Both the position numbers and the translations under genes were made by a program. Shown here piece after piece: positions 1 through 64,000 of a stretch of 64,000 nt of DNA. The first letter of the stretch is position 1. Each line of letters begins with the position of its first letter. Origin of the DNA: Saksenaea vasiformis B4078 (taxonomy: Eukaryota; Mucoromycota; Mucoromycetes; Mucorales; Saksenaeaceae); assembly GCA_000697055.1 (NCBI GenBank), contig JNDT01002383.1, forward strand, positions 1 to 64,000, written 5' to 3'. Below the pieces are notes generated by a model, which saw only the letters and a program-made list of their open reading frames with translations, was not told the DNA's origin and ran no database searches.

Positions 1-1681
1 GTTCGAAGGCACGTCGTTCATTGATGATCTTGGTGACGGCACGCACAAGATTGGTACGGCGGCGATAGTTCAGAAATGCCCATTCAGGTAAACTTGACAA
101 CTTATGGCGCGTCCATGTGAATCCGGCCTCTGTTTGCACCGTAGCTGGGAGCTCTTCTTCCTGATCGTTCCAGAGTTCCATATAACCAAGTATTTCATAT
201 AAGGTTGGCAAAAACAGATGAGGATATCCCGTCAAAGTAGCAGTCGTAATTGACTGGTCCAGAGCAAGTTGAGAGACACCTAAGCTACCAACAGTAGTCA
301 TACTGAGAGAAGGCGATGGAGCGTCGATCGAGCCAGGCGTGAATGCCGGGGAATAGTCCATAACTTGCGTTAACGGGTTTGATGAGGAACTTGCGACAGC
401 TGAAGTCTGGGGTTGTTGTCTCCGGTTTAGACGTTGACGAGCGAGCCGTATTTGGTCAAAGATGCGATCCCACCGATCGCTTGCTTCGTCGACTAATGTT
501 AGTAGCGTGTCATTGAGGTTGTTGTCATCAATGTCAGCATTGTCGTCATAATAGACTGTGGGCCATTCCGGAGGGCATTAAGGGTCTTTTGCGGTAATAT
601 CGTAAACGTACTGTGCGTATGCAAATGCTTGGCCAGCCTTGAGGCCCTGTGTGGATAAAAAAATGAGCTATCGACTTCGCCTATCCAGCTACTATACATA
701 CCGGAAATTGGCGCAGGAGAGATGCTTGTAAATATGAGATGTAGTAACCATCAAAGTTCTCCACAATATGGTTGGTGAAGTTGGTCGCGCATTGCGAGGC
801 AGTGAACGAAAGCATATGGCTGAAAGCTACCGGTGGTTTGCCGGCTAGTGATATCACCTTATTGCACCGGGCACTGGGGTGCTCTTGTATGAACTGAGAA
901 AAGACATGAAGGAGGTCCTCCCGAAGCTCTTGTGATAATATTGCTTTGTTGGATATTTGGCCACCGAGAAGAAGCTGGAATATGCTCGTGAAGAAAACTT
1001 CGTTAAAAAAAAACGGGTAGGATTGGCAGTTGAGAAGCCAAACGACGAGTCAGGTAATAAAAGAGGAAAAGATGGCTTTTGATCACAATTTTTCGGTTGA
1101 AATCCACTACGACTCTGATGCCTTCAATGAGACGGATCTTTTCCGCTTCGTCCAATATGCGTAACAGACCGTACAACCCATGCTTGATGCAGTGTGTACG
1201 TACAGTTGCACCACCAAGTAGTTCCTTCGTCTTTGTTTTCAAGCGTGGTTTATAATCCGGACAGTTTCGATTTGATGCGCGTGAATGTGTTCCTGCTGTC
1301 TCAAGTCGATATCGTTGTAATTCAAGATCGCCTTGTTGTGCTGCTTGCTTGGCGGCCCTCGTACAAGTTGGGGTATGCCTCTCGGAACGAACTCCAGCTT
1401 CTCGTTCGTCGCGGGCTCCCCTCTTTTCTTTCTTCTCGTCGGACGATTGCTTCCTTTTTGTTGTACGTCGAGATTTTCCTCGACGTTGGCGCTTCCGCTC
1501 TAGACGAGAAAGAGCTATATTCGAGCACTGTTTTAGCAGATATTGTACCTGGTTCGTCCCGACCCGTTCCTTCCTCGTCAGTAGTCTCTGCACCCTGCTG
1601 TCGTTCTTGTTCTTCCTGTTCCAATCGTTGTTTCTTTTCTAACTTCTTTCTTTTGATGAATTCACGAACAGAGCGTGACAT
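1..1681 (-). pseudogene. Partial mobile-element-like gene, possibly Fanzor-related, probably decayed
   Basis: This gene runs off the left edge. From an ATG at 1681 it encodes a Lys/Arg/Glu-rich N-terminus beginning MSRSVREFIKRKKLEKKQRL. A likely 49-nt intron (GTACAA...CTAG, about 1510-1560) changes frame and keeps the protein open. A region follows with the pattern PRLKTKTKELLGG, then HLFLFYYLTRRL, then NEVFFTSIFQLLLGG. This resembles in order and spacing the start of the Fanzor gene at 29.7-30.0 kb (PKLKLCNFLRED, LVNLHVHRWIDGYF, EEVFFISAFKMIL). The frame breaks at a run of nine A at 1005-1013, and a TAA lies in frame at 578-580 after an intron at about 644-698. The last part, ending with LFLPTLYEILGYMELWND, is open to base 1. 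No catalytic motif lies inside the window. Relation to Fanzor is inference from my own comparison; a GCR1_C-like domain was also considered. Confidence 0.4.
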
Positions 1682-1719
1682 GATGATAAAGAACACAATT
1701 GAGAGGGAAAGAACTGATA

Positions 1720-2125
1720 GGTTTATAAAAGACAAAGAAGAGAAACAGCATGCCTCAAAGAGAAAGAAAAAGGGCTTGCGTTGAACCAATCGGAGCGCAC
1801 GGATACCGACGGATCAGAAAAAATGATGCATGATACTTCCTGAATAAAGCTAGTAAGTATGTTGAGCCATCAAAGACAAAGAAAAGAAACAATACCTAAA
1901 AAAACGAGACTGCATCAAGCTACTTAGTAGACCAATCAGAGGCCACGGATGCCAACGGATCAGAAAAGGAAGTTACATGATACTTCCTGAATAAAGCTAG
2001 TAAGGATGTTGAGCCGTCAAAGACAAAGAAAAGAACAATACTTAAAAAAATGAGATTGCGTCAAGTTAATTAGTAGACCAATCGGAGCATATGGGTGCCA
2101 CCGAATCAGAAAAAACAATTTGAAT
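1720..2125. repeat. Tandem repeat, about 146-bp unit, 2.5-3 copies
   Basis: The block ACCAATC(A/G)GAG recurs at 1785, 1931 and 2077, a period of exactly 146 bp. Between these anchors the same order of words is kept: GGATGCCAACGGATCAGAAAA, then GATACTTCCTGAATAAAGCT, then GTTGAGCC(A/G)TCAAAGACAA. The copies differ by scattered substitutions and small indels. The first copy overlaps the 5' end of the left-edge gene, and the last runs into a small ORF. There is no coding signal in the unit. Confidence 0.85.
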
Positions 2126-2285
2126 CTAGTTTCTGAGCATGGTGTGCTATACCAAACAGCGCTCCCACAGTCTAAACGGATTTATCAAAACGTTGCTGGA
2201 TTTTCTCGATTACCATATCTAACATTTATTTTCATTCACACTAGCACTTACGCAACTCACAACATAATACGAAAATTCCATTATC

Positions 2286-2534
2286 ATGGTCCTGCTTCAA
2301 TTCATACGAGATTATTCGAAGACATATCCGCACACAGAACACAAAGTGGAGCATGTCATTCATGATCCAGTTACGGGAATTTCAAGAACAATGATATCCA
2401 CTTTTACAGGCCTAATCAACTACATCTTTAGTTGTCTGACTGCCCTGTTTTCTTTTTTCTTTTTTTACCAATATATAGAAGAAAGCTTCATTAGATTGCG
2501 CGCCATTATGGAAAAAGTGACGGGCAATACTTAA
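2286..2534 (+). CDS. Small putative membrane protein, unknown
   Basis: This ATG-initiated ORF of 82 codons begins MVLLQFIRDYSKTYPHTEH. It contains one clear hydrophobic segment at about residues 42-64 (FTGLINYIFSCLTALFSFFF) followed by a short charged tail. It lies just downstream of the 146-bp repeat array and upstream of midasin on the same strand. I do not recognise a family. It may be a small mitochondrial or ER tail-anchored-type protein, or a chance ORF. No introns are needed. Confidence is low because length and composition are the only evidence. Confidence 0.25.
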   Translation: MVLLQFIRDYSKTYPHTEHKVEHVIHDPVTGISRTMISTFTGLINYIFSCLTALFSFFFFYQYIEESFIRLRAIMEKVTGNT

Positions 2535-3252
2535 GGAAGCTGAGAAAGTGAATGACAGGAAATACCGATTTTGAACACTCTCCCCATAACTTCCCCGTGC
2601 TGCCACGCCCCGTGTTCCTCGGTAATTCTTAGTATTAGACTGCAGTATCCAGTATTAAAGGGGTGCTGAGCAAGTAAAAAGATGGGCTCTACATTCGGTA
2701 ATACATCGACGTTAGATGGCAATGATCGCCTATCATACTGAAAAGGACTGAGACTCATACACGCTTAATTGTGGTCAACGTTGGAGAGGCATTCACAAAC
2801 TCACGTCCACATGTCCTCTCTGTGAAGATTGAAAATCAAATAATCCGAGCAACAGAAGCTCGCGACGTTTAGACAATGTCGTAAGTATTGCCAAAAAAAA
2901 ATAGGAAGTTGAGAACTTCGATTGGAATAGGTGAGTGTAAAAAGATCGACATCTTTTTTTCTTCCCTTTGCGACATTCATTTTGGGAAAAACTGTAATTA
3001 AGGAGGCAAAAAGTATTGTGAAAATGCTCGGGTTGTTCCTGACAAATTGGACGTGCTAAATACTATAGTTCCATCCCGCACTGCTGCAGTGGAGAAGTCA
3101 ATGCATGATTGGCAAATCCAGGTGCGTGCACCCTCGATTTGAACCTCCGACCCACCGAGTCATGGCTGTCACAAATCGTAACTTTTTTTTTTTTTTTTGG
3201 ATATACCGAGAAGTGAGGCAGCACTTCCCAACTCAACTGTTTATCTACAGCG
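2535..3252. other. Intergenic; promoter region of midasin
   Basis: No convincing gene is present here. A T17 run sits at about 3182-3198, roughly 55 nt before the midasin start, typical of the pyrimidine-rich leaders seen through this window. A tRNA-like T-loop word at 3139-3148 was examined and rejected. Confidence 0.5.
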
Positions 3253-6200
3253 ATGATCGGCGAGGACACTCCCATGACAGCTGTTTCCGAAACCCCTAAA
3301 CCCCAACTATACGACCCACTTGCCATCGATCTTAAAGCAGCTGTCCAAAACTTCCAGTCGTCCTGTTTAAATGACAAGTCGACATTTGCTACCGTAGACA
3401 TACAACTATTACAAGCATTTGTAACAAATCCCGACAATGTACCGAGATCAAAGATCCTCGACACAATCTCACAATGCATGCTTAATTCTCATTGGACGCT
3501 CCCGATCGTTACATATTTCCGGCCGATCGCGATCGATCTGATCGCGCGATGGGCCACACCCGGTTTTACCGCCTTTTTAGAAGCTATTCCTCCCCCGCTG
3601 AGTACGAGTAGCGCTGTAAATAGAATAGAGATTGTCGCAAAAGCCTTTAGTCTTGTGCTTCCTGTGGTGCCGCAAGTGAAAAGGTAACGTCTCGCTGGAA
3701 CTTTATCCGAATTATCCTTATCTCACTGTCCAAAAAAAAAAAATTAGTTTGGCTGTAACATATTTTAATCATTCACCTTCATTATTCGAGCGTCTTCATC
3801 AATTAACACCTGATACTACATTTACAGAGGTAAATTGGGTTAACCTTGATCAACCGCCTACTTATCCTACCTCTTTCTTATCTAGACTACTGCCACAGAA
3901 CTGCAGGAGCTACTTTTAACTACTTACCGATTGCTCTGTTTCTCTACTACCACATTTGCATCCTTGTGGAACTGGGGACCCATTGTACGACTTCTGAACT
4001 TCCCGAATACATGTGTCAACTACTGTGCCATTCTCTGCTTGAGCAAAGTCTATAGCCTTAGCGATGCTCAGACCAAGAATCTGTTAGGATCTGTAATGGG
4101 AAACGTGCCTGTGGATCAGACAGACGAGCCATTAATGACTGTTGTTGACGGCAAGCCCATGGACTTGCGAATGTTGAGGTATGACATGATTAAATGAGGA
4201 AGAAGGAAAAACATGAGTACTGAGCTATACGAAAAATCGATGTAGTGTATGGGAACAACAGAGACTTGCCGAGTCGCAAATTGCGCTGACGCAGAACCAT
4301 TACGATACTGAAAAGCAAACACATCAACATTCACTTACCGAGGACGATCTATGTTCGCTGACGTGCCATTTATGCGGTGTTTTGTTACCAAAGTCATCTA
4401 TTCCACCTCGGCATATCGATGATAATCAACGTGTATCTTATGAACAACAACTTATTCTGACTGACACAACATCCCGCAACTTGCACGCAATCAGTCTGGC
4501 GTTGTCTATTGGCGCCCCAACACTTTTAGAGGGAGTGACAGGTGCCGGAAAAACAGCTTTGGTTGAAGAACTTGCAAGTAGAACGGGAAGAGGAGATCGT
4601 AAGTTATACTTTAGTGGAGAAGATCAAGGGAATTAACTGGTAGTATAAAGAACTGGTGAAGATCCATCTTGGTGATCAAACCGATCCAAAGGTTTTGTTG
4701 GGAACCTATGTATCGACATCTGTCCCAGGCTCTTTCCGTTGGCAAGCCGGTGTTTTGACAACTGCGGTACAAGAAGGTCGATGGGTTTTGATTGAAGACA
4801 TTGATCTTGCTCCTGCTGAAGTCATTTCCGTCCTTCTTCCTTTGCTTGAGACCCGTCATCTTTTCATTCCTTCCCGTGGCGAGAAGATCAAGGCAAAAGA
4901 AGGTTTCCAGTTGTTTGGTACACGCTCCTTTGTGCCTTCGCGTTCTGGAAAAGGAATGAGTTCAAGAGGTGGAGAACTGATGACAGGCGCGAATCTGTGG
5001 ACTAGAGTGCACGTGGATCCCTTATCGATGGAAGAACTTGATCTTGTTGTACGAGAAAAGTTCCCTCACATTGGAGACTTCGCCGAGCATGTCATGGCGC
5101 TTTTCCAAACCGTGATCAATATTTACCAAGATCCCAATTTTTCGTCCCTCGCATCCTCTACCATGGGAAGATATATATCTACTCGCGATTTGATGAAGTG
5201 GTGCAATCGTATTGAGCGACTGCTCGGAGAAAGACTGAACACTACCGGACTTATCGATGTTGGATTGGATGAATCGGTGCGCCTTGATCTGTTTAGCGAG
5301 GCCATTGATTGTTTTTGCGGTATGATTCCCGATTTTGCGACTTGGGTCGTCATTCTCGAGAAGGGGGGGGAGCCGCTCCAGATCTCTCAGGAGATGGTGC
5401 GTCATTACGTGGATCAGTACAAACCCGCCTTTGAATCGACCGAGACATCGGTTCGTGTTGGAAGAGTGAATCTGTCTTCGATTGTCGCCTCCGGAAAGCA
5501 GAAGCAGAAGAATAGTCTTATCAAGCGCGAACGACAGCGACCTTTTGCAGTAACCGGACATGCACTGCGGTTACTTGAGAAGATTGCTGTGTGTGTATAC
5601 CTCACTGAACCTGTCCTACTTGTTGGTGAAACAGGTACAGGTAAAACAACGGTTGTCCAGCACTTGGCCGACATGATGCATCAGAACTTGATCGTCGTCA
5701 ACTTGTCACAACAGTCGGACAGTTCTGATTTGCTTGGTGGATTTAAACCTGTCGACGGAAAAGTGCTGGCTATTCCTTTAAAAGAAGATTTTGAACGTAT
5801 TTTCGAAAGAACTTTCTCCGTCAAGAAAAACGCAAAGTTCTTGGAAATGGTTCGCAAAACCTTTGTTCATCAAAAATGGCCCAACTTTATTGCCCTCCTT
5901 AAACGTGCTGTTGAAATGTCTCAACAAAAGTTTGAAGGCGAACAAGATGATAAGAGCAAGAAATCATCCACCCCTCAATTAAGAACTGCATGGAAAACGT
6001 TTGAAAAGCGCCTAGTAGAGTTTGAAGTGCAACAGGCGCAATCGCAGAACAAATTTGTCTTCAATTTTATGGAAGGTTCCCTTGTCAAGGCTGTTCGTCA
6101 AGGAGACTGGATCTTGCTCGACGAAATCAACTTGGCAACAACAGAAACCCTCGAATGCTTAAGTGGTTTATTACAGGATGCTCAGGGCTCTCTGCTTTTG

Positions 6201-9200
6201 ACCGAAAGAGGCGACGTTGAACCGGTGCAACGCCATCCTAATTTCCGCCTCTTTGCGTGTATGAATCCTGCCACAGACGTTGGCAAACGCGATTTGCCCC
6301 CCGGTCTTCGCAACCGATTCACCGAATTCTACGTGCATCCGCCCGATTCGCGCTATGAAGATCTGTTACAAATTGTAAAGCGTTACCTTGCGAATGTAGC
6401 CACCGGCGACGACAGAGCATGCGAAGACGTCGCAGAATTTTACATGGAAGCGAAGAAGCTTGCCCAGCAACACAAGCTTGTTGATGGAGCCAACCAAAAA
6501 CCACATTTCAGTATGCGTACACTTGCCCGTGCGCTGACTTATGTTGTGCAGATCTACCCAACCTATGGACTTCGACGATCGTTGTACGAAGGTTTTTGCA
6601 TGACATTCCTGACACAGCTGAATAAGGAAAGTGAAAATACGATGCGCCAACTGATTCACAAGACTATCCTGCGCGGCGTCAAGAACCCTACCCACCTCGT
6701 ATCCCAGATACCTCGTCAACCGGATGGCGATTTTATTCAGTTTGGTTACTTCTGGCTGGAGCAGGGACAGTTTGACCCTCAAGATGACGGCCAGTATATC
6801 TTGACCAACTCAGTAGAAACGAAATTGTACAATCTTGCCCGTGTCATTATGTCTCGAAAGTTCCCTGTGCTGATTCAAGGTCCTACTTCGGCGGGTAAGA
6901 CCAGTATGATCGAATACATGGCAAAGAAGACAGGCCATCGTTTTGTACGTATCAACAATCACGAACATACCGATTTGCAAGAATACCTTGGTACCTACGT
7001 ATCCAACACTGAAGGCCAGCTCGTCTTCCAAGAGGGTGTTCTCGTTGAAGCTCTGCGCCATGGCTACTGGATCGTTTTGGACGAGTTGAATTTGGCCCCG
7101 TCGGATGTGCTGGAAGCTTTGAATCGTCTTTTGGACGATAACCGTGAACTGTTGATCCCAGAGACGCAGGAAATTGTCAAACCTCATCCTCACTTTATGC
7201 TGTTTGCTACACAAAATCCCGCCGGTTTGTACGGTGGCAGAAAAGCGTTGTCGAGAGCCTTCCGCAATCGTTTCTTGGAACTTCACTTTGATGATATCCC
7301 TGAAGAGGAACTGGAAACCATTCTGTCAAGACGCTGCAGAATTGCCCCCTCCTACTGCAAGAAATTAGTGCAGGTGTACAAATCGTTGATGGAGCGTCGC
7401 CAAAGCACCCGTATCTTTGAACAAAAGCATGGTTTCATCACGCTAAGAGATCTGTTCCGTTGGGCTGGTCGCGATCCGAATGGTTACCAGGAACTTGCTG
7501 AGAACGGCTATATGCTACTTGCTGAACGGTGCCGTAAGGACGAAGAAAAGAAAGTAGTGAAGGAGGTTCTCGAACAAGTGATGAAGGTGAAATTGAGCGA
7601 ACAAGACATGTACGATTGTTCCAAATTGGAAGAATTTGCTATTTATGATCGCATGTTGCGTGAGACGACTGCGCAAAGTGGACAAGATACCAAACTGGTA
7701 TGGACCAAGGCCATGCGTCGATTGTTCAGTTTGGTGGCCAAATGTTTGCGACACAAGGAACCTGTACTGTTGGTGGGCGAAACAGGCTGTGGAAAGACAA
7801 CGGTGTGTCAAATGTTAGCCGAAACGTTCCAACGCGAACTGCATATCGTCAATTGTCACCAGAACACAGAGACAGGCGATCTACTTGGTGGACAGCGTCC
7901 TGTCCGAAACCGCAGCGAATCGGCTGACAACCAGCTATTTGAATGGCATGATGGACCTCTGGTTCAGTCGATGAAGAACGGCGACTTGTTCCTGTTGGAT
8001 GAAATTTCCTTAGCAGACGATTCCGTGCTCGAGCGCTTGAACTCTGTCCTGGAACCGAGCCGACTTTTGGTTCTTGCCGAGAAGGGTGGAAAACATGTCG
8101 AAGAACTCAACGCAGTCGAAGGTTTCCAGTTTTTGGCTACCATGAATCCTGGTGGAGACTATGGCAAGAAAGAATTGTCGCCAGCCTTGCGCAATCGTTT
8201 CACCGAAATTTGGGTGCCTGCCGTCAGCGACCGAGAGGATTTGCTGAACATCATTGACGAGCAAATGACACACCCATCCTTGAAGGGGTACAGTGCTCGC
8301 ATGTTGGATTTCATCGAATGGTACACCCAAACGCTTGGCCAAGCAAGAGCCGTGGTCAGTCTCAGAGACATCTTGTCTTGGGTCAAGTTCCTCAACGTCG
8401 CCGTTAGCAACGGCTTAGATGCCAGCACAAGCTTCGTCCATGGTGGCTGTCTTGTCCTTTTGGATGGTCTCGGTTCGCACGGCTCCTCTGGCTCGTTCTT
8501 GGCTGGTAAAACGCTCAAAGAATTCCGATTGAAGTGTCTACGCCAGCTAGCTGTAAAGCATAATGATGCTACTACGGAACGCGATATTCTCGGCGAGGCC
8601 AAGGGATCGGTCCATATCACAGACGACAAGTTTGCCATCGGCCCATTCCATATACCCCGGGGTCCTTTGGTGAAGACGGATATTAAGTTTACCTTGTTAG
8701 CACCTACCACTGCAGACAATGCCATGCGTGTGGTTCGATCGATGCAACTACGAAAGCCAATCTTGCTCGAGGGTAGTCCTGGTGTTGGTAAAACAAGTCT
8801 TGTTTCAGCATTGGCTGCCGCCTCTGGCCACAATCTGGTCCGTATCAACCTTTCGGAGCAGACAGATCTGATGGATCTCTTCGGATCCGATTTACCTGTC
8901 GAAGGTGGAAACAGCGGTGAATTCGCATGGAGAGACGCTCCTTTCCTGCAAGCAATGAAAGCTGGCGACTGGGTTCTGTTGGACGAACTGAACCTTGCAT
9001 CGCAGTCCGTTCTTGAGGGTCTTAATTCATGTCTCGATCATCGTGGTGCTGTCTATATTCCGGAGCTGGATCGCGAATTCTTCTGTGCCCCAGAGTTCCG
9101 CGTGTTTGGCGCTCAGAATCCTCTGCAACAAGGTGGTGGACGTAAAGGTTTACCAAAGTCCTTTGTCAATCGTTTCACGCAGGTGTATGTCGAACATCTG

Positions 9201-12200
9201 ACTACGGATGATTTGCTATTTATCTGTGCCCATCTTTTCCCTGAATTTGAGAACGCAACGATGCAGAAAATGATTGAATTCAACACACGGATGTACGAAG
9301 AGACCATGGTGCGTTGCAGTTTCGGACGCAAAGGAAGTCCGTGGGAATTCAACCTGCGTGATGTCTTCCGCTGGCTTGGATTGATGCAAAAAGACAACGT
9401 GAGGGATCCTGCAGAATATCTCGATACGATCTACATGCAACGTATGCGTACACAGGAAGATCGCCAGAAGATTGTGGCACTGTATGAAAGTGTATTTGAG
9501 ACCCGCTACGACCGGCCGACGTACCCCGCGTACAAGGTGACACCCGATCAGTTCACCGTGGGTCATTCGCAACTGCCCAGAAAGCAAGATGGACAAAACA
9601 TCGATGTATTCGAACATGAAGATCATTTGCTGCAGTCGTTCCTTCCCTCGTTGGAAGCCTTGATGAAGTGTGTTGAATCAAGTTGGATGGCCATCGTTAC
9701 CGGCCCTGCGGCGACAGGCAAAACATCGCTTGTGCGTCTTTTGAGCAAATTGACCGGCAACAAACTCGAAGAATTTGCTATGAACAACAGTGTCGATACC
9801 ATGGAATTGCTCGGTGGATTTGAACAAGTGGATTTGAATAGACATCGACAAGTAGTGATGGATCGACTTCACCAACTGACGCATCGCGCATCGAAGCACT
9901 TGTTGATGTACCTAGCGACTATGACAGATGATGATGACGGTACGCAAAAAGCAGCCGTTCTTCAGCAAATCCACCGACTCAACGATGCCTGGTTTGTGCT
10001 CGAAAGCAAACAGAACATGCAACATCTTTCCGAGAACAGCGACGGTCTTGATTACGCACTTGTGTCCAATGTTTTGGAATGTCTGCATTCAGCAACAACG
10101 ATGGATCAGGAAGCACAAGCTACTATTGCATCGGTGACATCAGCTATTCAAAGCTTACAGACCTTAGAGCGCAACTCAGTTGCAGGCAAATTCGAATGGA
10201 TCGACGGTCTATTGATCAATGCACTCGAAAAAGGACATTGGCTCCTGATTGACAATGCCAATTTGTGTAACCCTTCCGTTTTGGATCGACTCAACCCGCT
10301 CTTTGAAAACAACGGTGTCCTGATGGTGAATGAGAGAGGTCTCGTCGACGGAACTGTCAAGGTGATCAAGCCGCATCCTAACTTCCGTATGTTTATGACG
10401 GTCGATCCTCAAAATGGCGAACTTTCCCGAGCGATGAGAAATCGTGGTATCGAAATTGCCTTGGTAGACACCTGCTGGAATAAGCACGTAGCCGACGTGA
10501 CCAAGTTGAGCAATAGCATTGGCCTGCGTGGTCCAATCTTACCTTTGTTACTGAACGATCTGCAAGAAGAAGCTTCTTCCAAACGAAAGAACAAAAACGT
10601 CCGTGATTACTTACTTCTTGCAACCTACATTGTCGAACGTCTTCAGCGCGGTCAATCGATCCGATCTGCTGTTGCTGAATCTTTCTCTCAAGTATTTGTT
10701 GATGCCAGCGAGGCTCCTCCATCCTTGGTCGCTTTACTGGAAGCCCCCACCGACGACGATGTCTTGCAGGAAATGATGTCGCCTACGAACTGCCCCTATC
10801 TCCTCGGTGGATCCATGCTACAGGAAGACTCCGTCTTAGCAACTGTGGCTCTGCAAGGCGCCTATTTCATCTACTTGTTGCAGAAGGAAACAACAGAGGA
10901 TGATGATGATGCTAATGCCAGAGTGGCAGTTGCAGGCGACTACTTCTTGGAGACGTTGTCAGCCAACGACTATGGACTTCGATTGCGCTGGCTTGCTTAC
11001 ATGACACAAAACGCAGGTGTTACCAATGTATCCGCCCTGGAACAAATCGGTTATCTGTTGAGAACAGTCTACGCTCATCCCGTCTTTGCCGAACTTACAA
11101 GACTCCGTGCCGAATACGAACGTGAAGTGCAGGCATCCAAAGATGCCTTGCCATCAAAGGTAGACTGTTTTATCTTCTCTCTTTATTTAACTGACTGACA
11201 TTCTCTTCTATAGGCTCTACAAGCAACAAAGAAAGCATATCGTATGCTGATTCGTCTTTGTCGATTACAGCACGCCGATCTGGCAATGCAAAAAGCGACA
11301 CAGCGCCTCAAACTGAGCAGCTTAACTGTCCTTCAGCAATCCTACTGCTTCAAGGAAGGACGTATTAGCGAGACCCAGCTATTGCATCCTGTCGTTGCCA
11401 AGCTTTATCCCCTGTTTGCATCCGTTCGCCAGGACTTCAGTTCATGGCTGGACCAATCATGCTACCATAACTGTTCCTCATTGGTATGTATTTTAACAGT
11501 AACTTCATGGCAATAGCTCACTGGTTTCTTTTTTTTTTTTTTCGTAGGCATTCGATATTCTCGACCAAATTCTCGACACACAAGACTACGCATGGAGTCT
11601 TTGTCAGTCGCATAACCTCCCACTTGACAATCTCTTGATCACACTTAGGAAGATCAAGGAATTGATGGCCATGGATCGCACCGACTCTTCTCTTTTTGAG
11701 GCAACTATTGCTCATATCGACAACATCATGGCCGGTTTTGATTTTGAAACCTGTAAATCGATGAAGGCTCTTTGGAAATACTTCTGTCCAGCGACGCTCT
11801 CCTCGGAAGCATCGCATGCGATCGAGACAGAACTGCGCCAAATCAATGCCCTGCTCGATGCCTACAGACCCGATCAAGGTAAACTAGGTTGTGCATGCTA
11901 CAAAAGATTTTACTTATCCGCGCTTAGCAGAAGCAGGATTGACAAGCGACCATCTTATTTTGAAGTTAAAGAGTGATGTGAAAGAATGCCTTATCGAAGG
12001 CCTTGCCACTCTTTATGCTGTGAACGAGAACGATGACAAAGAAGCACTGAAGCTAACGAAATCATTGCAAAGCTTACCAGAGGTACGTCCATTTCTAGAA
12101 ACCGAAAAATTGGCTGGAGACTGACACGCATTGGAATATGGTTAGTACCTTCGCCGCCAACTTGACCTTCAGACAATGACCGGTAGTACGACTGCTTGGG

Positions 12201-15200
12201 AAACGGCCCTGTTGCCCCTGTTTGATCATACAAGTGTTGTTACCGAGATGGATCTTACAACAGCTATTTATGCTGCTGCCTGCGGCATCACCGATCAGGT
12301 AAATGTAATAGTAACTAATCGACCAACGTTTGCTTATCAAGGAAAATAGTCCGTGCTGGTCGAGAAAATGCAAGCTTTCCGCAAATTCTGTCTTGAAAAG
12401 ACATCACGCCCACCTCTCGATTTGCTTCCCTATCAGCGGTTGATGTGGCACTTGGATTCTGACTGTAAGCTGAATAGCAACAGCAAATGATATAGTTGAC
12501 TGACCCATTGCATTTTAACAGCATCCAATAAAATGGCCTTTGCTCTTCCTGGCATTGCGCATGATGCAGCTCATACCTGGCATAGACGCCTCTGGCGATC
12601 AAGTGTGTTCCAAAAGGATCTGCACCAGTTAGTCCCTGCAGTACAAGAAACGGTATGCTTGTTTGTTCTTTTCGGGAAAGGATCACTCAATGTGGTTTAT
12701 AGGAACTCGTCATTTCCGAAGGTTCCCTCAGTCTCTTTGAGAGTGTTGAAACGCTTGCTTGTCTCAATATTCTGTAAGTTCTGTGTGCGTGTGTGTTATA
12801 GGGATGATTTTTTCTTACATTTCAAAAGATGCTCTATTGATAAAATGGCTGCCGATGCCTACGAGAACGCATTGAATCAGTTGAAGTCCTTGAAGAAGTT
12901 CTTGGCAACGACAGCAAATTTCAAGGATAGACAAAGTCTTGAACTTGTTATGCTGATCACCACAGCTCAACAGGTAAAAACTTATAACAGACAACTAAGT
13001 TCGCATCGTTACTGACGTTGCTATTCTTAGCTATGTAATGCCACGTTGGATATCATTCCCCGTGAACTCTTCGATGCATTATCTTCTCTCTTCAAGAAAT
13101 TGGGACCGTTCCTCGGATCGCTTTCGCATACTGGCATCTATGACACAGAAGCTTTACAGCTTCCTTATGGCGATGCTCTAGAAACCATTCGTCAGATTGT
13201 AACAATGCTTCGCGAAACCAATTTCAACAGCTACTATACAACCGCGATGATCGCCATAGGTGACTGTATTCAATCGCAGCGAAACAAGCACGACGTTTCT
13301 TTCCGCTCCTTTGCTGGTAAAGCACGCGTGCTACTCGGATTGGCTTTTGTATCTGCCTATATTCCTGATTACCCTGTGGACCCCACGTCGGAACCTCGTC
13401 TCCATGTGGACTTATTGATGAAGAAACGACAGAAATGCACAGATAATATCGACGTGCGTACAAACATCGAGCAATTGTACACTGGCAGCGTGACAAACGA
13501 AACAATCCAGGAACAACAATCGCATTTAACTGCTGTCGATGCTGAACTTGCAAGCAGCGCAACCACTTTCTCCTTGCGTCCTGCTACATCGCAACTCGAT
13601 GATATCTTTGTTGATTTACGCTACTTACAAAAGAGTATGCTTCAGCACAACGTCGAGGCACTGGTCAACGATCTGGATCAACATGGCTTGGAGTCAGTTA
13701 TGCAGCGTGAAGATCTCGTCCAGGGCAATGCTCTTCAGTTTATTGACCGTATTCATAACAAGTATCCATTGTACCGCGATATTCTTCAGCCGCTTGTCGT
13801 TGCTGTCGATGATATCAAGTATGGTTTGCGTATGATGACAAGCAAGTGTCGTCAAGATGCCACCGATGATTTCTTGGCCGATGTAGTGGAGCTACTTATC
13901 CGTGACCCTGATGTGGCCCATGATCGTCTTGACTGGCATACGTTGGCCTCTCAGGACAAATTGACCAAGCTGAAGAACATTGTCTTTGATCGTACTTCGA
14001 CGAGCCGCAAATGGGCATTTTATCTCCGTATCCTTATTGTACTCCTGCAACGTCTGTCGGTGAATGTCAACACACAAGGTTATCTGCGTCAGAACGATCT
14101 CTTGGCCATTGGTACCGTTTTTGGTGAAATTGTACAAATTTGGAAAGCTGCTCAAGAATACAAGCGTCAGAAGGAAGAGGAGAAGGAGCAATTGTTCAAG
14201 ACGCGTGCCAAGAAGTACGAACCTATGACAGAGGAGGAAATGGACGAAGAAGATATGAAGAAGACATTTGCCAGCTTTAACGAAGACTTTGATGATTTGA
14301 CTGAAGAAGAAGAAAAAATCGCGTCCCGCACGGAGAAGCCGGCCATGGCTGCTGATAAACCACTACAAGTCGAAGAGGAAGCTGTGCTTGATGAGAATGA
14401 TATTCAACGCATCGGCCATCTCCACCGTACGCTTTTCGATGAATTCCATCATGATCTCTGCGCTCGTACAGAGAAATCGTTTGACCGTGAAACATTACAG
14501 TCGTACGAAGCTGCAGGCAGGTTGGCTAGCATGGCCAAGGGTGCTTTCGGCCATCGAATGGATCAAGTCTGTCATGCCGGCCATTTGCGCACTACCTCGC
14601 TGGCTATCCGTCGTCTGGAAGCTGAGGATTCGTTTAGCATGACGAATGAAAATGGCATGTACGATTTCTACAAGAACGAAAACGTGAGCGAGGCCAAGCA
14701 AGTGGCGCCTATTATCGGTCGATTCAAGACGCGTGTCTTGGAAATTCTTGAAGAATGGCCTGAACATGCTGTCCTGCAACAGTTGATCGTTATCTGTGAT
14801 CGCATACTCAGCTTCTCTATTCTTTCCCCGGTTGCCAAGTTCTTGACCGGCGTTGAACTGCTTTTGCAGAAATCCGAGGATTGGGAAGCGTATGCAGCGA
14901 AGCATGTTTCTTTGAAGGTGCAGCGTGATGAGCTGACGCAGTTGATTGTGCGCTGGAGACAGTTGGAGTTGAACTGCTGGCCTAAGCTTTTGGCAGCGCA
15001 AGAGCAGTACCACAAGGACGCTTCTTTCACCTGGTGGTTCCATTTGTACGACGTCTTGCATCATGTTTCCTTTGGCTCAGAAGAAGACGAGAACAAGAAG
15101 AAGAATAGCTCCAATGAGCTACTTGCTGCCCTGGATCAGTTCATTCAAACATCGTCCATTATCGAGTTCGAGCCACGTCTTAAGATGATCGACAGCTTCT

Positions 15201-18200
15201 ACCGCCAAGCCTATGTACAAGCACAACTTTGTCCCTCGGAGGAGGAGAGACAGAGTCAATCCATGGTCGCTACGCTTTTGCGAAACGTGTACCTGTACTA
15301 TGCTCAGTTCCGGGACCATGCACGTACCATGTTGGCTCAGTTGCGTAAGCCCATTGAAAAGGAACTCAAGGACTTTGTCAAGATTGCCAGCTGGAAGGAT
15401 GTCAACATCTATGCTTTGCGTCAAAGCGCTCAAAAGACACATCGACAACTTCATAAATGCATTCGCAAGTACCGTGAAGTGTTGGGCAATTCCATGTTGA
15501 CGGTGATCGCCAATTACAACCAAGAACATGCTCAGTTCCAGTATGGCGATGAAAAGAAGTACAATGATGTCAACAAGAACTTCATCGATCAACTCTCCCA
15601 GCCCAAGCAATGGCTTGTCCAAACCAACGTGCCGTCGTCTACCCAAACATCGTTTGATTGGTCTTCTGCCCCTGCCGTCAAACGTCATCTTGTGAATCTC
15701 CAAGCAACATTGGATCGTGTGCGACGTTACTGTTCGGAAGACTTATTTGTGGCAGACAAGGCCGTAGAAGAACAGCCTCTCGAGGCCTTTATGACGGAAG
15801 TGATTCAGCAGATCAAGCATTTCCAGAAAGAAACGCCCGCTATCATGACGGACGAAAACAAGTCGTTCGTGAAGAACCAGAAGTTGCTCAAGAAAAAGGC
15901 ATTGGTTGATTTCCTCAAGGAATTGAAACGTCTAGGTCTCAAGTGGCGCGCAGGCAATCTTGCCGAACAAAACGCAAACACCTCCCAGCTGTTCCGTCAA
16001 CATGTTGCCCAATTGGATAGGCTTCTACAAAGCCAACACCTGCAAAAGGCATCGCTTTCCAGTCACAGTTGTTCGACGCAAGACATGGTTTCTCTGTGGA
16101 ATAAGGCAAATGATTACTACTTCCGCAGTATTGCACGCATGACCCATCTGCGTACGATCAGCACGACCCAGATCAGTAAGGATCTGTCCATGCTAGAAGT
16201 CGAGCGCTGTATGAGTGCTACGGAGCATCTGTTTTCGTTGACGAACAAGGAAAGAACCATTTTGGCGCGCTTTGAAGAACGTATGCAGGTACTACAGGGT
16301 GCTTCTGTGCAGCTTGCTGCGTTGTACGACGCCACAACACGTTGCAAACCGATCACACGCGACACCACTTTGGGTTGTCGTTTGACCGCCCAGAAAATGC
16401 ACATGGACCGATTGGCACATATGCTTCTGCAAGCCACGTCCACGCTGAAACTGCAAGGTCAGTACGACGCAGCTCTCGCACAGGCAGCAATGGACACACA
16501 AGCGTTGTGCAGTTCTATCCAAAAAATGCAGACCCGTACGGACCGTTGCTTCGCTCAACGTTACCTTTTCCCTCGTTCCGCGTCCGGGGTGGCCCTGCTT
16601 TCTGAAGACGTTGCAGACATGGTGCAAGAACATATGGAGGCAATGGTGGACGCACAGACCACATTGCAGGTCATTATGCAGACAACGCCTCTTTCTAGCT
16701 ATGTGCTGTACCCTGTGGTTGTGTACCTCCAAAATGTCCACGCGGACAAAGCAGATGTGAGTGTGGCGGTGGATGATGATGCCCAAGCCGATGCAACCAT
16801 GGTAGCTCTCCGTGACAAGCTCTACTCGATCGTGGACGCTATCCTTGTTTCCGTCCAAGACCTTAAGAAAGCCAAGACGACACCTGAAGACCGCTCCGTC
16901 AAGAAAATGGACGAGGAAGAAGAAGAAGAAGATATGCCAGAAGATTATATCCGTACACGCCATAACGAGCAGTTTAATTTGATGCAAGCGCTCCATATGG
17001 ATGTGATCGTCAAACGTGTGATCGAGGCCATGACGTTGTGTCATACTGTTCTATCGACGGATGCTGCAGAGCCTACGGAAATGTCATACCTGCTGCAGCA
17101 AACCTATCCTTTCCTTCAGCAGTACATGTTGATTCTGCAACATACATTGAGCCACATTTTGTTGCAACACAAGGCCATTGCTAAGCTGACGTACGGTTTG
17201 ATCAATTCGTTTACGATCATTATCAACAAGGGTTTCTGTATGCCTGAAGGCGCTGCTGATGAGGAGGAAGGGGAAGCAGACGGTACAGCTACAGGTACTG
17301 GTATCGGTGAAGGCGAGGGAGCGAAGGATGTCAGTGAGGAGATTGAGGACGAAGAGCAAGTGCTTGGCACACAAAACGAAGAGCAGCACAAGAGCGAGAA
17401 GCAAGAAACGAAGGAAGAGAAGAAGGGCTTAGATATGGAGAACGACTTTGAAGGAGAACTCGAAGATGTTGAGCCTGATGAAGAAGAAGAGGAGAAGAAG
17501 AATGAAGAGTCTGATGAAGAATCGGAAGAAGAACCGGATGAGCAGATCGGTGATGTCGACGATATGGATCCTGACGCTGTTGACGACAAGATGTGGGACG
17601 AAGAACCGGAAGAATCCTTGAATGAGAGTGACAAGACGGTGGATCAGAACCAATCCAACCAACAGCAGAAAGAATCTGATATCGTTGCGAAGGAAGATGA
17701 GACAGAGGCTCAGCCCGAGTCCAAGGGCGAAAAGCCTGAGCAAGAAGAAGCAGCGAACGAACGAGGTGATGAACAAGACAAGGGAGAGGACGACGCGATG
17801 GGTGACGAAGAAGGTGAAGAAGAGGGAGAAGATGAAGCCGGAGAGGAGGAGGACGAGTCTGCTGAGAACAAGGCTGGTGAGCAGTTCAATGCAGAGATCC
17901 CAGAAGCAGAGACTCTGGAACTTCCAGATGATCTGAACATGGGTGATGACGAAGAAGACGATGGTCAGGAGAAGGAAGGAGAAGAATTCCAAGACGCGAT
18001 GGATATTGATGAACCTCCTGCGGAGGGCGAAGAACAAGGTGCAGAACAGCAAGAAGAAGAAGGCGAAGCTTTCAAGGACCTGTTGGATGAAGTTGGTGAA
18101 CAAGACCAAGCTGAAGAACAAGAGGAAGAAGAAGAAGATCATGAAATGACGGACGCCAATGCACAGATGGAGAAGGAAGAGAAGGAAGAAGAAGGGGAGG

Positions 18201-19981
18201 AGATGCCTAAAGAGACGGGTGATTCGGAGCAGAAGCGTGGTCAGATTCAAGACGAGGAGGAGGAAGAAGAAGAAGAGACGCCGGATGAACAAGCCAAGGC
18301 ACAGAACCGCGAGCAGCCGAATAGTGATACGACTGCAGAGAATCAGTTTGGTGTGCAAGGTGAGGCGGGCAAGGCTAGCATGAGTTCTACTGGTCAGCAA
18401 GAGGGTGAAGATGAGAAGGCTGAGTCGCAGGATGCCGAGGCGGCTAAACAAGAAAAGAAGGAAAAGAAGGGCATGTCTGAACGTGGTAGCAATGATGCCG
18501 GCAAGGAGCAGGAGACGGAAGAAACCGAGGAGCAGGAAGAAGAAGAAGAAGCTTCTAAACAGGCTAATACCAACCCACAACGTAGCCTCGGTGACGCGCT
18601 TGAAAACTGGCGTCGTCGCTTGGCTGATGTTGCAGATGCCGAAGAAGACGATGAAGAGGAGCAAGAAGAGAAGGCCAACGATACATCCGAGGCCGACGAG
18701 GCACAGGTGAACGAAGATCAAGCGTTTGAGTATGTGAAGGAGGATGAGGAAGCCCATGATATGCAGACATTGGGTAATGCGGCGGCTGATCAGATGCAAG
18801 ATATGAAGCTTGGTGCTATGGATGAGACGATGGAGGACCCGGAGCAGGTTGCGGGTGAAACCGAGGAGGCTGCGCCCAACAAGGAGGAAGAGATGATGGT
18901 GGATACGATGCCTTTGGCGCGTGAAACCACCGAGATGACGGGCGAACAGGAGCAGCGCGGTGCTATCCTTAGCAAGCGTCTTCCCGAGGCACCTGGACAA
19001 GAAGAGGTGCTTACGATGGACGAGTCGGTTGTTGCCCATGAGCCATTGGAGCAAGAGGAAATGGAACGGATGCGTGAAGAGCTCGAGCGCAAGGTTTCGG
19101 AGTGGCGTGAGGAGGGTCGTGATATCAATGAAGCGCGTGAACTCTGGCAGAGTTACGAGAACCTGACGCATGATTTGGCGATGGGCTTGTGCGAGCAACT
19201 ACGGCTAATCCTTGAGCCGACGCTGGCTACCAAACTCAAAGGCGATTACCGCACGGGCAAGCGTCTGAACATGAAGAAGATCATCCCGTATATTGCCAGT
19301 CAGTTCAAGAAGGACAAGATTTGGTTGCGACGTACCAAGCCGTCGAAGCGACAGTACCAAGTCATGATCTCTGTCGACGATTCCAAGTCCATGTCGGAGT
19401 CGCATTCGGTGCAGCTGGCTTACGAGACGCTGTCCTTGATCTCCAAAGCGCTTTCACAACTGGAGGTCGGAGATATTTCCATTACGTCGTTTGGTGAACG
19501 TATTCGTTTGTTACATCCATTCGACCAACCGTTTACGGCCGAATCCGGTGCGTCGGTGATACAGCAGTTTACGTTTGCTCAGCAAAAAACCTACGTCAAG
19601 AATCTGGTTGAATCCTCCCTCGCTTTGTTTGAAAATGCCAAACACGCGGCGACGGGGGGCGGCGAACTCTGGCAACTGCAGCTTATTATCTCCGATGGTA
19701 TTTGTGAGGATCACGAGAGCCTAAAAACGTTGGTGCGGCGCGCCATGGAAGAACATGTGATGATTATCTTTATTGTGGTGGACAACAAGCCCGAAAAAGA
19801 CTCGATTTTGAACATGACAAATGTCAAGTACACAACTGTCAACAACAAATTATCACTCCAAATGACCCCGTACCTCGAAACCTTCCCCTTCCAGTACTTT
19901 ATGATTCTACGTGATATCAATGCTCTCCCCGAAGCCCTCTCCGATGCTTTAAGACAATACTTTAGTTTTGTTGCTGCTTAA
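3253..19981 (+). CDS. MDN1: Midasin (REA1/MDN1), giant AAA+ ATPase of 60S ribosome assembly
   Basis: Midasin is the dynein-like AAA+ ATPase that strips assembly factors (Rsa4, Ytm1) from pre-60S particles in the nucleolus and nucleoplasm. Fourteen exons join in frame to 15,987 nt (5,328 aa; family 4,900-5,600): 3253-3683, 3748-3829, 3886-4178, 4246-4598, 4651-11159, 11214-11483, 11548-11878, 11931-12082, 12146-12298, 12350-12464, 12522-12652, 12703-12773, 12829-12973, 13031-19981. Six Walker A motifs are visible: GVTGAGKT (residue ~365), GETGTGKT (~712), GPTSAGKT (~1130), GETGCGKT (~1429), GSPGVGKT (~1761) and GPAATGKT (~2071). A long helical linker follows, then a D/E-rich region (~4417-4985). 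A C-terminal MIDAS domain has DDSKS at 5128-5132, which binds the UBL domains of its substrates. The start ATG could also be the one at 3274. The gene appears intact. Confidence 0.97.
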
Positions 19982-20173
19982 ATAGATTAAAATAAAATGA
20001 TAGAATAAAAAAAACAATTTGACATGTGAAATCTTTTATGTAAAAAAGAAAGACAATGAAAGGGTGGAATGTACAAAAAAAGGAAAGAGTGGGATGCGTA
20101 CCAAGTTATAACAAATGAAGGGGGGGGGGGAGGAGGATTATTATGATTTACTACGTACTACTACTAGTATTTA
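19982..20173. other. Convergent 3' intergenic spacer
   Basis: These 192 bp separate the stop codons of midasin and the RhoGEF gene. An AATAAA-like AAAATAAAATG word begins at about 19988, suitable as the midasin poly(A) signal. A G10 run lies at 20119-20128. Confidence 0.5.
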
Positions 20174-22226
20174 CTACTTCTGAGCATAGTTCATGGCTGT
20201 GGCCAGACCATTAATGATCTTGTGGGCCACTTCAAGGTTATGATAATCGGGGTTGGAAGGATCGGTGTGCTTTTTTAGATCTATTTTGAAAGGTGTCACT
20301 ATACTAATTTTCCCGGGTAGTTACTACTATGACTTACCAGCTAATAATAGACCATAGCGTACCACGCGTTGAATAGGGATGATAAGAAAATCATCCAATG
20401 TAAACTGTCTTGTTTCTTTTCGTGCAAATAGTTTCTAGACCGCGCCGCCATCATCATCATCATCAGCGTCTCCTGTTTGTTACATCCTTCATTTACCTCT
20501 TTATAACGTAAGTAACCTTTGTTGCTTTCGCAACCCTGCAAAAGTTTTCGATTGCCTTTATAATCCAAAGCACAGCGAAGGAAGACAATCAATTCTTCTG
20601 ATAAGGCGAGAAGACTTTGACCGAGAAACACGTTGGAAGGACAATTTGCGCACGTGGGATCCAAGGATGGGTCGACTTGAATAGGTATATCCGTGACAAC
20701 ACAATCAAATTGAAAATGACGAAGACGTTGAATAAGACGTGCAGAGAATTGCATTAATTCGAATAGGTTTGCAAAGGCATCCCCATCACTGGCACGGACA
20801 AAAGGACTGCCTCTTTCTACAGCTGCTACCAATGCATCGTGGAAAACCTTTTAAAGTTTAAGTTAACCCGCCAACACCACGCGATGTCCCAGTTTCTTAC
20901 CACTTTGGAATAATACAGCTGATTCCAGAAGGTTACTTCCGTTGTATAGAACTCACGTAGAATAAACTTTCGTGTCAAGTTATATCGATCGCGTTTTTCC
21001 TGGGACTAAACGATAACATGAGCATGACAGCTTTCCTATACCCTTTCTCTTTTTTTTTTTTTTTTACTTACCATGTTTTCCAATTTCTTTGGTTCTTTTT
21101 CTTTCATTGCATTTTCAACGGCTTCTCGCCATACATTCAATGCCTTTGTTTCCCGTTTTCCACTTGTTTTACGTGTCAATTGGACAGATCTTGGCTTCAT
21201 GGCGCGAGGGCGTAAAATAGGTTTTTGTGTTTTTGGGTCAATGACATCAGGTAGATCGGTTAGTTTCGCCGCTACGCTGAGGGTAGGGTAGGATGCTTTT
21301 TTGCAACGTCGTGTCTTGTTCTGAAGTCCGAAGATAGTTTTTACGGGCATTTGACTCCGCTTATCAATATCCGCTAAGGTTAGACTGTCTTGGCGCACAT
21401 GGTCGAGTTTGCACAAGAAGGTATCGTAAGAGGGACAGCTCGATCGTCGGCGTAGTAAGCGATTCGGTTCCAGGACAGCCACCAGGGCTTGTCGTGCGGA
21501 GGAAGAGGAAGAGGATGTTGATGAGGATGCTGATGCTGCTGATGATGCAGAGCTGTGTTTCTTTTTTTTCTTTGACGCATTGACTTCCGGATCGGACTGA
21601 CACCCTTGATCTTCCTGCTTTTCATCTTCCGTATGGCCAAGAATAAAATCGTCCCAACCCGCAGGTGAAACGGTACGCTCTAAATCCAGGCCTGATGTGA
21701 CTAACGGAGGAGGAGGATCGGGTGGATTGACTGTAGTATCGTCGTCGCCCTCCTCTCCGATACATTTACTCGGTGGCGTTGAGGTATGTCGTTTTAAATG
21801 CATATGTGGTAACTGTGGCCATTTACGACGAAATAAAGAGGGTCTTGGTGATGATGATGATGATGATTCTGCTTCCAATTTCATTTCTGTCGAAGCGAAA
21901 CTGCTGGAACGCGAAGAGAGAAGGGTGGGTGGTTGTGAGTCGGTGCTAGAGAAGGTAGTTTCGGTGTTTGAACGTTTCATCCATTGTTCTTCTGTTGGTG
22001 GACCATGCCAAGACACGATATGTTTTCGCGGTTTGGGAGAGTCGCGCGTATGAAGTAAGTTATGTAAATGTTGTAGACATTTCTTTGGTTGTGGGCTCGT
22101 CAAGTAGTCATCTTCAGGTGATACATTGTATTCTTCCAACTTTGCATTATTCATTGCGGTTGTTATGGTAAGATCTTCAGGAAGGACTTTGCCATTTTCT
22201 TTATGATTTCTTCTTCTTAACATCAT
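20174..22226 (-). CDS. RhoGEF (Dbl-homology) domain protein
   Basis: This is a predicted guanine nucleotide exchange factor for Rho-family GTPases. Five exons, 22226-21072, 21005-20901, 20847-20497, 20434-20338 and 20280-20174, join to 1,815 nt (604 aa). The first ~370 residues are low-complexity, rich in Ser, Pro and Lys (a poly-Ser stretch near residues 230-245), and probably disordered. The C-terminal ~230 residues form a DH domain: an opening helix with LTRKFILREFYTTEVTFWNQ, the family hallmark LDDFLIIPIQRVVRYGLLLA, and a last helix ending KIINGLATAMNYAQK just before the stop. No PH domain follows, unlike most Dbl proteins. The splice joins reconstruct the hallmark exactly. The substrate GTPase cannot be read from the sequence. 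Confidence 0.85.
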
Positions 22227-23302
22227 GATTTGGATAAAGGGAAGAAGAAGAATAAAGAAAGGAAAAAAAAAAAAGAAATGATTAATAAAACGGGGTCTCT
22301 CTTGTCAAAGCTTACACAGTCACACATTGGGTTAATGGACCGAATTTTACCGAAACCCGACTCTCTCAAATCTAAGTTTTCCCCGTCCGATGACAGTTTT
22401 ACTTACACGTAGTTTCTTTTTTTTTTCTCCTTTTTTGCGTCATTCCTTATTGGTAATCGTATGATAGCAATGGTAAGGTAATGGCATCAGACATTTCATT
22501 TTTAGTGTAACCTGCGGTCATGTTTTGTTATTTTCATATGCAACCTACTAACTGGTTGATTTTCCAGGACTCCGTTTCTTTCTTTTTTTTTTTATCTTCG
22601 GCACTCCTATTTCCCGACAATTTGTCATTTGTTTCTTCGGTTAAAGCTAAACTTCTTACCAACTGCTCCAAAGATTTAAAAAAAGGTTGCTGTTCAAGGT
22701 GAATCCGCTCCGCTCCGAGGTTTTTGGTAAGGAAGCACGTTTGGGTTGTCAGTGGAAAAAAAAAAGGCATTTTGTATCGCATGTGGCACAGATGCATGTA
22801 CCGATCGCATGTGAAAATTGCTGCACTACAGTGCATCGGGGTGAGATGGGCGATCCTTTCAGTCCCGCGCTCTAAACGTACGATTTCTACCCTTTTGTTC
22901 AAACAAAAGTTCGCTTGGACCAAACGTTTTTCCTTTCTGTACAACCCCAAAAAGATATAGCAGAAGAAAACGCCACACCACGAATAACAAGTCCCCCCTC
23001 TTTTTTGGATCACGTGAATAAAACAGAATGCTAATCTTTTTTGGTTTTCTGTTCATTTTATAAACAGACGTTGAATATAAAAGTTTCCCACCCTTGTTAC
23101 GCGAGGGATTTCCCTACAGAATACAATGGTCCATTATGTAATCATTTGCGTGCAGAAAATATGGCATCGCTCGTGTCACAACGCTCTCCTTTTCCCTGGA
23201 GTTCAACCGACACGATTGAAACACCGATATGACCATGGAACTACGGTAACTTAACAAACCCGCAACCCCAGTTTTTTTTTTTCTATTTTTTTCTTTTTTT
23301 TA
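22227..23302. other. Intergenic, about 1.1 kb; no firm gene
   Basis: This stretch lies between the RhoGEF start and the end of the NDUFAF4-like gene. A minus-strand open frame at 22534-23013 (GTG rather than ATG at its end) includes a charged, helical-looking tail (SLEQLVRSLALTEETNDKL) that could be an exon. I could not connect it to a family or to neighbouring exons. The rest holds homopolymer-rich DNA. Confidence 0.4.
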
Positions 23303-24062
23303 TTATTCATCTACAAAGAGTTCTCGTAACCTCCGTTGTCGCATTTCTTCTGCTGTTTCTGTTTTTTTGCTAGAGGATGATGATTCTTCTTGAGGATGAT
23401 TATCTTTCATTGCTGCCGCTTTTGCTTCCCGTAACCTTTCATTTTGTTTTTCTGCTTCTTTTACTGCCCGTAACCAATCTTCTTTGTCATTTACCCATAC
23501 AGCTTGTAACCTTTCCTTTTTATCATCTGTAGCTGCTGGCATAACTGCCATGGTATTATAGTATTTAAACAGGGTTTCTACATCGGATGGTCTCCAGTCA
23601 TGTTTTGCTGCGATGGATTGTACTGTGGTTTCTATTTCGGTAGGAGCAAGTCGTTTCCTTAATTCAAGCACAGAGAAAAGGTCGTCAATGGATACGGCTG
23701 ATGTTTGAATGGGTTCTACGTCTTCAATGCGTTGGCGTTCTCGTAAGATTTGAAGCATGGCGTCATTAGGACGCATTTTTGTCTTTGTGGGTTCGATCTT
23801 TACAGGCCCAAGTTCTGCTAACTTTTTATGAAGTTGTGGATCCCGACTATCTTCTTCAATAAAGTCTGTCTTGGTATCTCATAGTAGAACCATTGTCAGC
23901 GCATGAGGTTTTTTGTGTAGTGTGTGTGTGTTTTTCTTTACCAGCTGCCATGTCATGGTTACGAAGTTGAGACGGTGATTCGCGTGGTATGCTGGCAAGT
24001 GTTTCTGGTTTGGGTTTCCTTGGTAATTGTCTTACAACTTGTTTAGAGGCTTGAGCTCCCAT
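23303..24062 (-). CDS. NDUFAF4: NDUFAF4-like mitochondrial complex I assembly factor
   Basis: Two exons, 24062-23942 and 23877-23303, join to 696 nt (231 aa). The N-terminus MGAQASKQVVRQ matches the MGA start of human NDUFAF4 and is also a possible N-myristoylation signal. The middle carries DPQLHKKLAELGPV. The segment from VSIDDLFSVLELRKRL to DVETLFKYYNTMAV corresponds to the conserved NDUFAF4 stretch containing ISIVEALTLLNN...DVNSLLKYF. The last third is a charged, Glu/Lys-rich helix with a Ser run. NDUFAF4 works with NDUFAF3 in early assembly of the NADH dehydrogenase Q module, which fits a fungus that keeps respiratory complex I. Identification rests on motif recall, not a database search. 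Confidence 0.7.
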
Positions 24063-24534
24063 GGTTGAAGGTATGATTGAAAAAAAAAAGAAAAAAAGAA
24101 AAACACGCACAACAAGGAAAAGCGTGGGTTCCCCCAATGCAAGTCACTGTCTTTTTTTCCAAAACAGGAAATCCATCGTTTTCCTCTGCTAAAGGTGATG
24201 AAAAAGAGAGAGAGACAGAGACAGAGAGCAAGAGCATTGACGAGTTCAACAGTAAACTGTCTCACAGTAGTACAATAAATTGCAGCTGATAAGTTGTTAA
24301 ACTCAAAATGTTCATTATGGTTCTTGACAGTTGGAGTTTCCAAAGTAGGCAATCATGTGGAAAGGAAAAGGATTATTTGAATGTTGCACCACTGCAAAAA
24401 AAAAGAGAGAGCAGACGGCAAATGATTTCATTCTTACATACATGCTAAAACAAAAACAAAAAAAAAAGGATCATTCAAGTTTCGATACAATAGATTTCAA
24501 GCATAAAGAAAAGAAAAGAAAAGAGAAGAAAATT
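24063..24534. other. Intergenic; no gene seen
   Basis: This 470-bp spacer between two minus-strand genes is rich in A and AG runs, including an (AG)n-like tract at about 24207-24236 and a repeated AAAAG tract near 24508-24530. No coding or RNA feature is supported. Confidence 0.5.
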
Positions 24535-25142
24535 TCATGGCTGCCATGGTACTGTCCATAAGGGATCATGTAACTGCGATTCAATCGTATCATCACTACT
24601 TGTCGTACTACTTCCACTCGAACTGCTGAGACTGTATCTTCTTCTATGATTGTCCACCATTAAACCTAGTTTGGAATTCCAAATAGAGGAAGAAGAAGAA
24701 GAAGGATCTGTTTTGGCAAAAAATCTTGATTCGTTTCTTGGAGTAGGTTTCCATAAAGTCCCAATATCATGAATAAACGTACATCGTGCACCATATGGAC
24801 ATGCACCATCAACATGATATGCATGGCAGATCCGTGTTTTGTATCGATTATGCCTGGGAATTGTTCTCAACTCACTATCTCCGTGCGCATATCGACATTT
24901 TTTACCATATCTATAAGAATAAGAAAGAAAAAAAAAGAGGATGATGATGATGAATTATTTGGAGATATTAAAAACGTCGGATTTTACCTGCATTGACCCA
25001 ATTCGGTCCAGTTACGGCAATACTCGGTTTTATACAAAATGATCTGTTTGACGTTCGATGTCGAGTTTGATTTTTGTGGTTTCTCCATTGTCCAAACAGT
25101 ATCCTTTTCCCAAGGAAACCAATACATTTCATTTACAGTCAT
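24535..25142 (-). CDS. Tandem CCCH zinc-finger protein, TIS11/tristetraprolin type
   Basis: Two exons, 25142-24988 and 24910-24535, give 531 nt (176 aa). Two C-x8-C-x5-C-x3-H fingers are present: CRNWTELGQCRYGKKCRYAH and CHAYHVDGACPYGARCTFIH. Each is preceded by the family lead-in YKTEYC or YKTRIC, and they are separated by the usual ~18-residue linker. The intron lies inside the first finger. The C-terminus is Ser-rich and ends in a Trp/Pro motif. Proteins of this type (TTP in animals, Cth1/Cth2 and Zfs1 in yeasts) bind UAUUUA-type AU-rich elements in 3'UTRs and speed mRNA decay. The short length and pair spacing favour this class over splicing-type CCCH proteins. The actual targets are unknown. 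Confidence 0.88.
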
Positions 25143-25478
25143 AATAATAATAAGAATAAAGAAGTTTGACCCAAAAAACAAGAAAAAGAAAAAAAGAGAG
25201 AGTAAATGTGGATGAAATAATAAAGTAAGAAATGGAGATAAAAAGAGAAGAGAGAAAGAGAGAAAGAAGAAGATATAAGTTATATATAAAGAGGTAAAAG
25301 GATGATGATAATACGTTTAGAGAATGTAAAGCATTTTATCAAAATTAGTTCAAGTGTTCTCTTATGCTTGTTTCATTCAACCTTGCTACAGGTATATTTT
25401 TTGGTTTTTTTTTCTTTTTGGGGGGAGGGAAAGAAAGGACACACAAAGAAATAAGAAAATGACAACAAAATGGATGAA
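25143..25478. other. Promoter/leader of the CCCH gene
   Basis: This 336-bp spacer is strongly purine-rich on the plus strand (pyrimidine-rich in the direction of the minus-strand transcript) at 25160-25310. No gene is seen. Confidence 0.45.
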
Positions 25479-25885
25479 TTAAAGTTCTTCGCATCGTTGA
25501 TCACCTCGCAGACATATATACCAATCGCCCATACGACACTTGATATCTGTCGGAAGTCGGCACGGACACTCAGATGGTTCATTTACACAAGCCTCAACTT
25601 CTGCACATACGTATTTATCACATGGCCCTAATTGAATAAGGAGAAAAAAAACTTTTATAAGAATGAAGAAGAAAAAAAGAAAAAAGAAAAAACCATATAC
25701 ATGTATCCTATAAAACTTTATTATTTACCTGTTTGTGGCCTATTAGATACTACTGTTTCTGCTTCTCCAAATGGTACTGCTTCTTCATTTCTCTTGTTAC
25801 CAAACATTATATTCTTGAAATCAAACCCATGACTTATGCCACATAATAGTAATGTACAAACAACTACAATGATGAACCGCATCAT
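25479..25885 (-). CDS. LCL2: Long chronological lifespan protein 2 (LCL2)-like secretory protein
   Basis: Two exons, 25885-25729 and 25627-25479, give 306 nt (101 aa). Residues 1-21 form a signal peptide (MMRFIIVVVCTLLLCGISHG). The mature part begins FDFKNIMFG, like the FFxxxFG start of fungal LCL2. The second exon holds the conserved Cys cluster: GPCDKYVCAEVEACV, then ECPCRLPTDIKC, then WYIC, which matches the LCL2 C-terminal core. Yeast Lcl2 has been linked to ER-associated degradation and lifespan; its biochemical role is not settled. The intron sits just before the Cys core. Two adjacent ATGs are available (25885 and 25882). Confidence 0.8.
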
Positions 25886-26364
25886 TCCACAAAGAAAGTA
25901 AGAAAAGAGAAAACGTCGGTTGTTCAAATCTGCCATGGATGTGACTTGAATTCGTACAACTGGCTTGTTGTATATGTGTCTGTCACACAAACCTCAATTG
26001 TCTGTGCGATGTCTTTTTGTTCTTTTAACAATGAATCCTTCGTGTTAAAAATGCGACCGCGTTGCCTGCACAAATCCCAAATTTCACCATAACAGGAAAT
26101 CCTATATGTTGTATTTAATGAAACAATGGAGCATAACCAGCATCGTCATCATACCTCCCACCTTAATTTAGGACCAATGACGATGTATGCAGTGTGCGTG
26201 TGTATGTTTTTCCTACGGGAAAAAAGTTGTACCTCCCCCCTTTTCTTACTTCTTCTTCCCCACATTGGAAAGGTTTTAGACCAAAAAACGGATGAATCCG
26301 CGGCAGAAGGAAAAGTCCGAAATGAATTACTCTTTTCTTTCTTTGTCATGGAAAATAATTTATT
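25886..26364. other. Spacer between LCL2 and STR2
   Basis: These 479 bp lie between two minus-strand genes. A plus-strand ORF at 26126-26503 overlaps the 3' end of STR2 and has no family resemblance, so it is treated as chance. Nothing else is supported. Confidence 0.45.
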
Positions 26365-28405
26365 CTATGACACATCTTCCGTTACTGCATCGAGTGCTTT
26401 AGCAAACATAGTCAACAGTCTCGATCGATCTTCCAGACCAACACTCACACGCACCAAATGTCTTGGCACGTCAAATTGTTTTGCCCACTCCAGTTCCGTA
26501 TAGTGCGCTAAAATTGTATAGGGACACGCCAAGGTAAAGTTGGTACCCAACGAAGGTCCTTTAGCACTTTCAAGATGATCATAGAACTGGGCTGCTTGCT
26601 TCTCATTGGAAAGAACCATTGAAAATAATCCACCATAGCCACCGTTTGCAGTTCGAACAGCGTCGTAGTTCTGTCGACAAATATACTTGGGATAATACAC
26701 CGTTTGAACTAAAAATATATATATATAAGAATTGAGTATGTCACCTATGTTCCTCTTTTTTTTTTTCTTTTTACCTTTAGGATGATTTGACAGATAATCA
26801 CAAAGGGCCTCTGTATTATCATTAATGATTTGGGACCGTTCCTTAAAGGTTCTTGAATTGCGTTCAAGAAACACGGCATCTTCACCCCACATCAGATCTT
26901 CATAATCTAGGCTTAATTTTTGTTGTAATGTTTCATAGTATCGTCCACGAGGATTCAGTACCAGACTAACAACAAAGAAGATAAGTAGTGCTTCTTCTTC
27001 CATCTCCAATAAAAACTCAGCTTACCTTCCACCCATGACATTACTATCACCGGAGAACACTTTGGTCAAACTACTCACAACCATGTCTGCATATTCCAGT
27101 ACATGAACATTACAAAAGTTGCCAATCGTTTCATCCACCACAATAAAGAAATCGTACTTGTCTGCCAATTCTCGAAGACGTTTGAGATTGGGTGATTTGA
27201 GAAGTGGATTGGAAGGTAGCTCACAAAATAAACTTAAAATGCGCTCGCCTGATGCCAACAAGGCCTCCAGTTTCTCAATATCCTGATCTTCTCCCAAACC
27301 ATAGAAATGACAACCAGCACCAAATTTTTGCAGAATCTTGAGGGTATCCGTGTAAGGAAATCTAAAAACTCCAAGTCATTCTTATAGCTGGCTGTAAACT
27401 TTCCTTTTTTTTCATTTTTTGTCATTTTACCCGAAGCATGCACTTTTACGTGAAGCATCTCCTGTTGCCAAAGCATAACGATGTGCGTGGAAGATGGCGC
27501 TCATACCGCATGGATAAAGGTAGACTTCATCTTCTGATAGACCCGTGATACCACGTTCTCCTTGACGTTGACGTTGTTCTTGGATAGTGCCCTCACATCC
27601 CGCTTCGGTAATGACACCGGCAATACGACATCGAAGAGCATGTTTGGCACGATCCGCAAAAGCCACAGGTAAATTACGACCATACCGTTCTTCCACATAA
27701 GTCATCATTTGATCACCACTTTCTTCTTCTTCCTTCTCCTTGGCAACCTTTTTTTTAGCACCACCAGATAACCGCATGTATCTTCCGCCATGTTTCGGTT
27801 TTTTGATTTCAATATGCTCTGCATTGGCCTTGGGTGCCTCGTCTAATAGTTTTAGACTGTACTCCGCCATACGTGATGATAAAATATCTCCCGTATGTTG
27901 CCAGAACTGTTTGGCAATAGGGAACGCGTCTTGCGGAAAAAGAACAATGTATACTGACACGCGTTGCAGCTCACCGGAACGTTCCGGAGGAGGTGAAATA
28001 ACGAAATCAGCAATACGGATCTTGTTCTTCCCTTCCGTGGCATGTTCATCATAATAACGTTGCATAAACTCGCGACAACGGTTGGCAACTTTTCGTGAAG
28101 GGAATAACATGCAAGATTCCGTCGGTTTACCGAACTTTGACAATAACCGCTCACTCAACTAAAAAAAACCTCCTATGTCAGTTGCATCCTTTTTTTTTTG
28201 ATGAAAAAGAAAAAGGAACCTGTTTGATAAAAGGGTGGATAAAGAACCGAGGATAACCACATTGCATTCGTGAAGTGACCCGAGGATCACCTTCTTCATA
28301 ACCAATGTTGTCCTGCCATGTAGGAAGCATGACAGACACAGCATGTGGCGTATGTGCCGGAATACTAGCACCTACTTCTTTTGGAGGCTCAGGAACAACA
28401 ACCAT
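26365..28405 (-). CDS. STR2: Cystathionine gamma-synthase (STR2 type), PLP enzyme
   Basis: Five exons, 28405-28220, 28158-27431, 27361-27026, 26965-26775 and 26708-26365, join to 1,785 nt (594 aa), close to fungal STR2 (~600 aa, longer than bacterial MetB). The enzyme makes cystathionine from cysteine and an activated homoserine ester in transsulfuration. The Cys/Met-metabolism PLP fold is clear: [16 protein letters not shown] (PLP phosphate side), [11 protein letters not shown], the aspartate of [10 protein letters not shown], and the Schiff-base lysine in [10 protein letters not shown] (K405). The C-terminal domain ends with [13 protein letters not shown]. The start ATG at 28405 is the first in frame. 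The ~200-residue N-terminal extension is typical of the fungal enzymes. The gene looks intact. Confidence 0.92.
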
Positions 28406-28709
28406 AACCAAAGACTGTTTTTTTTTAAAAAAAAAAAAAAGAACAAAAAAGAAATCAAGGTTGTAAAGCTAAAAGGAAAAGATAATAAAAAAAAAAGATC
28501 CAGAGTGACACAAGATCCTGCCTTATCATCTCTATCCAATCATAGGCCACGATGGCCAATTGCATGCTCACATTTTTCTACTCCGTCGCGACAACTAAAG
28601 TTGGGCGCGCCTGCGGTGTCTGTGGTGTTGTGCGCCAATGAAAGTAGCCTGTTAATCTTCGGATGTTAAAGACAGCAAATAAAATCGCTCAGTTAATCTT
28701 CGGACTTCT
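28406..28709. promoter_or_regulatory. Divergent promoter between STR2 and a small ORF
   Basis: A 304-bp divergent spacer has an A-tract at 28427-28440 and a second A-rich tract at 28488-28497. A CCAAT-type word (on the minus strand ATTGG, from CCAAT at 28538) lies in the middle. No transcription factor site is assigned with confidence. Confidence 0.35.
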
Positions 28710-28946
28710 ATGGCGACGGAGCTCCAAAAACAAGCTTGCTTCTTGCTGTCAGCTATGAACACCCCGCAAGAGCAACACAACGACCACATGCATCATGAAG
28801 AAGTATTCGCTTCCGTTGATGCCAACGTTTCAGAGGAGATTTTAGAAGAAGACGAGGTAGTAGCAAATCTTTTTGAGCTCTATTTCCAGCAATTGCAGCA
28901 AAAAATGAGTGGCGAAATGAAGAAATCTACCACACCAGTGGTGTAA
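28710..28946 (+). CDS. Small acidic protein, unknown
   Basis: An uninterrupted ATG ORF of 78 codons begins MATELQKQACFLLSAMNT. The composition is acidic in the middle (SEEILEEDEVVANLFELYFQ), with a predicted amphipathic helix and a short basic tail. It is divergent from STR2 and lies 0.6 kb upstream of the Fanzor locus on the same strand. I recognise no family. The even composition and its position in a promoter-like setting favour a real gene, but the evidence is thin. Confidence 0.4.
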   Translation: MATELQKQACFLLSAMNTPQEQHNDHMHHEEVFASVDANVSEEILEEDEVVANLFELYFQQLQQKMSGEMKKSTTPVV

Positions 28947-29590
28947 CGACAACCGTTAATGGTATACAAGAATCTAACAGGCATAGAGGTTCTTAATCTT
29001 TGTTTCTTTACTGTTAAATATTTTCCGAGACAGTAAAATGGATGGTAGGCTAGCATATGAGTTGCACAAGCCAATTGCGTTTTTAAAAACGCATAATCAG
29101 TATTCTCTTGATCCAACGTGATTGTATTGCCCATGCCTAATCTGCCTTCTGAATTCTGAACCTATCTATTCGAAATATTCAAAACAAAAAAAGGTCTTAT
29201 GGTCTGGATGACTGGTTCCTGGTCAGAGGACCCAATGACAGAGAAAATGACACTTCTTATCATTTTCAATTGGTACCAATATGAAAGTTGTAGAAAGATA
29301 TCTCTCGGTCACCGTCGCATAATTCTGGACAGATTGCTCTTGTGCTTATCCCAGTAGTTGCTCGTATGTATATTTGAATGTAGCTGTCTGTCAATACGGC
29401 GTCATTGACAAAGATAACTGCCTGTTCGCACTGGCCATACCTTGCTGAAAGGCTCAGCAGACACGGAGGCGCAAAGTGTTAGTCTAAGCAGCGTCCCAGC
29501 ACGCATAACAAAAGAAAAGTCCTACGAATTCACATATATTCCATCTAACTATTTGACAACAAATCTCCTTTCCTTTTTATCCGCAAAGAC
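28947..29590. other. Intergenic, upstream flank of Fanzor locus
   Basis: About 640 bp without a supported gene. It contains a perfect 16-bp palindrome (annotated separately). An open plus-strand frame from 29442 has no ATG and is used only from 29673 as coding sequence of the Fanzor gene. I could not find terminal inverted repeats or a target-site duplication by eye. Confidence 0.4.
29077..29092. repeat. Perfect 16-bp palindrome
   Basis: GCGTTTTTAAAAACGC is its own reverse complement. It lies between the small acidic ORF and the Fanzor gene. It could form a short hairpin or be a transcription end; no second copy was found near the other end of the Fanzor locus. Confidence 0.6.
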
Positions 29591-32500
29591 ATGGACAGAC
29601 AGCAAAACGAAGTTGGAGAGCCCCCGCCCCCGCAGGAGACGGTATGGGTATCAGGAAACCCCCCTCTCGCAGTTGCCTGGTCGCGACTACTCATTTGTGC
29701 CAAAACTGAAGCTTTGCAATTTTCTGCGGGAGGACCGCAAGCAACTCAGGGTATTGTACTATGGAATTCTCATGTAAACTCTTTCAAATATATTAAGCAC
29801 AGGATGATATAGGGCGTTCTTCGTTCAGTGGCAGAAGAATATGCAACCGCCTGTCAGTGTGCGATGCTGTTGGTCAATTTACATGTCCATCGTTGGATTG
29901 ATGGCTACTTCGAAACCTTTCCTCCTGTCCATGAAGAAGTGTTCTTTATTTCAGCGTTTAAAATGATCTTGACACGAGATACCGGCACAAATGTTCGGGT
30001 AGCGTTTGTACGTAGCGATGTTAGGAAGTTATCAGAATAAACTAAGTCTGCTCCCATGATCAATAGTCCAACTACCGCTGGTGTTTCGATCTACGGCAGA
30101 CTTTCGAGAATTTCTTTGATACTTGCAGAATGAACCCAGCGACGGGAGAAGGTATACGTGTAAATTTAAATTTGTAAGGCTAAATAAACTTATAACTTCT
30201 GCAGAAAACTACCGGTTTCCCACGTTGACATTCGTGATGAGAGAGCTGGCCCCGTCATTTGCGGGAAAATAGTCAGCAGTGAGTGAAACCATCTGAAAGA
30301 AAAACGGACACAAACTTTTGCATATTTGTAGACACTTACCTGCATATTACGTCTAATCTGGAAACATACATGAAGAGAACCTTTATTGCTTTTTTTTGAT
30401 GACCTGTTCGAAAATCACCAGCAGGATCAGCGGCAGAATGGAAGAAGTTTAGGTATCACTCCATAGTTTAACATGTTTACTCTATATTGCTTACGGTATA
30501 TCGCCTTGCTTCCAATTTGTAGCATCCAGATGTGTCCAGGGAATAACAGCACAAGAACTTTTTGACCGTAGTGCATGGACAACTTTAGATGATGATTCAA
30601 TCACCGACCTTGAAGTCTTTTGTGGGTATGACAAGACAAGATATCAACCTATTTTCTTCTTCACGATTGCTTACCGTTGGGAGCTTCCTAGAGAGTTTCA
30701 GAATGTTTACCAGGAGAACCTTGGCAATGTCAATATAACCGCAGACCTCAGTGATGACGAAAACCAGCGGTTGCTTCCTTTTATGCTTCGCCTCTCAGCA
30801 TTGATGCTTAAGCAGACAAATGAACTCAATGGAAAAGGCTGGACCCTTGTTCCAATGGCTAAAAACCAGATAGGTAAGCTGGAACCCGGTGACCTTCTTT
30901 GAACCATAGTATGGGCTAAGCAATAATACTACGCTAGGCTACTTCCCCGTAACCGGTAAAATACTTTACTGGGCGCTTAAAGACATTACCACCAATCTCT
31001 CGGAAAATCTAGCAGTAGGTATCTCGTAAAAAAAAAAGCATAGATTGACCGAAGAAAAAATTGACACCCTTATGTTAGTGTCCTTTGCAAGGCTTTCATA
31101 CCTTCAATAATGCGCTCAAGGACATGATATGCCGCGAGCGACTTTGGGAAGCAATTTTCTGTCTTGATAGAGTCATGCCCCGCCGCCGCCGGGCACAAGG
31201 TTTGGTTATACTCAACCGCATGGAAGTAACATCATTACATTTTTCATATAAGGGATAAACAACAATGAGCTACCAGAGGTAGAGTTTGATTGTGGATTTG
31301 AGACGGATGGTGTTATGGTGGCAGTCAGATTTAAATCTCGCAAACCAAACCGAGGTCAGTCCAGTCTTTGTTTTACCATGAAGCACGTTAACGCAAAAAT
31401 TGCATCTCAGCATCTTATCCGTCCTCTCAAAGAGACTTTCAGTTCCTTCCTCGCGACAGGGATTTCTCTAATCTGCAACATGGCATCTATCATTTGAAGA
31501 AAGAACCAAGGGGCTTAACAGCCGCGCGCGACTTAGATCCTGACATAACTCGTATAGTGGGGATCGATCCTGGTATGCTACTTGCTATAGGATTCAACAA
31601 AGGCTACATTTATATTTCGCAGGTATTCGTTCGCTTGTAACCGCTGTGGACACGGAGGATGATCTCCATGGGGAAGAGGCAAGAAATAGTCATACATTTA
31701 CCATTACGAACGATTATTATCAGTAAGAGAGCAATATCCCGTACATAGCCAGCGCAATAACTGCGTATTTTTTTAGATCCAGCTCCAAGTTTAACTGGAG
31801 CCTTCAGCTAGAAAGGAAGAATCGTGAAATCGCCGATATGCAGGAAGTCTACGATCGTCTATCGGAACAATCTAAGACGGCTTCATCTGTTCCGGAATTC
31901 CAACGATTTCTCACGGCACAATTTACTGAAAAACAGAGGTAACTGCAGAATACTACTAGCATACGTGGTCATACTAAATTGATCCTTTCCAGGACGGATG
32001 AGTTCAATCGTCATTATAGACACAGGGAAAGACGTGGTTGCAGGAATCTTCCAGAAGTATGACCATGGATGTTATCGCAGACCAGGTCGGGGGATTTTAT
32101 CCCAATTCAACCCTGGTGAGCATTTGACTACTTACTCTTCGTTCATTAATTATATTTCTGTTTCAGCCTCCAGTTGCAAATGTGCAAAAACAGAATAAAA
32201 AATCACGGTATCGCCAACGTCGTCAACACCGTACGGCTCAAAACAGTAGACGTGACCAGCGTCGAGCGCTTGCGGCATACGGAGATGCCGACCTGCATAG
32301 TGGAGGTTACAAGACGTATGCACCGTTACCAGTGAAGGTGAGAGTGTTAAGGTTTTCTTGGTAGTGAGAACCCTATTAATATTCATGGTAGACCTTTCGC
32401 AAGGTTCTAGCACGGCGATGTCCAGTAATGTGCGTGGACGAGTACAAAACCAGCAAAGTATGCAGCATATGTCATCACGACACAGTTGACTTCCGTGACT

Positions 32501-33107
32501 ACAACATCCTGCTGTGTAATCATCGGTATGTTTGGGAAACGAATGAAAATAATGAAGAGCTGACCGGTACGAACTAATCTCCAGCAAAAAGTATATCAGA
32601 CGTCGGAACCATAAGCACAAACGTCAATATTGCTTAGATGACGACAGGCAGATTCTGAATCTTAGCAGTGAATGCCCCAATAGACGTCGACCAGGTATGG
32701 TCTAGTCCAGCTTGTATACGTCTTGCTCTAACACAGAACAGCTCGCAATGATTACAGAAATATTGTCTACCCTATCCGGCTGTGCCCTCAGTGCGCGTAT
32801 GGTAGACAAGGAACCAGAACATCTCTAGTAAGTTGTGCCGGTAGACGTAACACAAGGATTTCTAACTATTTGATTAGTTTTGGAATAGAGATGTTAATGC
32901 CGGACGGAACATTCGTGATGTCTTTGTTCGCTACATCGAATCTGGATGCCAATTGACATCTCGCCCGGCAGCACTGTCCAGGACAGTTCGGCAGTAAGGA
33001 ACTGCTCACTCGTCACTTTGTATGACAGGTGAGGACGGGGTCTAATTTCCGCAAATGATCTAACAATCGGAGATTTCAGGGCTACAGACATGGTCACGGA
33101 GCCCTAA
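29591..33107 (+). CDS. Fanzor (eukaryotic TnpB-like RNA-guided nuclease), multi-exon, possibly decayed
   Basis: Fanzors are eukaryotic TnpB relatives: RuvC nucleases guided by an omega RNA, often carried by transposons. Best-supported exons: 29673-29750, 29813-29998, 30067-30151, 30205-30278, 30332-30452, 30523-30873, 30938-31018, then further short exons to 33107. In order: an N-terminal helical region (LVNLHVHRWIDGYF, EEVFFISAFKMIL); the wedge-like strand FDCGFETDGVMVAVRF (31287-31334); RuvC-I IVGIDPG (Asp codon 31566-31568), interrupted after the Pro codon by an intron; AAYGDADL (32275-32298); VDEYKTSKVCSICHHDT, with the first zinc CxxC; RLCPQCAYG, with the second CxxC; and RuvC-III WNRDVNAGRNI (Asp codon 32890-32892). 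A TAG at 30270-30272 and a TGA after the T8 run at 30390-30397 break the frame unless unusual introns are used. The exon at 31993-32115 also needs a frame change or a 47-nt intron. The ATG at 29591 needs a 31-nt intron, so the start is uncertain. Confidence 0.85.
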
Positions 33108-33220
33108 AGTTCATCTACGAGATATCAACAGCAAAGTTGAAGAGACATTTACTTTGCTAAATTAAGCTATTTTGTGTTGAACCCTGAGTGAACCTTATGA
33201 GAAGAAGAAGTCTTTTCTTT

Positions 33221-33260
<40 letters not shown>

Positions 33261-33684
33261 CAAGGGAAGTTGGGTGTGTTACATTGATCCAACCCAAATG
33301 AGTAACAATGACGGGGAACGCATGAACCAACCGTAGTACGTACTTACTGGGATGATCGATGGTTTAGACTCAACAGTCCTTAAATAAATAAAATCATCAT
33401 TTTTCTGTTCCCCCGCTATTCCCAGCGATACCTTCCTCTTCAGAGAGGTACAAGTGAAGATGATAGTGTAGGCATCATTCATGTTCTAACCATGGACAAG
33501 GAAGATAATTCGCGACAAAAAGCTGGAAATGTTTCGTTCACCTCCAATGGGTTCCATAAACGAGAAGAAAGAAAAAGAAGAGAAGGATGTTTCATTTTTT
33601 TACATTGCTTTAAATATTTAATACACAATTGTTGTTGTTTCTTTTTTCGTTTTCTTTTTTGTACATAGAGTAAATTACCTCCTT
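33108..33684. other. Convergent spacer between Fanzor and DBF4
   Basis: These 577 bp contain the T35 tract listed separately and no coding feature I can support. The part just after the Fanzor stop (33108-33220) is where an omega RNA would be expected by analogy with other TnpB/Fanzor loci, but I could not recognise one. Confidence 0.4.
33223..33257. repeat. Homopolymer T35
   Basis: Thirty-five consecutive T residues, preceded by short TTTTC units from 33211. It is the longest mononucleotide run in the window and sits 116 bp after the Fanzor stop. Confidence 0.95.
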
Positions 33685-35296
33685 TCACAAAAACACGTGG
33701 TGGTACTTCTCCCAACTATCATGTTTCACGGGACTAGCAGGTACCTGGTTTTTCTCCCCTGATTGCTCTAGTTCTTCGCGTCTTCGCTTACTGCTTGTTT
33801 GGAATTGAACGTCTGTCCCATCAATGTTGGGGTGTACTGACTGCTTCATAAACTCCGGAAGCGGCTTCTTGTACTGTCGGCGGGTGGTATTTAGTATAAT
33901 ATCCAACTCTTTAAAATTATTAGAGTCACGTATAAACGTTTGGTGGGATTCTTCTTTGACATGCTATTCTCCGCCCAATCAATAGATGGATAAGTGATCT
34001 GGAAAATGTTTTCGCTTGATCTCCCGCAATTTACCTCAGCCATTGATTTAAATCTAACTTTACAATTTTCACAGTAGCCCATCTCATAATCTCGTGGTAT
34101 CCGCTGTGTCATGCGTTTCTGCGCTGGACGGGTTTTGTCGGCATGACGTTGTTGGCCGCCGCCCGTCTTCTCCGTTAATGCCTGAGGCGGCGCCTGATGA
34201 TGCTGATGGTTTTGAATATTTTGAAGGGTATTATCGAACACACGTCGCTGAAGGCGGGTCACATTTTCACCAAGAGGATTCCGCCGACCATCGGTTTGTG
34301 CGATAGCTGATCCTGATGTAAATCGTGATACTTGCGTCTGTGTCTGCAAAGATTGTTGGAATCCTGAAGCTTGTAAATGAATAATCGATGCAGAATCTTG
34401 ACGCTGCAATGGTGCCATCGGCATATTTTCCTTATCTGCGCAAGGCGCCTGAGGTGTGTGTTCCGCTACAGCGAGTGTAGCCGCAACATTCGCCTTTTGT
34501 GCATCTTTCGCTGTCTGGGATGACTGAGCTAAGGACTGTGCAGGCGGACCAAAAGGCGATCGGCCGGGTGGGGTATCCTTGAGGTAAGGCCATGGGTGCC
34601 CACTACCAGCGAACGATGGATCCACAGGAGATCGCCCGTAATCCCGGATCACAACAGGTCGATGAACTCCCGTCATATCTTCCACCATCACATAAGGTCC
34701 CTGAAAACTAACGTAATGTGGACGTTGCGACGCACGGCCTGTACTAACACCATATCTCTTTTCATCCTGAAGTAATCTATCTAGCTCCTTCTGTTTCGCA
34801 GCTGGTTCTGGCCTTCGTCCCGCACTCGGTTTCTCCACAAGGTACTGAAGAATACCCACCAGTTCTAAACCAACCATTAGTTAGTTCCTTCCACCATTGT
34901 TAAATAAAACCGGTCATTTACTTTCTAGACTCCATGTCTTCAATCCCATTTTCATGGCTTTCGAGACAATGTCGTCTGCTGATGCATTGTCTTGTGACGA
35001 TGGCAATGGGCGAGTCGTTACCAGATGCGTACATTTGGCTGAAAAGAATGGCTCAATGGTCTAGGATGGAACTTAGCTTCGCCTAGCTTTTTTTCTTTCC
35101 TTTTTTTTTTCTCCAAGTGTTTTATTACCGCTCCTAAAAGGGCTAAACGTCCCTCCAACCGTTTTTTCCTGTGATCATCAACATTGTCCAAATAGAACTT
35201 GTATGTAGGAAATAACTTCCGGTAGCTCTTAGTCCATTCCTCGCTTGTTGCTGGACGATTCTGTTCAGTCGGATCGCGAGGCTTCAGAGCTTGCAT
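33685..35296 (-). CDS. DBF4: DBF4/Dfp1, regulatory subunit of Cdc7 kinase
   Basis: Dbf4 activates Cdc7 (Hsk1) to phosphorylate Mcm2-7 and fire replication origins. Four exons, 35296-35129, 35060-34922, 34864-34035 and 33963-33685, join to 1,416 nt (471 aa; S. pombe Dfp1 545, yeast Dbf4 704). Motif N (BRCT-like) is seen as WTKSYRKLFPTYKFYLDNVD, then LGATIEPFFSAKCTHLVTTR at residues ~20-76. Motif M is PYVMVEDMTGVHRPVVIRDY near residues 155-178. Motif C, the zf-DBF zinc finger, is GYCENCKVRFKSMAEHVKEE with a second His in SHQTF, near residues 365-393. The intron falls inside the zinc finger. A Gln/Pro-rich disordered region separates M from C. The first in-frame ATG is 35296; upstream codons of the open frame lack ATG. 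Confidence 0.93.
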
Positions 35297-35823
35297 GGTG
35301 GAGGATGGATGAAAGCTTTTTTTTTTCCCTTTAAGTTGCGGCGCGTGAGACAAAACACTTTTTTTCTTCTTGCGCGCTCCCAATTTGGACTGCCTCCGGA
35401 TTTCGTTCTCCGACGGCTTTATGCAAAGAAAAGAAGGTTGTTGACTTGGAGCGAGGCGTACACCTTACGATTTACTACTATTCCTTGTCTCGAATCATAG
35501 TGGCGTGAGAATGAACAATCTGTTGTTTACGAAGAAGAAAGGGGGTCATTCTCAAGGTTCTTTTGTTATAAATAAAAAAGAGAAAAAGGGAAAAAAGGAT
35601 GATGATGCTGCGCGTCTTCGTCTGCTTGCTGTTTTGCTTTCATGTGTACAGGGCCATGATGACCAGTTATCCATCACAATGACATCACTATAAAGAGCAA
35701 TAGCATGAGCCCTATAGCCTCTCCGTAAGGATGTTAGTTGAAAACGTGCGAAACCACGTTCCTTGTTTTCAAAGGTTTTTTTTTTTTTTTTTTTTTGGTT
35801 ATCCCCTACAGTCACACAAACAC
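35297..35823. promoter_or_regulatory. Divergent promoter of DBF4 and the release-factor-like gene
   Basis: A 527-bp divergent spacer ends in a T22 run (35776-35797) just before the plus-strand start codon. Short ORFs here have no family resemblance. No specific factor site is assigned. Confidence 0.4.
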
Positions 35824-36528
35824 ATGTCGCGTCTTGCTGCCAACATGTTGCGATCTTTCAAGCAATTTGGCTTGTTGTCACAACGTTGTCTGTATTCAGT
35901 CAAAGCTTGGTCATTTAATGAGGCAACACGATGGTTAAATCAGTTCAACGCAGACAAAATTCCTCGCGATCAAGTAAAGATCACGTTTAGTCGCAGCAGC
36001 GGCCCTGGTGGTCAAAATGTCAATAAAGGTAATGAGACCATCGGGATCATACATGCTGAATACAACAACAGTTAGTAGTAAGGTCGATATGCGTCTTCGT
36101 TTGGATCAAGCAACGTGGATTCCCGATTATGCACGTGAAAAATTGAAGGTATGTACACACACACACACACACACACAACCGTGCTCTTTGCTGAAATAGT
36201 TGCTCATGTTATCCAAAGGCATCCCACCGTCTAACAAAAGCGGGGGAACTCGCGTTAACATCAGATCGTACACGTTCACAAGCCAAGAACATTGAGGACT
36301 GTTTTCAGAAACTGGCAGAAACAATCAAGGAAGCAGTGGCCGTGCCCAAAGACCCGGGTGAGGCCACTCTGGCACGGGTCGAAAAACTGTAAGCTTTTAT
36401 TATAAACCGATTTGCTGACTGATACACATCTTTCTAGGCGAGAAAAGGAGGATACTCGGCGAAAAGAAAGAAAACAACGCCATTCGCAGAAAAAGAGCAG
36501 TAGACGATCCAAAAGCTTTGATTACTAA
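35824..36528 (+). CDS. PTH4: Mitochondrial ICT1/Pth4-type peptidyl-tRNA hydrolase (GGQ protein)
   Basis: Four exons, 35824-36028, 36072-36148, 36219-36388 and 36438-36528, give 543 nt (180 aa). The N-terminal ~28 residues are basic and hydroxylated, as in a mitochondrial presequence. The catalytic GGQ loop reads ITFSRSSGPGGQNVNKVSSK, and an intron interrupts it after NVNK. No codon-recognition domain is present. The C-terminus is a Lys/Arg-rich tail (RRKERKQRHSQKKSSRRSKS), the feature that lets ICT1/MRPL58 and bacterial ArfB enter stalled mitoribosomes. It probably releases peptides from stalled mitochondrial ribosomes, or is a ribosomal subunit as in animals. Length and layout exclude a full class I release factor. 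Confidence 0.88.
36155..36178. repeat. (AC)n dinucleotide repeat inside an intron
   Basis: About eleven AC units (36156-36177) occupy the first half of intron 2 (36149-36218) of the GGQ-protein gene. Confidence 0.9.
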
Positions 36529-37160
36529 CAGGCTCAAAGTCCACGTCTATAAGTTTGTGTGGCCCTCTTTCTCTTTGTCCACCAAAAGGAATGTCTTCTC
36601 AGTGTAATACTGGCCGTGTGCTCTGATCCCTAGCTGTCGCGCCATACACTACATCATGTCGTTTGAATAATGATGATAGTGTAAAATGCGCTGTCCAAGT
36701 ATCAGCTGTCATCAAACAGATAAGCTAAAGGTACCCGTTGCTAGTAGAAGGACGGATAGTCTTTTAATATTCTATGGGACAAGCGTACTGGGGAGTCTCT
36801 ATGTGATAGATATATCAGTAACTAGTCGGTATCAATATATGAAGCAAAAAGAAGTCAATGGTTAATGCGTTAAGATATTGCCTGTGTCCATACGATTACG
36901 ATCCCAGAATCGAGCAGTAAATGAATTATTCTCACACTTCAATGCAGCGTGTACCTTCTCTCATCCTTCAAATTTCTCGTACCACAAAATAGCCTTGTTT
37001 ATTAGGATGACAAGGGCAGAATACATAGAAAGATATGATGGCACAGAGACCTCTTCAACGAAATGAACAAGGTCTATCAGAAAATTCAAAGGATCAACAT
37101 GTATCAAAGGATGAAGGAAGTCTGTCATATGCAAATGTGTTTTTTTTCTGTTTTATTCCC
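36529..37160. other. Convergent spacer; no gene seen
   Basis: These 632 bp lie between the ends of the GGQ-protein gene and the TMEM256-like gene. No ORF has a recognisable product and no repeat stands out. Confidence 0.45.
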
Positions 37161-37640
37161 TTAAAGAAGCAACGAGGCCCAGCCAGCCATCATCGCCACT
37201 CCACCCAGCGGAGTTACTGGTCCAAGAGGACGCCATGCGTCACGGTTAAGAGTCAATAAGTAAATGGTGCCACTGAAAGCAATTGTGCCGCCAAGAATCA
37301 ATGGAGCAGCTGCAGGATGAATACGACGGACACTTGGTGGAATGGACGAAAGTGCTAACAAAGCAACTGCATGCATAAGCTGGAACTCAGCAGCGAGTGT
37401 CCAGTTCTATGTGAGGTTAGCAAATTGTAGTAGACAACAACAGCCAAGTTGCTTAACTTACTCTGATTTTAGCTGGGTCATTGCCCACATGTTTGGCTAA
37501 CCCATGGGACCCATAAGCGCCGAGACCTAAAGCTGTCAAACCTAACAAACAAAAAAAGATTCTCTATCCTTAAAAACCTTTCGTCCCTTCTTGTTTCTAC
37601 CTAGCACGCTGCCTGCTCTCCAGTAAAAGTTAGATGCCAT
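37161..37640 (-). CDS. TMEM256/DUF423-family small membrane protein
   Basis: Three exons, 37640-37601, 37541-37462 and 37406-37161, give 366 nt (121 aa), near the usual 110-130. The family pattern is clear: an N-terminal membrane segment with GLTALGLGAYGSHGLAKH, a conserved N-terminal helix of the second part (NWTLAAEFQLMHAVALLALS), then TIAFSGTIYLLTLNRD and PVTPLGGVAMMAGWASLLL at the C-terminus. Four transmembrane segments are expected. The molecular role of this family (E. coli YgdD, human TMEM256) is unknown, so none is assigned. The GAYGSHG motif supports the call better than hydrophobicity alone. Confidence 0.88.
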
Positions 37641-38511
37641 GTCACAATGAGGTACAAAAAGAAATGAGAGAAAAAGAAAACGACAATTTTATTTCAACCC
37701 GCTGTATCTGAACCGAAAAAAAAAGAACTGACGTCAAATGTAGAATAAACTTTTGGGTCCAGTTCTGTCATCCATAAGTCATCACCGACCCATGTCTTTT
37801 TGAATCGCATGTTTGGATTGACTGTGAGAATGCCATCGACACGTTATTTTACTACATTGAAGCTTCATCCCTTCAGCCGAATCGCCGCGCTCTTTTAGCG
37901 AAAGAAAATAGAAGCTTCGCGCACCGACAAGCGGGAAGGTGACACCATGGAAAACACACGTCAGATTGACATGAAAAGCTATTGTTCTATACTTAGGAGA
38001 ACGCTTTACCATGGTTTGTAAAGGAAGAATGCAAGTCAAACCAGAGGATCATGCTTCATTTGCATCCAAAAAACAAATACCTTGATGGGAATCTTTTGTA
38101 GCAAAGAACATTCTTTGATGATTCCACGTACAATTTTTGCCCACAGATGGTTCCAGAACCCACAACTCTTATAACATTTTAACTACATAAAACGTATGCA
38201 AGGAAAGAAAAGCAAAAAAAAAAAAAAGAAAGGAAGGAAGGAACGGTGTACAAATGATAGAAGAGAGAGAACTACACATAATGCTATGCTTGTTGTCATG
38301 TTGCCACCATTCCCTTTCTTTTTTGGACCCCTCGGAAAGGGAGGGGGGGTGGGGGACCCATATGCGTCTAAGCAAAAGGGTAAAGAATGATGCTGTCAAA
38401 GCAGGAATGATACGTGGATTGGCCAAGTTGCGATTTATGGTTATATCTATTCGACCGTCACATTCTCTCTTTTTTTAAAGAAAGAGAAAAAAAAAGAGTA
38501 CAGGAACGTTA
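37641..38511. other. Divergent spacer, about 870 bp
   Basis: This region lies between the starts of the TMEM256-like and dehydrogenase genes. It contains homopolymer-rich patches (A13 at 38214-38226, G-rich 38340-38355). Several short ORFs on both strands have no family resemblance. Confidence 0.45.
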
Positions 38512-40094
38512 ATGGTTTCAACGACAAAGACCATTTGTCTCATTGGCCTTGGCATCTTAGCTCTTCTTGCATTCTGCCAGAAGTCGGTGAATCCCGAGAA
38601 GAAGGCTCGATGGCCTAACGCTACCGCTTGCAAGTGGACGCTCGGCGTCTTCTTAGGACTCAACCTTGGTTCCTGGATGCCAGCACTTCTTCGTATTTAC
38701 CTTATAGGCATGATAGAAGGTCTATTCAATATCATTTGGAGGCGTGGTTTATTTGGTTCGCCTCCAAAAGAGATGTTTGAAAAAGCTGTGGATTATTTCG
38801 TGGAACAGTACCGTAAAGAACATCCTGATGAACATCGCAATGCTGTGGTAACAGGTAAAAAAAAAAAAGAAAAATACAAATTCAAGAACCCTGAACCTTT
38901 TTTGACCAAAACCTTTCTCTGCACACGTTTAGGTGGTGATACCGGTATTGGGTTTGAAATTGCGCGTGGATTACTAGCAGCGGGATTTCATGTGATCATT
39001 GGTAAAAAAGAAAAAAAAACCTATTCATCTGAAAAATCTAAAAAACTGACCTTGACAGCGTCACATACGCCGGAACATGGCGTTGCCGCACAGACCAAGT
39101 TACGAGAAATTACGGAAAATGAAAATGTGTGGTACATGGAGCTCGATCTTTTATCCCACGACAGTGTCATTAAATTCTGTGATAATGTGATGGCTAAATT
39201 ACCTCAGAAGCAGTTGGATCTTTTAATTAGTACGTCCAACAAAAAAAAAGGAAGAAAAAAACACGAGTACTAAACAGAAAAAAATCTTTTTTTTTGTTTT
39301 TTTTTTTAGACAATGCTGGCATTATGAACCCACCATGCAAAATGACAGAGGACAACATTGAAAGTCAATATCGAGTGGTAATAATAATCATAATCATTCT
39401 GCTATAACTCAGTCAAGCGTCGAGACTAAAAAAAAGCATGTAACAATAGAACTGTTTGTCGCCTTTCTTGCTGACAATGCGTCTTCTACCGTGGATGCGA
39501 TCGGATGGTCGGGTTCTATTTGCCTCAAGTTCCACGGCATATACGGTCAGTTATTTTAATTCCAAAATGCAGGAGCAGAAATACTCCTTGAACGGTCTAT
39601 CGCACTACGGTTATAGTAAGCTTTCCATTGCTCTGCTAGCTACTCGGCTGAGTCAATTGCTTGCTAAACAAAAAAGCAAGATCAACGTTCTCGGTAATGC
39701 AAACCTGCTCCCCGTTTTACATAAAAGGGTGATCGAACTAAACGTACCATTATGTTGTTGTCTAGTTTTTCATCCTGGCGTTGTCCGCACAAAACTCTAC
39801 CAACATACCAGGGCAGCCAATTGGAATATCTTCCGGCATATTTTGGATTACGCTCTATTAACACCAAAGGAAGGAAGCAAGACACCTTTGTTTCTCAGTC
39901 TATGGTCAAATATTGACGCGTCAGATGGACAAATGTGGGTGGACATGGTCCCATACCCCGTACCGTTTAGCAGTGAAGTCGAAATTCTGGATTCCCTATG
40001 GAGCTATTCTCTCGAGAAATTACGAGGACTGGACGCCGAAAAATATATCAGCAGTTGTGCTCGTGACGATGACTCTATGCAGGTCATATCGTAA
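38512..40094 (+). CDS. Short-chain dehydrogenase/reductase, membrane-anchored, retinol-dehydrogenase-like
   Basis: Six exons, 38512-38854, 38933-39001, 39059-39229, 39310-39377, 39450-39693 and 39766-40094, join to 1,224 nt (407 aa). Residues 1-75 contain two hydrophobic segments, probably an ER or lipid-droplet anchor. The Rossmann fold has the cofactor motif TGGDTGIG (114-121), NNAG (195-198), a catalytic Ser in FASSSTAY and the YxxxK pair YGYSK (Y270, K274), followed by VFHPGVVRTKLY. These are the classical SDR hallmarks. The long N-terminal part and the FHPGVVRT motif resemble the WW-oxidoreductase/retinol dehydrogenase branch. Substrate (lipid, sterol or retinoid) cannot be told. The introns are T/A-rich and 52-80 nt. 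Confidence 0.88.
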
Positions 40095-40344
40095 CATGGA
40101 TTTCTTTTTTTTTTTATTTTTGCCTGCGTTTCAAACCTACTGCGTGTTAATACATAAAAACAGAAAACATATATATCTCTATTTTTTTTTTCCTTACCTG
40201 TGCGTCCATTTTCTAATTTGACCCGGGTACACATTACAAGACGATGGTAGCGAGTTAAACGCCACGTGTATCATTCGTTTGCAGATATAAAGGAGCCTGT
40301 GTCTCTTTCTTTACTTTTTTTTTTATTTGGTTGCTAAAAAACTA
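40095..40344. promoter_or_regulatory. Spacer and promoter upstream of the GH9 gene
   Basis: A 250-bp spacer between two plus-strand genes contains TATAAAGG at about 40286, some 55 nt before the GH9 ATG, followed by a pyrimidine-rich leader. This fits a TATA-type promoter. Confidence 0.45.
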
Positions 40345-42764
40345 ATGCGTGTAACATTTGTATTTCTATTGTTTGCCGCGTTTACTGTAGCTCAGTATGA
40401 ACGGCTGCTAAGTGATTCACTTTTATTTTATGAAGCACAGCGATCGGGTCATTTCCCCGCCAATAATAGAATCCCATGGTTCGAAAGAGACAGAGAAGAG
40501 AAAGGGAAAGGAACAATGAGCTGACAAGATTATATGTATATAAAAATAGGCGTAACAATTCTGCACTGAGAGACGGCTCCGATGTAAACCTTGATCTTAC
40601 AGGGGTGAGGACTCAAAAAAAAAAAAGGTGGCGATGTTTGTTTTGTTGATCCATCTTTGTTATGCTAGGGTTACTACGATGCTGGCGATTATGTCAAGGT
40701 AAACATTTTTAGCTTCTCAATTTAGATTTACATTGCTTGCAGTTTACTTTTCCCTTGTGCTACACAATAACAACACTGAGTTGGGGAGGTAAGCTCACTT
40801 TTTTTTATTTTCTTCTATTCACTTAACTCACTTGAATGTTCAAAAGGCATCGAGTATTATCAAGGTTATAAAAAGGCGGGTCAGCTGGACTATTTAAAAG
40901 CTATGCTTCAATGGGTAACTAAAAGCTTTTTTCTTACCTAAATGATATAAATGTTTTAATTCTGACGTCCTAGGGAACCGACTGGTTGATCAAAGCACAT
41001 CCAGCCCCTGATGTTTTGTATGTGCAGGTAAGACATGAGCGATCATTGTTATCTTCTAACCTTGCTATTATAGGTTGGTGATGCTGCTCTTGACAATCAT
41101 TACTGGGGTAAGAAAGAAAAACCCCATCCTTTTTTTTTTCTTTTTTGCATTTCCTAACGAATTGTTAAAGGTCCGGACACAACCATTCCCCTTCCTCGAC
41201 CTTCTTACCAAATCAATGCGTCTGCGTTTGGTACGGATGTAGCAGCGGAAGCAGGTACTTTACTAGAAACCTGTATATTATGCATAATAATAATGGATAT
41301 TTAGCTTCCGCGTTTGCATCTGCGTCCATCCTCTTCCGTATGATTGCGAAAGAGAAAGAAAGCAAAGAGGACGACACGTATGCTCAGAAATTATTGGATC
41401 ATGCGCAACAGCTCTATAATGCATCGACACAAATCCGCCCATACCAACGTTATCAAGATGCAATGCGCACCCTCGGTGATTATTATGCGAGCACAGGTTC
41501 GGTACTATCTAATAATTTGCATCTCTTTCTTAACTTGGATCCCCAGATTACAAAGATGATTTGACCCTGGCTGCTTTGTGGATGTACCGTGCTACGCATG
41601 ATCAGAAATTTCTTGACGAAGCTCTCCATTTTGATAATCAATCTCTGGTTGAAGATCACATCTTGCCGCCAAGCTGGGACGATAAGGTAAGTTTTCTTTT
41701 TTTTTCTTTTTGTTGCAGAGATACCAGAGGCTCATGTCTTGGAAAGTATGGAGCTGTCTACGTGCTTTTTGCTCAGATGACGATGGATGGACATCCATCC
41801 TTTGCCGCTCGACGACAAGGAGCGGAAAGGTACCTCGACCAATTAATTTCAAGAGGACGTACCAAGGGTGGCCTATTGTGGTGGAAAGATGCAAGGTAAT
41901 GCACAAATCCAGTTTCCTGAAGCATCCTCTAACAACTGTCTGCAGTGGAAATAACAGTCTTCCATGTGCGATGGCTGCCAGCGATCTGCTCATGTTATAC
42001 AGTGCTTCTGTCCTCTCTCCTCTCTCGGAAAAGAACCCGACCAACCGTAATCAGCTTTTGGCCAAGTCAAAACAATACAATGGTTTGTTGAAGGAAAACA
42101 CAAAAAAGCAGAACGTTCCAACCTTCTTTTGTCAACTTAGACATAGCCAAGAGCCAGTTGGACTATATTCTTGGCAAAAACCCGGCAAATCAACACTATG
42201 TCGTGGGCGAAGCACCAAATTCTCCCAAATATCCACACCATGCCGGTGCAAGCGGTGTTGTAGGAATAGATCAATTGCTTTATTCCAAAATGCCGTTACA
42301 TGTCTTGTATGGAGGTATGTAGAGGAACGGGTAAAAAAAAAAAAGGGACATTGGTACTTAGGTCGTGGAATATAGCACTTGTTGGAGGGCCAAATGAGAA
42401 CGACACCTTCGTGGATCGTCTTGATAACTGGTCAGAGACGGAAGTGGCGTTAGATTACAATGCACCTTATCAAAATGTTTTGGCGCGTCAAGTCATGTAC
42501 GAGACTCCAAACTCTGGCAACGTACCACCATCCTCCCCCTATGATGTACCCGGACAATCAAATGTACTTCTTCCTGTCTGGGCAATTGCACTGTGTGTAG
42601 TGCTTCCTGTATTGAGTATCATTACCATTGCTGCCACCGTGGCGATCATGTATCTACGAAGACGAATGAGAGCAGCAAAAGCGGAAGAGGCCAAACGAAA
42701 TTCCAGTAGTTCCACTGCACATATCCTTGCTGCTCCATCTATAGAAAAACCCGCATCACCATAA
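40345..42764 (+). CDS. Family 9 glycosyl hydrolase (endoglucanase) with C-terminal membrane anchor
   Basis: Fourteen exons (40345-40478, 40550-40604, 40669-40698, 40743-40788, 40847-40914, 40974-41027, 41074-41107, 41171-41254, 41305-41496, 41547-41686, 41747-41895, 41946-42082, 42141-42314, 42376-42764) join to 1,686 nt (561 aa). After a signal peptide (1-16) comes a GH9 catalytic domain: LLFYEAQRSGHFP, then GGYYDAGDYVKF with the catalytic base pair D67/D70, WDDKYGAVYVLFAQM, LDYILGKNPANQHYVVG and the acid E455 in ETEVALDYNA. A transmembrane segment (~496-526) and a short basic cytoplasmic tail follow. GH9 enzymes cut beta-1,4-glucans; the anchor suggests a cell-surface role. The usual PHHR motif reads PHHAGAS here. 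Exon 3 is only 30 nt. Confidence 0.92.
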
Positions 42765-42824
42765 CTCTGCAGTACTGTGTCTTTTTGTTTTTATATATAT
42801 GTATATTACAAAAGAGATTTTTTT

Positions 42825-44286
42825 TTATAAATCTTCATAATCTTCATCACCTAAAATTTCAATCCCATTATCTTCATCGTCATCATCATCTTCTTCATCG
42901 CTCATATTCGGTCGTTTCGGTTCTGGAATCCGTTCTTCAGATCTCGACTTCGCTGGCACAGATGATTTCTTCGAAACGAAGGTCAGACATATCTTCAAAC
43001 AAACATATAACTTACGCTTTCTGCCTCCTCGTCTAAAAACATATTTAGATCTGGTGCGTTATCATCCAACTGTAATGATTCCAATGTGGCGGTCATATTC
43101 ACTTTGCTATCATCTATATAGTATGCATGACCTGGTAAATTTTGATTCTGGCCGCGCTTTCCCCCCCCCCCTAAAACTTACGAGAATACAGAGATGAAAC
43201 CTCAGTTTCTCTGCGTCGCCGATAGTCTTCTAACTGTGCCTGAAACGTCGCGTCATATAATTCAACTCGCTTCTTGGTCTGTTGTTGATGATGTTCTTCA
43301 TAGGCTCGTTTTAAGGCCATTTCCCTCGCTTGAAGCATATCTCTGTTATGCAAATTTAGCAAACAAAGACGCCGTAATCATCGTAAAGTTAGTTACCTTT
43401 TCTTATCCATCTCTTGACGAAATGCCTCTTCTTCCTGTCGTTTCCAATCTTCGAAGGCGCGTCTTTCGATATCAGCTGAATTCTCTTCTATGACCTGTTC
43501 CAATGACTGAAGCGCGGTTTTCAAATTGGCTACACCGAAAAAGAAGAACGATCAGTGTAATTCCCATCCAAACGAGATATCCTTACTTGCGGTTTCGGCC
43601 ATCGTAGCCAAGTCGGTTTTGATAGAATTTAATGCTGTAGAAGATGTTTGCATCGCTTCGCATACGTTGACATGTTGCTGACAGTGATTAAACACTCGTG
43701 CCATCAGTTGATCCGCCGTCTGCAAGTATTAGATTAATCGTTGTGTCACGATAGAGGCGCAAAATCACCTAGTCATACATTAGCCTTATTAGAATTCTCC
43801 TGATTTTTCTCGTGAATCGTTCGCCAATCTTGTTGAACTCTTTGCTATAGCTGTCAGAGCAAGTTCGGAGAATTTACAGTTTATACTTTTTTATCAGTCT
43901 TCCTGTAGCTTCCAGGTCATGAATAGAAGTAGTAGTCTGGCCATTCTCGTGCTGCATGATCGCTGTCGTCGACGACCTGTAACCCAAAGTCAGCGTTCGA
44001 ATCAGTCTAATGAACATACGTTGCTTCGGCTCGATTTAGAATGATAGCATTTAAATTTCTAAATTCTGACTTGAGCGTCTCTAGTCTAATCAGAATTTCA
44101 GCAGGATGTCAGTAGCAAGCTTCATGGTACCGTTCTAAACCGCGCACATGCCATTCTTCTTCATTCCAACTACAAAATAGCTCCGAGTCAGCTCTTATTT
44201 CAAGCGATGCCAAACAAAGAAGACCTTGTCAATGACTTTATATTAAGGGATGTACTTGGAAGAATACTTTTAAATTGTTGAAACAT
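42825..44286 (-). CDS. DTNBP1: Dysbindin-like coiled-coil protein (BLOC-1 subunit homologue)
   Basis: About ten short exons run from the ATG at 44286 (MFQQFKSILPSTSLNIKSLT) to the TAA at 42825-42827. Early exons are 44286-44225, 44169-44131, 44085-44020 and from 43976. The protein is mostly coiled coil: LERLETLKSEFRNLNAI, QQDWRTIHEKNQENSNKA, ADQLMARVFNHCQQHVNV and DMLQAREMALKRAYEEHHQQ. Its layout follows dysbindin: a short N-terminus, a central coiled coil with a helix like QMKLKERQKFFEEAF, then a C-terminal LQLDDNAPDLNMFLDEE that parallels the vertebrate MDISDQEALDVFLNSG stretch, and an acidic tail. Dysbindin belongs to the BLOC-1 complex in endosome-to-lysosome-related trafficking. The exact splice sites of some exons are uncertain. 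Confidence 0.7.
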
Positions 44287-45752
44287 GGCATAATCACCAT
44301 TTTTCTTGCGGGGACAGCCATTATAACTTCCATGTGACATGACTGCTACGTCTCTGGCTTGCTTGATTCATGCATGCAGGGCAGGCAGGCAAAATCGTCA
44401 AATCATGAAATCGTTGTAAATGTCAGCATTTAAGAAAAATATAAGTCAATCCGCTGGTATCAAGTAACAACCTGCGTGAAATCGCTAATGTAACGCCCTT
44501 TTGGCACTCCAACCAACAACAGCAATAACTGCTTGCTAAGTTTTCAATGCGTTGCAGAAACAAGCTTAGTCCTGTTTGCGACGAGAATGTCCCTGGGTGT
44601 TAAAGCCATAGTATATCAATATGCCGGCTATGCCAATTTGTGGACAATTTATAGCGTTTGACTCAAAGCCTAACGAGAAACGAAATGCTCGGTTGCAAAT
44701 GAACCACTTCTGTTTCTCTCTCAGTTCCCGTTTGATGAACCTTTAGAGGAGGTCTGGTAGTAAAACTAAGCTCGTCATTTCTCGCTTTCGTATAAATGCC
44801 CCTCTGCACATTTTATGTTTCTTTGCTGCATGATAACAAACAGAAAATCTTTGCGGTTTTGTTAAAAATAAAATAGGGTTGTATTCTTACTTATTGCTCG
44901 AGTCGACCGAAATTCTGACGTTAGAAGAGAAAAGCGAACAGTGTGAGACAAGGAACGGTGAAAGAATTTGCCGAATAGGATGAGATACGCATATAGTTAG
45001 ACAGAGATAACCAAAATAATAATGTGGAGATTAAGCAGCATAGCAAAGTATTCTCGACGGTTCAACGTCCTTTCAACTCAATCTGTTAAGAATCTACGCA
45101 TCCTTCTTGCACAGATCGGAATTTTCGCAATGGTTGTTCCAATCGCAGTAGAGGTAGAGTTGCAGGATATGGTTGGCGAGAGTGGATGCTTGTTCATCAG
45201 AAGCAATGCATGATAAATGAATGACATGAGTATTACGTAATGGTGACACCAAACGGTACAAGTTTCCTGCAACGATATCGAAAGAGGATCTTATATTATG
45301 AGCTAGGTAGAGCTCAAGGTCTCAAGACGATACCTTACGTGAAGTCTATAGCAGAACACTTCTTCCCTAGGCATTAGGCGCTGTCAGGCTTACGTCGGAT
45401 AGGTTAGGTATACGCGATTCAATTGGGAAATAGGGACTGCATGAAATACTTATTCCAAGTGCGTTCCAGTGTTTTCTATTCCTTTTGCTTAGAACAGGGT
45501 AACTTTTGCTGCCAAGGCAACTAAGAGGATCGAGAGATAGAGTTATCTTGATCCAGTTGTCTGTTTCCCAGAGAACACTTCGTTACTATGGATCGTCGTA
45601 CAAGAGATACCAATTTGACCAAAAGATCGTCATTTTTCTTAACGCTTGTAGGAGGAAGCGACATGATATTTCTATCTGTTCAGGAGCATTAAGTCGCCAG
45701 GCGGAGTCAACTGCTCTTCTATTTGCTACAGGGAAGTAAAAACCCAGCTGGA

Positions 45753-45786
<34 letters not shown>

Positions 45787-45863
45787 GAAAGAAAGAAGAA
45801 ACGGCGGAACGAAATTTTTTGGTTTTATGCAGAGCAAGTATTTTGTTTTTCTCTCAGTGAACG
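44287..45863. promoter_or_regulatory. Long divergent intergenic region between dysbindin and the APSES gene
   Basis: This 1.58-kb region holds no supported gene. A 28-nt A tract (45759-45786) lies about 80 nt before the APSES start. A short TATAAATG word is present near 44790. Long divergent promoters are common for cell-cycle regulators, but no MCB (ACGCGT) element was seen in it. Confidence 0.4.
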
Positions 45864-47772
45864 ATGGCACAATCTGAAATATACAAAGCGACGTATTCTG
45901 GTGTGCCAGTATATGAGATGCATTGTAACGATGTGGCTGTCATGCGACGACAAGCGGATTCTTATCTCAATGCAACCCAAATTCTCAAGGTAGCTAATTT
46001 TGACAAACCCCATCGCACCCGTATTCTCGAACGAGAGGTTCAGACGGGTGAGCACGAGAAAGTTCAGGGGGGTTACGGCAAATACCAAGGTTAGAAGAGC
46101 ACACTATGCGATCGCCCGAAATGGCTGATCCTTTATAGGCACATGGATCCCCTATGAACGAGCATTAGAATTAGCAAAACAATACAATGTCGATCAGGTT
46201 CTCAAGCCTATATTTGAGTTTGTTAAAGGAGACAAAAGCCCGCCTCTTGCACCTAAGCGTAACGCAGCTTCTTCTTCGGCAGCACGGCCGACTAAATCGC
46301 GAGAACCTCGTGGACGAAAGCGAGCGAAACCGCAGGATGAACCTGAGGATGATATTTCCCAATACAGCGACACGCCAAATACCATGACGCCGTCTCCTAT
46401 GATTCGAGCGGCGAATGACTCTAAGAAAATGGAAGAATGCGCCTTGCCTCCTCCTCCACATCACAAGCGTGTGAGGCGGAAGGAGGCAACTGACAACGAG
46501 GGGGAAGCTGACGAAGATCATGCGCAGGCTTTGCTGAGCCATTTCATCTCTGGTGACGAGGGAATTCCTGATCTGCTACTCTACCCACCGTATAACCTGG
46601 ATGTCAATGTAATTATTGATGACGAAGGCCACACAAGCTTGCATTGGGCTGCAGCAATGGGTCGCCTTAAGATTGTCAGGATATTGATGCAAATGGGTGC
46701 AGATATCTATCGCGTGAATTACAAAGGACAGACAGCACTCATGCGAAGTGTCCTTTTCACCAACAATTTCGACGGAAAGACGTTTCAGGAGTTGTTGCAC
46801 ATGCTGCAAAAGACGATGTTTAACATCGACAAAAAGGATCAGACGGTGTTCCATCATGTGGCTCTGACGGCGAGCGCCAAGGGTAAATTACAAGCATCAC
46901 GTTATTACATGGAATGTCTGATTGAGAAGCTGCGCCATCGATCTGAACTTATTTCGATATTGAATGTCCAAGATGTCTATGGCGACACTGCTTTAACCAT
47001 CTCTGCACGGACAGGCAATAAGAAACTGGTCAAGTTGCTAATCGATGCAGGTGCAAGTACAGAATTAGCCAACGACGAAGGCATTACGTCGCAGGATTAT
47101 CTGGATCACGCGAAACCGCGGGATGAACACGAGACCCGAGATCGGTTGCGACAAAAAGTGGAAAGTCTATCCAATCTTGTACTGTCAAACAACCACGACG
47201 CATCCACACCGACGCTTTCACACCTGTTTGACGGTTTCGCTAATAGTTATGAATGCGATCTGTTGCAGAAAGAACAAGCAGTCAAGGAAAAGAAGTTAGA
47301 GCTGGAAGCTAAACAGAAGCGGCTCGCTCAGACGCTTGTCATGCTAGAACATGTTCAGTGGGACGCTGACGTGCTGGCAAAGGCAGAGAGTAGCGGTCAT
47401 CAATTGGAGTCACGGTTACGAAAGCTGTGGCAGCATAACCAGAAGTTAAAGCTGGCTCGTCTGATTAAGGAAAACGAAGAAAGACAACAAGCAAGGCAGG
47501 CAGCATCGTCACAACCGCAGGAGAACGAGGAGGACGCTTTGACGTGGAGATTAAACGAGTTGACCACGCGATTGTGCGAGCTTCAGCGATCGCGGCGGAC
47601 AATGGTGGATGATATTATAAAGCTCAACGCACAAGTACCCGCGAAACGGTATCAAGATTACAAACGTCTTATATCAACCTGCTGCAGCGTCGCGTACGAG
47701 AACGTGGATTCAATGCTTCCTTCCTTACTGGCCCTATTTGATGAAACCAATGTACAGTCGGCTTCTTCCTGA
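45864..47772 (+). CDS. APSES/KilA-N transcription factor with ankyrin repeats (Mbp1/Swi4/Res-like)
   Basis: Two exons, 45864-46089 and 46139-47772, give 1,860 nt (619 aa). Residues ~1-105 are an APSES DNA-binding domain: [58 protein letters not shown] and [15 protein letters not shown] basic linker ([13 protein letters not shown]) follows. Ankyrin repeats lie at ~236-265 ([20 protein letters not shown]) and ~355-385 ([20 protein letters not shown]). The C-terminus (430-560) is coiled coil. This is the layout of Mbp1, Swi4 and Res1/Res2, the DNA-binding subunits of MBF/SBF that switch on G1/S genes. Which paralogue it is cannot be decided. The single intron interrupts the APSES domain. Confidence 0.95.
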
Positions 47773-48460
47773 TCATCTACACCTTCCATCTCGATTAAAA
47801 GAAAAGAAATCAATCACACAAAAGAAAATAGCGTCAACAGAGTGATGAACTCCCTCCCCATCATTCGTTCCTTCACCCTTCCCGCATTCTCGTTAGACCA
47901 TTTCCCCTTTTTCTTGTACAGTTGAGTGTTTAAAAACAATAAAAAAAGATTGTTTTTGTTCACTCGGGTTAAATCAAGCACTAGCTGGATTCAGATTTAT
48001 CGAACAAGTTACGGACATCGTTGGACCGAAACTTTAAGGATTCCCACGTATAGCCCTCTTACTTGATCCAAGACGTCAGTTTCTTCTATATAAGGGCAGA
48101 TAGACTGAATATGGATCACATGAGACTGAGACCGCGATTCAGCGAGTGTAACGTCTGTACGCGCGTTTCACGTTTCTTGCTGAAAACGTACTACAGGGTG
48201 TCCACTACGGTTCATGGCGATTTTGATCCGATCGTCGGTGAATGGCCACAAAAAGAGGAGAAATGGAAGAAAGAATGTTAAACATACGCGTCTCTAACAC
48301 TTTGAGGGCTAATTATCGTAGGTCTAATTCGTATACAATCTCGTCCCTATGAATATCGTCACGAAGGTGAAGGGGACGGGACACAGTAGTTGTGTTCTGT
48401 TTGACCAGACGCGTTCTCTACAGGTCCCATGACGATAAATTCATATGCCAGTATGCTGTG

Positions 48461-48497
48461 TACTACTACCACTACCACTACCACCACTACTACTACT
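48461..48497. repeat. ACT/ACC trinucleotide microsatellite
   Basis: Twelve tandem ACT or ACC triplets in an intergenic region, with no open frame around them. Confidence 0.85.
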
Positions 48498-50399
48498 CAC
48501 TGTCTTCATAGGATCCAGAGATGGTTAGTATTTTTCAATGCATAGTATAAACAGGATTTTGCACAAGAATGGCAGTAAAACATCCAATGTCATGTTCACG
48601 CGCTGTGTAAAAGCCCCACTATAGCATCATCCACACCACACATTGCATCTACGGTAGCTTATCAATGAAGATTTTCCTTTCTGCATTAGTTGTGTATTTG
48701 CACGCATATGTTTCGTCATTGCATACAGCTCGTTTCTTGGTAAGAGACTGATTGTTTTCACATCCGAAAGTATAGACAGATAATACCGTACGCTAACCTA
48801 GCCTTCAAAGACAATGAAAAAAGACGGGTAATACGAACGACCTGACCGGAAAAATAAAATAAAATGAAGATACGCTTGTTGCAGAGACACAGCCTCATCT
48901 TCGCTTTCCGAAGCATTCCGTTGAAACAAGATGTTGCACAGCAGCACATTGTTCTCACTCTACACATGATAAGTTTAGATTTTTTTTAGAGTGTCTTTTA
49001 GACGATCCCTTCCAGAAAGGGGTTTGAGCACGGGCCCATGTATCAAGTGTACTATCGGATGCGTGCGAAAATGAATGCAAGAAGTCGTTTGATAGTAATT
49101 GTCACTTCTTCTTTCATAAAGTGAGCTGGTTACAGAAAGGTACCACGTCGTGCGGGAACTATCGATTGGAATTAAATTTTGAGACACAAGTAAAATTAAA
49201 ATCTTACAAAGACAATGAATTTCCGGGTTGATAAGCACCAAAGTATGTTTTTGTACAAAAATTCCGAAAAAGAACAATTACATCAATACGTTACGATGAA
49301 ATGCATGCATCAAAGGGAAAAAAAAGTTAGGCAACGGTGAAAAGCTAAGAAAATAGAGAGAGAAAGGGAGTACAAAAAAATCACACGCGACAACCGCGAT
49401 GAGACAAGTGGAAAGGACACACAACGAGATAACGGTTGCGTCATTATAGTATGAGGTCCCCAAAAGGGAAAACTGAATAACTAAGCACACATGACTTGAT
49501 AGGCAACAAAAAAACAAGTAATACCTTCGAACACCTTGAGAACTGTACAATATCAGGGTCTTTAGAAAGGTGGGAAAAGGGTTCTTTACGATCTAAACAA
49601 CTTACTGGATTTTTTAGTATATACCAAAAACATATTGGTGTCTTATCCTTGTTTTCATATCCAGGCACCGAGATGTCATCTTTCATGCTACACATAACTC
49701 AATTGGGTATGTTTGGCTATTTTTGTGCCATAAAATGAAAAAGTCATAGCCAACCCCTTTCATCGTTTCTAATGCATATACCAATTATAGAATAATAAGG
49801 GGATGAGTGTGGCATGTAATAACAAGACACTTTGTATCAGGTCTCCGGTGCATTCGGTGCCCCCCGTAAGAAGAAGAACAACAGGGTTGACACATGGTGT
49901 GACAATGATATGTGTTTTCATTTTTTGTATTACAACGGCTTAATCTTTTTATCTTGTAATGAAATCAGGCGTCACTGTATGAAAGAAAGGAAAAAAAAAA
50001 CAAAGTTGTATACTATCGAACGTTCTTTTTCAGAGATGACGGGGCGTAATTAAACATTCATCAATGAGAAAATTTAAGGTTCTATGCAGTGTCGGGATAA
50101 GGGTGATTGCATAACAAAGATTCCTGATGTCTGTTATCAGGTACAGCATCAACCCGCCAGAGGGTCCGTATGAGAGGACAAATAATCCACCAAATTAAGG
50201 CATTAGAGTCAAATATGGATATGTTTTCCTAGATGATGACAAAACAAAGTTTTTATGCATCGACTTCCAAGACAAGAACACACACACGCACGCATGCGCG
50301 GATGCACCATTCATTTCGTTTAGTAAATTTTGTCAATGTATCCGAGAAGCGGGAGCAATGCTGCACTTGGCGAATTTTTTTTTTCCTCAGATTCATTTG

Positions 50400-50407
50400 T
50401 ATATAAA
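50400..50407 (+). promoter_or_regulatory. TATA box of aspartic protease 1
   Basis: TATATAAA, 43 nt before the ATG. The paralogue at 58.9 kb has the same octamer 53 nt before its ATG, which supports function. Confidence 0.7.
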
Positions 50408-50449
50408 GGTGAATGTAATTTGACTTCTTCTGTTCTCTACCAACAAACA

Positions 50450-51780
50450 ATGCAATTGAGTGCAAGCATCACTGCTCTCTTGGCTATCGCCACCTTTGTC
50501 TCGGCTGCTCCTGTGAAGAGCAAAGGACACCAAGTGCCCGTGGTTCCTAACCCACACTTCAAGCGCAACGCTACCGCTAGTGTCCTCCGCACACAAGCGA
50601 AGTATGCTCCTTACTTGTCCCATGCATTCTCCGGTGGTAGAATCCCAATGACCGATTACCAGAACGACATCATGTACTATGGTCAGGTCGAGATCGGAAC
50701 ACCCCCACAGACATTCAACTTGGACTTTGATACCGGCTCTTCTGACCTCTGGATTGGTAAAAAAAAGAAAAAAGAAAAAACAAAATATGACAAGTCCAAT
50801 TTTTTTTTCCTAACCACAACCGATAGCTTCCACCATCTGCCAGAACTGTGGATCGAACCAGAATCTTTACAATCCTCAAGAGTCGAGCACCTACGAAAAG
50901 GATGGTAGAACCTGGAGAATCGGTTATGGTGATGGATCCCAAGCCAGCGGTATCCTTGGAAAGGATGTTGTCAACCTTGGCGGACTCGCCATCAAGGGTC
51001 AAACCATCGAATTAGCCCAGCAGGAATCAGCTCAATTCCAGAGTGGCCCCACAGACGGTCTTCTTGGCCTTGGCTTCGACTCTATCACCACTGTCCAAGG
51101 TGTCCAAACCCCAGTGGACAATTTGATCTCGCAAGGTTTGATCAGTGAGCCCATCTTTGGTGTCTTCCTTGGCAAGCAAAATGAAGGCGGAGGAGGAGGT
51201 AAAATTAAAAACAAAAAAAAAAGATTGATCCACTTGGTCTCCTGATGAATGCAAAACAGAATACATCTTCGGTGGCTATAATCCCGACCACATCGGTGGA
51301 CAGTTGACCACTGTTCCTGTGGATAACTCCCAAGGTAAGTAGAGACATTCAATCTATCCATACTTAGCCCCATTCCTAGGATGGTACAGCATTAACATCG
51401 ACGGCATCAGCGCTGGTGGCCAGCAGGTGACTAGCTCTTTCAGCGGTATCCTCGACACCGGCACCAGCTTGTTGCTTTTGGAAAACCAGCTCGCCCAACA
51501 GATTGCCCAGACCTATGGTGCCCAGGACAATGGCGACGGTACCTTCTCCATCAGTTGTGACACCTCGCAGTTCCCGCCTCTTGTCTTCAGCATTGCTGGC
51601 GGCCAGTTCGAGATCTCGCCCGACTCCCTTGTTTACGGTAACAATGGAGGCCAGTGCATTGCTGGTTTCGGTTACGGTGGTCTGCCATTCTCCATCCTTG
51701 GTGACACCTTCCTGAAGAACAACTATGTCATTTTCAACCAGGCTGTCCCAGAAGTGCAGATCGCTCCCGCTAGATACTAG
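50450..51780 (+). CDS. Secreted aspartic protease 1 (rhizopuspepsin-like, A1 family)
   Basis: Four exons, 50450-50756, 50827-51198, 51260-51334 and 51380-51780, give 1,155 nt (384 aa). A signal peptide (residues 1-~20, ending VSAAP) is followed by a propeptide to about residue 65. The mature pepsin fold carries both catalytic triads: FDTGSSDLW (D94) and [11 protein letters not shown] (D277). The flap YGDGSQASG and two Cys pairs (CQNC; CDTS with QCIAGFG) are present. The C-terminus [19 protein letters not shown] is typical of mucoralean rhizopuspepsin-type enzymes, which are acid endoproteases secreted for nutrition. A TATA box and a 3'UTR hairpin before AATAAA are shared with the paralogue 7 kb downstream. 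Confidence 0.95.
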
Positions 51781-52018
51781 GTCGAGCTAGTGGATCACTC
51801 CGCTGATTGATTATCTATTTATTTACGTATTTATTGGCAATACGTTGCCCCCACTTGTATGGTATTTATTTCGCAGTGCGATCAATAAATCCCCTTTATT
51901 GCTAAAGTACTTCCCTTTGCTCCAAAAAAGAAACGGAAAGTATCTTTATCGGTACGATGACAAAAGCTAATCAAAATACAAAAGTTCCTGAGATGTAGTC
52001 CTTCACGATCCTTTTTTC

Positions 52019-52053
<35 letters not shown>

Positions 52054-55000
52054 GCTGTGTATCCAGACCCAAAACCTGCATTTCATGTGTGGATATCTTT
52101 ATCCTCAGTAGCGCTTCCAAGCGCATGAATAGACGATATTCTGCTGCATACGGTTATCTAGAGAAATTCTACAGGTCTCACTCTCTTGCTTTTTTACGAG
52201 ATAAGCTCCCAACTTCTCACGTGTGCATCTTAGGCATTCATTCAACAAAACTAACTTTTTACTGTACGTGCCCCTTTTAGACGCAAATGTGTAAACAACT
52301 CCCAAACAACTCGATGTATTCTATCGTACCATAAACAGCAAGTCCTGATAAGCACACATTTTCAATAGCAAGTTGTGGGATATCTTCTTGTTGAAACATG
52401 CACAAAACCACCAGCAGATCACATTCGCATGTTAGAGGGCTCAACTGTTTGTCATAGGAGATACAGCAAATGCACCTTGCTATACTATCACTACCTCCAT
52501 TAATGGATGATACCACTCGTTTATCACTGGTGCTACTGTGGTGGCTGAAACAACAAGCACGTTAATATCACGAGTTACTGAAACTTTTTTTATGCATACT
52601 TTGTTTGGTAGGAGAGAGAAAAAAAGAAGGAGGGCTTGGCTTGGCGCACGGTGAATTAGGGTGCATAAAAGACAATTTCCATTACAAGTAATACAAGATA
52701 ATGTCGTTTCGTTTTACTACACTTATATGAATGTCCTAAATTGATGGTGAAAATGGAAACAGAGCATGTGTTACTAATCGTATCCCATCAGAATGCAACA
52801 TAAACTCACATTTACATTGGAAACCCTTCTTTCCAAGCATTTAAAACTATCAACGTTGGAAGATTGCCAACTATTTGTGACCATTCATGTTTAAGTTGCT
52901 GTCAGATGACAAAAAAAGACACGAATGACGCGTTATGTACTTGCGCATCCGTCGAAACAAATACAGTCTTCTTTATACGTGTGCGCCAAAGTCATGTATA
53001 TTGGTACTGTAAAAAATTAAAATGTATGCCAATATTTTCTGAAAAGACATGTACAACAATCCATGCTCGTAGCGAAGTTTATGTGCATATTCTGGAACAC
53101 CGAATGAAAGAATATCTGCAGTTTCCGAATAGTGAGATTGTTGTTGATGATCCTGATATGAAAAGGGGACGTCACGACGTCACGTTCCTACAAATATTGG
53201 ATTTTGAATACACGTTTGCGTCATCTGCATATTACCTTGTGTTAACACCATCTCAATCCTGCAGCGAGGAGCAGTAGATCTTTGCGCGGAGAGGTAGATA
53301 GCTTTCCTTCTAAATCAAAGCTGTATTGCTCTTGTCCATTGTAATAGATTTCTCTAGCACATCAATCGGAACGCGTCAAGTCGCAGTATTTAAAGGGACG
53401 CATGAATTCCTTTTTTTTTCTTTGTCTCCGTTTCCCACATGAAACGCCTCTGGTACGTACTGGGGCTGACTATACACACGGAAACTTATGTCTTTCGATC
53501 GATTGTTTAGACCATTGGTCGTTAACCTATGAAATTGCCTGCTCCATGGAAGCCACGAACCTCACCTCACACACCCACCGAAATGGTGCAGGTGTGGTAC
53601 TCACGGATGCGTGGGATTACCTTTGGGGTAAGTAAACTGATATCCAAGTATTGTTCCATTTACTAGCCATGAGTAAATTTTATGCAGTCTATATGGGTTT
53701 TGCGTCCGTCGAGGGGCCGCGTTGATGTAAGTAGTATATGAATTTGTTGCCAGTTACGTATTAACGAACGCATACTTGATCCTTTTCTTAGCGTAAGAGT
53801 GGCTCCTCATGGACGCAAAATTTATCTAGATTAGCGTAAAAAGTTATTCAATAAACAGTAGCATGAGACTCGTGTATCCACGGATCTTGGCAAACTGTGA
53901 ACAAACTTGACAGTTCAATCAACTTCCTATGCCATTACGTAACGCACTGATACGTTTGACCATAACCTTATGCGGAATTTTAAGCTTTTTATGCCGTCAG
54001 CCTACATGTGATGCATCTTGTCTAGCTAGAACTTGTCCAGGTATATTTTTATGCAACAGCTCTTTTGTTTGTTACACTTTAGATTAGCGCGGTTGCTTCT
54101 GCTATGGCTATCATGATCACAGACGTATCAGGTGTGCGATATATCGTGCTTCACCTGCTGCAAACAACAGACTTTATCTCACTGCAATATTTCTCCCGTA
54201 CTATACGACACAGAGAGCGCGCATCACAATTATACCACAGTTTGATGCCTTTAAGCGACAATATAATCACCATCAACGAATTCTAAACTCTAAACTGTAT
54301 TATTTTCATATAGCAAATTGTATTAAATAACTTTAGTAAAAAAAAAAAAAAAAAGCTTGTGGAAAAGATATGTTCAAAGGAGCAAGAGATCATTCGTTGG
54401 CTTCCCACCAAAGAGCCTTCGATTTACTCAGATGACGACAGTTTGTACATTAAATGGTGCAAAGGAAAAAGATTACGCATGATCACAGTGGCAATCTACG
54501 TAGTAGTAATCACCGTTGTCTCCATCAAATGGCGTTCGGATTTCTCGGATTATCCCATAATTCCGCGTTGGTTTTAAACTGTTTGGCGTTAGATCCAAAT
54601 AATCTTTACATCAGATGTAGTCCCTTTTTGTATACTGCACTCGTAAACCTTGCGTCGGAAGTAGGCCGTTTATACGTCAACTCAGAGTGCATTTGCTGAT
54701 GTAATATTGGTTCCAGTGTCCAATTACAACGTTCGTTCCACATAGCGAAGTGTGATGGATGGATATTTAAAAGGAGGCCTAAATATTTCTTTTCTTCTTC
54801 GGTTCTGCTATTATTGAAAATCTCTGGTATGCATCTTACATGAAATACGTATTCATGATCACTCACACCATTTAATGTGTAAGACCTCCGTCCCGAGCCA
54901 TCTTGGCTGCAAACGTGTACCCTAGTCGCTTTCATCTTTTAACTCTACGTTGAGTTGTTCATAACAGCGGCGCTATTTCATAAACAATATTTCTAGCATC

Positions 55001-58000
55001 ACGTATGGAATAAGATACAGCGGTTAAATCCGCAATGGTTTGTCAATTAAACTTCAGGAGTGGGTTCATCCCAGGGATCCAAGTCTATAGAAGTTGCAAT
55101 TGCTGACCTCGTAAAAGGAAAAAAAAAAGAAATAAATGCAGTGCTATGACGAACGAGCGTTTCTTTTAGGGTTGACATGGCACCCAGAGGAGACGTATCC
55201 AGCTTTCGTGTGTTTGCGGCTAATAATTCATTTCGTCCTTCCACCTCATTTTAGCAGATTGCAAGCGAAAGAAATTTCCTGTTCTAACGCTTCACTGTTC
55301 AACTGTAACCACACTTAGTATACGTTGCACTGATCATGAGACAAATGAAATTTTTTTTTGCCAGATTCACCAAAGTTAGAAACCTGTTTAGAAGCGCGTT
55401 TGCAATTGGCAAGTCTGTGCGAGTATGCATTCTAATCGTCATAGTAAACATGACAGACGATAGGCCGTGCACAGTTCTGTGCAGGGTTGCATGCAGCTCC
55501 TAACTGGAAGTATCATGTAATTTCTTTGTATACTAATGCTAAATTTAATCCAAATGCTTATATTAAAGTAATTGGTGCAGGGTATGAAAATGAAAATCAC
55601 ACAACTGCGACTCAGATCTAAAACGTTTATGCCAGTGTATCTACTACCAATATTAACGGTAGTTCCACGGAAATTAATCATACTGCCATGTGAAGAGGGA
55701 CTTCCCCTGCGCGGGATTGTGTATTTTTTTTTCCCAAAATGGGGCTGTCATTCGCTTCTTCGAAGACGAGCTGGTTATTTTCATTGGAGCGTATTGCTAC
55801 AGACACCGACAGGTAATCGAGATTCTTAGATTCTCCTCGAGTGCACAATCTCCGCTGACATCCTCCGATTCTTTCGAAATTGCTACAGGCGTTTGAAGAA
55901 TATATGCATCGACTGGTGGGACAATGCTCAGCAGAGTATCGCAAAGAAAAGATCGAAAAATTCAATCCACCGGCAGGTAGTGAAAATCGGATTTGCCATG
56001 CCAGTATGGTCATCTGCTGGAGGAAGCTGCATCGCCGCATTCTCAGACAACGTAGACGTGGTCTGAGCTGTTTTTAGAAACCGTGAACGCTAAAAGCATT
56101 ATGCGGGAGTGCATTACTTGTCTAATTCAAACAGCTCGCCCATGTAGATGATAGCGTGGCCAAAACACGTGCCCCGCTCTCCACTTTCTTTTCCGCTGAA
56201 AGCGTTCCTTTTTTGCTATGTTGGTTGGCGAAATTCCCCTGAACTACCGCTCACAACCCGAACTGAGCTTTTATTTTTCAAACGTCGATTTGGTTATTCC
56301 TGCAAGCTCGAGGTATCCTTCGTCTGGTGGCAGTTGTTATTATCGTTTTCTTTACAATCAAAGCGGATGGATCAAGCTCTCTTAGCTCCGTCATCCTCCA
56401 ATAGATCCAGGTACAGGTTGCATTGATACACATGATATGTATCATAAAGGGTCTGTCGCCACACTTTAAGGTTTACCGTCTTCATTTATTATTATACTTA
56501 TTTTTTTTTTACTTTTATCTACAACTCTAGATACGCGTTCAATTGCGCGTACGGATAATCGGCATAGGTGGCAGACAATCCACGGTCTTGATTTGACTAC
56601 TTTACGGACATAAACAGTGAATAAGAAAGAATTATAGCAGAGACGCTAATGCTTTCTCACGATCCTCATCGCTTGCTCAATGGTCTGTCCGAATGGGCCT
56701 ATCCATAATTCACACGCTGCTGCAGAAGAAAAAAAAATTATTTAACCGACTATGAAACAGCGGAGATACATGTTCATTTAAGGGCTACACCAAGCTATCT
56801 TCAATATCAACGATCAAAGCTCTTAAGATATCAGTGAAAGTCTGTGATATGTCCATTCTCACGTCAGAGCGCGTCATTGAACACCCTATCCCATGACTTC
56901 TTAAGCGGCTGCATGTAAGCCAATAGATTTCCTTTGAGAGTCCAATACGGTGATTGCGAACGCCACTGGATATTTTGAGTTACGGAAGGGTCCTGCTGGG
57001 CATCCTTATCATGTGAAACTTCAAGCAGAATTGCAGATTAAAAAACCTGTATTATTCGCCGCAGCAAGTGGCACTAACTTTGTCTGAACGAAGCAGCCAA
57101 TCAAATAATTAAAAATGCGATGGCGTATAAGCAGTCTCGTAAACGAAAATGATAGAGCTATTCCAAGAGCACGGGCCAATCCGTCATGTGAATGGATGCG
57201 TGCGAAATCCGGGTTTTCCGTTTAACAGATAGAGGTGTAGCAGTGGATACAAAAAATGAAATGACGCCGTCTATTCAATCTGAAACGCATTAATATGACA
57301 CAGCGCTTTTCCTCTAACAATCGCTTCATCTCAGGCGATCGGCAACAAGCCTGCCGATTATGGACAAAACTGCCCAAAATAAACGATGTGCGTAACCTTA
57401 GCAATCACTATTGTATGTAAATGGTAGACAGAGCGTGTACAAAGGTCATGAGTCATAAGAAAACAAGGAACACACAAGTTCCCAATCCGCCTGTAGAATG
57501 AAGAGTGAGCAGAAAATGTACTGCCTAAATGCCGTCATCAGCCCATTTTCAACACAGACCTTACTTGTCACTCCGTGGAACACATGGGTGTATTACAATT
57601 ATGGAGTGGACAAGATGGATGAGCCTCCCTAGCCACAAAGTGATGTCTCTTTCTGTGGTGTAACTCTGGAGAATGACGGGGATCTGTCACTTTATTTTAG
57701 CGCTTGCCAACGTGGAGAAATGGACTATGGGCAATTACTAGCATAAAAGTGTATTAGGCTGTATAGACAGAGAGGGTCTTTGCAAAAATACCAGGGTTTT
57801 CCAAAGTTTTCAAGCACGAGATTGCCAAAGGACGCCAGACCAAAAACTTACTAGAGCAAAGATATGTCATCTTCTTTACTGTTTCTGATTGGTGGTAGAA
57901 GTACCATTTGCCATCCCGATAGAGTATGTTTGTCCATTTTTGTTTGTTACATCGCATAAATGAATGGACGATCGGTTTAGACTGGATATGGCACCAATAA

Positions 58001-58800
58001 GGAGCACAAATTGTCGCTGATCGCTGTTATTTTTGTTGTCCGACGTCACTGACGGAATGGACAGAGGGCGACATTGAGAACGTTCTCCGTCGGAAGATTT
58101 GCGGAATCGAGCGGCGAAATGCATTTATCGAGATTGCCTGATGGAAATGGAGCATTCATTACTGCTAATTATGAGGGCGTAAAAGGGGGATTACAAACAT
58201 AAGAAGAGTTGCCTCCACGGTGAAAGTGCAATTTCCAAACATGGTTAGTAATGGTTGCACCTTCAAGGTTCATTATTTTGGCTCGTATGAAGGTCGATTG
58301 CTTGTACGTCCAACAAAAGTACAACAAGGGAAAAAAAATCAGACGATGAGCTTCAGTTTATCATCTCTTACCAGCTAGTGGGTTCCCATTTTCCATCGTT
58401 CACGGTCCCTCAATGATCAAAAATACTAAACGCTAACTATGCGATGTTATGCTTCGGTACTATTCGTGCTATTCTTTTTTTGTTCGTAATTGACTAAAAA
58501 GCTCTGGTGCAATTTTAAGTCCCAGTCTTTAGCGTTGTACCGCGTAAATCCGTCTGAATATTAGCGGTTCCTGAAATCCAAGCTGGTGTTTTGCGTACGA
58601 CAGTATCACTGTTTCATAACCAGTGGTTGCTTATTATTATTTTTTTTAACGCGTCCAAAAAAAGCGATTCTTGTTCGTTTATGGGCATTGTTTCCGGAGT
58701 AAACATGGTTCATATTATGCCAAAATTCATCTTAGCCTTTACCGGGCAATACTCAAGTTTAAGGGCCTCTACTGTCGTGGTCCGAATCACACAAAATTCG
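51781..58800. other. Seven-kilobase gene-poor region between the two aspartic proteases
   Basis: No gene is firmly supported. The longest plus-strand ORF, 52864-53277 (137 codons), is rich in Cys and Tyr in its first half but matches no family. The ORF at 53402-53635 follows a TATTTAAAGG word and ends at a GTAAGT donor, so it may be a first exon. The ORFs at 54104-54286, 54359-54577 and 55880-56077 look like coding scraps. A mixed T8/A19 tract lies at about 52021-52047 and an A-run at 54338-54353. The region may hold decayed mobile elements, but none could be reconstructed. Confidence 0.4.
51871..51889 (+). terminator. 3'UTR hairpin and poly(A) signal of aspartic protease 1
   Basis: TCGC-AGT-GCGA (51871-51881) forms a small inverted repeat immediately before AATAAA (51884-51889). 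The same arrangement occurs after the paralogue at 60228-60247. Confidence 0.55.
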
Positions 58801-58808
58801 TATATAAA
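58801..58808 (+). promoter_or_regulatory. TATA box of aspartic protease 2
   Basis: TATATAAA, 53 nt before the ATG, matching the octamer in front of the paralogue at 50.4 kb. Confidence 0.7.
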
Positions 58809-58861
58809 CCCCTCCTTCTTTGGCACCATCCCAATTCCTCATCACACTCAATTCTCTAACA

Positions 58862-60087
58862 ATGAAATTGACTGCAAGCATCGCCGCTCTCTTGGCTGTC
58901 GCCACCTTCGGATCTGTTGAAGCCGCTCCTGTCAACGGCAACCAGGGCCAGCTCCACATTCCTGTCTCTGGCAACCCCTCCTTCACTCGCAATGCCACTG
59001 CTAGTGTTCTCCGCGCCAAGTCCAAGTACGCCAAGTACGTCGCTCACTCTTACTCTGGCACCGGCGTTGTGCCCATGACCGACCATCTCTACGACGTTAT
59101 GTACTATGGTGAAGTTGAGATCGGCACTCCCCCTCAGAAGTTCAAGCTTGACTTCGACACTGGTTCCTCTGACCTTTGGATCGGTAAGCCTATCAAATTT
59201 TTTTATTCCCTTAGAATTCTCACTAACTCTTTAATTCAGCCTCTACTCTCTGCACTAACTGTAGCCCCAAGCAGACCAAGTACGATCCTTCCAAGTCCAC
59301 CTCCTATAAGAAGGATGGTCGTCCCTGGAAGATTGGCTACGGTGACGGTTCCCAGGCTAGCGGTATCCTTGGTACCGACACTGTCAACCTTGGTGGCCTT
59401 GCCATCAAGGGTCAGACCATCGAATTGGCTAAGCAGATCTCCGGTAACTTCGAAGATGGCAGCATTGACGGTCTTCTCGGTCTTGGCTTCGACTCCATCA
59501 CCACCGTCCAGGGTACCAAGACTCCTGTCGACAACTTGATCGAGCAGAAGTTGGTTGACAAGCCCATCTTTGGTGTCTACCTTGGTAAGCAGTCTGAAGG
59601 CGGAGGAGGTGAATACGTCTTCGGTGGCTACAACAAGGATCACGTCGCCGGTGAATTGACCACCGTCAAGGTCGACAACTCGCAAGGCTGGTACAGCATT
59701 ACCGTCGACGGCTCCAAGGTCGGTGACAAGCAAGTTGCTGGCTCCTTCGACGGTATCCTCGACACCGGTACCACTCTCTTGCTCTTCACCGACTCCTATG
59801 CTAAGAAGATTGGTGCTGCCTACGGCGCTAAGGACAACGGTGACGGTACCTTCACCATCGACTGTGACACCTCCAAGCTTCAACCCCTTGAGTTCACCAT
59901 CGCTGGTGCCAAATTCCAGGTTCCCTCTGATTCCCTCATCTACACCAAGTACCAGGGTCAGTGCATTGCTGGTTTCGGCTATGGCGGTTTGCCCTTCGCC
60001 ATCATTGGTGACACTTTCTTGAAGAACAACTATGTCATCTTCAACCAGGCTGTCCCTGAGGTCCAGATCGCCGCCGCTAAGCACTAA
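58862..60087 (+). CDS. Secreted aspartic protease 2 (rhizopuspepsin-like, A1 family)
   Basis: Two exons, 58862-59183 and 59240-60087, give 1,170 nt (389 aa). The protein has a signal peptide ([20 protein letters not shown]), a propeptide with [17 protein letters not shown], and the catalytic motifs FDTGSSDLW (D99) and [11 protein letters not shown] (~D282). It shares [20 protein letters not shown] and the same C-terminal block [19 protein letters not shown] with the enzyme at 50.5 kb. The single intron is at the same phase-1 site after DLWI; the two other introns of the paralogue are absent. Codon use is strikingly C-rich at third positions compared with the paralogue, suggesting high expression. 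It probably arose by local duplication, and both genes keep the same orientation. Confidence 0.95.
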
Positions 60088-60227
60088 AGAGCGCGCGTGG
60101 GTTTAATCTTGTCTCCTCTTATTTAAAATCCTCTATCGTACCCCACCCTCAAACGACAACCTCTTCTATTTATTATTCCCTGATCTCTACTGTGTAGTGA
60201 GATGCTTATTTATTTCAGCGTTTTATT

Positions 60228-60247
60228 TTCGCAGAGCGAACAATAAA
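60228..60247 (+). terminator. 3'UTR hairpin and poly(A) signal of aspartic protease 2
   Basis: TTCGC-AGA-GCGAA (60228-60240) lies directly before AATAAA (60242-60247). It corresponds to the hairpin plus AATAAA after the first aspartic protease, while most of the surrounding 3'UTR has diverged. Confidence 0.55.
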
Positions 60248-63200
60248 TTGATCAATTTTTTGCTGATTTCAACATAGTTTTTTTTTTTTGCTTCACGCGC
60301 AATGTTCGAAATTTTGACAGGTAGTAAATCATTCCGATTGCGGGCTTCTGCACGTGCAACGTGTATCTGGTGTTATCAGAAGACCACTGTGTCACATTCA
60401 AGCACTCGGGAACGTGGGAATGGGAACATTGGACTTTGGTTGCTATTAATGGAAACGCAGGATTTTTTGTCAAGGTCGTTGTCTACATGGCAATACGTGC
60501 TTCACAAGAGAAGACGGTGATGCATCCGAAAGGGCACGGAAGTATTCCCGAGGATCCGTAGCGTGGACCCGGTTAGCTCCGCATAGCTATAGAAGTCCGA
60601 GAATTTTTGAAAACTTGAGCTGGACGGTTCGAGGGATGTTTAAGTATACCTGTTATATGAGGAAAAGGTTATGGGGCTGATATGCCGCCTTTGCTCCGTT
60701 CAGCAATACAATCGCCGAGCAAATTCGGTACAGTTTTTCAAAATTTCGATCGCCTAAACGCTCGTTCTTGTCAGCATGTGGAGATACAACGGTCTATATC
60801 AGAACGTAGTTTGAGTGTACCGGACAAAAGTCGAAATTGCGTAAATGACTCTACACCTGGAGGAAGCATTAAAAGATATATCTAAAATTTCCCAAGATAC
60901 TCGAGTACAGTCATACATCAGCTAAAGGCTAAGTCGCTACAATTCAGAAGAGTAGCAGGTTTTTCACCAACGGACCGTCGGTATGTTCCATGCAGAAATG
61001 AGGGCGAAATCGCGTGGTTCAGGACCACAATTATCACGGCGAAACACGGAGGTTGGCAACAAGCTAGTCTTTTTGAACACCTTTTGTATTAAGCACTTAG
61101 ATTAATCCTCGTTTGACCTGCACTACTATGGTACCATTTACGTTACCTGCGTATTCAACCTTGATATTACGCGACGAACTTTTTGACTATGCATTTAAAT
61201 CATGCTAGAGCGGAGACGCTAATGATCGAGACATACTCTTGACTGTACACAATCTTTTGAAGTGTAATTTGGGAAAAGGAAGCAGTTGTTTATATCATCG
61301 CCTATTTAAAAGCCCTATACACCGACGGATTTATTAAGAACAAAATAAGCCATACTACTTGAATCGCGCAGGCGATGGACAAGAAGGATTACTAACGGGA
61401 TAGTCATTATAAAGAACGTAACGTAGTTTCTTGGAGTCACCATTGTTTTTCGTAGTAAAAACAATAGAAGATTGTAAGCTTTACGTGCAAGACAAAGAAA
61501 TTCCTTGAATACTTATTACACTACTTATCTGATGTTGAAGTACAGAAAAGAAAGCTTTTTGAAACATTTCCTACTGATCAACATAATACGCCACGGTGGA
61601 CATTCGGGGTTATTCAAAAATCAGAGCTAATCTGGTGAATTCTGCTTCGATGTCTTTATCGGTGCATGCTTGGTTCTTACAAAGAAAGTTAGTTTTACAA
61701 GCTTTAGATACTGTTTTTCTTCTTTTCCGCTTTATTTCAACTACTTTTGCAATATTGGTGACAAGCGCCTATATAATAATAGGGCTTAGGGCCGGTCTGG
61801 GATCGTTTGCGAATTGCGCAACGTATCACCCTTAGGCCAGCAATAAATGTTTCAAAGAGCTTGTCGACGCAAGAACATGACGTGGCACGCTGTTTGGAAA
61901 CGAGAATAGATAGTATGGACAATTTGACACTACTAAGACCCGTTTCACTATCATACGTATTTGTTATCCAGTTTACGTGGCCGTTAATTTCACGAGCCAT
62001 CCTAACAAGCACATAATGCATGTCTGTTTACAAGTGAGAAGCAAGTATCTGTGTTCAAAACTGTGCCAGAAAACACTACACAACATGAGTGGGAGATAGA
62101 ATGGCTCAGGTTCGAAGGCTGATATAATAGGATAAGGTGCTACAGGGGACAAAATTAAAGCCTGTTAAAGGCTTACGAAAATACCATGGTGCCACTTCCA
62201 AGGATTTGGTGGCAGTAGTCGCGGGTTCTCTCTTTTCAGTTACATCAGCACCAAGAATTACCGTTCTCAGAAGAGACGAGAGACAAAAGCAGCCTTATGG
62301 AAAGGATCCTAGGGAGTGGCACCTTTTTACATAGGGGTGCATCGTTTGAGGCGATGTTTACTGAAGAAAAATAGAATAAACTTATTGTAAACCCGACGAT
62401 TTCATCGATAAGGAAGTAGCTTGTATGGAACGCAAGATAGGGGCTTGAAATCATATGTAGAAATTGTTCCAAGTGTATCAAACTCAGAACCATGCTTCAA
62501 ATCAATAACCTACAGCACAAGAAAAGCGCAACCAGATTGTAAAATGCACCAAGTTCATATTCCAAGATAAATATTGTCGCGATGGCAGCTTTGGGCTCAT
62601 GTGTAAAGAGAGGATAGGTAGTACATAAATAAGAAAGTTTTTGTAGTTGCAGTATCCGTCTATCAGGGGTAGTATCCTGTTCATGAAGTTTCTCTTCTGG
62701 GAAGCACTCAAAATTTAACTCGGGTGCTGGTGTTGAACAAGGATAGATGGAAAGACGATCTTCTCCTTGGCGTATACTTACTGGTTCGGGACGACAGACA
62801 AATTGATCCTTACCGGGCATGGTTAAAGATAAACAGAGCCACAAAAAAAAAGGAACTCACGAACTTCCTTCAGGTATGGATTATTTTGGGTGGAACCTGT
62901 TCTTATGCTGAAACATTCTTACTGCTTTCCGACAGGATACCGAAAAACCATCACTCAGGTGCGAGCTATTTCTTGGATTGACGCAAAATAACCTACTTCT
63001 CACCGCAAAGACGCATAACCTTCCCGCGCTGAAGGCGCTTCAGGTTGAGCGCAAAAGGACATCTGATTAACTCAAACCTTTATTCCAAGTTCATTATTTA
63101 CCGTACTTCCAAGTTTCATAATATTTCTATTTGACGATCCAACACGAGATCACAGATAGGATTCCTTTATCAAATAGAACCTATTAAACTTCGTCTATCG

Positions 63201-63579
63201 ACAACTTACATTATTTATCTTCTCTGATAAATATCTTAGGCCTTGGCATTTGACTAAGAACCGACACCTGGTGCTCACATTCAATGGAATCTGAACTGCC
63301 GAAAACTGTCCAAAACTCGGATTACTTTTAACCCGAAACTTGAATAATTGAGTTAAACTCTTCTTGTTTCTTTTCTCATTTATCACGTTTTGTCATTACG
63401 CTGAAAGTTATATAAGAAGTTTTTCCGTAAGATAACGGCCTTTGTAACATCCTGCAATCCTTTGAAGAAGCTTGCCCAATACCATTTGAGCTGGATCCTG
63501 CAGTCTGTCTCAACGAACAACCCTAAAGCTCAAATGTACAAGTATCTTGTGGAAAAATAAGGAACAAAATTTGCCGTAG
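60248..63579. other. Gene-poor region, about 3.3 kb
   Basis: Only short ORFs without family resemblance occur (for example 60302-60561 in two frames, 60682-60885, 61596-61835 and 61737-62021 minus). No repeats, RNA genes or conserved motifs are supported. The patchwork of short open frames resembles the decayed sequence between the two proteases. Confidence 0.4.
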
Positions 63580-64000
63580 ACTCTGTTCACACTGCGGAAC
63601 AGTTTTCTCTGTTTTAAACGCATAATGAATAGATACCACGGCGCACAACTCCATATGAACTGGATGGAACTGGGCAGATCGTTGAACAAGGACCATGCTG
63701 ATGGCGTAACCATCTTCTACAAGGCCCCAGAAGAATTGAAAGCTCACTGCAGCGTCTGGCATGAACGACGACTAGCAAGCAACAGTATCGTTGCGAGTGC
63801 TGACGTATCTGAAACTATGCGCGAACATTTACAGTCGCCTGAACGTACTCGGGACATTATTATACCAGTTCAAATAACATCATCCATTCCAATACCCGTG
63901 ACAACATCAGAACCATGTAGATCACCTTCTTCCTCCCTAGCGGGCTCTCAGGAGATCGGTATCGGAACAGACAATGGGTTCAAATTTAAGAATCCCCAGG
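63580..64000 (+). CDS. Partial ORF at right edge, possible Myb/SANT-like protein
   Basis: From a likely splice acceptor (CGTAG at 63575-63579) the frame is open to the end of the window, about 140 codons. An ATG lies at 63625. The start reads TLFTLRNSFLCFKRIMNRY, then HGAQLHMNWMELGRSLNKDH, then a Ser/Pro/Thr-rich region. The pattern 'helix, NW-ELG-L, H-D, Y' is reminiscent of a Myb/SANT repeat, but the key tryptophans are only partly present. Upstream there may be another exon ending at CAA|GTATCT (63540). I cannot tell whether the gene is intact, because it leaves the window. Confidence 0.4.

Follow-up and report, generated by a model that had tools for sequence, protein, structure and literature searches.

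An asymmetric CCG motif displaced from the left end of Fanzor transposon insertions in Saksenaea vasiformis

Results

The Fanzor locus as a copy of a transposon

A Fanzor locus found in the DNA of the fungus Saksenaea vasiformis is very probably a decayed copy of a DNA transposon of the Fanzor1 type. Most insertions of this transposon, and of a sister family in the same genome, have a (T)CCG motif in the left flank. The motif is asymmetric and usually lies 16-17 nt from the element. The locus was studied in a stretch of 64,000 nucleotides (the window), part of contig C643 in a genome of 38.7 Mb and 666 contigs. Its features are collected in Table 1.

A 47-aa query taken from the zinc-ribbon exon gave 80 matches genome-wide, all Fanzor families together. 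When the DNA of window positions 29500-33300 was used instead, 42 matches were obtained, representing at least 40 genomic places with the window's own included; this is a lower bound, 40 of 78 candidates having been scored and the matches on C632 and C5 each falling in two pieces. Searching leftward, sequence shared between copies was found to start near 28603, and the element is therefore about 4.5 kb long. Many copies have the same sharp ends within unrelated flanks, the right end being mostly GAGCC or a near variant. A right-end pattern occurred at 38 places, 27 of the window type and 11 of the sister type (none with the reversed control). The terminal inverted repeat measures only about 5 bp (GGCTC/GAGCC) and is slightly changed in the window copy.

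The window copy is bounded by an 8-bp target site duplication. Among 14 copies with both flanks available, nine showed such a duplication at 7 or more of 8 positions, as against 2 of 182 cross-pairings scored by the same rule, which allowed a shift of a few bases; the other five had no clear 8-bp duplication. The element is filed as a variant among the Fanzor elements.

Table 1. Features of the transposon copy in the window
Feature	Position	Strand	Remarks
ACTCCG target motif	28580..28585	+	CCG, then 17 nt, then element at 28603
Left target site duplication, 8 bp, CTAAAGTT	28595..28602		8/8 identical to 33104-33111
Transposon	28603..33103	+	left end GGGCGCGCC (GGCTCGCC in most copies), right end GAGCC
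Subterminal repeats, core TTAATCTTCGGA	28634..28704	+	two in window copy; copies vary here
Fanzor exon 1	29591..29750	+	start ATG; frame broken in window copy
Fanzor exon 2	29813..30007	+	
Fanzor exon 3	30067..30151	+	
Fanzor exon 4	30205..30278	+	frame broken in window copy
Fanzor exon 5	30332..30452	+	frame broken in window copy
Fanzor exon 6	30523..30873	+	
Fanzor exon 7	30938..31014	+	
Fanzor exon 8	31079..31199	+	
Fanzor exon 9	31253..31354	+	
Fanzor exon 10	31411..31572	+	RuvC-I GIDPG, last codon split with exon 11
Fanzor exon 11	31623..31722	+	
Fanzor exon 12	31777..31938	+	
Fanzor exon 13	31993..32115	+	frame broken in window copy
Fanzor exon 14	32167..32337	+	conserved YGDADL
Fanzor exon 15	32392..32525	+	displaced Glu and first CxxC (VDEYKTSKVCSIC)
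Fanzor exon 16	32585..32694	+	
Fanzor exon 17	32742..32827	+	second CxxC (RLCPQC)
Fanzor exon 18	32878..32997	+	RuvC-III WNRDVNA; stop 32995-32997
Hairpin GGCAG-TAAGGAA-CTGCT spanning stop codon, candidate omega RNA part	32990..33006	+	
Conserved 3' tail, candidate omega RNA scaffold	32998..33103	+	identity across 17 copies
Right target site duplication, 8 bp, CTAAAGTT	33104..33111		matches left copy

The left arm (28603-29590) contains the subterminal repeats and no recognised gene. A small ORF at 28755..28943 (+), which the preliminary description had taken for a neighbouring housekeeping gene, lies inside the element. It was rejected as a gene: pN/pS in its own frame is 0.88 (the remaining two give 0.47 and 0.85), indicating no coding constraint there, and the frame stops within 33 codons in 10 of 20 copies. 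Six longer ORFs (65-119 aa), situated within the left arm or extending across its limits, matched no Pfam family above the cut-off. Because the small ORF is unconstrained and these six ORFs are without a Pfam match, no transposase is recognised in the element.

Two further observations were made in the window. An Rfam search of 28000-34000 returned a single match, to a CRISPR repeat model at 21.8 bits (cut-off, 36), which we took as chance. An aspartyl protease at 59227-60087 matched rhizopuspepsins with E-values of 4e-127 to 5e-124, the next protease following at 1.9e-41; by this one gene the host would be a member of the Mucorales, probably close to Rhizopus.

Structure and reading frame of the Fanzor gene

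GIDPG, YGDADL, VDEYKTSKVCSIC, RLCPQC and WNRDVNA occur in this order on the + strand, as had been noted from the window sequence. An exon model was set by hand from the comparison of 17 long aligned copies from the same genome and comprises 18 exons and 17 introns between 29591 and 32997. All 17 introns of the window copy are of the GT-AG type and measure 47-70 nt, in line with the 45-80 nt first estimated. The original limits of the locus, 29591 to 33107, start correctly at the ATG; the right limit falls beyond the stop codon and a few bases past the end of the element at 33103.

In two of the 17 copies (L018 and L019) the spliced frame is open for 817 codons and every splice site is GT-AG. 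L015 and L025 also have an open frame, each with one donor lost. Frame breaks or stops occur in the remaining 13, the window copy among these; L020 to L023 have just one stop each, L022 additionally lacking one acceptor. The locus does hold a real Fanzor, as the preliminary description proposed, but the window copy as sequenced is not an intact gene, its frame being broken by the lengths of exons 1, 4, 5 and 13. Since three of these four length differences lie in or beside single-base runs, assembly error is a possible source of some of the breaks; the fourth lies outside a homopolymer.

Pairwise comparison of seven copies (L025 excluded) gave dN/dS values of 0.12-0.30 in 20 of 21 pairs and of 1.11 in one very close pair. 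These values show that the encoded protein has been under purifying selection while the family spread.

Assignment of the protein to the Fanzors

Direct searches gave little. Single-sequence searches retrieved nothing from the PDB and no homologue at E 1e-3 among 5.8 billion proteins, and an NCBIfam search with the C-terminal part of the protein gave no match. The Pfam TNB domain PF07282 (Cas12f1-like) was detected at E 2.9e-4, with a full-length score below the curated cut-off; in a related Fanzor family of the same genome it exceeded that cut-off (27.2 bits). Profile searches of the PDB (177635 sequences) ranked the Parasitella Fanzor1 first and SpuFz1 second at weak E-values, namely 0.0059 and 0.38 with a profile built from three family sequences and 0.0022 and 0.046 with four. 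The view that a fungal Fanzor is split here over many exons was supported.

The profile alignment placed the Glu of VDEYKTS opposite the Glu of LLDEYKTS in SpuFz1, and WNRD opposite WNRD. With the Asp of the SpuFz1 WNRD taken as D606, the chain numbering makes the aligned Glu E541; PMC10432273 and PMC11423790 identify both E541 and D606 as catalytic residues. This agrees with the earlier suggestion that the VDEYKTS Glu occupies the displaced catalytic position. Two published signatures were compared with spliced L018. Yoon et al. (PMC10711439) place the displaced catalytic Glu six residues ahead of the first CxxC; in L018 the residue is E685 and the CxxC starts at 692. Bao and Jurka (PMC3627910) give the pattern D-X(125,275)-[TS][TS]-X-X-C4-X(5,50)-RD; L018 has a spacing of 206, cysteines C692, C695, C764 and C767, and RD at 782-783, the DPG of RuvC-I being present as GIDPG (D481). 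The ordered pattern appeared in none of 20000 shuffles of the spliced L018 protein. Like other Fanzors, the gene is carried by a eukaryotic transposable element. By these sequence signatures the protein is filed as a Fanzor. It is likely a Fanzor1 rather than a Fanzor2, given that the element has target duplications, unlike IS607, and that the top PDB matches, weak as they are, are Fanzor1 proteins.

A (T)CCG motif to the left of the insertions

Left ends of 35 copies of the window family were examined, nine of which were set aside for an unclear end. The remaining 26 left flanks tend to be T-rich, then A-rich, and then to carry (C)(T)CCG. Half of the 26 flanks (13) have CCG at a distance of exactly 17 nt from the left end, and 20 have it 17-20 nt away; in six, CCG is missing from the interval of 16-21 nt. 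A single position shared by 13 of 26 has a probability of 2.6e-17, a figure to be read with the position having been picked after the fact. (Our scripts placed the left end of the window copy one base later, so that its distance appears as 18 in their counts.) Between the motif and the element the bases are near random, bar the C that opens the duplication (C in 22 of 26). In the right flanks (n=29) no similar motif was seen; they have just that C and, 34-35 nt out, a weak bias towards T/G.

In the sister family, six left ends were retained (two of eight being excluded), and five of these have CCG exactly 16 nt from the left end. A pattern search for the sister-family motif found five places and none in the control; four of the five had already been counted, and the search has no denominator. 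A displaced, asymmetric motif of this kind in two Fanzor families is what is new here; we found no report of one beside Fanzor insertions in the open-licence literature.

The sister family and candidate transposases

The sister family ends on the right in GAGCC, and the one copy checked for a duplication, in C639, has GGGCAATG, of 8 bp. The two families are 66% alike across the C-terminal 250 residues. Right terminus and target motif are thus common to both, and the copies seen also agree in the length of the duplication. A third Fanzor family (L074) differs at its right end.

In the sister family, a gene upstream of the Fanzor encodes a DUF6729 domain, detected at E 5.5e-11 in L087; in L073 this gene is frame-broken. 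The genome contains 26 matches to DUF6729, of which 15 overlap DNA matches to L073; the DUF6729 matches in C133 and C355 overlap only its left part. We consider the sister-family gene a candidate for, or a remnant of, a trans-acting transposase, and partner elements may exist among the other DUF6729 loci, for instance those in C566 and C493. Nothing was found on DUF6729, alone or with transposition, in the open-licence literature.

Known transposase families were also searched for in the genome. The Merlin/IS1595 transposase (PF12762) had no match, its control being positive in 1 of 14 genomes, and the KDZ transposase had none, with controls equally silent. Dimer domains of the hAT type gave 50 matches, none as yet linked to the element. 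Transposons of the hAT type make 8-bp target duplications, with which the duplication length of the element agrees; its GGCT/AGCC ends do not resemble the CAG/TAG ends of hAT transposons.

The 3' tail and a candidate omega RNA

Across 17 copies, mean identity is 0.912 in the 3' tail, 0.895 in the exons and 0.847 in the introns. Three Fanzor families in this genome have the hairpin that spans the stop codon, with an outer pair that is G-U, A-U or G-C and with invariant inner pairs. When the fold of the tail was compared with that of shuffled sequences, L018 did no better (z 0.62) and the sister family moderately better (z -2.10). With the tail conserved, the hairpin recurrent and the folding results mixed, it is plausible that the 3' end gives rise to an omega RNA, for which we regard it as a candidate.

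Discussion

The data suggest the following scheme. Intact copies would yield a spliced mRNA encoding a RuvC nuclease of 817 aa, predicted from its sequence to carry out RNA-guided DNA cleavage. The 3' tail, if transcribed past the right end, may provide an omega RNA that takes its guide from the DNA next to the element. By cutting DNA that matches this guide, the Fanzor would favour persistence of the transposon. Because no transposase gene was recognised in the element, we infer that a transposase supplied in trans would move it and pick sites about 16-17 nt past (T)CCG. Such a transposase is the most likely agent of target choice, and a DNA-binding protein acting in trans is a simpler explanation than target choice guided by the Fanzor.

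Target choice could also be a property of the nuclease. A Fanzor complex, or an assembly of Fanzor and transposase, might bind (T)CCG as a TAM-like motif, with insertion taking place at its cutting distance, 16-17 nt downstream. The motif is asymmetric and one-sided, and it is found at this distance from the left end in many copies and in two families. In published Fanzors the cut falls 9-21 nt from the motif, which is CCG for NlovFz2; MmeFz2 cleaves one strand after base 17-18 and the other after base 9-14 (PMC10432273). However, the intervening bases carry almost no information, about a dozen positions are biased as compared with 3-4 bp in known motifs, and the right flanks, from which a guide would be drawn, are generally unlike the targets of other copies. 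Among 1486 comparisons of a right flank with other copies' targets, one reached 13 of 14 positions, one reached 11, and the rest did not exceed 10; the maximum in 2229 shuffled comparisons was 11. The 13/14 pair (right flank in C394, left flank in C396) is above all shuffles and unexplained, but it is in reverse orientation, not that which a guide needs. Placement by RNA guided from the right flank was rejected on this lack of a general signal, and a target role for the Fanzor complex at large seems to us improbable. If true, it would mean that the nuclease both protects and places its transposon.

The preliminary description saw in the locus a Fanzor captured between housekeeping genes, a small ORF and DBF4. 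The locus is no such captured gene, because it is multicopy, has a duplicated target and includes the small ORF within the element. Its neighbours are indeed ordinary, namely a Cys/Met metabolism enzyme and, downstream, a DBF4-like gene, correctly recognised at the outset (Pfam Dfp1/Him1), and this would suit a domesticated, single-copy host gene. With at least 40 places, a target duplication, ends common to the copies and a window copy that is not open, we give that reading practically no weight; the copies in the same genome refute it. Somewhat less remote, though still unlikely, is that the window copy is truly intact and that its frame breaks are errors of sequencing or assembly. The single-base runs at three of the four length differences and the existence of open sister copies speak for this; the fourth difference, free of any homopolymer, speaks against it, as do the breaks or stops in 12 of the 16 other copies, which are expected of a decaying family. 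A decayed transposon copy thus stands as our reading of the window locus.

Several systems already described resemble the element in part. The closest by PDB profile is the Fanzor1 of Parasitella parasitica (PDB 9cf0-9cf3), also of the Mucorales, in which DE[FY][RK]TS-x-x-C is aligned, though the match is weak and covers just part of the C-terminal third; its TAM is given as ATN (Xu et al. 2024, PMC11423790). With SpuFz1 of Spizellomyces punctatus (PDB 8gkh) the catalytic Glu and WNRD are aligned. SPu-1, too, is described as a transposon that carries only a Fanzor and has many copies, some intact and others decayed (PMC10432273, PMC3627910). The same sources give it one open frame, inverted repeats of 30-33 bp and putative TA duplications (Saito et al. 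2023, PMC10432273; PMC3627910), with conserved bases directly beside the left end, whereas the present element has 18 exons, inverted repeats of about 5 bp, an 8-bp duplication and a motif 16-17 nt off.

Fanzor1 elements are already known from Mucorales (PMC3627910); a search of the open-licence literature for Fanzor in Mucoromycota, under that name, returned nothing. Those of Rhizopus, Phycomyces and Mucor (ROr, PBl and MCi) belong to the same protein group in related fungi, and several of these families are described as having no transposase of their own (Bao and Jurka 2013, PMC3627910). Duplications given there for Mucorales Fanzor1 elements include 9 bp with MuDr-type terminal inverted repeats, 11-12 bp, and putatively 6 bp; with 8 bp and an inverted repeat of about 5 bp, the element described here differs from the MuDr type. 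It may be identical to one of the four ROr families. The same work reports multi-exon Fanzor1 genes, with as many as ten exons in those of Chlamydomonas, and, for an IS4-type element of an alga, a duplication of 8 bp (PMC3627910).

The present genome bears on the role that Fanzors play for eukaryotic transposons. It offers a family of many copies, some of them intact, a sister family with a common right end and motif, and a gene that may encode the partner. How targets are chosen, how guides are used and whether a transposase is needed could therefore be studied in one system.

Related Fanzor families in the genome

A second Fanzor family, hereafter the sister family, has its right end and target motif, (T)CCG in the left flank, in common with the family of the window element. 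A gene encoding a DUF6729 domain lies upstream in this family, as seen in copies L073 and L087. In the C639 copy (L073), the reading frame of the DUF6729 gene is broken. This same copy lacks about 720 bp between two matching blocks, a segment that is present in other copies, and protein residues ~330-484, including the DPG motif of RuvC-I, were not found in it.

A third Fanzor family (L074, L083-L086), for which at least 49 matches were obtained from 40 scored candidates, is 45-48% identical in the C-terminal part and has a different right end.

Features of the window and of other contigs of the same genome
Feature	Location	Strand	Remark
DBF4-like gene (Dfp1/Him1 central region)	window 33891-34880	-	downstream of the element
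Sister Fanzor family	contigs C639, C416, C422, C475, C527, C532, C578, C657 and others		
Junction L088	C133:35400-35500		

Across the genome, the hAT dimerisation domain gave 50 matches.

Left-arm variation, flanks and a junction of two element types

The left arm, upstream of the Fanzor gene, is about 370-394 bp longer in a subfamily comprising copies L015, L017, L021, L022 and L023. When the right flank on C394 (L047) was compared with the left flank on C396 (L068), 13 of 14 bases matched in reverse orientation, a score above the maximum among shuffles.

At junction L088, a window-type element terminates on its right side and a left end of the sister type begins 6 nt further on. This arrangement may reflect either tandem insertion or recombination.
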